Source: Phycisphaeraceae bacterium
GTDB lineage: Bacteria; Planctomycetota; Phycisphaerae; Phycisphaerales; Phycisphaeraceae
Length of the DNA stretch: 64,000 nt
Assembly (NCBI GenBank): GCA_029260655.1
Contig: JAJDCU010000016.1
Location: forward strand, 1-64,000
Direction of reading: 5' to 3'
In this document: piece after piece, positions 1-64,000 of the stretch
Layout: each line of letters starts with the position of its first letter
Position numbering within the stretch: the first letter of the stretch is position 1
Made by a program: the position numbers and the translations under genes
The notes under the pieces: generated by a model
Told to the model about the DNA's origin: nothing
The model's input: only the letters and a program-made list of their open reading frames with translations
Database searches by the model: none

Positions 1-114
1 GCGCGACTTTTTGTTTCGCGTCTGCCGACAACCTCACGATGGCGGCTGGTCGGCTTCCATGAGTATCCGCTGATTAAAAGGACCGGGACTCACGGGCTGC
101 CCCCCACCCCCGCC

Positions 115-300
115 GGAGGTGCGCCAGGTTTCACTGGATGCGCCGCCGGCGGTCAACGGAAGGTGTTCGGATGAAACTTCGAACATTTTCTGGGGGGACT
201 TGGAAGCGCTCCGCCCCGGCTAGATGGTGGAACTCAGCACACGGGCCCGACCCGGTCCCGCTGATCCCGTGGCTGCCGCTACTGCTGGAACGTCGTGGGG
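115..300 (+). other. Structured intergenic region, possible ncRNA
   Basis: No convincing gene lies between 1 and 709. This part contains several hairpins: CCAG 124-127 pairs with CTGG 134-137, extended by GCGC arms at 121-124 and 140-143; TGTTCG 164-169 pairs perfectly with CGAACA 180-185; and a G-run near 192 can pair with CCCC 214-217. The spacing suggests a structured RNA, but I recognise no conserved motif of RNase P RNA, tmRNA, SRP RNA or a known riboswitch. It could also be the end of a transcript that begins outside the window. Confidence 0.25.
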
Positions 301-360
301 ATTTGGATTGGGGTTTGGGGGTTAGGGGTTGGGGGTTTGAAGAAAGAAAATGAAGCAGAA

Positions 361-557
361 TTAACCGCAGAGGCGCAGAGAACGCAGAGGAAGCAAGGCG
401 GAACAAATCTTGAAGAAGTGATCCGCAGATGACGCAGATTGCGCAGATGTGAAGGCGTATGAGTTTGCGCGCCGTCTCTTAATCTGCGCCATCTGCGCAA
501 TCTGTGGATAGTTCCTACTCCGTGGTTTTCTCTGCGCCCTCTGCGCCTCTGCGGTAA
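361..557. repeat. Nested palindromic repeat, copy 1
   Basis: Two inverted repeats are nested. The outer arms are built from CCGCAGAGGCGCAGAG-like units (left about 361-390, right about 529-557). The inner arms are built from CCGCAGATGACGCAGATT-like units (left 421-449, right 481-509). Each arm is itself a short tandem of CGCAGA-type words. Copies with the same plan but different module sequences lie at 10705-10860 and 41865-42025. All three are intergenic. The preceding stretch at about 297-345 is a degenerate G/T-rich tract. No coding capacity is apparent. Confidence 0.85.
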
Positions 558-628
558 AGACCCTCCCCGGGCCGAATTTCGGAGCCCCGGCGGCTCAATC
601 CGCTGCGGGTCGGCCCGGCTGGGGAGAT

Positions 629-657
629 TTGCCAGTCCAGGGGGTTTCAGGCATAAT
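629..657 (+). promoter_or_regulatory. Sigma-70-type promoter of rpsT
   Basis: TTGCCA at 629-634 and CATAAT at 652-657 are separated by 17 nt, an optimal spacing. The expected start near 664 would give a leader of roughly 45 nt before the rpsT start codon. Confidence 0.65.
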
Positions 658-709
658 GTGTGGCTCGGTTTCGACCCCCGGCTCCGATCCCTGGAACAGG
701 ACTCCATCG

Positions 710-985
710 ATGGCACATTCGGTCAGCGCCCGTAAACGTATCCGCCAGAACGCCAAGGCCCGGTCACGCAACCGCTGGCGTAAGGGCAATATCCGCACGG
801 AAATAAAGGCCTTCAGCGAGGCGATCTTGCACGGGACGGCGGAGGATGCCAAGACCAAGCTCCATGGGCTGTACAAAATGTTGGATCAGGCAGCCAGCAA
901 AAGCACGATGCACAAGAACACCGCCTCGCGATATAAGTCTCGTTTGACAACTAAGTTAAACCAGAAGATCGCCGCGTCTGCCTGA
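710..985 (+). CDS. rpsT: 30S ribosomal protein S20
   Basis: This 91-residue basic protein binds 16S rRNA and helps assemble the small ribosomal subunit. The N-terminus MAHSVSARKRIRQN and the C-terminal stretch with HKNTASRYKSRL are typical of S20, and the length fits the family. The frame stays open upstream to 629, but the ATG at 710 begins the conserved protein and has a purine-rich GGAACAGGA a short distance upstream. The gene stands alone, with a promoter at 629-657 and a strong terminator at 1021. S20 is commonly monocistronic in bacteria. Confidence 0.96.
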   Translation: MAHSVSARKRIRQNAKARSRNRWRKGNIRTEIKAFSEAILHGTAEDAKTKLHGLYKMLDQAASKSTMHKNTASRYKSRLTTKLNQKIAASA

Positions 986-1020
986 GTTTCAATCAAAAGC
1001 CAGTCTTAATTCAAACTTTG

Positions 1021-1043
1021 CCCCGGCCCGGACCGGGGTTTTT
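1021..1043 (+). terminator. Rho-independent terminator after rpsT
   Basis: The perfect stem CCCCGG/CCGGGG at 1021-1038 is followed at once by a run of five T, 36 nt after the rpsT stop codon. Confidence 0.85.
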
Positions 1044-1150
1044 CTTTGCATGGCCCGCGGTATTTGCGTAAGCTGCTAAGTTAACAGGGTTAAACGACGG
1101 CTGTCGCCTGTTATTTGGCGGCCGGTATCCGCTCCACGTATCCCGGGTAG

Positions 1151-2842
1151 ATGGCCGATGAGTATGGGTGGTCAGTTTTTTGCCGGAGTCGGGTGTTGAG
1201 CGATGTTCCCAAGCAAACAGGCAAAGCTGGGCTGACTGGCTCAGAGGTCGGCCGTGGGCAAGCCCGATCTACGGGTGTGATATCCGGCTGGCTGGTGGCC
1301 TGGCGCGCCCGGCTGGGGGTGTTGCTGAGCGTGGATCTGCGCTCGCTGGCGGTGCTTCGGATCGGGCTGGCGGGGCTGTTGCTGGTGGACCTGATCGGCC
1401 GGGCGGGTGATCTGTCGGCCCACTACAGCGATGTGGGGGTATTGCCCAGGGCGGCGCTATTTGAAAGCGAGGGGCTGCGGGCCTACCTGTCGCTGCATGC
1501 GTTAAGCGGCTCTGTGCTATGGCAGGCGGGGCTATTCGTCCTGGCGGGGCTGTTCGCGTTGATGCTGCTGGCGGGGGTCCGGACACGGCTGGCGACGGTG
1601 GCGTCTTGGCTGCTGCTGCTGAGCCTGCATCACCGCAACCCGGTGGTGCTCCAGGCGGGCGATGCGCTGCTTCGGCTGCTGCTATTTTGGGGGATGATGC
1701 TGCCGCTTGGGGCGCGTTGGTCGGTGGACAGCGCGGCGGGGCCGTTGGGCCTGAGCCGACGCAAGGACAACCGGCTGCTGTCGGTCGCGGGGGTAGCGAT
1801 CTTCCTGCAAGTCTGCCTGGTGTATTGGTTTACCGCGACGTTCAAGGACCACCCGATGTGGTGGCACGAAAACGCGGCCTACTTTGCGTTAAACATCGAC
1901 CAGTTGGTGACGCCGTTAGGGATGTGGGTCCGTCAGATCGACTGGCTCTTGCCGATCCTGACGTGGACGGCGTTTGCGGTGGCGATCGTTGCGCCGGTGC
2001 TGGTGTTCTGCCCGGTGTGGACAGGGACGGCGAGGCTTTTGGTGATCCTGGCGATGATCGGGACACACCTGGCGCTGGCGATGTGCCTGAAGCTTGGGTT
2101 GTTGCCCTACGTCGCGATGGTGAGCTGGCTGGTCTTCTTGCCCGGGCGGTGGTGGGACTGGCTATGGGCCCGGTCCCGCCGACAGCGCGGGCTGCGCGCC
2201 AACCCGTCGCGGGCGCTTTGGGTGCTGGCGCTGGTCAAACGTCTGCCGATGATCGTTTCCGGCTCGCGTCGCGGGACGGGTGATGTGCTGATCGACGTGC
2301 CGACCGACCGGCATCAGCGGATCGGCGCCAGGCGGTGGGAGCAGGTGGTGGCAGTGGTTGCACTGGTCTATCTCGTGACGTGGAACCTGCAGTGGCTTAA
2401 CGCCCACGGGGACGCCACGACGGGCGAGGCACGGCAGGCCGCGGCCGGGGACGTGCTGCGGATGGAGCAGAGCTGGAACATGATTTCGCCCGAGGCCCTG
2501 GGCCTGGACGGATGGTTCGTGATGCCCGGCAAGCTCCGGGACGGGACACAGGTCGACGCCTTCACCGGCGGCCCGGTCAACTGGTCCAACCCCTCGGCCA
2601 TCGCCGGGTACGACCCGGGCGCCCGGTGGCGCAAGTATCTTCGTAACCTGACCAAGCCTGGCCACGACCACAACCTCCATCATTACGCGAAGTACCTGGT
2701 GCGCACTTTCAATACCGATCGCACCATCGACAAGCAGCTCGAGTCCTTCGACATCGTGTTCATCCAGGAGGCCACGCTCCCCGATGGCGAGGTTGAAGTG
2801 ACCCGGAACACGTTGTTGCAATACCACCGGGACCCGTATTAG
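1151..2842 (+). CDS. HTTM-domain membrane protein, vitamin K carboxylase-like
   Basis: This 563-residue polytopic membrane protein resembles the HTTM family (horizontally transferred transmembrane domain), relatives of vitamin-K-dependent gamma-carboxylase that are frequent in planctomycetes. Signs are an RIGLAGLLLVDL first helix, the segment GVLPRAALF, several hydrophobic helices up to about residue 340, and a soluble C-terminal third. Catalytic activity is not established for bacterial members. The first roughly 42 residues are not family-like; a GTG at 1277 (residue 43, just before the first helix) is a plausible alternative start. It is monocistronic and convergent with the next gene. Confidence 0.8.
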   Translation: MADEYGWSVFCRSRVLSDVPKQTGKAGLTGSEVGRGQARSTGVISGWLVAWRARLGVLLSVDLRSLAVLRIGLAGLLLVDLIGRAGDLSAHYSDVGVLPRAALFESEGLRAYLSLHALSGSVLWQAGLFVLAGLFALMLLAGVRTRLATVASWLLLLSLHHRNPVVLQAGDALLRLLLFWGMMLPLGARWSVDSAAGPLGLSRRKDNRLLSVAGVAIFLQVCLVYWFTATFKDHPMWWHENAAYFALNIDQLVTPLGMWVRQIDWLLPILTWTAFAVAIVAPVLVFCPVWTGTARLLVILAMIGTHLALAMCLKLGLLPYVAMVSWLVFLPGRWWDWLWARSRRQRGLRANPSRALWVLALVKRLPMIVSGSRRGTGDVLIDVPTDRHQRIGARRWEQVVAVVALVYLVTWNLQWLNAHGDATTGEARQAAAGDVLRMEQSWNMISPEALGLDGWFVMPGKLRDGTQVDAFTGGPVNWSNPSAIAGYDPGARWRKYLRNLTKPGHDHNLHHYAKYLVRTFNTDRTIDKQLESFDIVFIQEATLPDGEVEVTRNTLLQYHRDPY

Positions 2843-2916
2843 ATCGCCCACGGGTATGGGCCCCGACACGAAACGCTTCCTGGAAGCAAATCATCAACCG
2901 CCGCGCAGCAAGCAAC

Positions 2917-2944
2917 AACGCTCATGGGGTTAGCCATGAGCGTT
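2917..2944. terminator. Bidirectional hairpin between convergent genes
   Basis: An 11-bp perfect stem (AACGCTCATGG 2917-2927 with its complement 2934-2944) encloses the 6-nt loop ggttag. It lies between the HTTM gene and the convergent PEP-CTERM gene, the expected place for a shared terminator, although no long T-run follows on either strand. Confidence 0.6.
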
Positions 2945-2995
2945 GCGTGTTATCCGAAAAGTATTTCGATACTTCGGCGGTAGATACCGGCCGGC

Positions 2996-4123
2996 TTAAC
3001 GCTTTCTTCGGCGGATAGCTGCGAGGGCGGCCGCGGCGAAGAGCGTCAGGGCGCCCGGCTCGGGGATGTCCAGCGCGTTAAGGTTGTCGTTGCCGGCGAA
3101 CCCGGCCCGGGTCGTTCGCAGGCCAAGCGACTCGGCGGTGTGAAGGATCGCGGCGTTGGGGCCCAGCGACCCCAGCAGGTTCTGTGCGCTGGCGGCATCG
3201 ATCAGGATGTCGCCCTCGTTGATCGCCACGCCGGTGATCGGGTCGAGCTGGCCCAGGTGACTCGACCCCGGCGCCAGGGAGAACAACACGATGTCTATGC
3301 CGGGCACGTACTGGTTATCGCCGTTGTCGAAGACGACCAGGGCGTCGATGTCGTTGCCCCCAGGAAAGAGGCCCAGGGCGACGTCGGACGCGTAAAAGTT
3401 CGGGTTCGCGGTGCCTATCCCCGAGGGGTCGACCAAGACGTCGCCGGCGGAAAAACCAAGGCTCCCGGCGGTGCTGGCGTCAACGGACATGAAGATCGTG
3501 CCGGTGGGCGAGCCGCCCTGGGCGTTGGCGTTAAATCGCAGGTCCAAGGCATCCAGATCGGCCCCTCCCGCGGGTGGGATAGGAGGCTGGGGCGGGAAGG
3601 GGAAGGTCGCAAACTCACCGGTGCCCAGCGGGAATGCCGCGGGGTTGGGGTTGCCGAACTGGACCACACCGTCGCCGTCGGCAAAGATCGTGTTGGTGCT
3701 ATTAAAGACGGAACGGAACACGTCGCTTGACTGTTCGGACCCGAAGCCGCCGTTGTTGAACTCGTTAGCCGACGCCGTGCCGGTCAACCCGGCGGACCCG
3801 CGGTCGAGGCTGAAGTGCGCCCAGTCGTTGGCGTTGAAGGAAGCGGGCGCACGCCCGAATGACAACGCGTTGACCTCGCCGGGCAGGTTGATAGCAAACA
3901 CACCGGGGGGCGCAACGGGCGTGGCGACCGGCCCAAAGGCGGCCAAAGGGGTAAAGATTTCACCGGGCAAGATCGAACCCGCCGGGGCCACTCCCAGCAC
4001 GCCGACCGTGAACTCGGGGCTGAGCCCGTCGATCGAGAACGACTGGCCCTGTGCCGTGCCGGCGAAAACCGCCGCCGTAAGCCCCGCCCCCCATGCACAC
4101 CTCCTAAAACTGCTTGCGACCAT
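2996..4123 (-). CDS. PEP-CTERM sorting-domain secreted protein
   Basis: This 375-residue secreted protein has an N-terminal signal peptide (AGLTAAVFAGTAQG) and ends with a PEP-CTERM anchor: IPEPGALTLF, a hydrophobic helix and an RRRKR tail. Such proteins are recognised by exosortase, which is not encoded here. The body is Gly/Asn/Asp-rich with repeated NDNxxALD-like stretches and no domain I can name; a surface or extracellular-matrix role is inference. A good Shine-Dalgarno sequence, AGAGGAGA, lies upstream of the start at 4123. It is transcribed toward the HTTM gene, sharing the hairpin at 2917. Confidence 0.88.
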   Translation of the reverse strand: MVASSFRRCAWGAGLTAAVFAGTAQGQSFSIDGLSPEFTVGVLGVAPAGSILPGEIFTPLAAFGPVATPVAPPGVFAINLPGEVNALSFGRAPASFNANDWAHFSLDRGSAGLTGTASANEFNNGGFGSEQSSDVFRSVFNSTNTIFADGDGVVQFGNPNPAAFPLGTGEFATFPFPPQPPIPPAGGADLDALDLRFNANAQGGSPTGTIFMSVDASTAGSLGFSAGDVLVDPSGIGTANPNFYASDVALGLFPGGNDIDALVVFDNGDNQYVPGIDIVLFSLAPGSSHLGQLDPITGVAINEGDILIDAASAQNLLGSLGPNAAILHTAESLGLRTTRAGFAGNDNLNALDIPEPGALTLFAAAALAAIRRRKR

Positions 4124-4699
4124 GACATTTCTCCTCTTGTGAAAATTTCGCCGTCACTTAACCTCACACGCCCCAGAGGAAACGCATTCACACGCGACCG
4201 CGACCACAGCTAAAAGCCATGAGCAGGTCAACTAATAAACAACATCTAAAACCATCCGCCCAACTACACACATGCACCCAGGTGCATGGGATTTATCGCT
4301 TAACGATAGACCAAAGGCGGAAAAGAACGGACAAGAAATGCTCCCCGCCACAAGGCCATTTTACGGCCACCGATGCGAGGACACAAGGAAAAAACAGGTG
4401 GCATCCTTCATGCGTGTTAACCACTAGAAACAAAGCGCTTGCGTAGCGGCCAGGGGTTGGTGCGCAGCAATTTGTAGCTCGAGTCGTTTCGCCATCGTGC
4501 CAGGCGTCAAGAGACCCGGCGGCCGGATTACCACATCGACCGGTATCGGCAGGGCGTCGCCGCTTTAGATTAGGCGCCCATCGATCTTCCGGACGAAGCC
4601 CGGGGTATGATCCCGCGGCCGCTGGCCTGCTATACTACGGGGCTCAAGGCGCGCCCGGCCCGAGGGGCGGCGGCCACCGATTTTTTGTTGGAGTTATCA
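4124..4699. other. Intergenic region between divergent genes
   Basis: This 576-nt gap separates the PEP-CTERM gene from leuD. It is AT-richer than its surroundings up to about 4450. The one open frame there (4219-4446) has no family-like features and is probably chance. A -10-like TATACT at 4631-4636 may start the leuD transcript. I see no riboswitch or leader peptide of the leucine type. Confidence 0.5.
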
Positions 4700-5260
4700 A
4701 TGCAAACCGCTATCACCGGCAAGGCGTACGTCCTGGGCGACGACATCGACACCGACCAGATCATCCCGGCCGAGTTCCTGTCGTATGACCCGACCGACCC
4801 GCAGGAGCGCAAGTATTTCGGGATGTACGCGATGAGCGGGGTCCCGGCCGGTCAAATCGGGCTGCCCGATGGCAACACGCGCTTCGTCGAGGAAGGCAAG
4901 TTCACCAGTGAATATGCGATCGTCATCGGGGGCAAGAACTTCGGCTGCGGGTCGTCCCGTGAGCACGCCCCCCTGGCTATGGCCGAGGCCGGGGCCCAGG
5001 CGGTGGTCGCCGAGTTTTACGCCCGGATCTTCTTCCGCAACTGCGTCAACGGCGGGTACCTGCTGCCGTGCGAATGCGACAACCGGCTATCGGAAGAAAT
5101 CCGCACCGGCGACGAATGCACCCTGGACATCGAGGCCGGGACGCTCGTGAACCAGACGACCGGCAAGACGTACCAACTCAAACCCCTGGGCGACGTCAAG
5201 CCGATCATCGATGCCGGCGGGGTCTTCGATTACGCCCGCACCGCGGGGATGTTGAAGTAG
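4700..5260 (+). CDS. leuD: 3-isopropylmalate dehydratase small subunit
   Basis: LeuD forms isopropylmalate isomerase together with LeuC, interconverting 2- and 3-isopropylmalate in leucine biosynthesis. The 186-residue product shows the swivelling-domain motifs DDIDTDQIIPAEFL near residue 12 and GGKNFGCGSSREHAP near residue 80, which line the active site. The frame is open back to 4607, but the ATG at 4700 starts the conserved region and has TTGGAG upstream. The large subunit gene leuC is not in this window. The next gene is a thioredoxin-like protein 133 nt downstream with repeat DNA between. Confidence 0.95.
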   Translation: MQTAITGKAYVLGDDIDTDQIIPAEFLSYDPTDPQERKYFGMYAMSGVPAGQIGLPDGNTRFVEEGKFTSEYAIVIGGKNFGCGSSREHAPLAMAEAGAQAVVAEFYARIFFRNCVNGGYLLPCECDNRLSEEIRTGDECTLDIEAGTLVNQTTGKTYQLKPLGDVKPIIDAGGVFDYARTAGMLK

Positions 5261-5335
5261 GTGTTGGCGGTTAGTGTTTGGTGGTTAGCGGTTGGTGATT
5301 GACGATGGGATGTTGGTGGTTTGTTTTTTGTGGAT
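5260..5335. repeat. Degenerate G/T-rich GGTTAG-type tract
   Basis: Immediately after leuD there are imperfect repeats of words such as ggttagtg, ggttagcg, ggttggtg and ttggtgg. A similar tract at about 297-345 precedes the first nested palindrome, and a complementary C/A-rich version occurs near 60005-60030. This is probably intergenic repeat debris rather than a regulatory site. Confidence 0.4.
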
Positions 5336-5393
5336 CGTACGTCCATGAAGCGCTGCGACTTGTCGCGATCGCCAAGCGAGAATGAATAGAAGT

Positions 5394-5990
5394 ATGAACG
5401 CGGATTACCTCAAGCAGAAACACAAAGCGGGACTTAGCTACAGCGATTACCTCGCAACGGGCACGCCACAGCAGCAAGACGACTGGCGCGCGATCTACGA
5501 CCAGGCGGCGCTGTCCGATCAACAGCAGGCGCTGCTCGGCTCGTTTTCCCGGAAGGTCAACGTGATCGGTCTGTCGGGCATCTGGTGCGGGGACTGCGTG
5601 CAGCAGGGGCCTTTGATCCAGCGGATCGCAGATGCGGCCGGGGGAGGATCCGGGGACGGATCCGGGGGGGGCGTGATCGACCTGCGCTGGCTGGACCGCG
5701 ACGAGCATATGGACCTTCAAGAAAAAGTTCGGATCAACGCCGGGAACCGGGTGCCGGTGCTGATATTTTGCGCCGAGGACTACGAGTTCGTGGGTTGGTA
5801 CGGCGATCGGACGCTCAGCCGATACCGGGCGATGGCGGCGAAGCAACTTGGCGGTGCGTGCCCGATGCCTGGCGCGGCGGTACCCCAGGATGAGCTGGAC
5901 GCGACCCTGGCGGACTGGCTGGAGCAGTTCGAGCGGTCGCACCTGCTGCTGCGTCTGAGCGGGCGTCTGCGGCAGAAGCACGGCGATTAA
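5394..5990 (+). CDS. Thioredoxin-family protein with WCGDC motif
   Basis: This 198-residue cytoplasmic thioredoxin-fold protein carries the redox motif IWCGDC about 65 residues in, and a cis-proline region VPVLIF about 60 residues later, as expected for a thioredoxin fold. The function is inferred as thiol-disulfide exchange; the partner is unknown. A Gly/Ser-rich linker (GGGSGDGSGGG) comes from a short direct repeat of ggatccgggg in the DNA. An upstream in-frame ATG at 5382 is an equally possible start. There is no signal peptide, so a cytoplasmic role is likely. Confidence 0.8.
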   Translation: MNADYLKQKHKAGLSYSDYLATGTPQQQDDWRAIYDQAALSDQQQALLGSFSRKVNVIGLSGIWCGDCVQQGPLIQRIADAAGGGSGDGSGGGVIDLRWLDRDEHMDLQEKVRINAGNRVPVLIFCAEDYEFVGWYGDRTLSRYRAMAAKQLGGACPMPGAAVPQDELDATLADWLEQFERSHLLLRLSGRLRQKHGD

Positions 5991-6145
5991 CCGGGTTTGG
6001 GCGTCCCTTGCCGAGGCCGGCTAAGGACGATAAACTCCCGCGTCCTTTTCGCCTTTAATATCGGGGGCCGGCCTCCATCCTCGCAGGCCGGATCGGGCCT
6101 GTGATTCAATTCGCCGATAGCCGGCGAAGACCGACGGAGTGATCA

Positions 6146-6973
6146 GTGGCAAAGAAAACGACCAAGAAAAAAGTATCCAAGCCCGGCGTGAAGAAACAAG
6201 CCGCCGCGACACGGGGCAGCAAGGTCGTTAAGAAAAAAACGACCAAGAAGCAGGCTGTCGCCAAGAAGCCGACGGCGAAGAGCACGTCTACCAAGCAAGC
6301 CAGCGGCAAGAAGAAGGCCCCGGCAAAAAAGACCGCCAAAAAGACCACAAAAAAGACGGCCAAGCCCTCGGCCAAGTCGAGCAAGACCGCCAAGTCCAAG
6401 ACCACGAAGGTCAAGGTGTCCAAGACCGCTTCGGCGGGTTCATCGAACCCGGGCAAGACCGTCAAGGTCACGTCCAAGGCCAAGCCCGCGCCGCCGATCC
6501 GCCGAGTCGTCCGCCCGGCCCCGCCGCCGCCGCCCGAGCCGGTCGTCGAAGACTGGACCCCGATCAGCAACGCCAAACTCAAGCGGGTCAAGACCGGGCT
6601 GACGCGCAAAGAGCTCAACGGGCTCAAACAGATTCTGCTGGAGAAGCGTGCCCAGATCGTCGGGGCTGTGCTGACGATGGAAGACGCACGCAGCGCGGGC
6701 AACGGCGGGGACCTGTCGAGCATGCCCCTGCACATGGCGGACATCGGCTCTGACAACTACGAGCAGGAATTCACACTCGGGCTGGTCGAGTCCGAGCGGA
6801 AGCTGCTGGTCGAAATCGATGCGGCCCTCAAGCGGATCCAGGACAAGACCTATGGCGTGTGCATCATCACCGGCACACCCATCCCCAAGGAGCGGCTGGA
6901 GATCAAGCCCTGGGCCAAGTACAGCATCGAGGTAGTCCGCAAGCGCGAGAAACTGGGGCTGCACAGCTTCTAA
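6146..6973 (+). CDS. DksA/TraR-like protein with histone-H1-like tail
   Basis: This 275-residue protein has two parts. Residues 1 to about 115 are a Lys/Ala/Ser/Thr-rich tail with KKTTKK and AKK repeats, resembling bacterial histone-H1-like proteins. The rest is a DksA/TraR-type coiled coil (ELNGLKQILLEKRAQIV) followed by a degenerate finger, YGVCIITGTPIPKERL. Only one of the four zinc-binding cysteines of canonical DksA remains. DksA proteins act in the secondary channel of RNA polymerase with ppGpp; binding here is inference. The start is GTG at 6146 with GGAG upstream. lspA follows 36 nt later and may be cotranscribed. Confidence 0.85.
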   Translation: MAKKTTKKKVSKPGVKKQAAATRGSKVVKKKTTKKQAVAKKPTAKSTSTKQASGKKKAPAKKTAKKTTKKTAKPSAKSSKTAKSKTTKVKVSKTASAGSSNPGKTVKVTSKAKPAPPIRRVVRPAPPPPPEPVVEDWTPISNAKLKRVKTGLTRKELNGLKQILLEKRAQIVGAVLTMEDARSAGNGGDLSSMPLHMADIGSDNYEQEFTLGLVESERKLLVEIDAALKRIQDKTYGVCIITGTPIPKERLEIKPWAKYSIEVVRKREKLGLHSF

Positions 6974-7009
6974 CCGCCGAAGCGCCGCCGCTGGGGATAC
7001 AATCCGCCC

Positions 7010-7669
7010 ATGGATCGTCCGGCCACGGAAAACAACAGCGATACACCCACGCGAGCGCCGTCTGCGCTAACCGCGGGCAAGAAGCCCGGCGCGGTCGCGT
7101 TGTTCCTGATGGTCTCACTGATCACGCTGGCGACCGACCTTGGGCTCAAGGCCTACGCCTTTAACACCGTCGCCGGCGCCGCGGTGGTGATCGACCCGTC
7201 AGACACTCAGACCCAGGGCGTGCCCCACCACGCGCCCACGGTCCTGGTCCCCGGCGTGCTGAACCTGCAACTGACCGCCAACGCCGGCGCGATCTTCGGG
7301 ATGGGCAAAGGAAGCCGATGGGTCTTTGTCGTGGTCAGCCTGGCGGCGGCCCTGTTCATCTGCCGGGTGTTCTGGCGCAGCTCGGCGCGGGCGGGCGTGT
7401 TCCATGTCGCGCTTGCACTGATCCTCGCCGGGGCTGTTGGTAACCTCTACGACCGTGTGCGGTTCGCCGCCGTGCGCGACATGCTGCACCTGTTCCCGGT
7501 GACCGACCTCCCGTTTGGCCTGACCTGGCCCGGGGGCGCAAAAGGTCTGTACCCCTGGGTCTTCAACCTCGCGGACGTAGCCCTGCTCCTGGGCGTGGTG
7601 ACAGTCATCCTGATCACCTGGCGCAGCGAGCCGCGGCCAACCACGGCTTCTACAACCGAGCATGGCTAG
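7010..7669 (+). CDS. lspA: Lipoprotein signal peptidase (signal peptidase II)
   Basis: LspA is an inner-membrane aspartyl protease that cleaves prolipoprotein signal peptides at the lipidated cysteine. The 219-residue product has four hydrophobic segments and both catalytic motifs: GNLYDRVRFAAVRDM with one Asp, and FNLADVALLLG with the other. The upstream motif LTANAGAIFG is also typical. The N-terminal 25 residues are hydrophilic and longer than usual. A TACAAT at 6998-7003 lies exactly 6 nt before the ATG, so a leaderless transcript is possible in addition to read-through from the DksA-like gene. Lipoproteins elsewhere in the window are candidate substrates. Confidence 0.94.
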   Translation: MDRPATENNSDTPTRAPSALTAGKKPGAVALFLMVSLITLATDLGLKAYAFNTVAGAAVVIDPSDTQTQGVPHHAPTVLVPGVLNLQLTANAGAIFGMGKGSRWVFVVVSLAAALFICRVFWRSSARAGVFHVALALILAGAVGNLYDRVRFAAVRDMLHLFPVTDLPFGLTWPGGAKGLYPWVFNLADVALLLGVVTVILITWRSEPRPTTASTTEHG

Positions 7670-8453
7670 AGCTGTAAGCATGGATGCGTCACGACTGGAT
7701 AGCTGCGGATGGGCTTCGTTTCGTACGGAGCTTTTCTTTGAGGAACCCGGCCGACGGGCTCGGCAGGTGGGCCCCGCGGCGCTGGCTATCATCGAGGCCT
7801 TCTCGCCGGGCCGGCGGGTACTGGAACTGTGCTGCGGGGGCGGCGCCCTGTCAATCTTCCTGGCCAAGGCCGGATGCCAAGTCACCGCGCTGGACCTCAG
7901 TGATCCAATGCTCCAAGCCTTCCGACAGAGCCTGGCGAACGTCGACCCCCAAGTACGCCAACGTGTGACGCTGGTGCGCGAAGATGTCTGCACGTTCGAC
8001 CTCGGCCAGACATTTGACTTCATCATTCTTGAGGACGACTGCTTTGGATATCTGCTGACAGAGCAGGATCAACTCGCGTGCCTGACGAAGGTCAGACGGC
8101 ATCTCAAGAGCGACGGCCGATTCCTCTTAACAAACAAGACGCCGGGGCTTGAGTTTGCGGCACCCGACTACGAGTACGACCCGGCGACGCGTATCATCAC
8201 ACGGCCAAACGATTGGACGGCGGTGGATGCAAACGGAGAGCAAACGACTATCCGCGAAGGCATCGAACGCAGGCGGGTCTTCCATCTGGATGAACTTAAC
8301 AGCCTGCTCGACAGGTCGGACCTTGATGTCCTGCACCGATGGGGGGACCTGGACCGGACGCCGTTTCAAGACCCGGCGAGCCAGGAGTACGTCTTTCTTA
8401 TGCAAGCCGCCCCACCGCAGCCTCAACCAGAAGCCGGAACAAGCCCTGATTAA
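7662..8453 (+). CDS. Class I SAM-dependent methyltransferase
   Basis: This 263-residue Rossmann-fold methyltransferase has the SAM-binding motif VLELCCGGGALSIFLA near residue 53, followed by VTALDLS (acidic end of strand 2) and FDFIILEDD. The substrate is unknown; the fold resembles small-molecule or ubiquinone-type methyltransferases. The ATG at 7662 overlaps the end of lspA by 8 nt, and an in-frame ATG at 7680 is an alternative start. Its 3' end overlaps the convergent amidotransferase gene by 56 nt. The tail after residue 250 is proline/glutamine-rich and probably disordered. Confidence 0.85.
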   Translation: MARAVSMDASRLDSCGWASFRTELFFEEPGRRARQVGPAALAIIEAFSPGRRVLELCCGGGALSIFLAKAGCQVTALDLSDPMLQAFRQSLANVDPQVRQRVTLVREDVCTFDLGQTFDFIILEDDCFGYLLTEQDQLACLTKVRRHLKSDGRFLLTNKTPGLEFAAPDYEYDPATRIITRPNDWTAVDANGEQTTIREGIERRRVFHLDELNSLLDRSDLDVLHRWGDLDRTPFQDPASQEYVFLMQAAPPQPQPEAGTSPD

Positions 8454-9099
8454 ACGGGCCGTCCCCGCCGCGTTCGGGGTGCCACTGCACGCCTAGATAA
8501 AACCGATCGGGGTCCATCGGCAGGCCGTCAATCGCCTCTACCGTTTCGTCTTCCGTCACCGCGACAACGCGCATCTTGCCGGGGTCGGCCACGGCCTGCT
8601 GATGCCAGGAGTAGACCGGGTCGTCGCTGGGCTTGATCACGCTGTCGTCTTTGGTGACGGTGACCGTGTGGCTTGCCCCGTCCTGATGCGCGGCGGGGTC
8701 GTCGTGGGTGTCGGGCATGTACTGGTTGAGCTTGCCGCCTGCGTGCAGCGCCATCATCTGCATCCCCAGGCATATCCCAAGCACCGGGACGTCGGGGCGC
8801 TTTGCCAAGGCATCCAGGAGCGCCAACTCGAAAGCCTGACGCACCGGGTCGATCATCCTGGCCTTGGGGTGCATCGGCTCGCCGAACGGCGCGGTGTCCG
8901 GGTCGTGACCGCCTGTGAACACCACCGCGTCGCAGAGCTGGGCGTAGTGCCCGGCCAACTTAGGCTGGGGGGCCATCAACACAGGCACACCCCCCGCCGA
9001 CTCGACCGACCGGCAGGTGAATACACCCGACCGGAGCGCGCCGTCCGGGTGCTCGTCGTCTTTACGCACGTCCAGCGTGATACCGACTAATGGGCCCAT
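8398..9099 (-). CDS. Class I glutamine amidotransferase, peptidase C26 type
   Basis: This 233-residue protein resembles gamma-glutamyl-gamma-aminobutyrate hydrolases (PuuD-like). The nucleophile elbow GICLGMQMM, the SWHQQAV loop and the GVQWHPE motif carrying the catalytic His-Glu pair are all present. These enzymes hydrolyse gamma-glutamyl amides; the exact substrate cannot be read from sequence. The reading frame continues upstream to 9387, but [10 protein letters not shown] at 9099 is the family start. TACAAT (complement of 9106-9111) sits exactly 6 nt before that ATG, implying a leaderless mRNA. It is divergent from thrC. Confidence 0.87.
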
Positions 9100-9199
9100 C
9101 CCGGGATTGTACCGCCGCGGCAGGAACGGACCCGGGCCTAAGATGCGGCCGCTTAAGTTGCTACAATACCCTGTCACACTCACAGGCTTGACTACGACC

Positions 9200-10696
9200 A
9201 TGGAACACGCATACCAACAATGTATCCACCCCGACTGCGGCGCGACCTTCAGCGTCCAGGAGTCCCACCTCGCCTGCCCGGCATGTGCCGAGAAGGGCCG
9301 GCCGTCGCTGCTGGATATCAAGTACAACTGGCAACGCCCGGACGTGCCCAAGAGCCTCAAGGCCTTCGAGCACCGATGGATGACCAAGGGTGAGCACGGC
9401 CAGGGGGCGCTGGATTTCTCAGGCGTCTGGCGGTTCCGCGAGCTGCTGAAGTTCTACGGCGATGAGAGCCAGATCGTCACCATCGGCGAGGGCCGGACTA
9501 ACCTCCAGGATGCGCGCCTGCTCGCCGGTCAACTTGGCATCAAGCCCGGGAACCTGTTCCTGCAATACGAAGGCTTAAACCCCTCGGGCAGCTTCAAAGA
9601 CAACGGCATGACCGCCGCGTTCACACACGCGAAAATGATCGGCGCTAACCGCGTCGCATGCGCCTCGACCGGCAACACCTCCGCAAGCCTGGCGATGTTC
9701 GCCAGCCTGTCGCAGATGACCGGCATCGTCTTCATCGGGTCGGGCAAGATCGCCTACGGCAAGCTGAGCCAGGCCCTGGACTACGGCGCTAAGACGTTGC
9801 AGATCCAGGGCGACTTCGACGCCTGCCTGCGCAGGGTCCGCGAGATCGCGCGCGACCGCAAGGAACTGGGCATCTACCTGATGAACAGCGTCAACCCCTT
9901 CAGGCTCGAAGGGCAAAAGGCGATCATGTTCCGCGTGCTCGAAGCGCTTAACTGGGAGGTACCCGACTGGATCGTCGTCCCCGGGGGGAACCTGGGCAAC
10001 TGCTCGGCTTTCGGCAAGGCATTCGCGGAACTCAAAGAGCTGGGCCTGATCGACCGCATCCCCCGCCTGGCTGTGATCCAGGCCAGCGGCGCAAACCCCC
10101 TGTTCGAGCTGGTCAACAACCGCGGGCTTGCCTGGAACGACGGGCGGTGGGACCTGGATACCGTCAAGGGTTTCTACCGCGAGCAGGACAAGGCCGGCGT
10201 CGGCGCCAAGACCATCGCCAGCGCGATCGAGATCGGCCGCCCGGTCAACCTGCCCAAGGCCCTGCGTGCGCTTAGCATCATGGACGGCGTGGTCCGGCAG
10301 GTCGACGACGAAACCATCCTCGAATACAAGGCGATGGTCGGTCGGTACGGCTTCGGCAGCGAGCCCGCCAGCGCGGCCAGCGTCGCCGGGGCGCACATGC
10401 TCATCAAGGAAGGCCTGATCGGCCCGGACCAACGCGTCGTATGCATCCTCACCGGACACGTTCTGAAAGACCCCGACGCCACCGTCAACTATCACACCGG
10501 GATCGATGTCAAAGCGATCCAGGACCAGGCCCCGCGCACCGACCCGGCCGGGAAGCTGGCGAACCAGCCGATCCCCGTCCCCGACGACCTCGAAGCGATC
10601 ATCGAGGCGATCGGCATCCCCGCCGAAAACGTCAAAGACCCCGGCCCGCCAGACAGCAAAGACCCCCTGCGCCACCTGCCGGTTTCGGAATACTGA
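9200..10696 (+). CDS. thrC: Threonine synthase
   Basis: Threonine synthase is a PLP enzyme that converts O-phosphohomoserine to threonine. The 498-residue product opens with a small cysteine-rich ribbon ([10 protein letters not shown] then ACPAC) and has the PLP-lysine motif [11 protein letters not shown], the phosphate-binding ASTGNTSAS and the PGGNLGN loop. The frame is open back to 9017, but the ATG at 9200 begins the protein. TACAAT at 9162-9167 may be its -10 element. A nested palindrome begins 9 nt after the stop, followed by proS. Confidence 0.95.
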
Positions 10697-10704
10697 CTTT
10701 ATAT

Positions 10705-10860
10705 AACCGCGAAGGCGCGAAGAGCGCGAAGAAAGACAAGTAAGAAGTATCCGCAGATTTCGCAGATGACACAGATTAGGAATACGATCAAATATCTCTT
10801 TTCTTTATCTGCGCAATCTGCGGACACCTCCTCCTCCCGGCTTCGCGCCTTCGCGGTAAA
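10705..10860. repeat. Nested palindromic repeat, copy 2
   Basis: The outer arms are AACCGCGAAGGCGCGAAGAG-like at 10705-10731, matched by CTTCGCGCCTTCGCGGT at about 10841-10858. The inner arms are ATCCGCAGATTTCGCAGATG at about 10749 and ATCTGCGCAATCTGCGGA at 10807-10824. The element fills the whole space between thrC and proS and ends 16 nt before the proS start codon, so a folded transcript would affect thrC-proS read-through. Confidence 0.85.
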
Positions 10861-10875
10861 CCTCCGAGAGCATCC

Positions 10876-12414
10876 ATGAGCAAGCAAGCAAAGACCGCGA
10901 TCACCCCGACCCGCGCAGAAGATTATCCCCAGTGGTACCAACAGGTCGTCCGCGCCGCCGACCTGGCGGAAAACTCCCCTGTGCGCGGGTGCATGGTCAT
11001 CAAGCCCTGGGGCTATGCGCTCTGGGAAAATATCCAGCGGTCGCTCGACAAGATGTTCAAGGACACCGGCCATCGCAACGCCTACTTCCCCCTGTTCATC
11101 CCCAAGAGCTTTCTCGAAAAAGAAGCCCAGCACGTCGAAGGCTTCGCCAAGGAGTGCGCGGTCGTCACGCACCACCGCCTGGAAGACGATGGGCAAGGCG
11201 GCCTCAAGCCCGCCGGGGAACTGGAAGAACCCCTGGTCGTCCGCCCCACTTCCGAAACCATCATCGGCCACAGCTTCGCCAAGTGGATCGAGAGCTACCG
11301 CGACCTGCCGTTATTGATTAACCAGTGGGCCAACGTCGTGCGCTGGGAGCTTCGGACGCGGCTGTTCCTGCGCACCACCGAGTTCCTCTGGCAGGAAGGC
11401 CACACCGCACACGCCACCGATGTCGAAGCCATCGAAGAGACCGAGAAGATGCTTGGCGTTTATGCCGACTTCGCCGAGAACTTCATGGCCATGCCGGTCA
11501 TCTGCGGCGAAAAGACGTCTGGGGAAAGATTTCCGGGGGCGATCAACACCTACGCCATCGAAGCCATGATGCAGGACCGCAAGGCCTTGCAAGCCGGCAC
11601 GAGCCACTTCCTCGGCCAGAACTTCGCCAAGGCGCAGGACATCGAGTTCCTCGATCAAAACGGCGAGCGCGTCCACGCATGGACCACCAGCTGGGGCGTC
11701 TCCACCCGCCTGATCGGCGGACTGATCATGACCCACGCCGACGACGACGGCCTGATCCTCCCGCCCCGCCTCGCGCCGGCGCACGTCGTCATCATCCCCA
11801 TCACCTTCAAGGCCGACGACCCCGACGCCGTGCTGGACTACTGCACCAAGCTCCGCGATGAACTGAAAGCACAAACCTACGACGGCCGGCCGATCGAAGT
11901 CGAACTCGATGCCCGTGACATCAAGGGCGGCGACAAGGTCTGGTCATGGATCAAGAACGGCATCCCCGTGCGCCTGGAGGTCGGCCCACGCGATATGGCC
12001 AGCGACTCGGTCTTCATGGCCCGGCGCGACAAGCCCCACAAGGAAAAGAAAGGCGTCGGCCGCACTGAGTTCATCGAATCGATCCCCGCCATCCTCGAAG
12101 AAATCCAGCAGAACCTCTTCGACCGTGCCAAGACCTACCGCGATGAAAACACGCGCATCATCAACGCCAAGGACAAGTTCTACAAATACTTCACCCCCAA
12201 GAACGCAGACCAGCACGAGATCCACGGCGGGTTCGCCGTGTCACACTGGTGCGGCGACGAAGCGATCGCGGATGAAATCCAAAAAGACCTCGGCGTCACC
12301 ATCCGCTGCATCCCCCAACCAGACGCCGACCTCCCCGGCCTAGACGGCCCCGGCAAGTGCATCTTCACCGGCAAGGAAAGTGCAACGCGGGTGTTGTGGG
12401 CGAAGTCGTATTAA
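10876..12414 (+). CDS. proS: Prolyl-tRNA synthetase
   Basis: This class II synthetase charges tRNA-Pro with proline in the cytoplasm. The 512-residue protein is of the shorter, eukaryote/archaeon-like ProS architecture, without the large editing insertion of the E. coli type. Features are the motif 2 region ELRTRLFLRTTEFLWQEGH, RPTSETIIGHSFAKW in the catalytic core, and an anticodon-binding domain starting near LPPRLAPAHVVIIPI. The C-terminal region contains Cys residues as in zinc-containing members. It follows the palindrome at 10705-10860, and its stop codon abuts the stop codon of the convergent hypothetical gene. Confidence 0.95.
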   Translation: MSKQAKTAITPTRAEDYPQWYQQVVRAADLAENSPVRGCMVIKPWGYALWENIQRSLDKMFKDTGHRNAYFPLFIPKSFLEKEAQHVEGFAKECAVVTHHRLEDDGQGGLKPAGELEEPLVVRPTSETIIGHSFAKWIESYRDLPLLINQWANVVRWELRTRLFLRTTEFLWQEGHTAHATDVEAIEETEKMLGVYADFAENFMAMPVICGEKTSGERFPGAINTYAIEAMMQDRKALQAGTSHFLGQNFAKAQDIEFLDQNGERVHAWTTSWGVSTRLIGGLIMTHADDDGLILPPRLAPAHVVIIPITFKADDPDAVLDYCTKLRDELKAQTYDGRPIEVELDARDIKGGDKVWSWIKNGIPVRLEVGPRDMASDSVFMARRDKPHKEKKGVGRTEFIESIPAILEEIQQNLFDRAKTYRDENTRIINAKDKFYKYFTPKNADQHEIHGGFAVSHWCGDEAIADEIQKDLGVTIRCIPQPDADLPGLDGPGKCIFTGKESATRVLWAKSY

Positions 12415-13377
12415 TCAAACATGTTCTGACGCATAGCCTAGTTCGCGGATAATTGCACTGAGACAATGCAGACACAGCTCCGCATCAGCTTCATACACGG
12501 GCGGCGTTTGATGATTGGCCTTTGAATTAGGTTTTGCTCTAGCATGATAACGTGCGATCGTTCTAGCCGAGTTAATCACAATCGTTTTCTTTTCGGTAAT
12601 TGGCTTGGCGTCAAGTATCTTGACCAAACTCCCCAAATCTTTCTTGAGATGAACGATATCCTCAGTAGACAAGTATGCAGCCAATAATGCTGATGCTGCA
12701 TCCCGACAACGGTCAATTACGGATTCCGGGCCTGCCGTATAAGCCGTATCTACGACCTTATCTATACATTCTTTGGCTTTCTCACTCCCGACCGTAGGTA
12801 TCGCTGCGATATTGACCCGAGGGAGAACTCCCAAATATGAAATGGATTTTAATGTTGTAACATCATCACCAAAAGCATTACGTTCAGAATCAACTACCCG
12901 CCATAAAGAGTGCGCATCACCAGTGCCGAGCAACACGAGTGGAATGCGGCTTGGATTATCAACAATATCTTTCCATCTCTCATGGCGAAATACATCCATA
13001 TCTAAGTAATAATAAGGACCATTCACTGGCAAGTGATTCATGGGCACTGAAGGGTGGGGCAGCAGTGACCATCGCTGTGGTTGGCCCTTCGTATCTCTAC
13101 GATAAAACCTCCCTCTCCGTATTCGCATACCCGGATCAAAACTATCCTCTCGAAAGAGGCACTTAGCTTCTCTCAACCAAATATGTCCTTTGAGTTTTAA
13201 TCCACTATCTCCATCACTATAGAAATGTGCCGGGGCAACCAAGGGAGGGGGCCATAATACTAAACCGTGATGCCCATTTGCACTTTCCGCGATGTAACGA
13301 AAATTTTCTTCACAACCCAAGTACATGCACGATACTCCCAGGATTATGCCGCGATCTTTCGTCTGCCTAACGGACAA
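12415..13377 (-). CDS. Hypothetical protein in AT-rich segment
   Basis: This 320-residue protein matches no family I recognise. It has no signal peptide or membrane segment. A CxxC pair (CLHC) occurs near the C-terminus, and a helical region carrying IARYHARAKPNSKAN lies before it. The base composition is clearly AT-richer than the flanking proS and nucleotidyltransferase genes, suggesting transfer from elsewhere. The start at 13377 is a TTG; an ATG at 13326 (residue 18) is an alternative. The stop codon directly abuts that of proS. No mobility gene accompanies it. Confidence 0.6.
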   Translation of the reverse strand: MSVRQTKDRGIILGVSCMYLGCEENFRYIAESANGHHGLVLWPPPLVAPAHFYSDGDSGLKLKGHIWLREAKCLFREDSFDPGMRIRRGRFYRRDTKGQPQRWSLLPHPSVPMNHLPVNGPYYYLDMDVFRHERWKDIVDNPSRIPLVLLGTGDAHSLWRVVDSERNAFGDDVTTLKSISYLGVLPRVNIAAIPTVGSEKAKECIDKVVDTAYTAGPESVIDRCRDAASALLAAYLSTEDIVHLKKDLGSLVKILDAKPITEKKTIVINSARTIARYHARAKPNSKANHQTPPVYEADAELCLHCLSAIIRELGYASEHV

Positions 13378-13456
13378 TTACACGGACAAGTCTCCCCTAG
13401 AGCCATAGATCCTCTACAATAAAGTAGTTGCCCTTCCCCTCTAGTATACTCACCGC

Positions 13457-14248
13457 GTGGAAACCCAACCCCACCACCGCCAAACCATCGACCGCCTCGC
13501 GGCCGAGTACCAAAACGACCCGAACTTCCCCGCGTTGATCATCGGGGGATCGGTCGCCAAGGGCTGGGCGAGGCCGGACTCGGATGTGGATTTCTTGATC
13601 GTCACGACCGAGGCCGAGTTTGAGCGGCGGCTGGCCGCGGGCGATTTGTTTATCAACCGCAAAGACCTCTGTGATTATGAGGGCGGGTACGTTGACGGGA
13701 AGATCATCAGCCTGTCATTCCTGCAAGAGCTTGCGGATAAAGGCAACGAACCCTCGCGGGCCGCGTTCGAGGGCGCATTCGCCGCCTACTCGCACATCCC
13801 TGAACTCGATGCGTTGCTGCAAAAGATTCCCGTCTACCCGGAGCACGATCGCGACCGGCGTATCAAAGCCTTCTACAGCATGGCGTTCATCCAGCACTGG
13901 CTCATCCACGAGTCGGTGCGCCATGGGAACCGCTACACGATTACGCGCGCCGCTTCCCAACTGGCCCTATACTCGGGTCGATTGATCCTGGCACACAACC
14001 GCCGGCTGTTCCCGTATCACAAGTGGCTGACCCAAGCCCTCGAAACCGCCCAGGACAAGCCCGCCGACCTGTTAGCGAACATCGACGCCCTGCTGGAAAA
14101 GCCCACCGCTGAAAACGCCGACGCGCTGTTTGAACAGATCAAAGGTTTTCAAGATTGGGGCGTAAGCGACCTCGAGGCCTACACCTGGTTCATGACCGAG
14201 GTGGAATGGAGCTGGATGTCAGGGACCACACCGATGGAGGATTGGTGA
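13457..14248 (+). CDS. Nucleotidyltransferase-domain protein
   Basis: This 263-residue protein carries the nucleotidyltransferase signature GGSVAKGWARPDSDVDFLIV near residues 30-50, the GS motif followed by DxD that holds the metal. The rest is mostly helical. The family includes minimal and antibiotic nucleotidyltransferases; the acceptor here is unknown. The start is GTG at 13457, and TATACT at 13445-13450 lies exactly 6 nt upstream, so it is probably leaderless. The neighbouring AT-rich gene is divergent, and no HEPN partner gene is adjacent, which argues against a classical MNT-HEPN toxin-antitoxin pair. Confidence 0.8.
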   Translation: METQPHHRQTIDRLAAEYQNDPNFPALIIGGSVAKGWARPDSDVDFLIVTTEAEFERRLAAGDLFINRKDLCDYEGGYVDGKIISLSFLQELADKGNEPSRAAFEGAFAAYSHIPELDALLQKIPVYPEHDRDRRIKAFYSMAFIQHWLIHESVRHGNRYTITRAASQLALYSGRLILAHNRRLFPYHKWLTQALETAQDKPADLLANIDALLEKPTAENADALFEQIKGFQDWGVSDLEAYTWFMTEVEWSWMSGTTPMEDW

Positions 14249-14403
14249 AGCTGTGCGGTTCCTTAGATTTTCCTGTGGCGGTGATTGATTCAACACCACC
14301 CTAATCGCCGGGGTGTACTTCGCGCCTGCGCAACATCATGCGCTCTACGGCGGGCTTACGGCGTAAATTCGTGGCGTTCAGGCCCCGCCCCACTTCAAAT
14401 CCC

Positions 14404-14431
14404 TTGCTAACAGGGATAAATGTTATATAAT
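14404..14431 (+). promoter_or_regulatory. Promoter of the prepilin-like gene
   Basis: TTGCTA at 14404-14409 and a perfect TATAAT at 14426-14431 are spaced by 16 nt. Transcription would begin near 14438, giving a leader of about 143 nt before the start codon at 14581. Confidence 0.7.
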
Positions 14432-14437
14432 TAGGAG

Positions 14438-14580
14438 GTGTGGCAGCCTCTCAGGGGCGTGGTTCAACCGATGCCGGCTCTTGAGGCGAAGATCCACTTA
14501 ACGGGTCACCGAAGGCTTTTCTGCCCGGCCCGTACAGCCTGTCGGTCCGTTTTTGTCTGCTCGTGTGTCGAGGTTCGATC
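14438..14580 (+). other. Long 5' leader of the prepilin-like gene
   Basis: This non-coding leader has self-complementary parts: GCCTC 14446-14450 with GAGGC 14483-14487, and AGGCT 14513-14517 with AGCCT 14536-14540. A T-run follows near 14550. It may control translation or termination, but it matches no riboswitch I know; in particular I see no c-di-GMP riboswitch core. Upstream, 14249-14403 shows nothing recognisable. Confidence 0.35.
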
Positions 14581-15426
14581 ATGTTTCGCAAGACTCAATA
14601 CACCCTTGGCTTTACCCTCATCGAGCTGCTGGTGGTGATCTCCATCATCGCCCTGCTGGTGGGCATCCTCCTGCCGGCGCTGGGGGCCGCGCGTCGGACG
14701 GCCCAGGATGCGGTCTGCCTGAGTAACGAGCGTCAGGTCGGGGTCGCGATCCTCGCCTACGGCACCGACAGCGACGACTACGTCGTGCATTACGCCTATC
14801 GGAAGGGGGCTACTAAAAACCATTGGAAAGACGGCGATGCCGAGGTTCACTGGACAAGCCTGATCACGATCGGCGGCTACGGCTCCGAACGCAGGATGTT
14901 CAAGTGCCCCACGTTCCCCGATGCCGACGAGAACGATTACAGCATCCGCGTGGCGGACCTCGACGACCACTCAGACCGCCGCTGGGCAGACACCGATTAC
15001 GGGATCAACTGGTACACGCTGTCCGGCCGCGTCGCGTTGCATTCGGAAAGCACACCGCAGGAGAGGGATGCCAAATGGAACCAATCCAGCCGGTTTGAGA
15101 TGATCCTGAAGCCCACCGAAACACTGCTCACGGCAGATACCTGGTACGAACGATTCCAGAACAGTCTTCAGTGGCAACGCGGGCAGGGCGTGATAGGCGG
15201 TACGCCCACCACCTGGGGCGGGCCGCACGGCCGACACAGCAACCAGAAGTGCAACATCCTCTGGGCCGACGGCCACGTGGACGGGATGATCTTCCCGAGT
15301 CTGCTCGCCGGGGCCACCGCAACGCAGCGGGTGGACGGCCCGTGGGGCGACAACCAATTGGGCGGGTTCAACTACTCCACGTTTTCACGGGGACTAAAGA
15401 ACGAAAACAAGTGGGACCTGCGCTAG
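14581..15426 (+). CDS. Prepilin-like protein with H-x-DG C-terminus
   Basis: This 281-residue protein has a type IV prepilin N-terminus, [18 protein letters not shown], with the Glu five residues after the cleavage-site Gly, then the long hydrophobic helix. The C-terminal part has [17 protein letters not shown], similar to the planctomycete prepilin-processing-associated H-x9-DG domain. Such proteins are abundant in planctomycetes and are thought to be secreted pseudopilin-like or surface proteins; the role is not established. An upstream in-frame start at 14563 exists, but the ATG at 14581 puts the prepilin leader at the usual length. It has its own promoter and long leader. Confidence 0.9.
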
Positions 15427-15515
15427 ACGGACTCGCAGATGTAAAGCGATGGGCGTCGAGTTGGCGGAATCAAGCGTCGGATCCAATTCCAATTCTCAGC
15501 CCGGGAAACAGGATT

Positions 15516-15593
15516 CCTCTGCCCAGCTCACTCCACCGCCGGGCCGTCGCTGCCTTTAACGCCATCGCCCGTGTCGGGTTCGTCTACCTGAGC
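15516..15593 (-). pseudogene. Duplicated 3' tail of the HEAT-type gene
   Basis: Read on the minus strand, 15590-15528 encodes QVDEPDTGDGVKGSDGPAVE and a stop. The intact gene at 16302-18512 ends QVDEPDAVDGVENSEGPAVE and a stop. The 63 nt align without gaps at 51 identical positions, and 15 of 20 residues match. No upstream part of that gene is found here; the adjoining DNA is the 3' end of the PEP-CTERM gene, in another frame. This is a relic of a tandem duplication or of an insertion next to the original gene end. Confidence 0.75.
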
Positions 15594-16201
15594 CCGCAGT
15601 TTTTAGAGTATGCCCCCCGGCGATGCCGTAATGCCAACACGCCAACCCCAAGCAAGGCAAGTGTGGTGGGCTCGGGAATGACGGTGGCTTCAAAGCTTCC
15701 AGCGACATTCGAGTCGCCGTCGAAGTTAAGAAGCCCCGCGTCAGTACTCAATGACCGGGAACTACCCCACTGAAACATACGGAAAGTAGCTTCTACGACC
15801 GGACCGAGTGAGGCAAGCATGTCCCAACTTCCAAAAACAGCGTTGACTGGTGAGTTATACAAATCCAGTCCATCGATGCCCCCCATAGAAAACCCCACTA
15901 TATCAGAAAATGTATTGACAAATGTTTTCGTGCTGGTGGTGATATCGAACATACCTACACCGCCTATCAATATGGACGCTGAATCGTGGGGAATTAAGAA
16001 TGCGTGTGATGTATCGTCATATAGTCGGTTGGCGGTATCTCCAGTGGCCGTCAAAACGAACTCTGCGTTCGAGAATGATGCCCCCCCTATGGTGCCGCTG
16101 CCGGTGCCTGTGTAGGTGAATATGATAGGGGCCGCTTTGGCATCAATAACCACAAGCAACATCAGGACGGGAACCACCATCAGTCGAACGATCTGCGTCA
16201 T
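15584..16201 (-). CDS. Small PEP-CTERM sorting-domain protein
   Basis: This 205-residue secreted protein has an N-terminal signal (VPVLMLLVVIDAKA) and the C-terminal anchor VIPEPTTLALLGVGVLALRHRR. After the RHRR tail about ten extra residues (GAYSKNCGLR) are read into the duplicated gene tail at 15516-15593, so its natural stop codon seems to have been lost or replaced. The strong Shine-Dalgarno sequence GGAGG lies upstream of 16201. Codon and base composition are AT-richer than the neighbours. The body is a Ser/Thr/Gly-rich beta-type sequence without a named domain. Confidence 0.85.
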   Translation of the reverse strand: MTQIVRLMVVPVLMLLVVIDAKAAPIIFTYTGTGSGTIGGASFSNAEFVLTATGDTANRLYDDTSHAFLIPHDSASILIGGVGMFDITTSTKTFVNTFSDIVGFSMGGIDGLDLYNSPVNAVFGSWDMLASLGPVVEATFRMFQWGSSRSLSTDAGLLNFDGDSNVAGSFEATVIPEPTTLALLGVGVLALRHRRGAYSKNCGLR

Positions 16202-16301
16202 CGTGTTTTTACCTCCGGACGATGGTTATTTGCCGCGAATCATCTGGCGAATTCATTTCTGAGGCGCAGCACCAGTGCGGGGAAGATTGCTCTGCCCCCA
16301 C

Positions 16302-18512
16302 TCACTCCACCGCAGGCCCCTCGCTGTTTTCGACGCCATCAACTGCGTCGGGCTCGTCTACCTGCGTCAGGGGTTGTGGCGCGGGGGCGGAGCCGTTGAC
16401 CCAGTCGTCCAGGCGTGTCAGTTGCTGGCCGACCTCGGGCTTGATGGCGGGGGCGAGCAATTGGCGCAGGTCGCGGACGATGGTGGCGACTTCTTCCTTG
16501 CGGTTTAGCTGGCGGAAGCGGTGGGCGGTCTGGATGAACTGATGGACGATCCGGTCGTCGGTGGGCGAAACCCCGGGTCGGTCCGAACCCAGGAGCTTGC
16601 GTGCGGCGACGAAGGCTGGGTCGACCTGCCCGACCAGGAGGTTGGCGCGGATCTGTCCACGGCCGAGCCGATCGAGCTGGGATTCGCTTAGGTCGGCTTC
16701 GCCGGCGGCGACGCGCGTAAAGTCATCGAGCGAGGTGGCGGGGTCGCCGTGATTTAAGCGCACCTCGCCACGGGTCAGCAGCAGCTCCAAACGGTCGGCC
16801 TGGTCGAGCGATCCCAGGTCATCGCGGTCGATCGCGGCGGACAGGACCTCCAGGCGCTTCACCGGTGACTCGCCGAGTTGTGCAAGCTGACGGTCGGTGG
16901 TGAGCACGGCGTCGGCGGGGACGCGCGACGCCATCGCCACCAGCGCCTGGCGCCAGGTCTCGACGGAGCTTTCTCGTTGGGGCCTGTTGGCGGCGAGCAT
17001 CCGAAGGGTGCTGGGCTCGCTGCCCCGTCGTGTGGCGGCGGCGATCAGGATCGGCTGGATGACCGGGTCGTTGAAGCGGTGGGCCAGGTGGTTCAGCGAG
17101 CGCGTGGAGTCTGCCCAGGCCTGCGCGGCGGCGGTCTTGACCGCGTCGTCCTGGTGGTCGACCCACTTGGCGATCAGGTCCCAGTCCTGCTGGCTGCCGA
17201 CCTTGCCCATGAGTGTGATGACCTGCGGCGCGGGGGGGCGGTCTGCCTGGACGTTTTTCCGTGCGAGCTTGGCGGCGTTTTTGACCTGCTGACGATTCAT
17301 CATGTCGGCATCAAAGGCGGCGGCGAGTGCGGCGGCGGCATCGGCTCGCCGGGACTGATCACCCAGCAGCCTGATGGCCGGGTCGACCGCCGTTGGCTGG
17401 GGCAGCCGGGCCATCATCCCCAGGTACGCGCCCAGCACGGAAGAAACCTGCTCATGCCGGCTTGCCAACTGCTGGGCGACCAAGGCGGCGGCCGGGGCGT
17501 CGGCCAGGTCGCTTAGCCGAAGCGCGGCGTTTTGACGGATCGCGGGGACCGGGTCGGTCAGCGTGGCGCGCAGCGCCTCGCGCAAAGGCTCGTCGAACGG
17601 CAGGTCGTCCAGAAGCCGCTGCTCGGTCAGGTCCATCCCAAGCAGACGGATCGGGGTCAGCGGGTCACGGAGCATGTAGACCAGCACGCCGGGCTTGCCC
17701 TCGTCGGAATTGGCCTGGTAGAGCGCGCGCTGAGACTCCAGCAGCTTGTCTTCGAGCTGATGATCGCCGGCGCGTCTACGTGCTTCGCGGCGTTCAAAGT
17801 TACTCAGCAGGTGCTGCGTCCACTCCTTGCCCCAAAGGCCCCGGGTCTGCTGCCACCACGTAGCCCACGCCTGGCGGTCGGCGTCGTAGTGATCCAAGGC
17901 GCTTAGGATCCCAAGCGCCTGGAAGGCGGCCTGCTGGACGGGCTGGGGCTGGGCGACGGAGGTCAACTCCATGAGCACCTTCGCGGTGGCCTGGGTGCGG
18001 TCATGGCCCAGCGTCAGGACAGCGCCGCTTCGCCGAGCGATCGGCTCGCTTGAGCTGCGCGCGATCCGGGTCAGTTGCTTGATGACCTCGGGCTTATCGA
18101 ACCGGCCCAGCGCCGCGGCCAGGTCCTGCGACAGGCCTGCGTCGACCTGGCCGAGCAGCCCGATCAACGGCGAGGCCAACTCGCTCGGCGGATCGCCCGG
18201 GAAAGTGGCGACGGCCTGGATCACCGCACGCCAGCCGACACGGCTCTGCTGGGTGGTTAGCGCCAGGGACAGTGCCCCGGTCGCCTCGTCGCTGCTCATC
18301 TCAAGCAGTTCGGTCGCCGAGGCGGCGCGCTCGGCCAGGCCCAGCCCGTCGGAGGTCAGCCGGGTCCACGCTTCGGCGATCCGCGTGGAGGCATCCGCCT
18401 GGGCGGACTGGGGCTGATCGGTCTGCGCGGCCAGCAAGCACGGCAAGGTGATCGCCGTCACACCGAAGATCAAGAGCGCCGCGGCGGGCAGGTTGAATCG
18501 TGTCATACGCAT
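16302..18512 (-). CDS. Secreted HEAT-repeat-like protein
   Basis: This 736-residue exported protein has a signal peptide (AALLIFGVTAITLPCLLAAQ). Its long alpha-helical body has repeated motifs such as PAIRQNAALRLSDLADAPA and DAVKTAAAQAW, characteristic of HEAT repeats, followed by TPR-like helices. It ends in a short acidic tail. It is presumably a periplasmic scaffold; no partner is evident. TACAAT (complement of about 18528-18533) and a GAGG ribosome site precede the start at 18512. Its last 63 nt exist in a second copy beyond the PEP-CTERM gene. Confidence 0.8.
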   Translation of the reverse strand: MRMTRFNLPAAALLIFGVTAITLPCLLAAQTDQPQSAQADASTRIAEAWTRLTSDGLGLAERAASATELLEMSSDEATGALSLALTTQQSRVGWRAVIQAVATFPGDPPSELASPLIGLLGQVDAGLSQDLAAALGRFDKPEVIKQLTRIARSSSEPIARRSGAVLTLGHDRTQATAKVLMELTSVAQPQPVQQAAFQALGILSALDHYDADRQAWATWWQQTRGLWGKEWTQHLLSNFERREARRRAGDHQLEDKLLESQRALYQANSDEGKPGVLVYMLRDPLTPIRLLGMDLTEQRLLDDLPFDEPLREALRATLTDPVPAIRQNAALRLSDLADAPAAALVAQQLASRHEQVSSVLGAYLGMMARLPQPTAVDPAIRLLGDQSRRADAAAALAAAFDADMMNRQQVKNAAKLARKNVQADRPPAPQVITLMGKVGSQQDWDLIAKWVDHQDDAVKTAAAQAWADSTRSLNHLAHRFNDPVIQPILIAAATRRGSEPSTLRMLAANRPQRESSVETWRQALVAMASRVPADAVLTTDRQLAQLGESPVKRLEVLSAAIDRDDLGSLDQADRLELLLTRGEVRLNHGDPATSLDDFTRVAAGEADLSESQLDRLGRGQIRANLLVGQVDPAFVAARKLLGSDRPGVSPTDDRIVHQFIQTAHRFRQLNRKEEVATIVRDLRQLLAPAIKPEVGQQLTRLDDWVNGSAPAPQPLTQVDEPDAVDGVENSEGPAVE

Positions 18513-18900
18513 GGAGTACCTCGGGTCCGCATTGTACTACCACCAACAGGCGGTGGATGGGCCGATAATCTTAGTCGCCGCACACGGCCGATTCTTGCAG
18601 CGGGCCGGGGTTGAACGATTGGCGCCGGCCTATCAGGTTAGCTATCGGCCGTCTCGGCTAAGCGCCCCCATTCTCGGCGTGTGTAACCCAACCCGGACAC
18701 GCCGGCCACCCCGAAAAGCTGGCCATACCCCTCGAAGACGCCGCCGGCTCACCTGGGCCGGCCAGGGGCGTACCTGTTTAGACGTACGAAACCGCCTTGG
18801 GTTCGACAATCCCCGCCGCTTAACTACCATGAGCCCGCTTGGCCGTGTGGCCTAGCAAGTGACACGGACCCAACGCAGCCACCGCCCTAAACCGCTAAAC
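18513..18900. other. Intergenic region upstream of serS
   Basis: This 388-nt region separates the HEAT-type gene from serS. It is GC-rich with some dyads, for example CCTGG/CCAGG at 18752-18766, but without a recognisable promoter close to serS. I found no T-box signature, tRNA or credible open frame. Confidence 0.4.
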
Positions 18901-20298
18901 ATGATCGACCTGAAAGACCTGCGAGCGAACCCCGACAAGTACCGCAAGGGCTTGGCGGACAAGGGCCACCCCCCCGACCTGGCGGATAAGTTGCTGGCGG
19001 TGGACGCCGAGCTGCGCCCGCTGATCACCCAGCGCGAACAGCTCACGGCCGAAAAAAACCAGATCGGCAAGCAGATCGGGCAGGTCGCGGGCAAACTCAA
19101 GAAGGCCGGCGACGACGAGCGGGCGGCGCTGCAAGAGCAGATGCAGTCGCTTCAGGCCCGGCCGAACCAGATCAAGGAAGAAGAAGCCGCGTTGACCAAG
19201 CGGGCTGCCGAACTGGAACAACAGCGCGGCGCGTTGTGGCTTCGTATCCCCCAGCCGGCGGACCCGGACGTGCCGGTGGGCGCCAGCGCCGACGAGAACG
19301 TGCAGCTAAGCACCTGGCACCCCGACGGGTTCGACCCCGCCAAGACGTTCGCCGAAAACAAGGGCTTTGCTCCGAAATCACACATCGAACTAGGCCAGGC
19401 GCTTGGACTCTTTGACTTCGAGCGCGGCGCAAAGATGGCGGGCAGCCGAAGCTATGTATTGACCGGTGACGGGGCGCGGCTTCACCAGGCGGTATTGCGT
19501 TTCGCCTTCGATTTCATGACCCAGGAAAACGGGTTTGAGCCGATGAGCGTGCCGGTGGTCGTCCGCGATGACTGCATGGTCGGGACCGGTTTTTTCCCGG
19601 AAGGCAAGGACCAGGCGTACGAGATCAAGGAAACCGACCGCGGCGGCGGGTACGACCTGTACCTGACAGGGACCGGGGAAGTGTCGCTGATGGCTTACCA
19701 CCAGGGCGAGATCCTCGAGGCCGAGTGTCTGCCTCGGTGCTACACGACGGTGAGCACCTGCTTCCGGCGGGAAGCCGGCGCCGCGGGCAAGGACACGGCC
19801 GGGCTGTACCGGGTGCATCAATTCGACAAGGTCGAGCAGGTGGTGATCTGTGAGGCCAACGAGCAGACGTCACGGGACTGGCACAAGAAGATGCTCGGGT
19901 ATGTCCAGGCGTTAATGCAGCGGCTTGAGTTGCCATACCGCCTGCTGCAATGTTGCACGGGTGACCTTGGCCCAAAGAACGCGGACATGATCGACATCGA
20001 GACGTGGATGCCCAGCCGGGGCCCTGAGGGTGCGGACGGTTTACCGAGCGGGGCCTACGGCGAGACGCACTCGGCCAGCCGGTTGTACGACTACCAGTGC
20101 CGAAGGCTGAACCTGCGCTACCGCGATCCCAAGACGAATAAGCCAGTATTTTGCCACAGCCTCAATAACACCGTCGCCGCCAGCCCCCGCCTGCTGGTGC
20201 CGATCATTGAGATGTATCAGAACGAGGACGCCAGCGTGACCGTCCCGACGGTGTTGCGTCCCTACATGCAAGGCATCGAGCGGATCGGGCCTGCTTGA
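18901..20298 (+). CDS. serS: Seryl-tRNA synthetase
   Basis: This class II synthetase charges tRNA-Ser (and tRNA-Sec where present). The 465-residue protein starts with MIDLKDLRANPDKYRKGL and a long N-terminal antiparallel coiled coil (residues about 35-105) that grips the tRNA variable arm. The catalytic core follows, with TGTGEVSLMAYHQGEIL and motif 2 CFRREAGAAGKDTAGLYR; motif 3 lies near VPTVLRPYMQG. The frame is open back to 18859, but the ATG at 18901 matches the family start. No strong ribosome-binding site is visible. It is monocistronic; folC follows with its own promoter. Confidence 0.96.
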   Translation: MIDLKDLRANPDKYRKGLADKGHPPDLADKLLAVDAELRPLITQREQLTAEKNQIGKQIGQVAGKLKKAGDDERAALQEQMQSLQARPNQIKEEEAALTKRAAELEQQRGALWLRIPQPADPDVPVGASADENVQLSTWHPDGFDPAKTFAENKGFAPKSHIELGQALGLFDFERGAKMAGSRSYVLTGDGARLHQAVLRFAFDFMTQENGFEPMSVPVVVRDDCMVGTGFFPEGKDQAYEIKETDRGGGYDLYLTGTGEVSLMAYHQGEILEAECLPRCYTTVSTCFRREAGAAGKDTAGLYRVHQFDKVEQVVICEANEQTSRDWHKKMLGYVQALMQRLELPYRLLQCCTGDLGPKNADMIDIETWMPSRGPEGADGLPSGAYGETHSASRLYDYQCRRLNLRYRDPKTNKPVFCHSLNNTVAASPRLLVPIIEMYQNEDASVTVPTVLRPYMQGIERIGPA

Positions 20299-20404
20299 GC
20301 CGTTTGGGCGGCGTATTATATAACATCCGGCCTTTTGCTATCCGGTGGACCATCTCCCGCTGACTACCTAAATGCTTATTGTTGCTGGTTTTGCAGTTCG
20401 TAGG

Positions 20405-20433
20405 TTGACCTTGAACGCCGTTTTTGGTACACT
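20405..20433 (+). promoter_or_regulatory. Promoter of folC
   Basis: TTGACC at 20405-20410 and TACACT at 20428-20433 are spaced by 17 nt. The -10 ends only 8 nt before the folC ATG, so the transcript would be leaderless or nearly so. Confidence 0.7.
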
Positions 20434-20441
20434 AGCTTACT

Positions 20442-21935
20442 ATGCCTACCTCAGCGCGTCGCAACGCGAAAAATTCCAGGGGCTCGAAAAAGACAACTGC
20501 TGGTAAGACAACGACTAAAAAGAAGTCAACGGCCAAAGCGCCTGCCAAGTCTGCCACGCCAGTCTTTTCGAGCCTTAAGATCACCAACTACACCACCGCC
20601 TTGCGGTGGCTCTATGAGCACGTCGATCACGAGCAGATGCGGATGGTCCGCTACAACGAGCGGACGTTCAATTTAAGTCGGATGCGCCGGCTGCTTGACC
20701 TGCTGGGCAACCCCCATCAGCAGGTCAAAGCCGTCCAGGTCGCCGGGAGCAAGGGCAAAGGCTCGACCTGCGCGATGCTGGCGTGCATGCTCAAGTCCTG
20801 TGGCTACACCGTCGGGCTCTACACCAGCCCGCACCTGGTCGACCTGCGCGAGCGGATCACGATCGACGGGTCGATGATCAGCTATCAGGATGTGGCCGAG
20901 ATCTTCAAGCTGATCGCCGCCAAGGAAAAAGGCTTGGGCGCGACACCCCCAACGTTCTTCGAGATCATGACGGCTACTGCCCTGCGTTACTTCGCCGATC
21001 AGGCGGTGGATGTGGCGGTCCTCGAGACCGGGCTGGGAGGCCGGCTGGACTGTACGACCGTCGTTGATCCACTGGTCTGCGGGATCACCCACATCAGCCT
21101 GGACCACATGAACATCCTCGGCGAGGACCTGGCGTCGATCGCTCGGGAGAAGGCGGGCATCTTCAAGAAGGACGTCCCCGCATTGTCCGTGGCTCAGGAG
21201 CCGGAGGTTACCGAAGTCTTACGATCCTGCGCCGAGGCGGTCGGATCACCCATGGAGACCACCGGCGACCAGATCGACTTCTCCTACCGGTTCGAGGCCA
21301 ACCGAGAGCTGGGCCCGCACACCCGCGTCTGCCTGACGACCCCGACCAGCCGGTTCGAGCACCTGCCCGTGCCCCTGCGAGGCGAGCACCAGGCACACAA
21401 CTGCGGCCTTGCGCTGGCCATGCTCGACAAACTTCGGACCCACGGCTTCAACCTCCCCGAGGACAAGGTCATCCTGGGCCTGGCCGAGACCCAGCTGCCC
21501 GGGCGGATGGAACAGGTCTGGGACCAGCCACGGATCCTCATCGACGGCGCACATAACGCACACTCGATCCAGGCGCTGATCCGCGCGTTGGGCGCCCATA
21601 TCGCCTACGACTCGCTGGTCATGATCTTCGGCTGCGGGCAGGACAAGGACATCCCGGGCATGCTCAAGCAGGTCTCGTTGGGCGCCGACAAGGTCATCTT
21701 CACCCGCGCCAAGAATAATCCACGCGCCATGGAGCCCGCCGACCTGCTCAGCAAGTTCAGCGACATCTCCGGCAAGATGGTCCAGACCGCCGACAAGCTC
21801 AAGGACGCCCTGAAGCTCGCCGCCAACGCCGTCAGCCGCGAAGACCTGATCATCGTCACCGGCAGCTTCTACCTCGCCGGCGAGGCACGCAAGTATTTCC
21901 TGGACAACAAGTCCAAGCGTAACAAGCAAAAGTAG
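20442..21935 (+). CDS. folC: Folylpolyglutamate/dihydrofolate synthase with lysine-rich tail
   Basis: FolC adds glutamate to dihydropteroate and to folates, an ATP-dependent Mur-ligase-like reaction in the cytoplasm. The 497-residue protein has the P-loop VAGSKGKGSTCAML, then LYTSPHLVDLRERI, ETGLGGRLDCTT and the C-terminal domain motif LIDGAHNAHS. Residues 1 to about 38 are an extra lysine-rich tail (KKTTAGKTTTKKKSTAKAP) not needed for FolC activity and similar to the tail of the DksA-like protein at 6146. The promoter at 20405-20433 predicts a leaderless mRNA starting at or next to this ATG, which supports the tail being translated. Confidence 0.93.
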   Translation: MPTSARRNAKNSRGSKKTTAGKTTTKKKSTAKAPAKSATPVFSSLKITNYTTALRWLYEHVDHEQMRMVRYNERTFNLSRMRRLLDLLGNPHQQVKAVQVAGSKGKGSTCAMLACMLKSCGYTVGLYTSPHLVDLRERITIDGSMISYQDVAEIFKLIAAKEKGLGATPPTFFEIMTATALRYFADQAVDVAVLETGLGGRLDCTTVVDPLVCGITHISLDHMNILGEDLASIAREKAGIFKKDVPALSVAQEPEVTEVLRSCAEAVGSPMETTGDQIDFSYRFEANRELGPHTRVCLTTPTSRFEHLPVPLRGEHQAHNCGLALAMLDKLRTHGFNLPEDKVILGLAETQLPGRMEQVWDQPRILIDGAHNAHSIQALIRALGAHIAYDSLVMIFGCGQDKDIPGMLKQVSLGADKVIFTRAKNNPRAMEPADLLSKFSDISGKMVQTADKLKDALKLAANAVSREDLIIVTGSFYLAGEARKYFLDNKSKRNKQK

Positions 21936-22067
21936 CCTTGGCTCCGTCTGAAAACGACGTGGCGCGGGGCGGATCTAATGTCCAAGCGCAGCGCCGAGGC
22001 TAAGCGCGGCGAAACCCCGGGTATCCGCGGCTGTGTGCATCGCCGAGCGCACCGGTAAAATTACCTC

Positions 22068-23093
22068 ATGCTCCGCATCGGTCACGTTCAACTGAAAACG
22101 AATCTGCTGCTGGCGCCGATCGCGGGGTACTGCGACCTGGCGTTTCGGCTGGTGGTGCGCTCGGTGCCGAGCTGCGCGGGCCACGGAACGCTTGGGCTGG
22201 CGTGTACGGACCTGCTGTGCCCGCAGGCGGTGCTCAACGAGAATCAAAAGTCGCTTTGGCTGGCGGCGACGCATCCGGATGATCAGCCGATCTGCATGCA
22301 GCTCTACGGGGCCGACGGCGCGATCATGGCCCAGGCCGCGCGGTGGGCCCAGGCGCACGGCGCGACCACGATCGACATCAACATGGGCTGCCCGGTGGAC
22401 AAAGTCACCAAGAAAAACGGCGGATCGACGCTCCTGTGTGACCCGGCAAACACGGTCAAACTCGCCAAGCAGGTCGTCGAAGCGGTCAGCGTCCCGGTGA
22501 CCGCGAAGATTCGTTTGGGCTGGGATGATCAACAGCTCATCACCGACACACTACCGCCTGCGCTCGCGGATGTCGGCATCGCCGCCGTCACCGTCCACGG
22601 CCGAACCACCGAGCAGAAGTTCCGTGGCAGCGCGAGCCTTGACGGGATCGCCCGTGTCGTCGAAGCGATGAAACGCCGGCACGATATCCCCGTGATCGGT
22701 AATGGCGACATCAAGACCCCCCAAGACGCCAAGCGCATGATCGACGCCACCGGCTGCGACGGCGTGATGATCGGCCGCGGCGCGCTGGGCCAACCCTGGC
22801 TCTTCCGCGACACGGCGTATTACCTTGCCACAGGCGAATTGCCCCCGCCCTACCCGCGCATCGAACGTGCACGGCTGGTGGTGCAGCACTTCGAGAACCT
22901 CTTATCCATGCGTGATGAGCGGGTCGCGCTGAACACGATCAAGCGGCGGATGAGCTGGTACTCGCCGCACCTGCAACCCTGGCCGGGCCTGCGCCGCGGC
23001 GTGCAGAAGATCGGTTCGCCAAATGAGTTTCGAGATTTCCTGTCGGCGGGGATCGAGCGGATGCGGGAATGCTGTGCGGTCGCTTCCAGTTAA
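22068..23093 (+). CDS. tRNA-dihydrouridine synthase, DusB-like
   Basis: This flavoprotein reduces uridine to dihydrouridine in the tRNA D-loop. The 341-residue TIM-barrel protein shows LAPIAGYCDLAFR at the N-terminus, the DINMGCPVDKVTKKNGGS motif with the catalytic Cys, TAKIRLGWD, VHGRTTEQKFRG and the FMN-phosphate site IGNGDI with MIGRGALGQPW. TAAAAT at 22056-22061 is exactly 6 nt before the ATG, so a leaderless transcript is expected. The convergent lepB gene begins 9 nt after its stop. Confidence 0.92.
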   Translation: MLRIGHVQLKTNLLLAPIAGYCDLAFRLVVRSVPSCAGHGTLGLACTDLLCPQAVLNENQKSLWLAATHPDDQPICMQLYGADGAIMAQAARWAQAHGATTIDINMGCPVDKVTKKNGGSTLLCDPANTVKLAKQVVEAVSVPVTAKIRLGWDDQQLITDTLPPALADVGIAAVTVHGRTTEQKFRGSASLDGIARVVEAMKRRHDIPVIGNGDIKTPQDAKRMIDATGCDGVMIGRGALGQPWLFRDTAYYLATGELPPPYPRIERARLVVQHFENLLSMRDERVALNTIKRRMSWYSPHLQPWPGLRRGVQKIGSPNEFRDFLSAGIERMRECCAVASS

Positions 23094-23102
23094 TCGCAAC
23101 GA

Positions 23103-24074
23103 TTATTTATCGCTATCGATGATCCGTTTGCCGATGCGGCTCCAGCGGATTAAGCCAGGCGGGTTGTCGTCATCGATGCCGTAAGCCCTTAGAATCCCAG
23201 CAGGAGCGTCATAGGGACTGTGTGGAAGCTGAGGAACCTGCGACCAATAGATCGTCATGACGTGACCGATGACGTCTGCAAAAGGGATCGAACCCGTGGA
23301 ACGACTGTCATAGCTTAGACGGCGATGGTCCCCGGCCATGAAGAGCTTGCCCTCGGGCACCGTGATCGGGCCATAGTTGCTTAGATGGATTGAGCCAAAG
23401 CCAACAGGCCCATCGATTTTCACATAAGGCTCATCAATCATAACGCCATTGCGGATCAGCTTATCATCTTTGAATTCGATCACGTCACCGGCGAGGCCGA
23501 CGATTCGTTTAGAGAATATGGTGCGATCATCGCCTACTTTGTTAAGGTAGATCACTACATCTCCTCGCCTCAACTCTCTGGCAAAAAGTGCGTGCATCTC
23601 CACCATAACGCGGTCACCCGCGACGATCGTGTCAGACATGCTGCCCGTCGGCATGGAAAACGCTTGCAACCAATAAGTTCGCATCGGCAGGGTTAAGACA
23701 AAGGCCGCGGGCCAAGCCAACGCCCATATTAAAAGGTACACCCACCACCGCTGGTAACGCCGGCGCGCGTAGTTGCGGTTTCGGCGGATTGTCATCAGGG
23801 CATCGGCGATGCTGCCGACGTTCCATCCAATCACCAGCAACACCGCGACCACAACCCCTATGCGGCCCCACGGGACGTAAACCAGAGATACGATTGACAA
23901 CAACCCCGCCAGGTAACAGAGGCTATAAACCACCAGGCCCCGGCGAGCCTGTCCGGCATAGACATGCCCGAGACCCGCCATGAGAAACGACAGGAAGGCC
24001 GCCACCCACAGTGATCTGGGTGGGCCCGGCATGTGATCCTCGGCTGCATCGACGGGCTCTGGTGATTCACTCAT
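23103..24074 (-). CDS. lepB: Signal peptidase I with N-terminal membrane domain
   Basis: Signal peptidase I removes Sec signal peptides at the outer face of the membrane. The 323-residue protein has the Ser nucleophile motif MPTGSMSDTI, the Lys general-base region FSKRIVGLAGDVIEF and a box E variant GDHRRLSYDSR with His where GDN is usual. Before the catalytic part are about four hydrophobic helices including GLGHVYAGQARRG, a TM2-like pattern, longer than the one or two helices of typical LepB. GGGAG lies upstream of the start at 24074. It is divergent from typA. Confidence 0.9.
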   Translation of the reverse strand: MSESPEPVDAAEDHMPGPPRSLWVAAFLSFLMAGLGHVYAGQARRGLVVYSLCYLAGLLSIVSLVYVPWGRIGVVVAVLLVIGWNVGSIADALMTIRRNRNYARRRYQRWWVYLLIWALAWPAAFVLTLPMRTYWLQAFSMPTGSMSDTIVAGDRVMVEMHALFARELRRGDVVIYLNKVGDDRTIFSKRIVGLAGDVIEFKDDKLIRNGVMIDEPYVKIDGPVGFGSIHLSNYGPITVPEGKLFMAGDHRRLSYDSRSTGSIPFADVIGHVMTIYWSQVPQLPHSPYDAPAGILRAYGIDDDNPPGLIRWSRIGKRIIDSDK

Positions 24075-24228
24075 GCACGTACTCCCGAAACGGACGGAAT
24101 GAGTAAACTCTAGCGAAACACAGCCGAGGACGCTCCGCCGTAAGGAAACCGCTATAATGCTCGGCTCGCCGAACCACGGCAGGCTCCCGATGGACTACCC
24201 CCTGAACACCCCGGCCCCCGGATACACC

Positions 24229-26139
24229 ATGGCTCAGAATCACCTGCGAAACGTCGCGATCATTGCACACGTCGATCATGGCAAGACGACCCTGACCGAC
24301 CAACTGCTGTACCAGTCCGGTCAGTTCCGCGAGGCCGAGCTGGATAAGCTCGCCGGGGGCCAGCACAACCTGGTCCTGGATACCGGGGACCTGGAGCGGG
24401 AGCGCGGGATCACGATCACGGCCAAGAACTGCGCGGTGAACTACCGCGGGCTCGACGGCGCGGACTACAAGATCAACCTGATCGACACGCCGGGCCACGC
24501 GGACTTCGGCGGCGAGGTCGAGCGCGTCCTGAAGATGGCGGACGGCGTGCTGCTGGTGGTCGATGCGTTTGAGGGGCCGATGCCGCAGACGCGGTTCGTG
24601 CTGGAGAAGGCGCTTGGGCACGGGCTGAAGCCGGTGGTGGTGGTAAATAAGATTGATAAGCCTAACGCCCGGCCGGACGACGTGGTCAACGAGGTGTTTG
24701 ACCTGCTTGGGAGCCTGGACGCGCCGGACGAGGCGATGGACTTTACGGTGGTCTATGCGTCCGCCAAGGAGGGCTGGGCGACCGACGACCAGGCGAAGGT
24801 CGGCGCGGACGATCAGCCGACGGATGTGCGGGCGCTGTTCGAGGCGATCCTTGCGCATGTCCCCCCGCCGCGCAAGGAAGAGGCGGACCTGTCGGCGCCC
24901 TTGCAGATGATGGTGACCACGCTGGCGTACTCGGACTACGTCGGGCGGATCGCGATCGGCCGGGTGTACGGCGGTCGGCTCAAGGGCGGACAGCAGGTCA
25001 CGGTCATCAACCGGGCGGGCGAAGGCTCGCAGCAGCGGGCCCAGCAGGTGTTCGCGTTTGAGGGCCTGGGCAAGAAAGAAGTGCCCGAGGTCGAGGCGGG
25101 CGACATCTGCGCCGTGGTCGGGCTCGAGTCGATCGACATCGGCGACACCATCGGCTGCCCGGATACGCCCAGCGCGCTGCCCCGGGTCGCGATCGATGAG
25201 CCGACGCTGAACATGATGTTCCGTGTGAACGACTCGCCTTTCGCCGGCAAGGAAGGCAAGTTCGTCACCAGCCGGCAGGTCTGGGACCGATTGGAAAAAG
25301 AGCTTCACAGCAACGTCGCGCTCAAGGCTGAGCGTTCAGAAGTCGCGGGGGCTGGGGATCAGTTCCTGGTGTCCGGCCGAGGGCTGATGCACCTGGGCGT
25401 GCTGCTTGAGACCATGCGGCGCGAGGGTTACGAATTGGCGGTCGGCAAGCCCGAGGTGATCCTCAAGCGGGTCGACGGCAAGGTGCACGAGCCGATCGAG
25501 CAACTGGTCGTCGATTGCCCGGCCGAGTGTCAGAACTCGGTGATGTCGCTGGTCAGTGACCGCCGTGCCGAGGTCGTTCGGATGGACCCCAAGGCCGGGG
25601 CGGGCGACTACGTGCACATGGAGTTTACGATCCCCGCGCGGGGTTTGATCGGGCTGCGGACACGGATGCTCACCGCCACGCAGGGCCGGGCCATCATGCA
25701 CCACAACCTGCTGCGTTACGAGCCGATCCGTGGCGAAGTCCCCAAGCGCGCTGCCGGGGTGATTATTTCCAGTGACGCCGGGCAGGTCATGCCGTATGCG
25801 CTGGATGCGCTGTACGACCGCGGCTTCTTCTTCTGCAAGCCCGGTGATCAGGTCTACGCCGGGCAGGTCGTCGGCGAGCACTGCAAAGACAACGACATCA
25901 TCGCCAACGTCACCCGCAACAAGAAGCACAGTAACGTCCGCGCCTCCGGCAGCGACGACGCCACAAGGGTCCGCCCCGCACGGGAGATGTCTCTGGAAGC
26001 CAGCCTGGAATACATCCAGGAAGACGAACTGGTCGAAGTCACCCCGAGCGCGATCCGGATGCGCAAGCGGCTACTGCTGGAGTCAGATCGTAAGCGAGAG
26101 TCGCGCAAGGCGAAGGTGAAGGATGATGTGGGGGTTTAA
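24229..26139 (+). CDS. typA: Translational GTPase TypA/BipA
   Basis: TypA is a ribosome-binding GTPase related to EF-G that aids 50S assembly and growth under stress. G-domain motifs appear in order: AHVDHGKTT, the RGITI switch, DTPGHADFGGEVER and NKIDKPNARP; domains II, III and V follow, with the TypA-typical RGLMHLGVLLETMRREG and PARGLIGLRTRML. The ATG at 24229 fits the family N-terminus (NHLRNVAIIAHVD). An in-frame ATG at 24190 would add 13 residues. TATAAT at 24153-24158 is a likely -10 element, giving a short leader. Confidence 0.95.
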   Translation: MAQNHLRNVAIIAHVDHGKTTLTDQLLYQSGQFREAELDKLAGGQHNLVLDTGDLERERGITITAKNCAVNYRGLDGADYKINLIDTPGHADFGGEVERVLKMADGVLLVVDAFEGPMPQTRFVLEKALGHGLKPVVVVNKIDKPNARPDDVVNEVFDLLGSLDAPDEAMDFTVVYASAKEGWATDDQAKVGADDQPTDVRALFEAILAHVPPPRKEEADLSAPLQMMVTTLAYSDYVGRIAIGRVYGGRLKGGQQVTVINRAGEGSQQRAQQVFAFEGLGKKEVPEVEAGDICAVVGLESIDIGDTIGCPDTPSALPRVAIDEPTLNMMFRVNDSPFAGKEGKFVTSRQVWDRLEKELHSNVALKAERSEVAGAGDQFLVSGRGLMHLGVLLETMRREGYELAVGKPEVILKRVDGKVHEPIEQLVVDCPAECQNSVMSLVSDRRAEVVRMDPKAGAGDYVHMEFTIPARGLIGLRTRMLTATQGRAIMHHNLLRYEPIRGEVPKRAAGVIISSDAGQVMPYALDALYDRGFFFCKPGDQVYAGQVVGEHCKDNDIIANVTRNKKHSNVRASGSDDATRVRPAREMSLEASLEYIQEDELVEVTPSAIRMRKRLLLESDRKRESRKAKVKDDVGV

Positions 26140-26201
26140 GGATCGGTTGACTTCGTATAGATTGATTAGTTGACGAATCTGGTTCAGCTTACAATTCAAT
26201 C

Positions 26202-26678
26202 ATGCCTCAAGTAGTCACGATAAAATACGGCGACCTCCATACAACCGTCTCGTACGACGCCGAGGAGTTGTCATGGGTTGGTGGTGCCGTACTCCCAAAT
26301 GGTGGCGCTGTTACGATCGATCTGACAACCGAATACCCGGAACCTAGGCAAGCGCAGGTGGATCACGTTCAGAAGGCTCTTGTTTTCTTGATCGATGAGG
26401 GGTTAGAGCCTCATGTGAGCGACATCTACCAATTCTTCTGCGAGTACAAGGAAAAGACCCTCGCGTGGGGGAACATCTGGGCCGAAGATTTCGACCAAGT
26501 GAAATCCAGCGACGATATACTCAAGAGTTTTGAGGAGATCACGGTGGACTCCGATGATGGCATCGAATGCGGGCTATCATGCCGTGTTCTAGTCCTATGC
26601 AACTGGATTGATTTCGGTGGCCTACAACTTACGATTGACTCTGCGGGTAAGGTTTCAAAGATCGGGCTACAAGAGTGA
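26202..26678 (+). CDS. Hypothetical protein, 158 aa
   Basis: This small acidic cytoplasmic protein has no family I can name confidently. It has an N-terminal beta-rich part and a middle segment with conserved-looking aromatic residues (YQFFCEYKEKTLAWGNIW). Size, acidity and isolation recall small immunity or DUF-type proteins, but no toxin gene is adjacent, so that is only a suggestion. TACAAT at 26190-26195 is exactly 6 nt before the ATG, which supports real expression as a leaderless mRNA. Composition is somewhat AT-richer than typA and tyrS on either side. Confidence 0.65.
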   Translation: MPQVVTIKYGDLHTTVSYDAEELSWVGGAVLPNGGAVTIDLTTEYPEPRQAQVDHVQKALVFLIDEGLEPHVSDIYQFFCEYKEKTLAWGNIWAEDFDQVKSSDDILKSFEEITVDSDDGIECGLSCRVLVLCNWIDFGGLQLTIDSAGKVSKIGLQE

Positions 26679-26759
26679 AGCACCTGACCTAGGTACCCAT
26701 GGATGTTCCATATCCCGTGTTCGGCGTATGCGGGCTTCTTGGGTACACTCTGCGGCGTT

Positions 26760-28025
26760 ATGAGCACTACTAACACAGCCAATCTCTACGACGTCCTCGC
26801 TGAGCGGGGGTTTGTTTCGCAGGCGACGGATGAGAAGATCCGTGAGCGGTTCGTTAGGCCGGTGACGGCGTATATCGGGTTTGACCCGACGGCGGACAGT
26901 TTGCATGTCGGGAACCTGGTGCCGGTGATGGCGCTGGCGCACCTGCAGCGGTGCGGGCATAAGCCGATCGCGGTGGTCGGGGGGGGCACGGGGCTGGTCG
27001 GGGACCCGTCGGGGAAGACCGAATCAAGGAAGATGCTCACGCGCGAGGACATCGATCACAACGTCAGGTGCATCGGCAAGCAGATCGAGCACTTTGTGAC
27101 CTTTGATGCGCCGGGGAAAAACTCCCCCACCGGCGCTGTGATGCTCAATAATGCGGACTGGCTGACGGAGCTGAGCTGGGTCGAGTTGTTGCGTGATTAC
27201 GGGACGCACTTCTCGGTGAACCGGATGCTGACGATGGACTCGGTGAAGTCGAGGCTGGACGCGGAGAGCGGGCTGACGTTTCTGGAGTTCAATTACATGG
27301 TGATGCAGGCGGTGGATTTTTTGCATCTCTATAAGACGCACAAGTGCACGGTGCAGATGGGCGGGCAGGACCAGTGGGGAAACATCGTGATGGGGATCGA
27401 GCTTGGTAGACGTATCGCGGGGGCGGAGCTTGCGGGGCTGACGTTTCCGTTGGTGACTAAGAGCGATGGCGGAAAATTCGGCAAGAGCGAGTCGGGGAAC
27501 GTCTGGCTGGATCCCAAGCGGACGAGTCCTTATGAGTTTTATCAGTTCTGGCGGAACACGCCGGATGTGGATGTGAAGCGGTACCTGGGGTTTTTCACGT
27601 TCCTGCCGATCGACGAGGTGAACAAACTCGGTGCGCTACAAGGCCAGGAAGCGAACGCGGCGAAGCAGATGCTGGCCTACGAGGTGACGAAGCTGGTGCA
27701 CGGGCAGGCCGAGGCGGACACGGCCCGGGACAGCGTCCAGAAGGCGTTCGGCGCGGCTCAGGACGTGACCGGGGAGGCGATCCCCCACGGCGACCTATCC
27801 GAGGCGGAACTGGGGGCGGGGATCGGTGTGATCCAATTATTAGTTACCGCCGGGCTGGCGAAATCGAACGGCGAGGCCAAACGGCTCGTATCAGCAGGTG
27901 GCGTCCGGCTGCACGATCAGCCTGTCAAGGATATCTCGCAACAGGTCACGGCCGACGATATCCGCGACGGGTATGTGCTGATCCGTGCCGGGAAGAAACG
28001 CCTGTTCCGCTTCGATGTGAGGTGA
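26760..28025 (+). CDS. tyrS: Tyrosyl-tRNA synthetase
   Basis: This class I synthetase charges tRNA-Tyr. The 421-residue protein carries the HIGH-type motif as DSLHVGNLVP, the tyrosine-binding region NYMVMQAVDFLHL with GGQDQWGNI, and the KMSKS loop as KFGKS. The C-terminal S4-like domain begins near KSNGEAKRLVSAGGVRL. The frame opens at 26703, but MSTTN at 26760 is the sensible start. TACACT at 26744-26749 lies 10 nt upstream, so the leader would be only a few nucleotides. Confidence 0.96.
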   Translation: MSTTNTANLYDVLAERGFVSQATDEKIRERFVRPVTAYIGFDPTADSLHVGNLVPVMALAHLQRCGHKPIAVVGGGTGLVGDPSGKTESRKMLTREDIDHNVRCIGKQIEHFVTFDAPGKNSPTGAVMLNNADWLTELSWVELLRDYGTHFSVNRMLTMDSVKSRLDAESGLTFLEFNYMVMQAVDFLHLYKTHKCTVQMGGQDQWGNIVMGIELGRRIAGAELAGLTFPLVTKSDGGKFGKSESGNVWLDPKRTSPYEFYQFWRNTPDVDVKRYLGFFTFLPIDEVNKLGALQGQEANAAKQMLAYEVTKLVHGQAEADTARDSVQKAFGAAQDVTGEAIPHGDLSEAELGAGIGVIQLLVTAGLAKSNGEAKRLVSAGGVRLHDQPVKDISQQVTADDIRDGYVLIRAGKKRLFRFDVR

Positions 28026-28048
28026 AGCGAGCGGTCATCGGTGGGAAT

Positions 28049-28078
28049 TAGCCACGAAGAGGCACAAAAATCACAAAA
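28049..28078 (+). repeat. Single arm of GCCACGAAGAGGCACA-type repeat
   Basis: The sequence attagccacgaagaggcac followed by aaaaatcacaaaag resembles one arm of the nested palindromes, with tandem short words separated by similar spacing, but the complementary arm is missing. It is probably a decayed or half element. Confidence 0.45.
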
Positions 28079-28111
28079 GAGAAGGCGTGGATGATTTGGC
28101 CCGTTGCGCCA

Positions 28112-28143
28112 ACGCGCGGATCTGCGATCCGCCGCTAAACGGC
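28112..28143. repeat. REP-like double hairpin, copy 1
   Basis: This 32-nt string is identical to 54567-54598. It contains two hairpins: GCGGATC-tgc-GATCCGC, a perfect 7-bp stem, and GCCG-ctaaa-CGGC. Two identical intergenic copies 26 kb apart suggest a dispersed REP-like family. Confidence 0.75.
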
Positions 28144-28153
28144 GAGCCCAGAC

Positions 28154-28196
28154 GCCACACTTAGATCGTTGACACGCGCCACACTTAGATCGTTGA
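28154..28196 (+). repeat. 19-bp direct repeat, period 24
   Basis: GCCACACTTAGATCGTTGA occurs at 28154-28172 and again at 28178-28196, both perfect. It lies between the REP-like element and the kelch-like gene. It could be a paired operator or simple duplication. Confidence 0.7.
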
Positions 28197-28267
28197 TCTG
28201 CTTTCAGGAAATATCTTTGACACGATCTGGAACAACCCGCCGGGCCCATCCGTGTTCGGCGGTATCT

Positions 28268-29407
28268 ATGGGGTGGATGTTTGGACTGCTTGCGCTGCTT
28301 GGGCTGACGGCGAACGCCTACGGTGATGAATCTGCGGGCGGTTCAGTCGGGCCGGCCTGGGAGCGGCTGGCGGACATGCCGACGGCGGTCGCGGCGCCTG
28401 CGGGAAGCAAACAGGGAAGACGGGCGGTGTTGACCGGGGGCGTCATCTTAGGCGGGGGCGTGAGCGATGCGGTGCAGGCATTTGACCTGGACGGGTTGAC
28501 CTGGTCGCAGCCGACGCGATTGGTTACACCCAGGTACCAGCACGCGCAGGTGACGCTGGCGGACGGGCGGATCCTGGTTCTTGGGGGGAGGCGGTCTCGG
28601 CAACCCGGCCAGGCGCACGGCCCGATCGCATCGTGCGAGTTGATCGACGCGGACCTGAGCAAGACCGTCCCCACCGCCGACCTGCCCATGGCGATGTCCT
28701 CGCCGACGGTCCACCTGCTGTCTAACGGCCAGGCCCTGGCGGTCGGCAACCACGTCGCGGCGGTGTTCGACCCGGTGGCGGAGAGCTGGGAACCGGTCGC
28801 CCCGCTGATTGAGCCAAGGCGCGAGCATGATTCGGTCCTGCTTGATGACGGGACGGTCCTGGTCGGCGGCGGGATCGGGCGGGCGACCTTCGAGCGGATC
28901 AACCCGGCGACGCATGAAAGCGTTCACCTGCAAGCCAGGCTGCCCGATGCGCTGGACGACCTGGCGATGGTGCTGCTGGCGGACGGGCGGGTGTGGGTGA
29001 TCGGCGGGCAACACCTCAACGGGCAGACGACCGACGAGACCTGGCTGCTGACGGTCGGCGAAGACGGTGATAGTAGCCTCGCGCCCGGGCCGGACCTGGG
29101 ATTGGAACACGGGGTAGCCGACCATGTCGTAGTCCAGACGCCCCACGGGCTGGTGGTCGCCGGGGGCGAATCGCAAAACGGCCGACGTGACACGGAACTT
29201 GCCTCGGCGATGTGGCTGGACCCGATCAAGCTGACGGTCAGGCTCTTGCCCGCGACCGACATCGCCCACGACGACGCGGTGGGTCTAAGCGATGGCGGAT
29301 GGGCGCTGGTGTTCGGCGGACAGGTCGACGGGTCGCTGCTGGGCGTTGCGGTCCCGACCCCGATCCGCGCGGCGCACCGGATCAGGCTGCCGGCGGCCGG
29401 GCACTGA
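28268..29407 (+). CDS. Secreted kelch-repeat-like protein
   Basis: This 379-residue exported protein has a hydrophobic signal (WMFGLLALLGLTANAYG). It has at least five kelch-type blades, seen as repeated motifs with small hydrophobic stretches and GG pairs: LADGRILVLGGRR, LDDGTVLVGGGIG, LADGRVWVIGGQH, VVAGGE and WALVFGGQ. It probably forms a beta-propeller; the ligand is unknown. The frame is open from 28169, but the upstream residues lie over the direct repeats and are not signal-like, so the ATG at 28268 is preferred. No clear ribosome-binding site is seen. Confidence 0.82.
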   Translation: MGWMFGLLALLGLTANAYGDESAGGSVGPAWERLADMPTAVAAPAGSKQGRRAVLTGGVILGGGVSDAVQAFDLDGLTWSQPTRLVTPRYQHAQVTLADGRILVLGGRRSRQPGQAHGPIASCELIDADLSKTVPTADLPMAMSSPTVHLLSNGQALAVGNHVAAVFDPVAESWEPVAPLIEPRREHDSVLLDDGTVLVGGGIGRATFERINPATHESVHLQARLPDALDDLAMVLLADGRVWVIGGQHLNGQTTDETWLLTVGEDGDSSLAPGPDLGLEHGVADHVVVQTPHGLVVAGGESQNGRRDTELASAMWLDPIKLTVRLLPATDIAHDDAVGLSDGGWALVFGGQVDGSLLGVAVPTPIRAAHRIRLPAAGH

Positions 29408-29503
29408 CCCAGATCAAGCCAGGCCAAGGTCTTTGACCTGCCGGGGCTGCGCCCCTATTCTTGCCTGCCGCCTACCCAGGAACCGGCCCGATGCGGCCAA
29501 ACC

Positions 29504-30463
29504 ATGCCCCAGACGCCCCCCCCAGACGACAACGAACACAAGCCCCACACGGGTAACAACTTCCGTCACTTCTTCCTGCGCGGGCTGGCGATCGTGCTGC
29601 CGACGGTGCTGACGATCTGGCTGTTGATCGTCAGCTACCAGTTCGTGCAAAACCGCATCGCCGGGCCGATTAATCAGGGCCTGCGGACCTTGATTGTCCA
29701 TGCCGCGCCTTGGCCCAGCCCGACCGACGCGGACTACGACGAAGCGTTCGAGGGCCTGACCCAGCAGCAGTTGGCCGTCTGGCGGGTGGTCGATGGCGAT
29801 CTGAAGTCCACGCTGGGCGATGCGTACACGCCGGCTAAGCAGATCGATCGCCGCCGGGCCTGGATGAAGGACCAGACGGCGGTCGTCAGCCTGGTCCGAA
29901 GCGGCGTCGTCCAGCGGTGGTGGAACTCGGTCACGATCGGGACCTGGGTCGTGATGGACCTGATCGGGCTGGTCGTGGCGATCATCCTGATCTACTTCGT
30001 CGGCTGGCTGGTCGGCAGCTATATCGGTCGGCGGCTGTATCAAGGCGGCGAGGACCTGGTCAACCGACTGCCGCTGATCCGAAGCGTCTACCCGTCGATC
30101 AAGCAGGTCACCGATTTCTTCGTCGGGTCGAAGAAGGACCGGTCGCAATTCAGCGCGGTCGTCGCGGTGGAATACCCCCGCAAGGGGCTGTGGTCGGTCG
30201 GTCTGGTCACCGGGAACACCATGCGGAACATCCAGGAACGGGCCGGCCAGCTCTGCCTGACGGTCTTCATCCCCAGTAGCCCCACCCCGTTCACCGGGTA
30301 CGTGATCACGGTGCCCAAGGCGGACACGATCGATTTACCCATTACAATAGAAGAAGCGATCAAGTTCACGGTGTCCGGCGGGGTGCTGGTCCCCCCGCGT
30401 CAGCAGATCGCCGAACACAACCCGAAGCTGTTCACGCAGGCCCCGACAACCCAGGACGAATGA
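29504..30463 (+). CDS. DUF502 family membrane protein
   Basis: This 319-residue inner-membrane protein has the two membrane segments usual for DUF502 (LAIVLPTVLTIWLLIVSY near residue 28, and a second near residue 150), then the conserved soluble region with LPLIRSVYPSIKQVTDFF, RSQFSAVVAVEYPRKG and GYVITVP. The function of the family is unknown. A variable linker of about 80 residues between the helices is longer than usual. It lies 96 nt downstream of the kelch gene and 57 nt upstream of hpf, so may head the hpf-ptsN-HPr group. Confidence 0.88.
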   Translation: MPQTPPPDDNEHKPHTGNNFRHFFLRGLAIVLPTVLTIWLLIVSYQFVQNRIAGPINQGLRTLIVHAAPWPSPTDADYDEAFEGLTQQQLAVWRVVDGDLKSTLGDAYTPAKQIDRRRAWMKDQTAVVSLVRSGVVQRWWNSVTIGTWVVMDLIGLVVAIILIYFVGWLVGSYIGRRLYQGGEDLVNRLPLIRSVYPSIKQVTDFFVGSKKDRSQFSAVVAVEYPRKGLWSVGLVTGNTMRNIQERAGQLCLTVFIPSSPTPFTGYVITVPKADTIDLPITIEEAIKFTVSGGVLVPPRQQIAEHNPKLFTQAPTTQDE

Positions 30464-30520
30464 ACTACTAAGGCCCCGCACAACGAACGACCCAGGCATC
30501 CGCAACCCCCGGAGTTGAAT

Positions 30521-30817
30521 ATGGAGATTACCGTCAGCGGCAAGCACATCGAAATCACCGAGCCCATCCGCGCCTACGCCACCGAGAAGGCCAACAAGCT
30601 CACCAAGTATTTCGATCAGATCCGCTCGGTCGAGGTCCTCGCCGACAAGAGCTCGAACAACCACTTTGAGATCGAGATGATCGTCCACGTGGGCCACCAC
30701 GACCCGTTCATCGCCCACGCCACGGGGGAAGACCTCTACGCCACGATCGACCAGACCCAGGACAAGCTCGAACGTCAGTTGACCGACCACAAGCAGAAAG
30801 TCAAGAACCACCGGTAA
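30521..30817 (+). CDS. hpf: Ribosome hibernation promoting factor, short form
   Basis: HPF binds the 30S subunit at the mRNA channel and promotes inactive ribosomes in stationary phase. The 98-residue product has the family pattern EITVSGKHIEITEPIRAYA, then KLTKYFDQI and ATGEDLYATIDQTQDKLERQL. It lacks the C-terminal dimerisation domain of long HPF. The Shine-Dalgarno GGAG at 30511-30514 selects the ATG at 30521 over an upstream TTG. It is followed by ptsN, an arrangement like the rpoN-hpf-ptsN region of proteobacteria. Confidence 0.92.
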   Translation: MEITVSGKHIEITEPIRAYATEKANKLTKYFDQIRSVEVLADKSSNNHFEIEMIVHVGHHDPFIAHATGEDLYATIDQTQDKLERQLTDHKQKVKNHR

Positions 30818-30879
30818 GCCGAGGCGGAGGCCCTTGCCGGTCACGCCGACACACGCACCTACAAAGAAAGCCAAACCCG

Positions 30880-31356
30880 ATGAAGCTGTTGGATTTTGTG
30901 TTGCCCAAGGCATTGATCGCCGACCTGAAAGCCACCGAGCGCAACGACGTGATCGGGGAGCTGGTCGACGCCGTCGTCGAAGCCGGGGGCGTGCCTAAGA
31001 AACTCCGCGACGATCTGGTCAAGGAGATCATCGGCCGCGAGAAGCACGGCTCGACCGGTTTCGGCAAGGGGGTCGCCGTCCCACACGTCAAGCACGAGAA
31101 GATCAAGAAGATGACCGCGGCGATCGGCGTGAGCCAGCAAGGCGTCGATTTCAACGCCCTGGATAAGGCCCCGGTCTACTCGGTCGTGCTGCTTCTGTCA
31201 CCGATCGACAAGCCCGATGAACACCTCCAGGCGATGGAGAACATCTTCTCGAACCTGCAGAAGGACAACTTCCGCCGGTTCCTGCGCCAAGCCACGACGG
31301 CCGAAGCGATCCAGGACCTGCTGCACGAAGCCGACACCCAGCAGTTGGCTGAGTAA
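30880..31356 (+). CDS. ptsN: PTS IIA protein of the nitrogen type
   Basis: This 158-residue EIIA-Ntr-like phosphocarrier usually regulates rather than transports. The phosphorylated His lies in GKGVAVPHVKHEK near residue 70, and REKHGSTGFGKG precedes it as in PtsN. There is no membrane-component PTS gene nearby. The HPr-like gene follows after 142 nt, so a regulatory phosphorelay is plausible, but enzyme I (ptsI/ptsP) is not in the window. Confidence 0.9.
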   Translation: MKLLDFVLPKALIADLKATERNDVIGELVDAVVEAGGVPKKLRDDLVKEIIGREKHGSTGFGKGVAVPHVKHEKIKKMTAAIGVSQQGVDFNALDKAPVYSVVLLLSPIDKPDEHLQAMENIFSNLQKDNFRRFLRQATTAEAIQDLLHEADTQQLAE

Positions 31357-31498
31357 CGCGATGACGCCGTAAATTTCGGGCGTCGTTCGTACCCTAAGCC
31401 GCTATACCCGACCGGGGGGGGGCGACCAAGCCCGCCGTTGAAGGATCAAGCCGTGTTCCGTCACCGCCGCACCCAAAGATGACAACCCTGAGACAACC

Positions 31499-31771
31499 TT
31501 GGACTCCGCATCGACACAAGTCACGATCATCAACAAGCTGGGCCTGCACGCCCGGCCGGCGATGTCGTTCGTCGATGTCGCCAACAGTTACACCAGCGAC
31601 ATCAAGGTCGCCAAGGACGGGCAGGTCGTTGACGGCAAGAGCATCATGCAACTGATGATGCTCGCCGCGACCCAGGGAAGCGAGCTTAAGATCGACGCCC
31701 AAGGCCCCGACGCCGAGCAAGCCGTCGCCGCGCTGGTCAAGCTCGTAGATAGCAAGTTCGATGAGGACTGA
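31499..31771 (+). CDS. HPr-family phosphocarrier protein
   Basis: This 90-residue HPr-like protein transfers phosphate from enzyme I to IIA proteins. The active-site His is in NKLGLHARPAMSFV and the second conserved site is GKSIMQLMMLAATQG, where the Ser equivalent to regulatory Ser46 is kept. The start appears to be TTG at 31499, which gives the standard N-terminus. Between ptsN and this gene is a TATACC-containing stretch that may carry a separate promoter. The absence of an adjacent enzyme I gene is notable. Confidence 0.92.
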   Translation: MDSASTQVTIINKLGLHARPAMSFVDVANSYTSDIKVAKDGQVVDGKSIMQLMMLAATQGSELKIDAQGPDAEQAVAALVKLVDSKFDED

Positions 31772-31911
31772 TGGGGCAGGGTCCGGGGATCTGGGTCCGG
31801 GGATCTGTAATAGCTATCCAACAACGCCAAGTCTGAGCGCAGCGAAGGCTCGGGTATTCCCCATTGCATATCCCAGAACCCCGAATCCCAAGCGCAGAAT
31901 CCCATCCTCAG
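31772..31911. repeat. Inverted G-rich repeat debris
   Basis: A direct repeat gggtccggggatct occurs twice near 31779-31808 on the plus strand, and a related G-rich series reads on the minus strand over about 31860-31910. The plan (short tandem words facing each other) recalls the nested palindromes but is much more decayed. No gene is supported. Confidence 0.35.
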
Positions 31912-32859
31912 TCATCCCGCGTGACGGCTGTGGTCCGGCTGGGTTGACCCGGCGGCGGGCTTTGTCCGAGTCAGCCAGCGGTACGCCCAGATCGACGGGG
32001 CCGACAGCGAATAGATCACGAACCCGGCGGCGAGTGTCCACTGTAGCTGAATAACCAGCAGCAGCCCGACGATCACCGCCTTGGCGATCGTACCAAACGG
32101 CGCACGGCCGCGGACGTAGCGGTTCATCAGGTGGATGTAGCGGAACCTGCTGACCATCGCCAGCGCGGTCAGCAGGCTGATGGCGACCATCCCGACGGCG
32201 GCGATGCGGATCAGCAGGTGGTCGGGGGGGTAGGTCGACAGGAAGTACTGGTGCAGCAGGATCAGGCTGGCGACGGTCCCCGCGGCGCCGGGCGAAGGCA
32301 GGCCCTTGAACCGGTCGTGCCCGGCCTCCCCCGACGGGTCCGTCTCGATGTTAAACCGCGCCAGACGCAGCGCGACGCAGGCGACATAGATGCAAGCGAC
32401 CACGACCGCCAACCGGTCGAACAGGATGTTGCCCGTCGGGCGGAGCTCGGAAACAAACGGCGCACGGACGCCGATCAGTTGCACGACCATGAACGCCGGG
32501 GCAACCCCGAAGCTGACCATGTCGGCCATGGAGTCGAGCTGCGCGCCCAAGTCGCTGATGCTGTTGGTCAGCCGGGCGATCCGCCCGTCCAGCCCGTCCA
32601 TCGCCAGGCCCAGGAAGATAAACGCCGCCGCCATCGTCAGCGGGGACCAGCCAAACGGCAGCGGGTTGTCCAGGGCAGGCGTGGGCCTGGAAGCGAAGAA
32701 GATCGATGCGAAACCGCACAGCAGATTCGCCAGGGTAAACATCGTCGGCAGGACCGCGATCCCCCGCCGGGCCACGCGCCGGTGCAGCCGGCCGTGCCGT
32801 ACGCCGACGCCAACAGGCGGGTCCTGATCGTCTGATTCATCCACAAAGCGGTGAGGCAT
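31912..32859 (-). CDS. pssA: CDP-diacylglycerol-serine O-phosphatidyltransferase
   Basis: PssA makes phosphatidylserine from CDP-diacylglycerol and serine. The CDP-alcohol phosphotransferase signature is complete: DGLDGRIARLTNSISDLG followed by QLDSMADMVSFG. The 315-residue protein has about eight hydrophobic segments and an N-terminal arginine-rich extension of some 35 residues. A downstream psd gene for decarboxylation is not in the window. TAAGAT (complement of 32866-32871) lies exactly 6 nt before the ATG, and the divergent DUF2752 gene has the same arrangement. Confidence 0.92.
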   Translation of the reverse strand: MPHRFVDESDDQDPPVGVGVRHGRLHRRVARRGIAVLPTMFTLANLLCGFASIFFASRPTPALDNPLPFGWSPLTMAAAFIFLGLAMDGLDGRIARLTNSISDLGAQLDSMADMVSFGVAPAFMVVQLIGVRAPFVSELRPTGNILFDRLAVVVACIYVACVALRLARFNIETDPSGEAGHDRFKGLPSPGAAGTVASLILLHQYFLSTYPPDHLLIRIAAVGMVAISLLTALAMVSRFRYIHLMNRYVRGRAPFGTIAKAVIVGLLLVIQLQWTLAAGFVIYSLSAPSIWAYRWLTRTKPAAGSTQPDHSRHAG

Positions 32860-32865
32860 CGGCTT

Positions 32866-32906
32866 ATCTTACCGCGTTTTGCCCCCCGACCGCGCCGGGG
32901 TATCCT
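32866..32906. promoter_or_regulatory. Compact divergent leaderless promoter pair
   Basis: Only 53 nt separate the start codons of pssA (minus) and the DUF2752 gene (plus). Each has a -10 hexamer exactly 6 nt upstream: TAAGAT on the minus strand (32871-32866) and TATCCT at 32901-32906 on the plus strand. For the latter, TTGCCC at 32879-32884 is 16 nt upstream. Confidence 0.55.
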
Positions 32907-32912
32907 TTGTGG

Positions 32913-33392
32913 ATGCAGGTACAGGCAGACGACAGCACCCCGGGGGGCCAAACACCCGGGCCAACCGACAACTCACGCCTGGTCGCGGCGGTGCTGTTTC
33001 TCGCCACCGCCGGGGTCTTGCTCGTGGCCTGGGTCCTGTTGCCTGACCCCAACGGCAACGGGGTGGGCACGCATACGGCCCTTGGCCTGCCTAAGTGTGG
33101 TCTCTTGGAAAACACGGGCATCCCCTGCGTAACCTGCGGGATGACCACCGCTTTCAGCTACGCGGCCCACGGCGACCTGCTGGCGTCCTTCGTCACCCAG
33201 CCCGCAGGTGCGATCCTTGCCGTCCTTACCGCGATGACGAGCGTCGTTTCCGGGTACGCCCTGGCTTCCGGGATGCTGCTGACGCCGATCACTAAGCTCT
33301 TGTGGCGTCCGAGGGTCGTGATCGTCGCGGCCAGCGTGTTGATCCTTGCGTGGGTATACAAGATCCTGGTCCTGACCGGAGCGTTCGGATGA
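32913..33392 (+). CDS. DUF2752 family membrane protein
   Basis: This 159-residue membrane protein has the DUF2752 signature IPCVTCGMTTAFSYAAHGDL, where the CxxCG(M/L)T core is the hallmark, flanked by about three membrane helices. Function unknown. The ATG at 32913 is preceded by TATCCT with a 6-nt gap. The next gene starts inside its stop codon (ATGA overlap at 33389-33392), and a third gene overlaps in the same way, so the three form a tightly coupled operon with two lipoproteins. Confidence 0.88.
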   Translation: MQVQADDSTPGGQTPGPTDNSRLVAAVLFLATAGVLLVAWVLLPDPNGNGVGTHTALGLPKCGLLENTGIPCVTCGMTTAFSYAAHGDLLASFVTQPAGAILAVLTAMTSVVSGYALASGMLLTPITKLLWRPRVVIVAASVLILAWVYKILVLTGAFG

Positions 33393-34045
33393 AACGGATG
33401 AGAAGCATCACCCGCGGCGTCTGCTGGGCATTGATTGTGTCGGGCTTGATCGCCGTGTTCCTTGGCTTGACCGGCTGCGCCGCGATGATGCAGCCGGAGA
33501 AGAAAGTCATGGTCGACGTCGCCGGTGAGTACCTGGAACTGACCCACCAGCGGGTCGCGGTCATGGTCGCCGCCGACGCGCACACCCTCTACGCCTACCC
33601 CGACGCGCCGCTGCACATGGTCAAGGCGGTCACCGGCCAGATCGCAGGGAACGCCCCCGACGTCACCAACACCGTCCCCGATCAGGTCATAAGGTTTCAG
33701 AAAGAAAACCCCTACTGGACCAACCTCCGCTACAGCGAGTTGATCAAGAAGATGGCGGTGGACAAGATCGTGCTGATCGACGTGGTCGAGTACCGGACAC
33801 ACGAGCCGGGCAACACCCATGTCTGGCACGGGCTGATCACCGCCAACATCGGTGTGATCGACGCCAGCGCTGCGGACCCGGACAACTTCGCCTACTACAA
33901 CACCGTCTCGGTGCGGTTCCCCGACAAGAGCACGGTCGGCGTCGTCGACGCCGATGACGAGTCGATCCAGTTGGGGATGCTCTTGCTGTTCTCCCGGAAA
34001 GCCGGGGGGCTGTTCTACGACCACCAGGTCGAGGTCGAGAAGTGA
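33389..34045 (+). CDS. Putative lipoprotein A
   Basis: This 218-residue lipoprotein has a signal helix and the lipobox LGLTGCAAMM, Cys near residue 26. The mature part includes VDVAGEYLELTHQRVAVM and LRYSELIKKMAVDKIVLIDVVEY, typical of conserved planctomycete hypothetical lipoproteins, but I can name no domain. LspA (7010) is the expected processing enzyme. The start ATG overlaps the DUF2752 stop codon; the stop overlaps the next gene's GTG by the same 4-nt pattern, indicating translational coupling. Confidence 0.8.
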   Translation: MKRMRSITRGVCWALIVSGLIAVFLGLTGCAAMMQPEKKVMVDVAGEYLELTHQRVAVMVAADAHTLYAYPDAPLHMVKAVTGQIAGNAPDVTNTVPDQVIRFQKENPYWTNLRYSELIKKMAVDKIVLIDVVEYRTHEPGNTHVWHGLITANIGVIDASAADPDNFAYYNTVSVRFPDKSTVGVVDADDESIQLGMLLLFSRKAGGLFYDHQVEVEK

Positions 34046-34728
34046 TCATTCAGTCAAGACACCGCCGGTACATGATCGGCCTGCTCTTGCCGATGGCGGC
34101 GGCGGTCTTGACCGGCTGCGCGCTGCCGGCGTTTATCACCAACGTCGTGTCTCCCGAAAAGATCCTGGCCGTGCACACCCTGACGCCGCGCACGACGCTG
34201 GTGATCGTCGACGACCCCGGCCGGGCGCTGGGCGATCCGAACCTCGCCGCCGTGGTCGCCGCCAACGTCGGGCACCATCTTACGCACAACCAGGCGATCA
34301 ATGAGGCCCAGGTCGTGCCTCAAGACCGGCTGACCGACCTTGCCGGCCGGCTGGGCGACAGCTACCTGACCACACCGATCGACCGGGTCGGCAAACAACT
34401 GGAAGCCGGGCAGGTCATCCACGTGCTGATCCGCTCGGTGAGTATGCAGGTCACCGCCAACTACTACCGACCGACCGCCGTGGTCGAAGTCAAGGTGATC
34501 GACGCGGACACCGGCCAACGTCTGTTCCCGGCCCCCGGCGCCTACCCCAGCACGACGGCCACTTCACCGGGCTTTGCCTTGACCACAAAGATGCGTCACC
34601 GCACGCTTGACGACAGCCGACGTGATGCCGCCGCCTTGATGGCCCGGCACCTGTCCGAACGGATCGGCCGGGACGTGGCGGAACTTTTCTTCGACCACCC
34701 AAAGCCCGACCCCGCCGCGGGTGACTGA
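34042..34728 (+). CDS. Putative lipoprotein B
   Basis: This 228-residue lipoprotein has the lipobox AAVLTGCALP, Cys near residue 26. The mature chain has TPRTTLVIVDDP, DLAGRLGDSY and VEVKVIDADTGQRLFP, suggesting a mixed alpha/beta periplasmic domain. Function unknown; it may act with lipoprotein A in one envelope complex, as inferred from coupling. The start is GTG at 34042 overlapping the previous stop. A glycosyltransferase-like gene follows 51 nt later. Confidence 0.78.
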   Translation: MIIQSRHRRYMIGLLLPMAAAVLTGCALPAFITNVVSPEKILAVHTLTPRTTLVIVDDPGRALGDPNLAAVVAANVGHHLTHNQAINEAQVVPQDRLTDLAGRLGDSYLTTPIDRVGKQLEAGQVIHVLIRSVSMQVTANYYRPTAVVEVKVIDADTGQRLFPAPGAYPSTTATSPGFALTTKMRHRTLDDSRRDAAALMARHLSERIGRDVAELFFDHPKPDPAAGD

Positions 34729-34779
34729 AACCACCTCGAACCCTGACCCGCAAGCCATCCCTGTCTTACCCGTTAACCG

Positions 34780-35832
34780 ATGCCGACCCTCCACCTGATC
34801 GACGCAGACTCCACCCAGGCATGCCCGGCCGTGTTGGTGGTGATAGCGCAGGCATTGAAAGCCTGCCCGGAGAACCAACTGCTTCTGCTGGGCGGCGAAC
34901 CGCTTGCAAAACACGCGCGGGCCGCGGGGATCGATAACGCCTGCCGTCTGGCTGTGCCGTATGGAAGGGCCTTGCTCGGACTGGTTGCGCTAAGGCGATG
35001 GCTTAAATGCAACCCCGGCTGTGATCATGTCCGCTGTTGGTCGATCGGCGCGCTGACAGCGGCGACGCTTGTGATGCGACGCGCCCCAAAATCGCTCACG
35101 CTTGTACACACCCCGTCCGACAGACAGCTACTGCAATTGTGCCGACTGACAAACCAACACAATCCCAGGCGAGAATCCGTCCAGATAGCCGCACGTTCCC
35201 AAAGCATGCGCGACCGGCTTATTGCACGGGGCCTGGGCGCTGAATCCGTCACCGTCATGCCGGAGGTCGCGCGATCGGGGGCTCAAGAGCTTGCGGGGGC
35301 GGGGGTCGACCATGCCATGATCCAAAGAGACCGCCGTCAGGAGCTGCGCCGGTCCTGGGGGGTAAACGACGAGCGGCGCCCGGTCATCGCCCTGCTCAGC
35401 GATCACCCGGACCTGACCGATGCGCTGGGCGGCGCAACCATCGCCTGCCTGGCGGGTGAAACCCTGACAAACCCCGACGCCAGCCCGGCGGGTGTGACCC
35501 TCCTGACTCACCCAGGCCACCGACGACGACGACACGCCCAGGAATATCTTGTGAATCAGGACCATCACCACCACATCGTTCAAGACGACCGGCTTGGCTG
35601 CCCGTGGCTGGTGCTGCCCGGCTGCGACGCGGCCCTGGCGATCGGCCCGGACGCCGGGGGCCTGAGCCTCGCCTGGGCGTCGGCTTGCGGGCTGCCGATC
35701 ATCCTCCAGGCCAACGGATGCGCCCTGGAAGACCTGTCAGACACACAAAACGTTCTGCTCTCGCCCTCGCCGCAACACAAAGATGCCGCCCACCTGCTGC
35801 ACGGGTTGCTGGTTGAGTCTGCGCTTGCCTGA
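34780..35832 (+). CDS. Glycosyltransferase-like protein (uncertain)
   Basis: This 350-residue protein has a two-domain plan reminiscent of GT-B glycosyltransferases: an N-terminal half with alternating hydrophobic strands (NQLLLLGGEPLAKHARAAG, SLTLVHTPSDRQLLQL) and a C-terminal half with GPDAGGLSLAWASACGLPI, similar to the sugar-nucleotide-binding segment of GT4 enzymes. The EX7E motif is not clear, so activity is uncertain. There is no membrane segment. It could modify surface polymers together with the preceding lipoproteins, but that is only inferred from position. Confidence 0.55.
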   Translation: MPTLHLIDADSTQACPAVLVVIAQALKACPENQLLLLGGEPLAKHARAAGIDNACRLAVPYGRALLGLVALRRWLKCNPGCDHVRCWSIGALTAATLVMRRAPKSLTLVHTPSDRQLLQLCRLTNQHNPRRESVQIAARSQSMRDRLIARGLGAESVTVMPEVARSGAQELAGAGVDHAMIQRDRRQELRRSWGVNDERRPVIALLSDHPDLTDALGGATIACLAGETLTNPDASPAGVTLLTHPGHRRRRHAQEYLVNQDHHHHIVQDDRLGCPWLVLPGCDAALAIGPDAGGLSLAWASACGLPIILQANGCALEDLSDTQNVLLSPSPQHKDAAHLLHGLLVESALA

Positions 35833-35893
35833 ACGGCCCGTCAACTTTGGGATTGTTCAGGATCCGTGTTGTCGGGTCCGCTAGAATCAGTCC

Positions 35894-36595
35894 ATGAACG
35901 ATCCTGGTTTCCCGGGCCCCGACTCCTTGTGCGAAGATTGCGGCTACGCGCTTAAGGGGCTTAAGCCCGACGGCGGTTGCCCGGAGTGCGGTCATCCAAT
36001 CGCCGAATCCTCCCCGGCCCTGCGCACGGGCCCATCGTGGCAGGACCGGATGACTGCCAGCGCGTTGTTCCAGGTGGTGGCTGACCTGACGCTACGCCCC
36101 AAACGCTTTTTCCGCACCCTGCGGGTTGACGGGACCAACGCCCGGGCCCGAATGTTTCTGGTGCTGGTCGCCGGATTGATCGGCCTTGGCTGGTCCGCGA
36201 TGGGCCAGGCGTTGTACCCCGGCGGGATAGCATCGCGCCTGATCAGCGGGGCCTTGGTGGCCTTAAGCGTGATCCTGCTGAGCTATATCGAGGCGCTGGG
36301 GGTGACGTTTTTCAGCCGGCGGCGGGATTGGCGTGTGCCGCTGAAATTGGCCGAGCGGCTGGTCTGCTACGCCTCGATCGGCTGGCTGCCTGCCGCGGCG
36401 GCGATGGCGCTGGCTTCCTGGCCGCTTAAGGACGGGACGCTGGAACGCTGGATGCTGGGGGTGCTGGGCATCTGGGGGCCCTGGCAGACGATCGCACTGC
36501 TGATGCTGGTCGGGTCCGTCGCCATGATGTGGTTTGAAGTGCTTGTTTGGACCGGGGTTAGACAGACAAAGCACGCCAATTGGCGTACCTATTAG
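35894..36595 (+). CDS. Zinc-ribbon membrane protein
   Basis: This 233-residue protein opens with a zinc ribbon, CEDCGYALKGL followed by CPECGHP, then about five hydrophobic helices resembling the Yip1-like membrane domain of planctomycete proteins. Function unknown. TAGAAT at 35882-35887 lies exactly 6 nt before the ATG, predicting a leaderless mRNA. The long structured block before rny begins right after its stop. Confidence 0.8.
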   Translation: MNDPGFPGPDSLCEDCGYALKGLKPDGGCPECGHPIAESSPALRTGPSWQDRMTASALFQVVADLTLRPKRFFRTLRVDGTNARARMFLVLVAGLIGLGWSAMGQALYPGGIASRLISGALVALSVILLSYIEALGVTFFSRRRDWRVPLKLAERLVCYASIGWLPAAAAMALASWPLKDGTLERWMLGVLGIWGPWQTIALLMLVGSVAMMWFEVLVWTGVRQTKHANWRTY

Positions 36596-36677
36596 CGGTC
36601 ATGACGGGTCATTTATCGAGCATCCCAGGCTAATTGGGCTCTTTATCGAAAGATGTCTGGTCCGCAATTGTGGAAAC

Positions 36678-36705
36678 TTGACTAGCGCCTGTAAGCAGGG
36701 ATAAG
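36678..36705 (+). promoter_or_regulatory. Promoter of the rny-upstream RNA
   Basis: TTGACT at 36678-36683 and GATAAG at 36700-36705 are spaced by 16 nt. Transcription is expected near 36712, more than 520 nt before the rny start codon. Confidence 0.55.
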
Positions 36706-36711
36706 ATCACT

Positions 36712-36878
36712 CTATACATCACCTTGAGCAGGCTCTGACATGCCGTCACAGCCCGTCCAAGGTTGCGGCTTAGGCCGCGAGTTTGTTCCGAGTTACCGCC
36801 GTGTTAAACGGCGATTAACCGGCACGATCCGGGCACTAAAACTCGGCCCGCATCGGTGACCGATCATCGCGGGGTTTT
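36712..36878 (+). ncRNA. Candidate small RNA with own terminator
   Basis: About 167 nt lie between the promoter at 36678 and a terminator. Helices: GCGGC 36765-36769 with GCCGC 36774-36778 around a ttag loop; CGAGTTT 36778-36784 with AAACTCG 36839-36845 closing a domain that holds CGCCGT 36797-36802 with ACGGCG 36808-36813; then the stem CCCGC-ATCGG / CCGAT-catc-GCGGG at 36847-36873 followed by TTTT at 36875-36878. There is no credible reading frame. It matches no RNA class I know; size is near that of 6S RNA but I cannot show 6S features. Confidence 0.5.
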
Positions 36879-37239
36879 CAGGCATGGAACCCTTCGGCCG
36901 TCTGATTACAGACGGGATAGATTAATGAAGCTCCACAACGACGTTCTGAAACATACGGATCCACCAACGCACCGGGAACCAGGGCGGTTAATCGTCACCC
37001 CTGCGCCGGGGGCTGTTCTGTGCTCGCAACGAGCGCGGTCGGCTTCGTCCCGCTAGCGTCTGGCCACAGCCCGTGACCAGTGATCCATCAGAGCGTCCAA
37101 GAGCCGGATCGGTCGCCGTTTTGAGCTGAGAGGCCCGCGACGCTTTGCGTCTGCGGCCATGCTCCAAGGTCGTGCCCTAACCACCGGGCCGGCGTGTGTT
37201 GTTTCGCGCATCGGAACCCGGACATAAAGGGCTGGACTA
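36879..37239 (+). other. Structured 5' region of rny
   Basis: Hairpins continue to the rny start: CCGTCTG 36898-36904 with CAGACGG 36909-36915 (7 bp, atta loop); GGGCTGT 37010-37016 with ACAGCCC 37066-37072 enclosing two smaller stems; and a long stem over 37132-37158 with the core GACGC-ttt-GCGTC. If the terminator at 36847-36878 is read through, this forms the mRNA leader of RNase Y. The open frame 36856-37056 has no protein-like features. Confidence 0.45.
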
Positions 37240-38862
37240 GTGACCACCATCCAAATGCTGGCACAGATACAAGTGACCACCGGGCTGCTCTACGGCTTGG
37301 GGGGCCTGGTCGTCGGTGTGATCGGGACCATCGTCCTGCGCAAGTTCATCGGGGTCCAGATCGTCACCCAGAGCCGACGCCAGGCCCAGGACCTGCTGGA
37401 CAAGGCCCAGAGCGAGGCCCAGACCCTCAAGAAGCAGGCCGAGCTGGACGGGCTCAACGAGCTGGCCAAACGCCGAGACACCTTCGAGAAAGAAACCAAC
37501 GCCCAGCGTAACGAGATCAAGGAGATCGAACGCCGGGTGACCAAGCGCGAAGACAACCTCGATCGCAAGCTCGATACCCTGACAACGAAAGAAAAATACC
37601 TCGACGACCTGGACGCCGGGGTCAAAAAACGTGAAACGCAGCTCGCCGGCAAGCAGGAGGAGCTGGACGCCCTGGCGGTCGAGCGTAAGGAGCTTCTGGA
37701 AACGTCACGCCAGGAGCAGAAGCAGACGCTATTGCGGATCGCGAACCTGTCCGAGGACGATGCCAAGCGCGAGTCGCTCAAGGCGGTGGAGCGTGAATGC
37801 CAGCACGAGGCCGGGCAGTTGATCCGTCAGATCACCGAGAAGGCCGAGGAGGAGGCGAAAGACAATGCGCTGAAGGTCACCCTCCAGGCGATCCAGCGCT
37901 ACGCCTCGGAGCACACCGCCAACTCGACCGTCAACGCGATCCCGATCCCGTCCGACGACATGAAGGGCCGGGTGATCGGCCGGGAAGGCCGGAACATCCG
38001 CGCGTTTGAAAAAGCGACCGGCGTGGACGTGATCGTCGACGACACGCCCGGGGTCATCGTCGTCTCCTGTTTCGACCCGGTCCGCCGAGCCATCGCCTCG
38101 GAGACCATGCAAAAGCTCCTGGAGGACGGGCGCATCCACCCGACCCGGATCGAGGAAATCGCCGAGCAGGTCGGCAAGGAAATCAACGAGCGGATCGTCA
38201 AGTTCGGCAAAGACGCCTGCATCGAAGCCAATATCCAGGGCCTGCACCCCAAGCTCTCCGAGACGATGGGCAGGCTCTACTACCGATCCAGCTACGGGCA
38301 GAACATCCTCCGCCACTCGATGGAGGCCGCCTACCTCTGCCAGGTCATCGCCGATGAATTGGGGCTCGACGGCGAGCTGGCGCGCCGCTGCGGATTCCTG
38401 CACGACATCGGCAAGGCGCTGGATCACGAGGCCGAGGGCGGACACCCCCAGATCGGGATGGACTTCGCCAAGAAGTTCGGCGAAAAAGAAGCGGTCCTCA
38501 ACGCCATCGGCGGGCACCACAACGACATCCCCTCGACCACGCCGTACACACCGATCGTCATGGCCGCCGACGCCATCAGCGGCGCTCGACCCGGCGCACG
38601 CCGAGAGACCCTCGAACGCTACGTCAAACGCCTGGAACAGCTTGAAGGCATCGCCACCGACATGAAGGGCGTCAAGGACGCCTACGCCATCCAGGCCGGC
38701 CGAGAGGTCCGCGTCATCGTCGACCCCGAGTCCGTCGACGACACCAATTGCAGCTACATCGCAAGGGACATCGCCAAGCGCGTCAGCGACGAGATGACCT
38801 TCCCCGGCGAGATCCGCATCACCGTCCTCCGCGAGATGCGGACGATCGATTACGCGAAGTAA
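37240..38862 (+). CDS. rny: Ribonuclease Y
   Basis: RNase Y is a membrane-anchored endoribonuclease that initiates mRNA decay. The 540-residue protein has an N-terminal membrane helix (residues about 15-35), a coiled coil to about residue 215, a KH domain with [19 protein letters not shown], and an HD domain with RHSMEAA and [12 protein letters not shown]. Length and order match the family. The start is GTG at 37240; no good ribosome-binding site is visible nearby. The long structured upstream region suggests control at the RNA level, possibly by the enzyme itself, which is inference. pnp, another decay enzyme, is at 49803. Confidence 0.95.
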
Positions 38863-38943
38863 ACAAGGCTTTGACCGGCCCACGGCGATAGCGACAATCT
38901 AGGTGACCTAACCACATTGGGCGGCCTGTATCGGGGTGACACC

Positions 38944-39225
38944 ATGCGATGCCCGGAATGCAATGCGTTGATGGAAGAAGGCCTCTTGCCGGTATCCGAC
39001 GGCCTGCATTGGCTGCACGGGCGCACGCCCGGCGGGGGCGGGATGGCCGAGGACGTGCCGGGGACCCACGCGGTGATGCGGCCCAACCGCATGGAGGGCT
39101 ACCGCTGCAAGAAGTGCCACCTGATCCTCTTCCGCTACGGCGAGTCGTGGGACGCGAATAAGAAGGCGCAGATGCTGGCGGCGTCGGAGGGCCCGGCCGA
39201 GGAAGCACCCGACGGGGAAGAGTGA
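38944..39225 (+). CDS. Small zinc-binding protein, DUF6487-like
   Basis: This 93-residue protein has two CxxC pairs: MRCPECNALMEEGLL at the start and YRCKKCHLILFRYGE near residue 60, with a Gly/aromatic linker between. This pattern matches small planctomycete and bacterial zinc-ribbon proteins of the DUF6487 kind, whose function is unknown. The acidic tail (EGPAEEAPDGEE) is probably disordered. The frame is open from 38917, but the ATG at 38944 starts the ribbon. It follows rny by 81 nt and may be cotranscribed. Confidence 0.8.
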   Translation: MRCPECNALMEEGLLPVSDGLHWLHGRTPGGGGMAEDVPGTHAVMRPNRMEGYRCKKCHLILFRYGESWDANKKAQMLAASEGPAEEAPDGEE

Positions 39226-39546
39226 GAACGTGACGCTTGGTGTTTATCAAAAAGTCACTGGCAAGACCATCCATGTATTGGTGTAGAGTGGTGGTGTTGG
39301 AGGAGGCCGCCGGCGATTACTCGTGCTCTGGGGACCCGTTTATCTCGCCTGAGAATAGGGTAATCTGTATAAATGCATAGCTTGTCACCCGTCGCAGCTA
39401 GCGAGCGACGCCTGCGGCATGTTTTTGTGTTCAGACGAAACAAAGCCTAGTCAGCGTCGTCATTAAAGTGGGTCGTCCGGTCTGCTCCGGCGGGCGGCTC
39501 GCTACTGAGCGAAGCGACGTTAGCGGGAAAGACTCTGGAGGTGTTT
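39226..39546. other. Intergenic region, 321 nt
   Basis: It contains TATAAA at 39368-39373 and, about 17 nt later, a hairpin CGTCGC 39390-39395 / GCGACG 39405-39410, with a TTTTT run at 39422-39426. This could be a very short transcript, but the evidence is thin. No gene is supported. Confidence 0.35.
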
Positions 39547-39867
39547 ATGAACGATATTGCTGGTCCACTGATCGTTTTAGCACTTGGCCTGATCAGCGGC
39601 GCTGTCTTTCACACCGCCTGGCGTCGCTTCTGGGTCGCTTCTGCGATCGCGACCCTCACAGGGGCGCTGCTCTGGATCGGTGGCTGTTATCTCTTCCTTG
39701 CGATCTTTGGGTCGAGCGAGGACTTAGGGCCGCCGCTGATTGAGCCAGTCATGCTGACAATAGTGACTGCCTTGGCCGGCGTCTTGATCGCAGGAGGTGC
39801 CATGCACGTCAAACGTGCGGTTAACCACCGGCTGTACTCGATCGGCGACGCCCGCGACAGAGAATAG
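39547..39867 (+). CDS. Small integral membrane protein
   Basis: This 106-residue protein has three hydrophobic helices (residues about 5-22, 28-50 and 65-88) and a short basic C-terminal tail. No family is recognised. The Shine-Dalgarno GGAGG upstream picks the ATG at 39547 over a GTG at 39541. It stands alone and precedes a methyltransferase gene by 62 nt. Confidence 0.65.
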   Translation: MNDIAGPLIVLALGLISGAVFHTAWRRFWVASAIATLTGALLWIGGCYLFLAIFGSSEDLGPPLIEPVMLTIVTALAGVLIAGGAMHVKRAVNHRLYSIGDARDRE

Positions 39868-39929
39868 ACTTACTGGTTGGATGTTCGCTTTCCGGGCAGC
39901 CGGTAACTGAGCCAAAGGACGCAGGCCCA

Positions 39930-40685
39930 GTGTCAAAGTTAAATCATTACTACGAGGGCCACGAGGCGGAGTATGTGAGACGCATTAATGCGGGCCACGT
40001 CGGATGGGATAAGGGAGGCTACGACGAATTCTTCATGAAGCCGTTTGTCGCACGCTCGCTTGATCGCTCGGGGCTGAAGCGCCAAGGCGGGCGGGCGCTC
40101 GATCTTGGTTGTGGTACCGGGGCGCTCTCTTGCCAGTTGGCCGAGGCTAATCTCGATGTTACGGGGCTCGATATTTCAGCCACCGCCATCGGGTTCGCCA
40201 AGGCAATAGCTGAGAAGCGAGATCTTCGGATCGACTTCGCCGTAGCCGACATCGTTCGGGATCCACTCCCCACCGGTCAATTCGACGTTACCGTCGATGG
40301 GCACCTGCTGCATTGCATCGTGTTCGAGGAAGAACGGCAACGAGTCCTGGAGAAGGTTCGGCAATCGCTTAATGGTGGCGGCGAGTTCTGGGTCGAAACG
40401 ATGCTGCTGGAGAACGGCCAGGAACCCGATCCTGACTGGCATATGGACGAGCGGGGGATGGTGTGGTCGCGTATCGATCAAGGCGACCAATACGTTGAGG
40501 CCCAATGTCGAGACGGAAACTGGTGGCTCCCGCAGAGATTGATCGCACGCTCCCAGGAAGCGCTTCTGGCTGAGTTCTTGTCGGCGGGCCTGACTGCCGT
40601 CGAGGTTGAGTGCTATGCGCCGTTGGCGCCGTTAACGCCCGGAGGGTTTCGTGCTCGACTCGTCGCAGCTGATGGCGCAGGGTAA
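39930..40685 (+). CDS. Class I SAM-dependent methyltransferase
   Basis: This 251-residue cytoplasmic methyltransferase has the SAM-binding motif ALDLGCGTGALSCQLAE near residue 57, then VTGLDIS and the acidic FDVTVDGHLLHC loop. Its substrate is unknown. The start is GTG at 39930 preceded by a purine-rich AAAGGACGCAGG. The composition is close to the window average, slightly AT-richer. It is unrelated at motif level to the methyltransferase at 7662 beyond the shared fold. Confidence 0.84.
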   Translation: MSKLNHYYEGHEAEYVRRINAGHVGWDKGGYDEFFMKPFVARSLDRSGLKRQGGRALDLGCGTGALSCQLAEANLDVTGLDISATAIGFAKAIAEKRDLRIDFAVADIVRDPLPTGQFDVTVDGHLLHCIVFEEERQRVLEKVRQSLNGGGEFWVETMLLENGQEPDPDWHMDERGMVWSRIDQGDQYVEAQCRDGNWWLPQRLIARSQEALLAEFLSAGLTAVEVECYAPLAPLTPGGFRARLVAADGAG

Positions 40686-40722
40686 ACGTACGCCTTAGGC
40701 GACGCGGGCGTATCATGTCGCC

Positions 40723-41856
40723 ATGGGTAAACCGCTGATTATTCTGGGCAGTTCGGCGCGGGCGGCGGCGCAGTCGGCGATCAGGGCGGGGTTTGAGCCT
40801 TGGTGCATCGACCGGCGTGGTGACCGGGACCTGCGTGAGATGCCGACGGTGGCGGGGGTCCGGGTTGTTGATCCGGCTGATTATCCGCGCGGGATACTTA
40901 AACTCCTTGAAGACGCGCCGGCGGAGGCGAAGGTGTTGCTGGCTGGTGGGCTCGACGGTGAGGCCGACCTCCTCAAGGCGGTGGGTTTTGAGTACCCGTT
41001 TATCAGCTCGCCGCCCGAGGCGGTCCGCAAGGTGCGCTGGCCTACGGCGCTGGCGACCATCCCCCCGACGCCAGGGATCACACATTGCAAGACGCTGACG
41101 TCGATCTCGTTTATGCGCAGGCTGTGGCGGCTGGCGTTTGGGTCGTTCGGCAAGACGCGGTACCTGATCAAGCCGCGCGCATCCTACGGCGGTCAGGACA
41201 TCCGCCGGTGGCGGCCCGGGCAGGCGATCGACGCAACGCATTACCTCCAGCAATACGTCACGGGGATGCCGGTCAGCGCGGTGTACCACTGCGACGGCTG
41301 GTCATCGATCCTGCTGGGCGCGACCGAGCAACTCATCGGCGAGCCTTGTTTCGGCGCCAGCGAGTTCGGCTACTGCGGGTCGATCGGGCCTTTGCAGGTC
41401 TCCGAGCGGGCGCGTGAAGCGATGTCGCATTTGGGCGTGGTGCTAACCCAGCGGTTTGACCTGCGCGGGGTGTTCGGTGTGGACATGGTGATGGACTTCA
41501 AGGGCAACCTCTGGCCGGTCGAGGTCAACCCCCGTTACAACGCCAGCGTCGAATTGATCGAAAAGATCACCGGCGTACATGCCCTAAGCCCCGGCGACGG
41601 GTCGCGCCGAGACAAAGCGCCCCGCGCCGCGATCCACGGCAAGGCGGTGGTCTTCGCTAAAAAAGCAGGCGATGCACCGGACCTGTACGAGCACTTCAGC
41701 AAGGACCAGATCGCCGACGTCCCAGAAGTAGGCAGAGAGCTGCGCCAGGGCGCGGCGGTCTGCACGCTCTTCGCCTCCGGCACATCACGCGACGACTGCT
41801 ACGACAAGCTCAAGCAGATGGCGGGGCGCGTTTACACAGCGATGAGCGAAGCGTGA
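40723..41856 (+). CDS. ATP-grasp domain protein
   Basis: This 377-residue protein has an ATP-grasp fold: an N-terminal Rossmann-like part (PLIILGSSARAAAQSAIRAG), a nucleotide-binding lysine region YLIKPRASYGGQDI near residue 155, and the metal-binding motif GVFGVDMVMDFKGNLWPVEVNPRYN near residue 250 (split by a few residues). Members ligate carboxylates to amines or thiols; some planctomycete homologues cluster with tetrahydromethanopterin C1 genes, but none are seen here. TATCAT at 40711-40716 lies exactly 6 nt before the ATG. A nested palindrome follows 9 nt after the stop. Confidence 0.82.
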   Translation: MGKPLIILGSSARAAAQSAIRAGFEPWCIDRRGDRDLREMPTVAGVRVVDPADYPRGILKLLEDAPAEAKVLLAGGLDGEADLLKAVGFEYPFISSPPEAVRKVRWPTALATIPPTPGITHCKTLTSISFMRRLWRLAFGSFGKTRYLIKPRASYGGQDIRRWRPGQAIDATHYLQQYVTGMPVSAVYHCDGWSSILLGATEQLIGEPCFGASEFGYCGSIGPLQVSERAREAMSHLGVVLTQRFDLRGVFGVDMVMDFKGNLWPVEVNPRYNASVELIEKITGVHALSPGDGSRRDKAPRAAIHGKAVVFAKKAGDAPDLYEHFSKDQIADVPEVGRELRQGAAVCTLFASGTSRDDCYDKLKQMAGRVYTAMSEA

Positions 41857-41864
41857 ATCCGTTG

Positions 41865-42025
41865 AACCGCCAAGACGCCGAGAACGCCGAGGCAGAAGCC
41901 GGAGATAGCCGCAAATGAACGCGGATGAACGCAAATAGGAGAAGATGAATGGGCCTATTGGATTCACGTTCATTTGCGTTTATTCGCGGCCCATCTTCTC
42001 CAAACTCTCGGCGTCTTGGCGGCTC
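41865..42025. repeat. Nested palindromic repeat, copy 3
   Basis: The outer arms are AACCGCCAAGACGCCGAG at 41865-41882 with more tandem units to 41892, matched by CTCTCGGCGTCTTGGCGG at 42005-42022. The inner arms are GCCGCAAATGAACGCGGA (from 41908) and the complementary TTTGCGTTTATTCGCGGC ending near 41990. It has the same nested plan as copies 1 and 2 with different module words. It lies between the ATP-grasp gene and the convergent uppS gene. Confidence 0.85.
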
Positions 42026-42046
42026 ACCTTGGCGAGAAGATCGCGA

Positions 42047-42745
42047 TCACCCGGGCACCGAGCCGAACTTGCGTTTGCGGGCGGCGTAGGCGTCCAGGGC
42101 CTTGTGCAACTGCGGGATATCAAACTCGGGCCAGCAGACGTCGGTGACGTACAGCTCGGCGTAGCTGATCTGCCAGAGCAGGTAGTTGCTTAAGCGCATC
42201 TCCCCGGCGGTGCGGATCAGGAGGTCCGGGTCGGGCAGGCCGGCGGTGTAGAGGTGATTGCTGACGGTCTGCTCGTCGATCGCGTCGGGGGCGAGCGAGC
42301 CATCTTTGACCTTGCGGGCGATCGCTTGGACTGCGTCTGCGATCTCCGAGCGCGAGCCGTAATTCAGCGCAAGCGCCAGGGTCATCCCTGTGTTGTCTTT
42401 GGTCAGATCGACGGTCTGGTCCAATTCACCGAGTACCTTTTGGGGCAGGCCTTCACGGCGCCCGATCTGCACGAAGCGGATGTTGTTGCTGTGCAGCTCG
42501 CCTCGCTCGGCGATGAGGTACTCGACGTAGAGGTCCATCAGGAAGTCGATCTCTTCCTTGGACCGAGTCCAGTTCTCGGTCGAGAAGCTGTAAAGGGTCA
42601 GGACCTCGATCCCCATCTTGGCGCACTGGGTGACCAGCGGGCGGATGCGTTCGCCGCCCTCGCGGTGGCCTACGGTGCGGTCCTTGCCCCGGGCACGCGC
42701 CCACCGGCCGTTGCCGTCCATGATGATCGCGATGTGACGGGGCAG
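42047..42745 (-). CDS. uppS: Isoprenyl (undecaprenyl) diphosphate synthase
   Basis: UppS condenses isopentenyl units onto farnesyl diphosphate to make the C55 lipid carrier for cell-wall and surface polymers. The core motif HIAIIMDGNGRWA is complete, followed by GHREGGERIRPLV, YSFSTENW and the C-terminal LIRTAGEMRLSNYLLWQ and DVCWPEF. The only ATG (42721) falls inside the core motif and would remove the conserved HIAII. A CTG at 42745 gives the right N-terminus (PRHIAIIMDG). A rare start codon is therefore likely. It is probably monocistronic behind purA. Confidence 0.93.
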   Translation of the reverse strand: MPRHIAIIMDGNGRWARARGKDRTVGHREGGERIRPLVTQCAKMGIEVLTLYSFSTENWTRSKEEIDFLMDLYVEYLIAERGELHSNNIRFVQIGRREGLPQKVLGELDQTVDLTKDNTGMTLALALNYGSRSEIADAVQAIARKVKDGSLAPDAIDEQTVSNHLYTAGLPDPDLLIRTAGEMRLSNYLLWQISYAELYVTDVCWPEFDIPQLHKALDAYAARKRKFGSVPG

Positions 42746-42853
42746 CGTAGAGGGGGGGATGTGTGAGTTATGATGGCTGATTCTGATGTCTCTGGAGAAG
42801 TGCGTTTGCCTGGGTCTGATCCATCTAACGCATCTTAAATCATCAATCTCAAA

Positions 42854-44227
42854 TCATACGTCTCTAAGCACGGTCTGGTCCCTGCGTGGGCCGACGCTGA
42901 CCATGACCACGGGCACGCCGACGTGCTGCTCGATCCTGGCGATGTAGGCCTTGGCGTTTTCGGGCAGGTCGTCGAACCGCCGACAATCCTCGATCGCCTG
43001 CTCAAACCCGTCAAGTGTTTCGTACTCGGGCGTGAGGTTATCCAGTACGCCGGGGTCGGCGGGGAAGTTCTTCAGGGCTTTGCCCTCGTGGGTGTACCCG
43101 GTGCAGATTTTGAGCTCGGGGAGCCCCGCCAGGACATCCATGAGCATCAGCGCGATCCCGGTCGCGCCGCTGATGGTGGCGGTGTATTTCAGGGCGACCA
43201 GGTCAAGCCAGCCGACGCGTCGGGCCCTGCCGGTGGTCGTGCCGTATTCCTTGCCGACCTCGCGGATGCGGTCGGCGGTGGCGTCGTTCAGCTCAGTGGG
43301 CATCGGCCCGCCGCCGACGCGTGTCTGGTAGGCCTTGACGATCCCAAGGACGTTGCTGACCTTGTGCCCGGGGACGCCCGTGCCGGTGTGCACGCCCAGG
43401 GACGAGCAGTTGCTGCTGGTAACGAAGGGGTACGTGCCGTGATCGATATCCAGGAGCGTGGCGTTGGCGCCTTCGAAGAGCAGGCGCTTGCCGTCGGCGA
43501 TCGAGCTGTGCAAGAGCTCGGCGGTGTCGCAGATGTGCGGCCCAAGCACCTTGGTCAATTCGACGGTATCGCGGAAAATCGTCTCAGGATCGAACGGCTC
43601 AAACGGCTGGCCGCACTGGGAAGCCAGCGCCGACAGCACGGTGTTCTTGACCGTGACGACGCGTCCGATCTTATCCAGGAGGGTCTCTTCGTGGAGCAGG
43701 TCGCCCACGCGGATGGCCATGGAGCGCAGGGCCTTGTCGGCGTAGCAAGGGCCGATCCCCCGGCCGGTGGTCCCGATCGGGGCGGCGCCGCCCATGGCCG
43801 CGGCGATCGCCTGGTCGTAAAGCACATCCTGGGTTTTGTGATACTCAAAGACCAGGTGGGCCCGGTCGCTGATGCGCAGGTTGTCCCCGATGGCCACGCC
43901 TTTGCCGCGCAGCTCGTTGATTTCCTTGACCAGTTGGGCCGGATCGATCACGACGCCGTTGCCCAGGACGTTGAGGGTATTTGGCGACAACACGCCGGAG
44001 GGGATCAGGTGCAGGGCGTAGCGTTGGTCGCCAACCTGGACGCTGTGCCCGGCATTGGCCCCGCCGTTGTACCGCACGACCAGGCCGAACTGCCCGGCCA
44101 GCAGGTCCACGACCTTGCCCTTGCCCTCGTCGCCCCACTGCAGACCCACCACCGCACAGTGGCCATGGTCGACCCCAAGGCTTGGCAGGAGGTCGGATTC
44201 ACAGCACGGATCGGTCTGCGGTGTCAT
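42854..44227 (-). CDS. purA: Adenylosuccinate synthetase
   Basis: PurA joins IMP and aspartate with GTP to form adenylosuccinate in AMP synthesis. The 457-residue protein shows the GTP-binding start VGLQWGDEGKGKVVDLLAG, then NGGANAGHSV, GTTGRGIGPCYADK, ANATLLDIDHGTYPFVTSS and the C-terminal TGRARRVGWLDLV. The length is slightly longer than the usual 430 because of an N-terminal extension of about 22 residues; a later start is possible, but no other ATG is near. TAGAAT upstream on the minus strand (about 44271) may be its -10 element. Confidence 0.96.
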   Translation of the reverse strand: MTPQTDPCCESDLLPSLGVDHGHCAVVGLQWGDEGKGKVVDLLAGQFGLVVRYNGGANAGHSVQVGDQRYALHLIPSGVLSPNTLNVLGNGVVIDPAQLVKEINELRGKGVAIGDNLRISDRAHLVFEYHKTQDVLYDQAIAAAMGGAAPIGTTGRGIGPCYADKALRSMAIRVGDLLHEETLLDKIGRVVTVKNTVLSALASQCGQPFEPFDPETIFRDTVELTKVLGPHICDTAELLHSSIADGKRLLFEGANATLLDIDHGTYPFVTSSNCSSLGVHTGTGVPGHKVSNVLGIVKAYQTRVGGGPMPTELNDATADRIREVGKEYGTTTGRARRVGWLDLVALKYTATISGATGIALMLMDVLAGLPELKICTGYTHEGKALKNFPADPGVLDNLTPEYETLDGFEQAIEDCRRFDDLPENAKAYIARIEQHVGVPVVMVSVGPRRDQTVLRDV

Positions 44228-44318
44228 CGGTCAATGCTCATCGGTGGGTCAGGGGTGGGGCCAAAAGCCGGATTCTAGCAGGTTCCGGCCCTGTGACGAG
44301 CCGCCCGTCCACAGGCCA

Positions 44319-44347
44319 TTGCCCATTATGTCATTCACTCTTATAAT
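44319..44347 (+). promoter_or_regulatory. Promoter of the Rrf2-type regulator
   Basis: TTGCCC at 44319-44324 and a perfect TATAAT at 44342-44347 are spaced by 17 nt. The leader would be about 55 nt. Because Rrf2 proteins often repress themselves, the stretch 44348-44410 is the place to look for an operator. Confidence 0.75.
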
Positions 44348-44410
44348 TCCCGTGGTATGGTAGACCTATCTTTCACGCGCATTGAACCGCCCATAACTGG
44401 ATGAATCCGC

Positions 44411-44884
44411 ATGATCTACTCCAATGCTTGTGCCTACGCCATCCGAGCGATCACCCGCTTGGCGATGCTCCGCCCCGACGGCTACGTCCTCCTGGATGAG
44501 CTGTGCGAAGGCACGGACCTGCCCCGCCACTTTGTGGCCAAGATCTTCCAGGACCTGGTCCGCAAGGGCCTGCTCACCAGCGCCAAGGGCCGCGGCGGCG
44601 GGTTCGCCCTGGCCAGCGAGCCAGGCAAGATCACTCTTTACGACATCGTCGGCATGATCGACGGGGTCGAGTCTCTGGACGCCTGCGTCGTCGGCATGGC
44701 CGAGTGCAGCGACACTCAGCCCTGCCCCCAACACGACCAGTGGAAACCGATCCGAAACGATCTCAAGAAGTTCCTGCTATCAACCACCCTGGATAAGATG
44801 GCCGGGGCCCTTAAGAAGAAAATGAACCTGATCGGCCAACCCCTGCCCGAACTCTCCAGCAAGTCCAAGCCGCTGGCGCGGTAG
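44411..44884 (+). CDS. Rrf2-family transcriptional regulator
   Basis: This 157-residue DNA-binding protein has an N-terminal winged helix (YSNACAYAIRAITRLA, then LPRHFVAKIFQDLVRKG and GRGGGFALA) and three spaced cysteines, ACVVGMAECSDTQPCPQH, as in iron-sulfur-cluster-binding Rrf2 proteins such as IscR, NsrR and RsrR. It is therefore a candidate sensor of iron-sulfur status, nitric oxide or redox state. Its targets are unknown; the suf/isc genes are not in the window. The strong promoter at 44319 serves it. The MotA-like gene follows after 56 nt. Confidence 0.9.
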   Translation: MIYSNACAYAIRAITRLAMLRPDGYVLLDELCEGTDLPRHFVAKIFQDLVRKGLLTSAKGRGGGFALASEPGKITLYDIVGMIDGVESLDACVVGMAECSDTQPCPQHDQWKPIRNDLKKFLLSTTLDKMAGALKKKMNLIGQPLPELSSKSKPLAR

Positions 44885-44940
44885 TAGCAAAATATCCGAT
44901 ACATCTGACTCCGGCATCCCCATATCAAGGAGGATCGTCT

Positions 44941-45555
44941 ATGCCGACTCAGATGCACACACCCAGTCCAGGCCAGAGCCTCAAGCCTCTACATCCGGCG
45001 AACACACTGATCGGTGCGGCGCTCCTGATTGTGGTTCTTGCATGGGGAGCCTTCGGCAGCGGCGACATCACGATGTTCATCGACGTCAACTCCCTGATCT
45101 GGGTCGTCGGAATTATCGCCGCCGGCCTGTGGATGTGCTTCGGCCCAAAGACCGTCTTGATGGCGATCCACTGCGCCTTGTTTGGCAGCGGGGATGTTTC
45201 GCAGACTCAACTCACACGCACCATCGCTGTGCTGGGTAGAGCCTATCAACTTGCCTGGGCGGCAGGATTATCCGGGTTCCTGCTGGGACTGGTCATCATG
45301 TTGAAGAACATGGATGATCCGGTGGCGATCGGCCCCGGCATGGCGGTTAGTCTGCTAACCACGATCTACGGGCTGATCCTCGCGGAGTTCATCTTCAGCC
45401 CATTACAACAGGTCCAACTCTCGCATTCGAACAACCAAGCACCCGCCGAGTCGAGCCATACAACATCACAACGGTCAATGATGCCGCTGGGCATCACCGT
45501 TGTCATTATGGCCTGTCTGGCCTTCTTAGTGTTGGCAATATCGATCTGGCAGTAA
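44941..45555 (+). CDS. MotA-like membrane protein lacking the stator loop
   Basis: This 204-residue membrane protein resembles MotA of the flagellar stator. The stretch FIDVNSLIWVVG corresponds to the MotA FIDxPS segment, and GFLLGLVIMLKNMDDP followed by AIGPGMAVSLLTTIYGLIL matches the MotA TM3-TM4 region. The large cytoplasmic loop between TM2 and TM3 is much shortened (about 35 residues), an extra C-terminal helix is present, and no MotB/ExbD partner is adjacent. The Shine-Dalgarno AAGGAGG before 44941 is strong. It may be a MotA/TolQ/ExbB-family proton channel with another role. Confidence 0.7.
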   Translation: MPTQMHTPSPGQSLKPLHPANTLIGAALLIVVLAWGAFGSGDITMFIDVNSLIWVVGIIAAGLWMCFGPKTVLMAIHCALFGSGDVSQTQLTRTIAVLGRAYQLAWAAGLSGFLLGLVIMLKNMDDPVAIGPGMAVSLLTTIYGLILAEFIFSPLQQVQLSHSNNQAPAESSHTTSQRSMMPLGITVVIMACLAFLVLAISIWQ

Positions 45556-45561
45556 GGGTAC

Positions 45562-47229
45562 TTAGGCCTCTTCCGCCGCCAGCTTCACTGCCGCGGCTTT
45601 CAAGATGCCAGGTTTGGCCCTGATCGCTTCGAGCACCTCGGGCGTAGGTTCGGCGTCGAGCTTGAGCAGCATCAGGGCGGTCGCATCGCGCCGGCTGATG
45701 GTCATGTCGGCGATGTTGACCTTGGCTTCGCCGAAGACCGACCCGACCAAACCGATCATGCCGGGGCGGTCGTCGTTTTGCAACAGCAGCATCGGCCCGG
45801 CGGGGACCATGTCCATGTGGTAGCCGTTGATCTCCACGATCCGCGGGCGCAGGTCGTCGTAGACCCGGCCGACGACGCGGCGCGACTGGTCTCCGGGGTG
45901 GGTCTTGGCGTCGACCGCGCCGGTGGGCCCGTCGACCTGGAGCGTTAACTGTGAGCCGCGCGGGCCCTCCTCGTCGACCAGCACGGTGCGGACCTTGATC
46001 CCCCTCTTCTCGGCGACCTGGGATGCGTTGATCAGGTTCACCGGGTCGCTTAGGTGTTCCTGCAACAGCGTAACCAGTGCGGTGCGTTCGATCATGCTTT
46101 GGCCTGCCGACAGCCCGCCGCCGACCAACTCGATCGTGACCGAGCAGATCCCGCGTGTGACCATCGGGCAGATCAGTTGCGCCATGCGCCCGGCGAGATC
46201 GACGTAGCGCTGCTGCGTCGGGCTCAGGTCGATCTTCAAGCCCCCGGCGTTGACCGCGCCCTTGACGCCCTGGCCTCGCAGGTAGATCAGGCAACTCTCG
46301 GCGGCGTCGACGCTGACCGCCTGCTGCGCCTCGGCTGTGCTGGCGCCCAGGTGCGGGGTGTGCAATATCTTCGGGTGGGTCCTAAGCGGGCTGTCTTCCG
46401 CGGGCGGCTCGCTGGTGTAGACATCCAGCGCTGCGCCGCCGCACTTGCCGCTGTCCAGTGCGCCGATCAGGTCCTGCTCATCGACGACCCCGCCACGGGC
46501 CGCGTTCACGACGTACACCCCGTCCTTGCACTTTTCGAAGGTGTCTTTATTGAGGATCGAACGGGTCTGGTCGTTAAGCGGGACGTGGAAGCTGATGATA
46601 TCTGCCAGCGGCAGCATGTCCGCGAAATCCCGGACCATCTTCACCCGGCCTTCGCAGGCGGTTTCCTGATTGAAGAACGGGTCGTAGCCGATCACGTCCA
46701 TCTCGAACGCCATCGCGCGTTCGGCGACGGTCCGGCCGATCCGGCCCATCCCCACAACGCCCAGGGTCTTGCCGGCGAGCTGCCGGCCCTGGTACTTGCC
46801 GCGGTCCCAGCCGCCCTCGCTCATCGTCTTGTGCGACGGGCCGATGTTGCGCATCAGCGCCATCAGCAAAGTAAAGGCGTGCTCGGCGGTGGTGATGGTC
46901 GAGGCCTCGGCGGTGTTGACGACCAGGATGCCCTTTGCGGTCGCGGCTTCCAGGTCGATATTGTCCACCCCGACACCGGCCCGGGCGATCACCTTCAGCC
47001 GGCCTGGGTTCTCGAGGATCTTGGCGGTCACCTTGATCCCCGAGCGCACGATCATCGCGTCGTGCTCGCCGACAATTCCGGCGTACTCGTCTTCGGTCAG
47101 CCCGGGCTTGTTGACCAGCTCGGCGTCCGGCTGAGATTCGATCCACGCCAGCCCCTCCTTGGCGAGCTTGTCGGCGGCGAGGATCTTAAAGGTCTGGGTC
47201 ACGGCTTCGGGGGTTACAGCGGCGGTCAT
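45562..47229 (-). CDS. serA: D-3-phosphoglycerate dehydrogenase, long form
   Basis: SerA oxidises 3-phosphoglycerate to phosphohydroxypyruvate, the first step of serine synthesis. The 555-residue protein has the substrate domain, the NAD-binding motif TLGVVGMGRIGRTVAERA, the active-site regions VVNAARGGVVDEQDL and TPHLGASTAEAQ, then an intervening domain (ASB) and a C-terminal ACT domain (MLLLQNDDRPGMIGLVGSV), which usually mediates serine feedback. It is monocistronic and convergent with the MotA-like gene, with only 6 nt between stop codons. Confidence 0.95.
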   Translation of the reverse strand: MTAAVTPEAVTQTFKILAADKLAKEGLAWIESQPDAELVNKPGLTEDEYAGIVGEHDAMIVRSGIKVTAKILENPGRLKVIARAGVGVDNIDLEAATAKGILVVNTAEASTITTAEHAFTLLMALMRNIGPSHKTMSEGGWDRGKYQGRQLAGKTLGVVGMGRIGRTVAERAMAFEMDVIGYDPFFNQETACEGRVKMVRDFADMLPLADIISFHVPLNDQTRSILNKDTFEKCKDGVYVVNAARGGVVDEQDLIGALDSGKCGGAALDVYTSEPPAEDSPLRTHPKILHTPHLGASTAEAQQAVSVDAAESCLIYLRGQGVKGAVNAGGLKIDLSPTQQRYVDLAGRMAQLICPMVTRGICSVTIELVGGGLSAGQSMIERTALVTLLQEHLSDPVNLINASQVAEKRGIKVRTVLVDEEGPRGSQLTLQVDGPTGAVDAKTHPGDQSRRVVGRVYDDLRPRIVEINGYHMDMVPAGPMLLLQNDDRPGMIGLVGSVFGEAKVNIADMTISRRDATALMLLKLDAEPTPEVLEAIRAKPGILKAAAVKLAAEEA

Positions 47230-47379
47230 CGGTCCTGTCTCGCTATATGAAATTAGGTTTGGATCACCTGTCCTAGGCGGGGCGCTATACCCGGCGCGGC
47301 CTGGCCGGCTCTTGGGTTCATGACGCTGGGCTGAACTAAAGAGATTCTAGCCGATAGCCGACGCCTGGGCGAACGCCCA

Positions 47380-47703
47380 TCACGGGGATTCAGCAGGATG
47401 AAGTGTCACACTGAGTGGCCAACTGCTTGGCACATCGACCTGGACAGCTTCATAACCAGGCTTGGAGACCGTTACCCATCTAGCTCCCTGGAGGTTATCT
47501 GGTAGTGCGGCCTTTCCTTTGGCGTCTGTAATGCTGGGACCGGAACTCATGGACAGAGAGACCGCAACCACTTCAGCGTCTGCGAGGTATTCCCCAGATG
47601 GATCTATGACTAGCACGTTTTTATCTGCGGCAAAACCTCTAAGCAGAACGAATGCAATCAGACCAAAGGCTATCATAGAAATTATTGCGATTTTTCGCTT
47701 CAT
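47380..47703 (-). CDS. Small exported carboxypeptidase-regulatory-like protein
   Basis: This 107-residue protein has an N-terminal membrane or signal helix (IAIISMIAFGLIAFVLLRGF) followed by one beta-sandwich-like domain, with ADAEVVAVS, ITDAKGKAALP and VSKPGYEAVQVDV, as in the carboxypeptidase regulatory or CNA-B-like fold. Its function is unknown; it is probably anchored outside the membrane. Composition is AT-richer than serA and hemL. AAGG lies ahead of the start at 47703. Confidence 0.65.
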   Translation of the reverse strand: MKRKIAIISMIAFGLIAFVLLRGFAADKNVLVIDPSGEYLADAEVVAVSLSMSSGPSITDAKGKAALPDNLQGARWVTVSKPGYEAVQVDVPSSWPLSVTLHPAESP

Positions 47704-47762
47704 GATGCAGCCTTTACGATGTAGGGTGGGTGCTACTTCGCCTTACCCATCCTACGAAATCA

Positions 47763-49082
<1,320 letters not shown>

Positions 49083-49306
49083 GGGCTCTAGTTTACACGC
49101 CCGGTGACCCCGGCGGAAGGCCCCAGCCGGTGGCCGATCCGCCAGGCAAACCGGCCGGGAAAGACCCTCACGCCGGCCGGGACGACCGCCGCGAAGCACG
49201 TTGCCAGCACAGGTAGCTTCTGATAAACTTTTGGGCTCGATATTAGACGTGGCTGAACACACACCATCCGCCTAAAGACCGGCGGACCGACACCAGAGAT
49301 GCACCC

Positions 49307-49576
49307 ATGACGATCACCGCAGAGAGAAAAACGCAGGTTATCAGCGAATACCGCCGGGACGAGAAGGACTCGGGCAGCCCGGAGATCCAGATCGCGGTAC
49401 TGACCGAGCGGATCAACAACCTCACCGGGCACATGCGCAGCCATAAGCACGACTACCACTCCCGGCGGGGCCTGCTGCAGATGGTCTCGACCCGAAACAG
49501 CCTGCTGAAGTACTTGGCCAGGACCAACCGTGAGGCGTACCAGACGCTGATCGGACGTCTGGGCCTACGGAAATAG
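49307..49576 (+). CDS. rpsO: 30S ribosomal protein S15
   Basis: S15 binds the central domain of 16S rRNA early in assembly. The 89-residue protein contains the typical [36 protein letters not shown] and [21 protein letters not shown] segments. It precedes pnp by 226 nt, the conserved rpsO-pnp order. In E. coli S15 represses its own translation and RNase III processes the rpsO-pnp transcript; dyads in 49620-49690 here could serve similarly, but this is inference. Confidence 0.96.
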
Positions 49577-49802
49577 ACACGACCGCACGCCGTCCCGATC
49601 CCGGACGCCTGGTCCGGGAGGAGTTTGACGGCAGGCGACCCGCAGCGCCGCCCCGAGCATGGGGCCGCAAGGCGCGGCAGGCCATCTGCCTTCGGCTTCT
49701 AAATCAAGGGACAGGCGTGAGGGCCGGATCGCCCAGGGCCGCGGCGTCCGATCCCCCTACCCACCTAAACCCCTCACGGCCCCAAGCCTAAGGAAGCCAA
49801 AC

Positions 49803-51956
49803 ATGACCACCCACCGCGTTGAAATGCAGCTAGGCGGACGGACACTGAGTATCGAGACCGGCAAGATCGCCAAGCAGGCCGACGGGGCCGTGATTGTCCA
49901 GTTCGGCGAAACCGTCGTCCTGGGCACGGCCGTGCACGCCGCACCGCGTGAAGGCCTGGACTTTTTCCCCCTGACCGTGGACTACCGCGAGAAGCTCAGC
50001 GCCGCGGGCAAGTTCCCCGGCGGCTTCCGCAAGCGTGAGGGGGCCCCGAACCAGAAAGAAATCCTCACCATGAGGAACATCGACCGGCCGCTAAGGCCCC
50101 TGTTCCCCAAGGGGTACAAGGACGAGGTGCAGATCCAGTGCTGGGTGCTGTCTGCCGACGGGCAGAACGACCCGGACCTGTTGGCGGGGATCGCGGCTTC
50201 GGCCGCCCTGTCGATCAGCTCGGTCCCGTTCCTGGGCCCGGTCGGCAACGTCCGGCTGGGACGGGTCGACGGCGAGGTCGTGGTCATGCCCACCGCCGCC
50301 CAGAACGAGTTCTCCGACATGGACCTGCTGTTATGCGGCCATCAGGACGGGCTGAATATGATTGAGGTCGGCGCCCACGAGCTGAGCGAGGACGAGATCG
50401 CCTCGGCGATCGAAGCCGGGTTCGAGCACGTCAAAGCGATCACCAAGCTGATCAGCGAGCTGGTCGCTAAGTGTGGCCAGGAGAAGGTCGATACCACCGT
50501 GCCGACCCCCGAGGACATCATCCAGACCGTCCAGGAAAAACTCGCCGGGCCGCTCAAGGCCGCCAAGACCACCGAGGGCACGAAGCTGGACCGGCAGGTC
50601 GCGGTCAAGAAGGCGATCAAGGATTTCCTGAGCACCGAGTTCGGCGAGCCCGGCGAAGACGCCAGCTATGCCCAGCATCAGTTGGCTAATGTCCGCCGTA
50701 AACACGCCAAGAACGCTGTCCACGACCTGGAAGAGGTGATCACCCGCGAGATCATCCGTACCGGCAGCCGGACGGATGGGCGTAAGTTCGACGAGCTGCG
50801 CAACATCGATTGTGAAGTCGCCCTGCTGCCGCGCGTCCACGGCTCTGCACTGTTTACCCGCGGCGAGACCCAGGCCCTGGTCACCTGCACCCTGGGCACC
50901 GGCAAGGACGAGCAGATCGTCGACGGGCTGGGCGCCGAATACTCCGAGAAGTTCTACCTGCACTACAATTTCCCGCCGTTCTCCGTCGGTGAAGCCAAAC
51001 GGATCATGGGCCCCAGCCGGCGTGACCAGGGCCACGGCAAGCTCGCCGAGAAGGCCCTGGCCCCGGTGATGCCCGAGGTGACCGACTTCCCCTACACGGT
51101 CCGCCTGGTCAGCGACATCATGGAGTCCAACGGCTCGTCTTCGATGGCGTCGGCGACCGGCGGGACCCTGGCGATGCTCGACGCCGGCGTGCCGATCAAG
51201 GCGCCCGTCGCCGGGATCAGCATCGGCATGATCCAGGGCGACGAGCCCGGGCAGGAAGACGTCTATCTCACCGACATCCAGGGCGAGGAAGACCACTTCG
51301 GCGACATGGACTTCAAGGTCACCGGCACGCCCAACGGCATCACCGCCATCCAACTGGACCTGAAGATCCGCGGCCTGAATATGGATCAGATCCGCAAGGC
51401 CCTGGAGCTGGCGAAGACCAACCGGCTTCAGATCATCGAGAAGATCAATGAGGCCATCCCCGCGCCGCGCCCGGAGCTGAGCAAGTGGGCCCCTCGGATG
51501 CTGGTGACCAAGATCCACCCGGACAAGATCGGCAAGCTCATCGGACCAGGTGGGAAGATGATCCGTGCCCTGGAAGCCGACACCGGCGCCAAGATCGAGA
51601 TCGAGGAAGACGGGACGATCTACGTCTCGGCGGTCGGCGCTGGCAAGGCCGAGAAGGCCATCGAGGAGATCGAGAAGATCGGTGCGGAGGTTAAGGTTGG
51701 CCAGATCTACAACGGTAAAGTCTCTACTATCAAGGACTTCGGCGCATTTATCGAGGTTATCCCCGGGCAGGACGGCCTGTGCCACATCTCCGAACTCCAG
51801 GACGGCTTCGTCGAGAAGGTCTCGGACGTGGTGAAGATAGGCGACGAGGTGCGGGTCAAGGTGCTGCTGATCGACGACCAGGGCCGGGTCAAGCTCTCAC
51901 GCCGAGCCGCCTTGGCAGAAGAAGCGACCAAAGAGGAAGAAAACGCTTCCGTTTAG
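49803..51956 (+). CDS. pnp: Polyribonucleotide nucleotidyltransferase (PNPase)
   Basis: PNPase degrades RNA phosphorolytically from the 3' end. The 717-residue protein contains two RNase PH domains (LGTAVHAAPREGLDFFPLTV in the first, RGETQALVTCTLGTGKDEQ and SDIMESNGSSSMASATGG in the second), then a KH domain (IGKLIGPGGKMIRALE) and an S1 domain (GQIYNGKVSTIKDFGAFIEV). Length matches the family. The frame is open from 49659, but AAGGA precedes the ATG at 49803. With rny at 37240 it supplies the main RNA-decay pair of the cell. Confidence 0.97.
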   Translation: MTTHRVEMQLGGRTLSIETGKIAKQADGAVIVQFGETVVLGTAVHAAPREGLDFFPLTVDYREKLSAAGKFPGGFRKREGAPNQKEILTMRNIDRPLRPLFPKGYKDEVQIQCWVLSADGQNDPDLLAGIAASAALSISSVPFLGPVGNVRLGRVDGEVVVMPTAAQNEFSDMDLLLCGHQDGLNMIEVGAHELSEDEIASAIEAGFEHVKAITKLISELVAKCGQEKVDTTVPTPEDIIQTVQEKLAGPLKAAKTTEGTKLDRQVAVKKAIKDFLSTEFGEPGEDASYAQHQLANVRRKHAKNAVHDLEEVITREIIRTGSRTDGRKFDELRNIDCEVALLPRVHGSALFTRGETQALVTCTLGTGKDEQIVDGLGAEYSEKFYLHYNFPPFSVGEAKRIMGPSRRDQGHGKLAEKALAPVMPEVTDFPYTVRLVSDIMESNGSSSMASATGGTLAMLDAGVPIKAPVAGISIGMIQGDEPGQEDVYLTDIQGEEDHFGDMDFKVTGTPNGITAIQLDLKIRGLNMDQIRKALELAKTNRLQIIEKINEAIPAPRPELSKWAPRMLVTKIHPDKIGKLIGPGGKMIRALEADTGAKIEIEEDGTIYVSAVGAGKAEKAIEEIEKIGAEVKVGQIYNGKVSTIKDFGAFIEVIPGQDGLCHISELQDGFVEKVSDVVKIGDEVRVKVLLIDDQGRVKLSRRAALAEEATKEEENASV

Positions 51957-52282
51957 TCCCAAAATCAATTAATATCGGACAGGTTGGATCAGGCAGCGAG
52001 CCGGGTCTGACGGTATGGACTATACGCGCAGATTGAAAGGTGTTAAAATAGGCAGGTGATGCGGGCGGCTTCATCTCGGTACAGGACGCCTGCAGGATCA
52101 TGAAGGCTGCCGTGGAACGTGGTTCATCCCGGCAGGCAAAGTGAATGTAGTTTGGATTAAGGCACGGCATTTCTTCTTATTTTGTAGGGTGTAATTCACC
52201 CGGGCTAGAGGGCAGGTAAGCAAGTTTCTCGGCCCAAAACATTTCTGTTCCATTGTTCCTCGTTCTCAGTGAGGAGATCGAC
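51957..52282 (+). promoter_or_regulatory. Long 5' region of the cold-shock gene
   Basis: These 326 nt have no supported gene and are AT-richer than the surroundings. CTGCCG/CGGCAG arms near 52107-52136 enclose a loop, and T-rich stretches follow toward the Shine-Dalgarno GAGGAG just before 52283. Cold-shock genes commonly have long structured leaders that change fold with temperature; whether this one does is not shown by sequence alone. I did not find a clear promoter. Confidence 0.3.
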
Positions 52283-52510
52283 ATGACAGCGACACATGGC
52301 CAGGTGAAGTGGTTCGACCCCAAGAAGGGCTACGGTTTTATCACCGGCCCCCAGGGCCAGGACGTTTTTGTCCACTACAGCCAGATACAGGGCGATGGGT
52401 TCCGTTCCTTGAAGGACGGAGAAGACGTCGACTACGAGTTGATCGAGGGTGACAAGGGCTGGCAGGCCCGCACCGTCGAACGTGCGATCGCACAGCCCCA
52501 AGCGACCTAG
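52283..52510 (+). CDS. Cold-shock domain protein
   Basis: This 75-residue single-domain nucleic-acid chaperone has both RNA-binding motifs: KGYGFIT (RNP1-type) and DVFVHYSQI (RNP2-type), starting from GQVKWFDPKKGYGF. It melts RNA secondary structure at low temperature or acts as a general RNA chaperone. The ATG at 52283, 8 nt after GAGGAGAT, is the right start; the frame is open from 52253. Confidence 0.95.
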   Translation: MTATHGQVKWFDPKKGYGFITGPQGQDVFVHYSQIQGDGFRSLKDGEDVDYELIEGDKGWQARTVERAIAQPQAT

Positions 52511-52640
52511 GGCGTCACATCCGAGACCCAACAGTCCGCGCTAACCTACCCGGGGTGAGGCGGCGGTTGTGGGTGTGTGCATGCGGTTGGGGGGGGTGAG
52601 CAAGTGACATCGCCACGACGGGGGGCTATCTTCGTAGCCG

Positions 52641-53510
52641 ATGTGGTTCTACCTTTTCTTAGGCGTGAGTTTGGGCGTGCTGGGGTCGATCCCTCTGGCG
52701 GGGGTGTGGGGTCGGCGTACGGAGCGCCGGGTGCGCCAACTGGAACGCCGGGCACGGGCGGCCCAGCGGCTGGCGGAATTAGGCACGCTCACCGGTGGGC
52801 TGGCGCATGAGATCAAGAACCCCCTCTCGACGGTCGGGCTGAACGTCCAGCTCTTGCAGGAAGACGTGCAGGAGTTGGCCGGCGAAACCGGGCTGGGCGC
52901 GTCCCAACAGGACGGGCTGGGCAGGGTGCAGCGTCGGCTGGGGTCGCTTCGGCGTGAGACCCTGCGCCTGCGCGATATCCTCGAAGACTTCCTGCGGTTT
53001 GCCGGGCGGGTCGAGTTGGCGCCTAAGCCGACCAACATCCATGAGGTGATCGACGAGCTGGCTGACTTTTTCGAACCCCAGGCACGCGAGGCCGGGGTCA
53101 ACCTGCGTACCCAGCTCGCCGCCGCCGAACCGGTCATTTCGGCCGACGCCCCCCTGCTGAAACAGGCCCTGCTTAACCTGCTGATCAACGCCTCCCAGGC
53201 GATGGCCCAAGCCCGGGAAGAGGGCAAGCCCCACGGCGGCGCAAGCGAATTAATCATCCGCACCGAGCGGGGCAAGGCTCTGGGCGGTGAAGAATTGCGT
53301 ATCCACATCACCGACACCGGCCCGGGGATGCCCCCCGAGGTAGCGGCGAAAGTGTTTCAGCCCTACTTCTCAACCAAGCGCGGCGGCACGGGGCTTGGCC
53401 TGCCCACCTCCAGGCGGATCATCGAGGAACACGGCGGGCAGATCAATGTCCACTCCGACCCCGGCCGGGGCACCGACTTCACGATCACCCTGCCGGCGCA
53501 GACCTCGTAA
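52641..53510 (+). CDS. Sensor histidine kinase, short NtrB-like
   Basis: This 289-residue kinase has one N-terminal membrane helix (FYLFLGVSLGVLGSIPLAG), no PAS or other sensing domain, the phosphoacceptor motif LTGGLAHEIKNPLST and an HATPase domain with LLNLLINASQAM (N box), ITDTGPGMP (G1) and GTGLGLPTSRRIIEEHGG (G2). It may sense through its membrane helix or a partner. No response regulator is adjacent. TATCTT at 52627-52632 is 8 nt before the ATG, again suggesting a nearly leaderless mRNA. Confidence 0.9.
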   Translation: MWFYLFLGVSLGVLGSIPLAGVWGRRTERRVRQLERRARAAQRLAELGTLTGGLAHEIKNPLSTVGLNVQLLQEDVQELAGETGLGASQQDGLGRVQRRLGSLRRETLRLRDILEDFLRFAGRVELAPKPTNIHEVIDELADFFEPQAREAGVNLRTQLAAAEPVISADAPLLKQALLNLLINASQAMAQAREEGKPHGGASELIIRTERGKALGGEELRIHITDTGPGMPPEVAAKVFQPYFSTKRGGTGLGLPTSRRIIEEHGGQINVHSDPGRGTDFTITLPAQTS

Positions 53511-53528
53511 TACCCGGAGACGGAAAGC

Positions 53529-53660
53529 CTACTCCGACACGTCCTGGATCCCCTCGCCTGCGGCTTCCAGGTCCTGGCCCACGCCGTGGATCGTGTTACA
53601 TCCAATCAGGGTGGCTGTGAATGCCAAGACCGCGGCGAGTGTGAATATTCTCTTGAGCAT
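53529..53660 (-). CDS. Entericidin-like small lipoprotein
   Basis: This 43-residue peptide has a signal helix (MLKRIFTLAAVLAFTATL), the lipobox LIGCNT and a short tail (HGVGQDLEAAGEGIQDV) that matches the entericidin A/B family. Entericidins are small cell-envelope lipoproteins, the A member described as an antidote and B as a bacteriolytic toxin in enterobacteria; the role elsewhere is unclear. GGAGA lies upstream of 53660. It is convergent with the histidine kinase, and its start is separated from the aldolase gene by 133 nt. Confidence 0.8.
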   Translation of the reverse strand: MLKRIFTLAAVLAFTATLIGCNTIHGVGQDLEAAGEGIQDVSE

Positions 53661-53793
53661 GGTGAGTCTCCGTCTTGGCAGACCCGGTGTCCCGGCCATG
53701 CCATGTGTGTGATCTGCGGCACTGCTGGTCCGCACGGGCCGGTGGCTGATGCGCTTTGACGGTCCTGTTTATCGGGCAGACACGCCTGCAAGC

Positions 53794-54471
53794 TCAATTT
53801 TCGCTGTCAGATCGGGCCACCGTGACCGCTTGGACGAAGGCCCGGGCGTGGTCACGCAGGGCATCGAAATCGCCGGCGTCGATCAGGTCCGGGCGGATCA
53901 GACTCGTCCCCACCCCCAGACACACGGCCCCGGCGTCCAGCCAATCGCCGACGGTCTCCAGGCGGACACCCCCGGTCGGCATGAGCTTGACGTGCGGGAG
54001 CGGCGCGAGCACCTCGCGGATATACGCCGGGCCTCCCATGCGGTGGCCGGGGAAGACCTTGACGATGTCCGCCTGAGCCTCCCAGGCGGTGAGGATCTCC
54101 GTAGGCGTGAGCGCTCCGGGGATCGATGGGCAATCAAGCTCGTGGCTGGCGCGCACCACCTCGGGCTTGAACGTCGGGCTGACGATGAATCGGGCCCCGG
54201 CGTCGACGGCCCGGCTGACCGACTCGGCGTCGATCACACTGCCAGCCCCGATCAACACCCGATCACCCAGCTCCCCGGCGATCCGGGCAATGACCTTCAA
54301 CGCACCGGGTGTGGTCAGCGGGACCTCCGCGACCTTCAGCCCCCCGTCGGCCATCGCCCGGCAGGCTTCGACCAGACCACGATCGCTGCCTGCGCGGAGG
54401 ATCGCCACCACCACGCCGGCCTGGATCCGCCCGGTTAGTTCCGCTCGCTGGGAAGGTTTCTTGCCGGTCAT
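53794..54471 (-). CDS. eda: KDPG/KHG aldolase
   Basis: Eda cleaves 2-keto-3-deoxy-6-phosphogluconate to pyruvate and glyceraldehyde 3-phosphate, and also 4-hydroxy-2-oxoglutarate. The 225-residue TIM-barrel protein shows VVVAILRA, the region VAEVPLTTPGALKVI (active-site Glu), GAGSVIDAESV, FIVSPTFKPEVV and the Schiff-base Lys region DIVKVFPGHRMGGPAYI. The frame is open to 54771, but MTGKKPSQ at 54471 begins the protein. TATCCT lies 8 nt upstream on the minus strand. Other Entner-Doudoroff genes are not in the window. Confidence 0.92.
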   Translation of the reverse strand: MTGKKPSQRAELTGRIQAGVVVAILRAGSDRGLVEACRAMADGGLKVAEVPLTTPGALKVIARIAGELGDRVLIGAGSVIDAESVSRAVDAGARFIVSPTFKPEVVRASHELDCPSIPGALTPTEILTAWEAQADIVKVFPGHRMGGPAYIREVLAPLPHVKLMPTGGVRLETVGDWLDAGAVCLGVGTSLIRPDLIDAGDFDALRDHARAFVQAVTVARSDSEN

Positions 54472-54566
54472 TGAAGCACAGGATAGCTGATACGCATCCC
54501 GACGATTCCTCGCGCATTCACCCAGGGCGATATCCCCACGTCCGGGGAACTTGACCCGCTGGGCGG

Positions 54567-54598
54567 ACGCGCGGATCTGCGATCCGCCGCTAAACGGC
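54567..54598. repeat. REP-like double hairpin, copy 2
   Basis: This 32-nt string is identical to 28112-28143, with the stem GCGGATC-tgc-GATCCGC and the second small stem GCCG-ctaaa-CGGC. It sits between the eda gene and a terminator. Confidence 0.75.
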
Positions 54599-54610
54599 AG
54601 GCAAAAAGAA

Positions 54611-54632
54611 AACCCACGCCTGTGCGTGGGTT
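54611..54632 (-). terminator. Rho-independent terminator of the gene at 54702
   Basis: The perfect 9-bp stem AACCCACGC / GCGTGGGTT encloses a 4-nt loop. On the minus strand it is followed by a T-rich TTCTTTTTGC, which fits termination of the gene at 54702-55247. Confidence 0.85.
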
Positions 54633-54701
54633 GTTGAGGTTCTGTGATGGGCGTGCCACCGGACCGGCTGTGGGCCACGGGGCGCACCGGGGGCACCGGG
54701 G

Positions 54702-55247
54702 TCAGGGGATGGCCTCGAAGATCGACTGGGTCCGCAGGACGATGCCCGAAGTCCCTAGCAGGTGGTAGCATTGGATGTGGAACTCGCGCCGGTACTTCTG
54801 GGCGTCCAGCACCGACAGGCAGTTGGCTCCGTCCTTGTCGATGTAGGCGTGGGACAGCGAGCCGGTTTCCCGGGCGAAGTCTTTCATCTCACGCAGGGTC
54901 GCGCCGTAGAGGTTGTCCGTCAGCGTCTCGGTCTGGATCGTCGTGACGAAGCCCACCTTGCCCTCGGGCTCGTACTCGAAGTCCTTCTCGCCCAGGCAGG
55001 GCAGCGCGTGGATCAGCCCGGTCTCGGGCAGGTGGTCGGCGTTGTCGATCACGGCCTCGCAGAAGATCTCACCGGCGTACTGGAAGCGCACAACGTGGCC
55101 GCCGGGGGTGACCCAGCTTTCGGCCTCGTAGTCCCCGTGACGGTCGATCCGCCGGGCCTGGAGGTTGAACAGCTCAGGGTGAAGCGGACGGTTATACACC
55201 ATCAACCGGAACATCTGTGTATTGGAGGACTTATGACTAACGCTCAT
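54702..55247 (-). CDS. Conserved-looking hypothetical protein, 181 aa
   Basis: I cannot assign a family with confidence. It is a soluble protein rich in beta strands and aromatic residues (MFRLMVYNRPLHPELF, YEAESWVTPGGHVVRFQY) with an acidic segment ending in LPCLGEKDFEYEPEG. No catalytic motif is evident. The start at 55247 follows AGGGG; an ATG at 55214 (residue 12) is also possible. A strong terminator lies 70 nt beyond its stop. It is divergent from the HEAT-repeat gene. Confidence 0.7.
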   Translation of the reverse strand: MSVSHKSSNTQMFRLMVYNRPLHPELFNLQARRIDRHGDYEAESWVTPGGHVVRFQYAGEIFCEAVIDNADHLPETGLIHALPCLGEKDFEYEPEGKVGFVTTIQTETLTDNLYGATLREMKDFARETGSLSHAYIDKDGANCLSVLDAQKYRREFHIQCYHLLGTSGIVLRTQSIFEAIP

Positions 55248-55463
55248 CACCAACCCCTGACTTTCTCGAGGGTAAAATCGGACACACAAACTCGTTTTGG
55301 AACGACACACAAGGCGGGGGTGAGCAGGATTATAGCTGTCCAGGGGCTGGAAGCAAAGGTTTTTTTGACCATTTTTCGAGGGTTTTTCATCGGCAATCCC
55401 AGGCTTTGCAGTGGGTTGGAGCTTAAGACCGATAATGTCGAGGTCCACCAGGCCCGGCCCACG

Positions 55464-57443
55464 ATGCCGGGCTTGACTCGAGGTCTGCTTAATACGATGG
55501 CCAAGCTTCACCAGATCTATCAGCGCCTGCAAACGACCCAGGACAGCTGCGTCGACCTGGCCATGGCCCAGGCCATGCCCACCGCCGACCCGGTCACCCT
55601 GAAGCTGATCGCACTTATCTTATTGCAACGGCAGCAGATAGACGGGTTGATGTCCCTGGTCGAAAACTACCACCGCCTGCCGGACCAGGTCAAGCAGACG
55701 ATCCTTGAGCGCACCGTGGAGCTGACCCGGGCCCTGCGCATGGCGATTGGGAACCACAAATCCCAGGGGCCCGCAAACGCGGTTCAGATCATCCATGAAT
55801 CGGGGTCGACCCGGCTGGCCTACCTCATCGCGGACCAGTTGCGGTACGGCCAGGATGGGCTCAAGGACGAGTCCGCCCGGTGCCTGTTGGAACTGGCCCA
55901 GCGCACGTCGCCTGGCCGGGGCCTGACCGATGGCTCGGTCGCCGACCCGATCGAGATAGCCTTTGTGCGCTCGACCGTCGAGGAGGCGGTCCGTTTCTAC
56001 GCTCATCACAAACGCCAGGATGTCTTGCTGGCTGTGTTTTCACTGCCGCTGAACGCCGTCACCGCCCTGATGGCAGAGGTTCACAAGCTCGCGTCACCGA
56101 TCACCGACCATACTGCGATGCTGCTGACCCGGGCGGACACCCCAGCGGTTCGTCGGTCGCTGCTGCCTGCGCTGGCGGCGCAGGGGCTGACGCAACCGGC
56201 CCTCGACGGGCTGCGTATGGCGGCGGAGTCCAAGGCCATCGGCCAGGCCCTGGTCAACTGGCACCTGCTGCTGCTAAGGCGCTACCGCATAGCCCTGAAA
56301 AAGATCAAGACCCCCGAGGGGTTCCGCCCGGACCCGTCCTTTCATCAGTCAGCCAACACCCACGAAAGCCGGGGACTGGCCTGCTGGCTAGAGTCGTTGC
56401 CGGTGGACAGGCCGGCCCTGGTCCGTCAGCTCGGGGCGCTGCACCAAGCCAAAGACCACGCCACACGCCTGCTGGCGCTGCGCCGACTGCTGACGCTGGC
56501 CCAGGACGCCGCGCCAGACGCCAAGGTGCATGCCGCGATCGCCGGGTATTGTGCCGATCCACGCCAGAGCATCGTCCGGGTCGCCCTGGTACACCTGATC
56601 CGCATCGATTACCCCGGGATCGCCAAGGTCCTGGCGCAGCTGGTCAACTCCAGGCACCCGGACATCCAGCGGATCGCGGCGCGCCGGCTGGCGCCGGTGG
56701 CGTTTGCCCGGCTCTGGGACAGCTGGCCCAAGCTCAACCGCGCACAACAACTCGCCGCCGGGCGGGCGCTGATCAAGATCGACCCCACCTTCCACGCCAC
56801 CTTGGCGGACAAGCTCGCCGTGCCCGACAAACCCACCAAGCTGCGGGCCCTGTCACTGGTCAACCAGCTCAACCAGGGGCTTCTGCTGCAGGACATCCTG
56901 CTTCGGCTGACTCAGGACCGGGACCCGTATGTCGTGTCGGCGGCGGTCAAGGCGCTGGGCTCGGCCGAGCCCGACCGGGCCGCGCCGGTGATCGAGTCGG
57001 CGCTTGAGCATGAAGACGAGCGGGTCCGCGCCAACGCGATCGAGGCCCTGGCGCAACTCAACTCGTCCCGGCACATCGACCAGCTCGCCGAGATGACCGG
57101 CGAGCAGGAGGACAACCGCGCACGTGCCAACGCGATCCAGGCCCTGATGCAGATGCGCACCGCCGATGCCCTAAGCGCCCTGTCCCGGATGCTCGCGGAC
57201 CCCCGCCCACAGCACCGAGCGTCGGCGCTGTGGCTGGTCGAGACCATGGGCGTCGCCGAGGTCGCCCGCGAGGTCGCCGAGATGTCTATCTCCGAGACCG
57301 ACCAGCAGATCAAAGCCCGGGCCGGCCGGGTGATCCACGAGATCATCGATCAGATGTCCCACCCGCTGCCCGCGAGCCTGTTAAATAGCGAGGACCTGGA
57401 CGACTCAGCCCCCCCGGCGCACAGCCGGGCCGCCGCGGGCTGA
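55464..57443 (+). CDS. HEAT-repeat scaffold protein
   Basis: This 659-residue cytoplasmic protein has no signal peptide or membrane helix. The C-terminal third has clear HEAT repeats: DRDPYVVSAAVKALGSAEP, HEDERVRANAIEALAQL and DNRARANAIQALMQM, where Asp/Arg and Ala positions recur about every 31-36 residues. The N-terminal part is all-helical with LLQRQQIDGLMSLVENYHR. It is a protein-binding scaffold by analogy; partner unknown. An ATG at 55497 (residue 12) is an alternative start. The following membrane protein lies 63 nt downstream, probably in the same transcript. Confidence 0.78.
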   Translation: MPGLTRGLLNTMAKLHQIYQRLQTTQDSCVDLAMAQAMPTADPVTLKLIALILLQRQQIDGLMSLVENYHRLPDQVKQTILERTVELTRALRMAIGNHKSQGPANAVQIIHESGSTRLAYLIADQLRYGQDGLKDESARCLLELAQRTSPGRGLTDGSVADPIEIAFVRSTVEEAVRFYAHHKRQDVLLAVFSLPLNAVTALMAEVHKLASPITDHTAMLLTRADTPAVRRSLLPALAAQGLTQPALDGLRMAAESKAIGQALVNWHLLLLRRYRIALKKIKTPEGFRPDPSFHQSANTHESRGLACWLESLPVDRPALVRQLGALHQAKDHATRLLALRRLLTLAQDAAPDAKVHAAIAGYCADPRQSIVRVALVHLIRIDYPGIAKVLAQLVNSRHPDIQRIAARRLAPVAFARLWDSWPKLNRAQQLAAGRALIKIDPTFHATLADKLAVPDKPTKLRALSLVNQLNQGLLLQDILLRLTQDRDPYVVSAAVKALGSAEPDRAAPVIESALEHEDERVRANAIEALAQLNSSRHIDQLAEMTGEQEDNRARANAIQALMQMRTADALSALSRMLADPRPQHRASALWLVETMGVAEVAREVAEMSISETDQQIKARAGRVIHEIIDQMSHPLPASLLNSEDLDDSAPPAHSRAAAG

Positions 57444-57506
57444 TCGGCCAAGGTCGGCCCCGACGAAGAACCGACAAGAGCCCCCACCGAATAGGACTGC
57501 CCGGAC

Positions 57507-58004
57507 ATGCTCGCAACGCTCTTCATCTCGATCTCCCCCGTCCTGGGCCAAGCCGACCCGGCCGGTTCATCGGACAAGAGGGACATGCTCACCGACGTGA
57601 GCAACCACTTCAGCAGCGAAGGGGTGATCCCCACCCACTGGCTGCTGATCGCCGCCGGGGCCATGCTGCTGCTGCTTAGCAGCCTGTCGATCGCACGCTG
57701 GTGGAAGCACCGCGACGAGTACTCCCACCCTCTGTGGGTGTATCTGTCCGTGGCGAAGCTGGCGGGTTTGGGCCACCGTGACCAATGGCTGCTTCTGATG
57801 ATCGCCCGCCAGCAATCCCTGGGATCGCCGCTGACCCTGATGCTCTCGCCCAATACCTTCGAACACCACGCCCAGCCCTACATCCAGGGCCGGGCCGCCT
57901 GGCGCCGCGCCGGGCTGAGCCAGCGGGCCCGGGCGATCCACCACGCCCTGTTCGACGACGATCCGGCCTTGACGAATCCGGAAAAACAGCCCGGGCAACC
58001 GTAG
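57507..58004 (+). CDS. Small membrane protein following the HEAT gene
   Basis: This 165-residue protein has a possible signal helix (LATLFISISPVLGQA) and one strong membrane segment (HWLLIAAGAMLLLLSSLSIARWW near residues 44-64, in two parts). A cytoplasmic helical tail follows, with HRDQWLLLMIARQQSLGSP and AAWRRAGLSQRARAIHHAL. It has no named domain. A role as membrane anchor for the HEAT-repeat protein is a positional guess. It is convergent with the aminotransferase gene. Confidence 0.68.
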   Translation: MLATLFISISPVLGQADPAGSSDKRDMLTDVSNHFSSEGVIPTHWLLIAAGAMLLLLSSLSIARWWKHRDEYSHPLWVYLSVAKLAGLGHRDQWLLLMIARQQSLGSPLTLMLSPNTFEHHAQPYIQGRAAWRRAGLSQRARAIHHALFDDDPALTNPEKQPGQP

Positions 58005-58086
58005 GCACTTCAAAGTCGTGCCGGCCCAACTGTATGACCCCGGTGTCGATGTGATGGTGAAACTGATCCCGCAAGGCGGGTAAGAC

Positions 58087-58953
58087 TCAGACAGACAGAC
58101 ACGCCTTGACCACGTACTGGCTGAGCGCCTCATGTAACCGGCGGGTGACCGGGCCCGGGACACCGGCGCCGATCGGTTGGCCGTCGACGTGGGTCACCGC
58201 GGTAACGTGCGCGGTCGTGCCGGTCAGCATCAGCTCTTCGCAAGTTCGTAACTGCTCGACGGAGAAGGTCTGCTCGAAGACATCGATGCCGGCGGCGCGT
58301 GCCTGCTCCAGGACCAGCCGCCGGGTCACGCCGTCGAGGATCCACTGGTTGGCCGGGTGGGTCCACAGTTGACCGGCCAGGACGATCATGATGTTGGCGT
58401 TGGTCGCCTCGGTGACGACGCCGCCTCGGTGGAGTATCGCCGTGTCGCAGCCCGACTGCTGGGCCTGGTGGGTCGCCAGCACGTTCGGCAGCAGCATCAA
58501 CGACTTGATCCAGCAGTTGGACCACCGCTGATCTTCGGCGAGGATCGCGGTTTTGGTCGGCACCGGGGCGTGCGGGTCCAGCGGCGGGACGGCCCGGGGC
58601 ACGGCCAGCACGGTCGGCTGCACCGGATCGGGGATGGCCAGATCACGCGCCGCGGCGCCGCGGGTCACCTGCCAGTAGACCGTCGCGTCGGACAGGGCGT
58701 TTCGGACAATCAGATCCTGTGAAACCCCGGGCATCTGGCTGAGGACATCCGGTGCGGCCAGATGGATCCCCGACAAGCTCCGGCCCATCCGGTCGACGTG
58801 TTGTTGTAAAGCCAGGGGCCTGCCGGCGTAGTAACGGATCACCTCGTACACCCCGTCGGCAAACAACGCCCCGCGGTCATCGATACGCAGACTGGCGCGG
58901 CTGGCGGGGACATACCCGCCGTTGAGATAAATGATCGGTTCGTCGCCGGGCAT
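58087..58953 (-). CDS. Class IV aminotransferase, D-amino-acid transaminase-like
   Basis: This 288-residue PLP enzyme is of fold type IV. Signs are IYLNGGYVPASRASLRIDDRG near the start, then FADGVYEVIRYYAG, the PLP-lysine segment WIKSLMLLPNVLATHQA, and TEATNANIMIV with the phosphate-binding LTGTTAHVTAV. The NVL-type surroundings of the lysine resemble D-amino-acid transaminase (D-Ala/D-Glu supply for peptidoglycan) more than branched-chain transaminase; exact specificity is inferred. It is divergent from the dehydratase cassette. Confidence 0.87.
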   Translation of the reverse strand: MPGDEPIIYLNGGYVPASRASLRIDDRGALFADGVYEVIRYYAGRPLALQQHVDRMGRSLSGIHLAAPDVLSQMPGVSQDLIVRNALSDATVYWQVTRGAAARDLAIPDPVQPTVLAVPRAVPPLDPHAPVPTKTAILAEDQRWSNCWIKSLMLLPNVLATHQAQQSGCDTAILHRGGVVTEATNANIMIVLAGQLWTHPANQWILDGVTRRLVLEQARAAGIDVFEQTFSVEQLRTCEELMLTGTTAHVTAVTHVDGQPIGAGVPGPVTRRLHEALSQYVVKACLSV

Positions 58954-59086
58954 GGTGATCTTTCGTACCCCTTGGCGGGCCTGAGCGGTTTCATCACCGG
59001 GATGAGACCTGCCTGCTAACGATTATCCTATCGGCGATCGGGCCTGCGGGCCGTTTATTTGCCCCGGTTTAAGCCCCGGGCCCGTG

Positions 59087-59115
59087 TTGCAACCGGGATT
59101 GACCAGCACTACACT
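59087..59115 (+). promoter_or_regulatory. Promoter of the dehydratase-ACP cassette
   Basis: TTGCAA at 59087-59092 and TACACT at 59110-59115 are spaced by 17 nt. Transcription would begin near 59122, about 19 nt before the TTG start codon at 59141. Confidence 0.65.
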
Positions 59116-59140
59116 CGCCGCTTTCACCTAGGGCCTGGCA

Positions 59141-59527
59141 TTGCGATTTGAGCTGATTGACCGCGTACTGGACCGGCAGGCGGATTCGCTGACGGGCATT
59201 AAAACCGTCACGGCCGCGGAGGAGTACCTCGCCGATCACTTCCCGGGGTTCCCCGTGCTCCCGGGGGTGATGATGCTCGAAGCGCTGGTGCAGGCAGCAA
59301 GGGGGTTGGTCACCGGCCGACCCGATGCGCCCGACCGGCCGTTGGTTCTCGCGGAGGTCCGCAACGTGCGCTACGGCAACATGGTCAGGCCCGGCCAGGC
59401 CCTGAAGGTACAGGTCACCCTCCGCAAACACGACGACGGGGGGTACGATTTCCAGGGCGTCGGAACGGTAGACGGGCAGGTCGCCGTCCAGGGGCGATTC
59501 AGGCTTCAGCCGTTGACCGCGGCCTAA
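59141..59527 (+). CDS. Hotdog-fold 3-hydroxyacyl-ACP dehydratase 1 (FabZ-like)
   Basis: This 128-residue hotdog-fold enzyme would dehydrate 3-hydroxyacyl-ACP in fatty-acid synthesis. The active site DHFPGFPVLPGVMMLEALVQ carries the His and Glu expected of FabZ. N-terminal positions FELIDRVLDRQADSLTGIKTV fit the family. The start appears to be TTG at 59141. It heads a group with an acyl carrier protein (46 nt later) and a second dehydratase; no ketosynthase or reductase accompanies them. Confidence 0.85.
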   Translation: MRFELIDRVLDRQADSLTGIKTVTAAEEYLADHFPGFPVLPGVMMLEALVQAARGLVTGRPDAPDRPLVLAEVRNVRYGNMVRPGQALKVQVTLRKHDDGGYDFQGVGTVDGQVAVQGRFRLQPLTAA

Positions 59528-59573
59528 ACTAAAACCAAGCCCCTCGGGCGATGCTTGTTCGGAGATAACCACC

Positions 59574-59951
59574 ATGACCCAAGATGAAGTGTTCGCGAAA
59601 GTAAGGGAAGTGCTCGAAGAGGCGCTGGGCGTCGACGAGGACGAGGTCACACCCGAGGCGACCCTCGGCGGGGACCTGGGCGCCGAGTCGATCGACTACC
59701 TGGATATCGTCTTCCGGCTGGAAAAGGCGTTCGGGATCAAGATCAGCCAGGCCGAGCTGATGGCCGACGACGTCCTGGGCGACCCGCAGTACGTGCAGGA
59801 CGGCAAGGTCACCGACCTGGGCATGTCCGAGCTGCGCAAGCAACTGCCGCACGCCGACCTGGACGCCTTCGACGCCTCCAGGCAGGTCGACGAGTTCCCC
59901 AACGTCTTCACCGTCGAGTCGATGGTGAAGTTCGTACAAAGCAAGGTGTAA
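59574..59951 (+). CDS. Acyl carrier protein, extended form
   Basis: This 125-residue acidic carrier has the phosphopantetheine site GDLGAESIDYLDIVFRLEKA, with Ser as the attachment residue. It is about 45 residues longer than a standard ACP: after the third-helix region an insert (GDPQYVQDGKVTDLGMSELRK and further) precedes the end TVESMVKFVQSKV. Such extended ACPs occur in specialised lipid clusters. The start ATG at 59574 lies close behind a weak GGAGATAACC. It lies between the two dehydratase genes. Confidence 0.9.
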   Translation: MTQDEVFAKVREVLEEALGVDEDEVTPEATLGGDLGAESIDYLDIVFRLEKAFGIKISQAELMADDVLGDPQYVQDGKVTDLGMSELRKQLPHADLDAFDASRQVDEFPNVFTVESMVKFVQSKV

Positions 59952-60037
59952 AGGCAGGGTGCAGGTTCTGATCAGAAAAGACTCGGACTCAAGACCTTTT
60001 CCTGCTAGACCCCGAACCCTAGACCCCACCCCACCCC

Positions 60038-60562
60038 ATGCGCTGGATCTGGATAGACCGCATCATCGAGCTTAAGCGCGGCGAGCGTTGCGTGGCGATC
60101 AAGAACGTCAGCGCCGCCGAGGAGGTCCTGCACGACCACTTCCCGGCACGAGGCGATCGGCCGGCCATGCCGGTGATGCCCAACACGTTGATTATCGAGG
60201 GGATGGCCCAGACCGCCGGGATCATGGTCGGGCACGCCGGGGACTTCAAGGAAAAGGTGATCCTCGCCAAGATCACCAAGGCCGTGTTCACCGACGCCGT
60301 GCGACCCGGTTACACGATCCGCTTCACCGCCGAGATGGACAACTTCTCCAAGGCCGGCGCTTCGACCCACGGCACCTGCGAGCTGATCGATCCCGACACC
60401 GGCGACACCCGGCCGCTGGCCAAGATCACACTGATGTTCAGCCACGTCGATCACAACATGGCGGGCATCGAGTTCCCCGAGCACAACTTCGTGTTCACCG
60501 GCCAGCTCATGGACATGCTCGAAGCCTCCGGGTTCAAGTCACAAGCCGGCCCCGCCAACTAA
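60038..60562 (+). CDS. Hotdog-fold 3-hydroxyacyl-ACP dehydratase 2
   Basis: This 174-residue hotdog protein resembles FabA/FabZ dehydratases. The His lies in LHDHFPARGDRPAMPVMP and the helix after it is NTLIIEGMAQTAGIMVG, where Glu takes the catalytic place. It is longer than the first dehydratase by a C-terminal region (EFPEHNFVFTGQLMDMLEAS). It probably acts on acyl chains carried by the ACP just upstream. The two dehydratases share motif organisation but little overall identity, suggesting different chain or substrate preferences. Confidence 0.87.
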   Translation: MRWIWIDRIIELKRGERCVAIKNVSAAEEVLHDHFPARGDRPAMPVMPNTLIIEGMAQTAGIMVGHAGDFKEKVILAKITKAVFTDAVRPGYTIRFTAEMDNFSKAGASTHGTCELIDPDTGDTRPLAKITLMFSHVDHNMAGIEFPEHNFVFTGQLMDMLEASGFKSQAGPAN

Positions 60563-60707
60563 GCCCCCCTCACCTGCGGGGGGTGGTAAGCCATAATAAG
60601 TCCGTGAAGGTACCAACCGCTTTATCGTGGCGAAGTATATCGCCCCCGGTTATTTCATAACCTAAAAATGTTTAGTCAGATTACGCGGTTGGCCTTACAA
60701 TTCCTAC

Positions 60708-61745
60708 ATGAGCGTTTGCCGGGTTCACAGACTGCTTCGTTTGATCGCGGTGCTTCAGCGCAACGAGCCGAACACCACCGCGGGTTTGATGCGTGAGTTG
60801 CAGATCAGCCGGCGCACCCTGTTCCGCGACCTAAGCGCGCTGGAGGAGGCCGGCGTCCCCTACCGCCACGACCGGGCGCAGGGGTACCGGATCGACAAGA
60901 CCTTCTACATGGCCCCGATCAACCTGACCGTGCCCGAGACACTGGGGCTGATGATGCTGGGTAAGAACGCCGCGGCACACAAGGGCGGGCCGATGGTCGC
61001 CCCGGCGCTCTCGGCGATCTACAAGCTCATCGCCACAGTCCCCGACTCGATCCGCGAGGCCTGCGGCGAGATCATGTCCAACGTGTCCGTCGCCACCGAC
61101 GCACATATTCATACCGACCAGTGGACCCAGTACCACGCGCTGCTGCAGCGCTGCCTGGATGAGGGCCGGTCATGCCGGTTCGTTTACAAGAGCCCGGGCG
61201 AATCCGAGGAGATCAACGCCCGGCTGTCGCCCTACCTGCTGCACTTCACCAACCGCGCCTGGTATGTGCTGGGCTACGTCGATGTGTACGACGAGGTCCG
61301 CGTGCTGAAGCTGACGCGGTTCCAGGAACTCGAACCGACCGACGAGCTGTTTACCAAGCCCCGCAACTTCCGGGTCGAAGACAAGCTCGGCGCAGCATGG
61401 CGGTTAGTCCCGGAGGGCAAGGAGTATGAGATCGTCCTGGAGTTCACCCGGAAAGTCGCCTTGAATGTCAGCGAGGTCCTCTGGCACCCAAGCCAGAAGC
61501 ACACGATGCTCGAAGATGGCCGCTGCCGGATGACCTTTACCGTCGACGGCCTGGGCGAGATCGCCTGGTGGCTGTGCGGCTACGCCGACCAGGTCATCGT
61601 CAAGCAGCCCCCCCAGCTACGCGACCGGATCGAACAGATGCTCCGGTCGGCGCTCAAACAGTACGAACCTAAACAACCCCTGACCGCGGTCACCCTCGGA
61701 CGCAAGCCCAAAGCCCAAACGAAAAAGAAACAAACACCGACATGA
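60708..61745 (+). CDS. WYL-domain transcriptional regulator
   Basis: This 345-residue DNA-binding protein has an N-terminal winged helix-turn-helix (VHRLLRLIAVLQRNEPNT, then QISRRTLFRDLSALEEAGVP) and a central WYL-type ligand-binding domain (LLHFTNRAWYVLGYVDVYDEV), ending with a basic tail rich in Lys. WYL domains sense nucleic acids or small ligands in several defence and stress regulators; the target here is unknown. TACAAT at 60696-60701 is exactly 6 nt before the ATG, so it is likely leaderless. Confidence 0.88.
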   Translation: MSVCRVHRLLRLIAVLQRNEPNTTAGLMRELQISRRTLFRDLSALEEAGVPYRHDRAQGYRIDKTFYMAPINLTVPETLGLMMLGKNAAAHKGGPMVAPALSAIYKLIATVPDSIREACGEIMSNVSVATDAHIHTDQWTQYHALLQRCLDEGRSCRFVYKSPGESEEINARLSPYLLHFTNRAWYVLGYVDVYDEVRVLKLTRFQELEPTDELFTKPRNFRVEDKLGAAWRLVPEGKEYEIVLEFTRKVALNVSEVLWHPSQKHTMLEDGRCRMTFTVDGLGEIAWWLCGYADQVIVKQPPQLRDRIEQMLRSALKQYEPKQPLTAVTLGRKPKAQTKKKQTPT

Positions 61746-61920
61746 TTCGCTCCCGGACACACCAGCTCGGCCGGCTGAGCAGAGCTACGAACGTCGTTTG
61801 GACTTTCACGAAGCCTTGTTCTCGATCGGCTGCATTCTCATTTGCCACTGCACGCTTTAAACAAGCATTGGGTTTGGGACGCTTAGAGAGTTAACTGCCG
61901 TTTACGAGGAAGTGGAATCG

Positions 61921-62313
61921 ATGAAACCGTTAATCCTCCTGCATTACGGCTTATTGGCGGTGGCAATTGTTGTTCATCTGCTGCTGTGCAGACCGGCTTC
62001 TTATCAGAGTGGCCGCTTCCCATTGGACACTATGGTCGAATTTGGGTTTCCGTTTCTGTCCATCCTTTTCGTCGGCTTCTTTGCACCATTCAATCGTCAC
62101 GTTTCAAGTCTTCACAAGTGGATCAGGAGAATAGTTTTTTCAATTGCTTTCTCCATCGGCGTAGGTGGTGCCTTGCAGTTCCGCATGATGCATCACGCAA
62201 GGCCTAATCACGGTCCATATTTGCTCGACACGTTGATCATCATGGGTATGATGCTCCCGCTTACACTGGTATTCGTAGTGTGCGCCGAGCGGATAATTTG
62301 TCGGCCCCGGTAA
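61921..62313 (+). CDS. Small polytopic membrane protein
   Basis: This 130-residue protein has about four hydrophobic helices (residues about 4-22, 43-58, 70-88 and 102-122) and no named family. Composition is AT-richer than its neighbours. A purine-rich GAGGAAG upstream fits the ATG at 61921; a GTG at 61912 is also in frame. It is isolated between the WYL regulator and the convergent nnrD gene. Confidence 0.6.
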   Translation: MKPLILLHYGLLAVAIVVHLLLCRPASYQSGRFPLDTMVEFGFPFLSILFVGFFAPFNRHVSSLHKWIRRIVFSIAFSIGVGGALQFRMMHHARPNHGPYLLDTLIIMGMMLPLTLVFVVCAERIICRPR

Positions 62314-62390
62314 TGGAGAAGAAAAAGTGTCCCGCATGCTTGGGGAACAACCCCGATGCCAGGCGCGTGCTTTTTTGTGGCACCCGCCGC

Positions 62391-63263
62391 TCACCCGCCG
62401 GTGCGGTGCTGGTCGAAGGCGTTGGGCAATTCGTCGGCGAGGTCGGTGGCGGTGAGGCCGCTTCGGCCGTGGCGTTTGGCCCAGCGGTCGCCGGCCAGGC
62501 CGTGCAGGTAGACGCCCAGGACGGCGGCGTCGAACGGGAGCATCCCCTGGCCGATCAGCGACGCGATCAGCCCGGTGAGTACATCGCCGGACCCGGCGGT
62601 CGCCAGCGCAGGGTTGCCGGTGGTGTTGGTATAGAGCCTTTGGCCGTCGGTGACGATGGTGTGCCTGCCCTTGAGGACGACCACGCCGTGGTGCGCCTGG
62701 GCCAGCTTCGCCGCGGCCGAAGGGCGTGTGCCGGGGTCGGTCGGGCAGTCGTCGATCCCAAGGGGTTGCGCCAGGCGTTGAAACTCGCCGGGGTGCGGGG
62801 TCAGGACTAGCTCGGCCCCGCCGCGCGGCCTGGCCCGGCCGGTGCGCGCCAGCAGGTTCAACCCGTCGGCATCCAGCACGATCGGCCGACCCCCGCGCAA
62901 TAGCGAAAGCACCTTCTGCCCGCCGCCCGTAGCGAGCCCCATCCCCGGCCCCACGGCCAGCACGGCCTGTACATCCGGGTCCGCATTATCAAGCGCCTGA
63001 CGCCAGGCGTCCTCGTCCCCGGCTAACAAGACGCCGGTCGCGCCCGGCTCGATGGTCAGGGCATACGGCAAAACATCCGCGGTCGTGGCGATCTTGGCAA
63101 GGCCCGACCCGCTGCGAAGCGCGCCACGGGCGCACAGCGCAGGCGCCCCGAGCATCGTCGGGCTACCCCCGACCACGATGACCGTCCCGAACGTCCCCTT
63201 GTGCGCTTCGCCGGGACGCATCGGCGGATCGGGGACCCGGTTGACCGTCGTCACATCCTGCAT
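62391..63263 (-). CDS. nnrD: ADP-dependent NAD(P)H-hydrate dehydratase
   Basis: NnrD converts damaged NAD(P)HX (S form) back to NAD(P)H using ADP. The 290-residue carbohydrate-kinase-like protein has GTVIVVGGSPTMLGAPALCA, VLAVGPGMG, IVLDADGLNLLA, LVLTPHPGEFQRL and the ATP-site loop ALATAGSGDVLTGLI. It lacks the YjeF N-terminal epimerase domain seen in E. coli YjeF, so it is the dehydratase alone. The ATG at 63263 overlaps the stop codon of larB by one base (TGATG), implying translational coupling. Confidence 0.92.
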   Translation of the reverse strand: MQDVTTVNRVPDPPMRPGEAHKGTFGTVIVVGGSPTMLGAPALCARGALRSGSGLAKIATTADVLPYALTIEPGATGVLLAGDEDAWRQALDNADPDVQAVLAVGPGMGLATGGGQKVLSLLRGGRPIVLDADGLNLLARTGRARPRGGAELVLTPHPGEFQRLAQPLGIDDCPTDPGTRPSAAAKLAQAHHGVVVLKGRHTIVTDGQRLYTNTTGNPALATAGSGDVLTGLIASLIGQGMLPFDAAVLGVYLHGLAGDRWAKRHGRSGLTATDLADELPNAFDQHRTGG

Positions 63264-64000
63264 CAGTTGGCCCCGCCTTCGTCTGTGTTGGTCACGTCCG
63301 CGCCCCCGCACGCCATCTTGTTGATCAGGCAGGCGCTGTACGCGGCGCCGAAGCCGTTGTCGATATTGACCACCGTCACGCCCGAGGCGCAGCTCGTAAG
63401 CATCCCAAGCAAAGCGGTCACGCCCCCAAACGACGCGCCGTACCCCACACTGGTCGGGACCGCGATCACCGGCGCCGAAACCAAACCCCCGATCACGCTG
63501 GGCAGCGCCCCTTCCATCCCCGCGATGCAGATCACCACCTTGGCGCGGCGCAGCACAGGCAGGTGCGGCTCGAGCCGTTGCAGGCCGGCGACCCCCACAT
63601 CGTTGATCGTGGATGTCGGCTGGCCCAGGGCCTTGCAGGTCAATAGCGCCTCCTCGGCGACGGGCAGGTCGCTGGTCCCGGCGGTGATGATCGGGATATC
63701 CGCCGAGCCGACGGCCGGGGCGGGCGGCTCACCCACGATCAGTGTCCCGCCCCGCGAACCAACCTCGATCGGCGCGCCATCCAACCCGCCCCGCAGCGCC
63801 TCGGCGTGATCGCGATCGGCCCGCGTTACCAGCACGCAGCACTCGCGCCCGAGGATCGCGCGGACAATTTCAACGAGTTCTCCAGGGCTCTTGCCCGCGG
63901 CGTAAACCACCTCCGCGAAACCGCAGCGCTGCTTGCGCTCGTGGTCGATCGTGGCGAACCCAAGGGGCTGGGCCCGAAGCGCCAGCAACCGCTGGCGCGC
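63263..64000 (-). CDS. larB: LarB, nickel-pincer cofactor synthesis (5'-truncated by window)
   Basis: LarB carboxylates and hydrolyses nicotinic acid adenine dinucleotide, the first step toward the nickel-pincer nucleotide of lactate racemase and its relatives. The visible 245 residues include CGFAEVVYAAGKSPGELVEI, CCVLVTRAD, TAGTSDLPVAEEALLTC and CIAGMEGALPSVIGGLV with VPTSVGYGASFGGV, typical of this PurE-like family. The N-terminus lies outside the window. larC and larE are not seen here, but could be upstream. Its stop overlaps the start of nnrD by one base. Confidence 0.88.
   Translation of the reverse strand, partial: ARQRLLALRAQPLGFATIDHERKQRCGFAEVVYAAGKSPGELVEIVRAILGRECCVLVTRADRDHAEALRGGLDGAPIEVGSRGGTLIVGEPPAPAVGSADIPIITAGTSDLPVAEEALLTCKALGQPTSTINDVGVAGLQRLEPHLPVLRRAKVVICIAGMEGALPSVIGGLVSAPVIAVPTSVGYGASFGGVTALLGMLTSCASGVTVVNIDNGFGAAYSACLINKMACGGADVTNTDEGGAN

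Follow-up and report, generated by a model that had tools for sequence, protein, structure and literature searches.

What fills the long gap in front of the RNase Y gene? The window analysed here, a stretch of 64,000 nucleotides, is part of a Phycisphaeraceae genome of 3.52 Mb in total. Among its named relatives, metagenome assemblies of Phycisphaeraceae are the nearest, and strains such as syqfu and ZRK34 are more distant. Its rny gene (37240..38862), encoding RNase_Y_N, KH and HD domains, follows an interval, 36595-37240, that a preliminary description had judged to hold no credible gene and to carry a structured RNA that has a promoter of its own. The gap does lack any gene-like open reading frame (ORF), except for a possible short upstream ORF. 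Is this block the 5' leader of rny, or an independent RNA that lies beside it? And, if a leader, how might it act on RNase Y synthesis? Control of the level of a decay enzyme is known in detail mainly for enterobacterial RNase E and Bacillus RNase Y. In the open-access literature searched we found neither a description of such an rny leader nor anything comparable for the phylum, in which the element would be a structured, order-wide means of RNase Y control. The features of the leader described below, and rny, are on the forward strand.

The locus and its neighbours

Upstream of the block is a zinc-ribbon gene (35894-36595), whose product is probably a membrane protein and has no Pfam match. 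It is the upstream neighbour in five congeners as well, where the protein is 51-55% identical to that of the window, against about 90% for rny, and it was not detected at two other loci of the family that were checked. Directly 3' of rny is a gene for a DUF6487 protein (38947-39222). No tRNA or tmRNA was found in the window by ARAGORN. The genome encodes RNase E/G in addition to RNase Y (an 827-codon frame, G000 contig C31:60526-61338), and RNase Y therefore need not be its main decay enzyme.

A conserved four-helix domain

At the centre of the block is a domain of four helices and a tail (36817..36933), an order-wide element defined by covariance models R1 to R3, by covariation and by the fold of the window copy. 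P1, composed of CGG/CCG and CACG/CGUG, pairs CGGCAC at 36820-36825 with 36856-36862 and is continued by P2 (36826-36834 with 36846-36854), the two spanning 36820..36862. They are followed by P3 (36867..36897), a hairpin of variable length, and by P4 (36898..36915), in which CCGUCUG (36898-36904) pairs with CAGACGG (36909-36915). P4 is the stem previously noted at 36898-36915, and it is kept across the order.

Compensatory changes, the sign of a conserved secondary structure in a cis-regulatory leader RNA, were looked for upstream of rny and were found. Across 51 sequences, both partners have changed in 23 of the 26 domain pairs; double-changed cells number 231, compared with 72.2 +/- 8.7 in shuffles. 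The underlying alignment had been fitted to the model, towards which it is biased. Both-sided changes affect 9 of 12 pairs in P1 and P2 (86% and 84% of cells paired), all 8 modelled pairs of P3 (82% paired) and all 6 of P4, which is the best-paired helix of the domain at 94%. When partners are shifted by 1-3 columns, pairing falls from 86% to 32-40%. Folded by itself, the window copy has the same four helices as the model in its minimum-energy structure, and the leader folds better than shuffles, with z scores of -4.95 for 36712-37260 and -2.35 for 36817-36933. From a loose alignment, RNAalifold retrieved P1 and P4 only in part.

Around the domain are hairpins conserved at the level of the genus. 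Near the 5' end of the transcript, CCUUG pairs with CAAGG (36722..36762; 36722-36726 with 36758-36762), and congeners have the matched change CUUUGAG/CUCAAAG. A second hairpin, GCGGC..GCCGC (36765..36778), is kept in congeners and reads GGCGGC/GCCGCC against GACGGC/GCCGUC in L006. The hairpin CGCCG..CGGCG (36797..36813), right before the core domain, and CCCGCGACGC..GCGUCUGCGG (37134..37156) are likewise kept in congeners. The stems that had been proposed at 36765-36778, 36797-36813 and 37132-37158 thus survive comparison, while two further pairings, 36778-36784 with 36839-36845 and 37010-37016 with 37066-37072, are not seen in the congener alignment.

Distribution of the element

A DNA search placed the block before rny in each of the five congeners and detected fragments of it in two other genera of the family. 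The sample was extended to 60 further rny-upstream regions from families f1-f6 of the order, and later by another 20; the motif that emerged from these regions comprises AACCGGCACG, CCGAUCA and GGAUAGAUUGA. The first covariance model was built on a sequence alignment and a hand-drawn structure; R1 came from ten family sequences, with R2 and R3 as refined versions. At E < 0.007, R1 detected 39 copies, including 29 outside the seed. With R2, 57 of the 86 loci have a match in the orientation of rny, the weakest of these being insecure, and 2 matches are on the opposite strand. Clear matches come from families f1, f2, f3 and f6. These models have no match in family f5 or in many genomes of f2 and f3. 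Relatives with complete genomes that carry the element include strain syqfu (CP087563, locus L104) and strain ZRK34 (CP050848, locus L113).

Among 201 genomes of the order, R3 has a match in 49, and a single one in each. Forty-five matches reach E <= 0.002. Forty-four of these are tied to rny and all 44 lie upstream of it on the same strand, 151-498 nt before the first aligned base of rny (median 327). The last of them, in G152, lies close to the end of its contig, and the genome gave no match to rny. Two weaker matches (E 0.003 and 0.011) are unlinked to rny; this count of linkage leaves out two others, at E 0.025 and 0.048. The element of the strong, placeable matches is therefore found on one strand and upstream of one gene in many genomes. 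The RNase E/G gene, which is on a different contig from rny, has no R3 match. A wider spread in the class was considered and rejected: over 397 genomes, weak matches (E 0.0002-0.05) occur in about the number expected by chance and, where they can be placed, are not near rny.

Promoter and extent of the transcript

Where does the transcript begin? A promoter of the σ70 type is present at 36678..36707, with the -35 element TTGACT (36678-36683) separated by N18 from TAAGAT (36702-36707). It was already placed here by the preliminary description; TAAGAT is its best -10 element, and it is the sole σ70-like site in 36400-37400. The promoter is kept in congeners, and the same type of site recurs across the order: of the 57 loci, 40 have TTGAC-N16..20-TANNNT no more than 220 nt before the domain and 1 has it between the domain and rny, and the pattern occurs once in the 51.9 kb farther upstream. 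On these counts it is very probable that the transcript starts before the domain, and probable that transcription of rny passes through it. Since rny has no other visible σ70 promoter, we interpret the block as the rny leader and not as an independent small RNA. It is very probably a 5' leader of about 530 nt on the rny mRNA, and that this is a conserved structured leader of rny is highly probable.

An independent small RNA of about 170-230 nt, beside rny by chance or through conserved gene order, would have its own promoter too, and in the window a hairpin followed by TTTT could end it. It had been suggested that 36847-36878 is an internal terminator that releases a free RNA of about 167 nt. 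However, this hairpin is an alternative fold of strands belonging to P1, P2 and P3, and congeners retain the P1-P4 alternative to it. The U run is not conserved, TTTT in the window being TTTG in five congeners, and the domain at 36817-36933 straddles the supposed terminator. Across 55 leaders no terminator recurs at one position; terminator-like sites number 17, against 7.7 in shuffles, and their positions are scattered. In 56 of 57 loci, rny would be left with no promoter of its own. A separate small RNA is thus very improbable. What stands of the preliminary description is a structured RNA, with a promoter of its own, that covariation and synteny support as the rny leader and as a probable control of RNase Y expression; the free small RNA does not stand. 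A transcription attenuator with a conserved intrinsic terminator was also rejected, given the loss of the U run in congeners and the scatter of terminator-like sites.

The tail and a possible upstream ORF

Immediately 3' of P4 is a single-stranded, A/U-rich tail, GAUAGAUUA in the window (36916..36924), with the consensus GAUAGAUUGA. Written AUAGAUUGA, or GGAUAGAUUGA in the summary motif, it is almost invariant, and it is 74% A+U compared with a leader mean of 41%. A possible upstream ORF begins directly behind it (36925..37056), with AUG at 36925, 43 codons and the stop UAG; its start and length are conserved in f1, its peptide is not. Among 45 leaders of all families, 25 have an AUG within four codons in the frame of the tail, whereas the other frames give 1 and 0. 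Within f1, 22 of the 23 AUG-started ORFs are 38-82 codons long, where 8.6 of at least 38 codons are expected and the other frames give 4 and 5 of 23; the frame was picked after the sequences had been inspected, so that these counts are somewhat flattering. Leaders that lack the AUG almost always have a UUG in that frame.

The peptide of the ORF is unconstrained. Substitutions among congeners are spread nearly evenly over the codon positions (188, 171 and 212), and codon use gives no sign of coding. A conserved protein in the leader was rejected for this evenness and because the ORFs match only inside a genus. Inspection revealed no strong Shine-Dalgarno sequence before the upstream ORF, and no stall codon is visible in it.

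Some leaders depart from this layout. The g31 leaders L016, L017, L018 and L023 have a divergent domain, and the stretch open from UUG at their tail, AUAGAUUGAAGAAGAUUUC, is just some 10-14 codons long. L018 has a sequence, UUCAAUCUA, complementary to the tail. For f6 and g31, a long-range contact between the tail and UUCAAUC was considered and discarded, being only slightly better than with mismatched partners.

Possible alternative pairings in front of rny

Two boxes between the domain and rny can form alternative pairings. The first, GAUCGGUCGCC (37107..37117; family consensus CUGAUCG(G)), is complementary to the 3' strand of P1 with its joining strand, GGUGACCGAUC (36855..36865). Together they have 11 possible pairs, incompatible with P1, and this contact appears in the fold computed for the entire leader. 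CTGATCG is an enriched 7-mer in the spacers between domain and rny. In f1 the CUGAUCG(G) box, whose complement is the P1 joining strand CCGAUCAG, follows the tail at a distance of about 105-270 nt, in most cases 155-235 nt, and its partners there pair better than permuted ones in a weak test (p 0.005, uncorrected for relatedness).

The second box, CGUGCCCUAA (37171..37180), contains GCCCU (37174-37178), which can pair with the rny Shine-Dalgarno sequence AAAGGGC (37226..37232). The spacers are enriched in 7- to 9-mers that include CGTGCCC and GTGCCCCAA, and GAAAGGG is the most enriched 7-mer of all. In f1, CGUGCCC(C/U) is typically 20-60 nt before the Shine-Dalgarno sequence GAAAGGGGC, with usually 4-10 possible pairs. 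Matched changes are seen, such as CGUGCCCU/GGGGCACG in L050, ACCCCU/AGGGGU in L039 and GCCCU/AGGGC in the genus; the permutation test of this pairing is weak (p 0.03, uncorrected for relatedness).

The position of the upstream ORF relative to the first box suggests the main rival to RNase Y feedback, a leader that senses translation. Ribosomes would start beside P4 and stop at or before the CUGAUCG box, and their position would decide whether the box pairs with P1 and hence whether the rny ribosome site opens. Nineteen leaders combine an AUG with an exact copy of the box; in every one the ORF ends at or before the box, in 7 of them inside the UGA of the box itself, and the box complements the P1 joining strand. 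In addition, 22 of the 23 AUG-started ORFs in f1 have at least 38 codons, over the 8.6 expected, with no conservation of the peptide. But f6 and several f1 genomes have no AUG and only UUG available, with an open stretch that is sometimes very short, and the ORF has neither a strong Shine-Dalgarno sequence nor the codon use of a coding sequence. In this rival, which we consider rather unlikely, RNase Y output would track the translation state of the cell. In its more specific form, a translation-coupled sensor with a peptide-independent ORF that starts in the RNA domain and stops abutting the switch strand, it is unlikely; it would tie RNase Y synthesis, and hence mRNA decay capacity, to translation.

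Alternatively, P1-P4 might bind a small molecule or another RNA-binding protein, with the downstream boxes as an expression platform acting on the rny Shine-Dalgarno sequence. A compact covarying domain in front of mutually exclusive pairings is an aptamer-like layout. However, Rfam searches gave no similarity to a known aptamer, and the element occurs before rny only, in a single copy per genome. A riboswitch typically controls more than one gene of its pathway, and a ligand-binding riboswitch is less likely because rny alone carries the element. We regard this reading as distinctly unlikely.

A proposed model for control of RNase Y

What, then, does the leader do? As the element is tied to rny only, self-control similar to that of Bacillus subtilis RNase Y and Escherichia coli RNase E suggests itself. 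RNase Y sites are A/U-rich single strands near structure, with some preference for G (PMC10303841). The A/U-rich tail 3' of P4 fits these published sites, hence our proposal that RNase Y would cut in the tail or behind it. Such cleavage is plausible, given the linkage to rny only and the A/U-rich tail beside P4, and the tail is a possible cut site as well as the possible start region of the upstream ORF; its conservation may reflect the latter instead of cleavage.

In the feedback model, abundant RNase Y would recognise P1-P4 and cut the exposed GAUAGAUUGA beside P4, or the spacer behind it, after which the rny mRNA would be lost or its ribosome site kept shut. When RNase Y is scarce, the leader would stay intact and rny would be translated. 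Ribosomes translating the upstream ORF across the spacer would likewise leave the leader intact and rny translated, so that this translation and the opening of the Shine-Dalgarno stem might together protect the message. We give an even chance to the leader being a new class of cis-regulatory RNA that controls RNase Y synthesis with RNase Y feedback as its main mechanism. Comparison of genomes establishes the dedicated promoter, the covarying domain with its tail and the restriction to rny, whereas the upstream ORF that starts at the tail in one family and the box facing the rny Shine-Dalgarno sequence have less firm support. The element has well-defined parts open to test: helix P4 and the near-invariant tail behind it, the upstream ORF, and both the CUGAUCG box and the partner of the Shine-Dalgarno sequence.

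Comparison with known systems

No Rfam family matches the window at its gathering score. Two known structured RNAs have their best matches elsewhere in the genome and were rejected for this locus: RNase P RNA (RF00010) is clear on C80 at 257.6 bits, and 6S RNA (RF00013) is sub-threshold on C1 at 35.1 bits. The latter match, L096 (G000 contig C1:69055-69173, minus strand; E 2.4e-5), is a candidate divergent 6S RNA. The rne leader elements rne5 and rne-II are absent among the Rfam matches at E <= 10 for 36500-37300 and at E <= 5 for seven related loci.

The rne5 element (RF00040) is the RNase E 5' UTR element of enterobacteria, for which feedback control has been shown. Both rne5 and the rny leader are structured and precede the coding sequence of a major decay endonuclease, with feedback shown for the one and proposed for the other. 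The enzyme is different, however, and there is no detectable match in sequence or structure. An upstream ORF is not known in rne5. The present element lies upstream of rny and not of rne, and because no Rfam model matches and the gene differs it is not a member of rne5; if feedback holds, it is probably like rne5 in function yet unrelated to it. A further structured leader candidate of rne is rne-II, which differs from the rny leader in taxon and gene and has no Rfam match here. The rne-II family (RF01756) is listed for Pseudomonadales (PMC2864571).

The upstream ORFs of topAI (PMC12121999) and speF (PMC6386406) are reported to respond to stalling or to a metabolite, and they resemble the present case as short ORFs in structured leaders that may set alternative folds; in the rny leader the peptide is unconserved and no stall codon is visible. 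E. coli RNase E, as summarised in PMC10303841, binds a stem-loop of its leader that stays uncut, which speeds cleavage elsewhere. A further comparison is with B. subtilis, in which the same enzyme autoregulates by cutting its own leader and early ORF (PMC10303841). Control there also acts through the leader and start region of the gene itself, and the Shine-Dalgarno sequence can be in structure (PMC10303841). The B. subtilis leader is 160 nt long and A/U-rich, and no defined recognition structure has been reported for it (PMC10303841), whereas the leader described here is GC-rich, about 530 nt long and built around a conserved four-helix domain.
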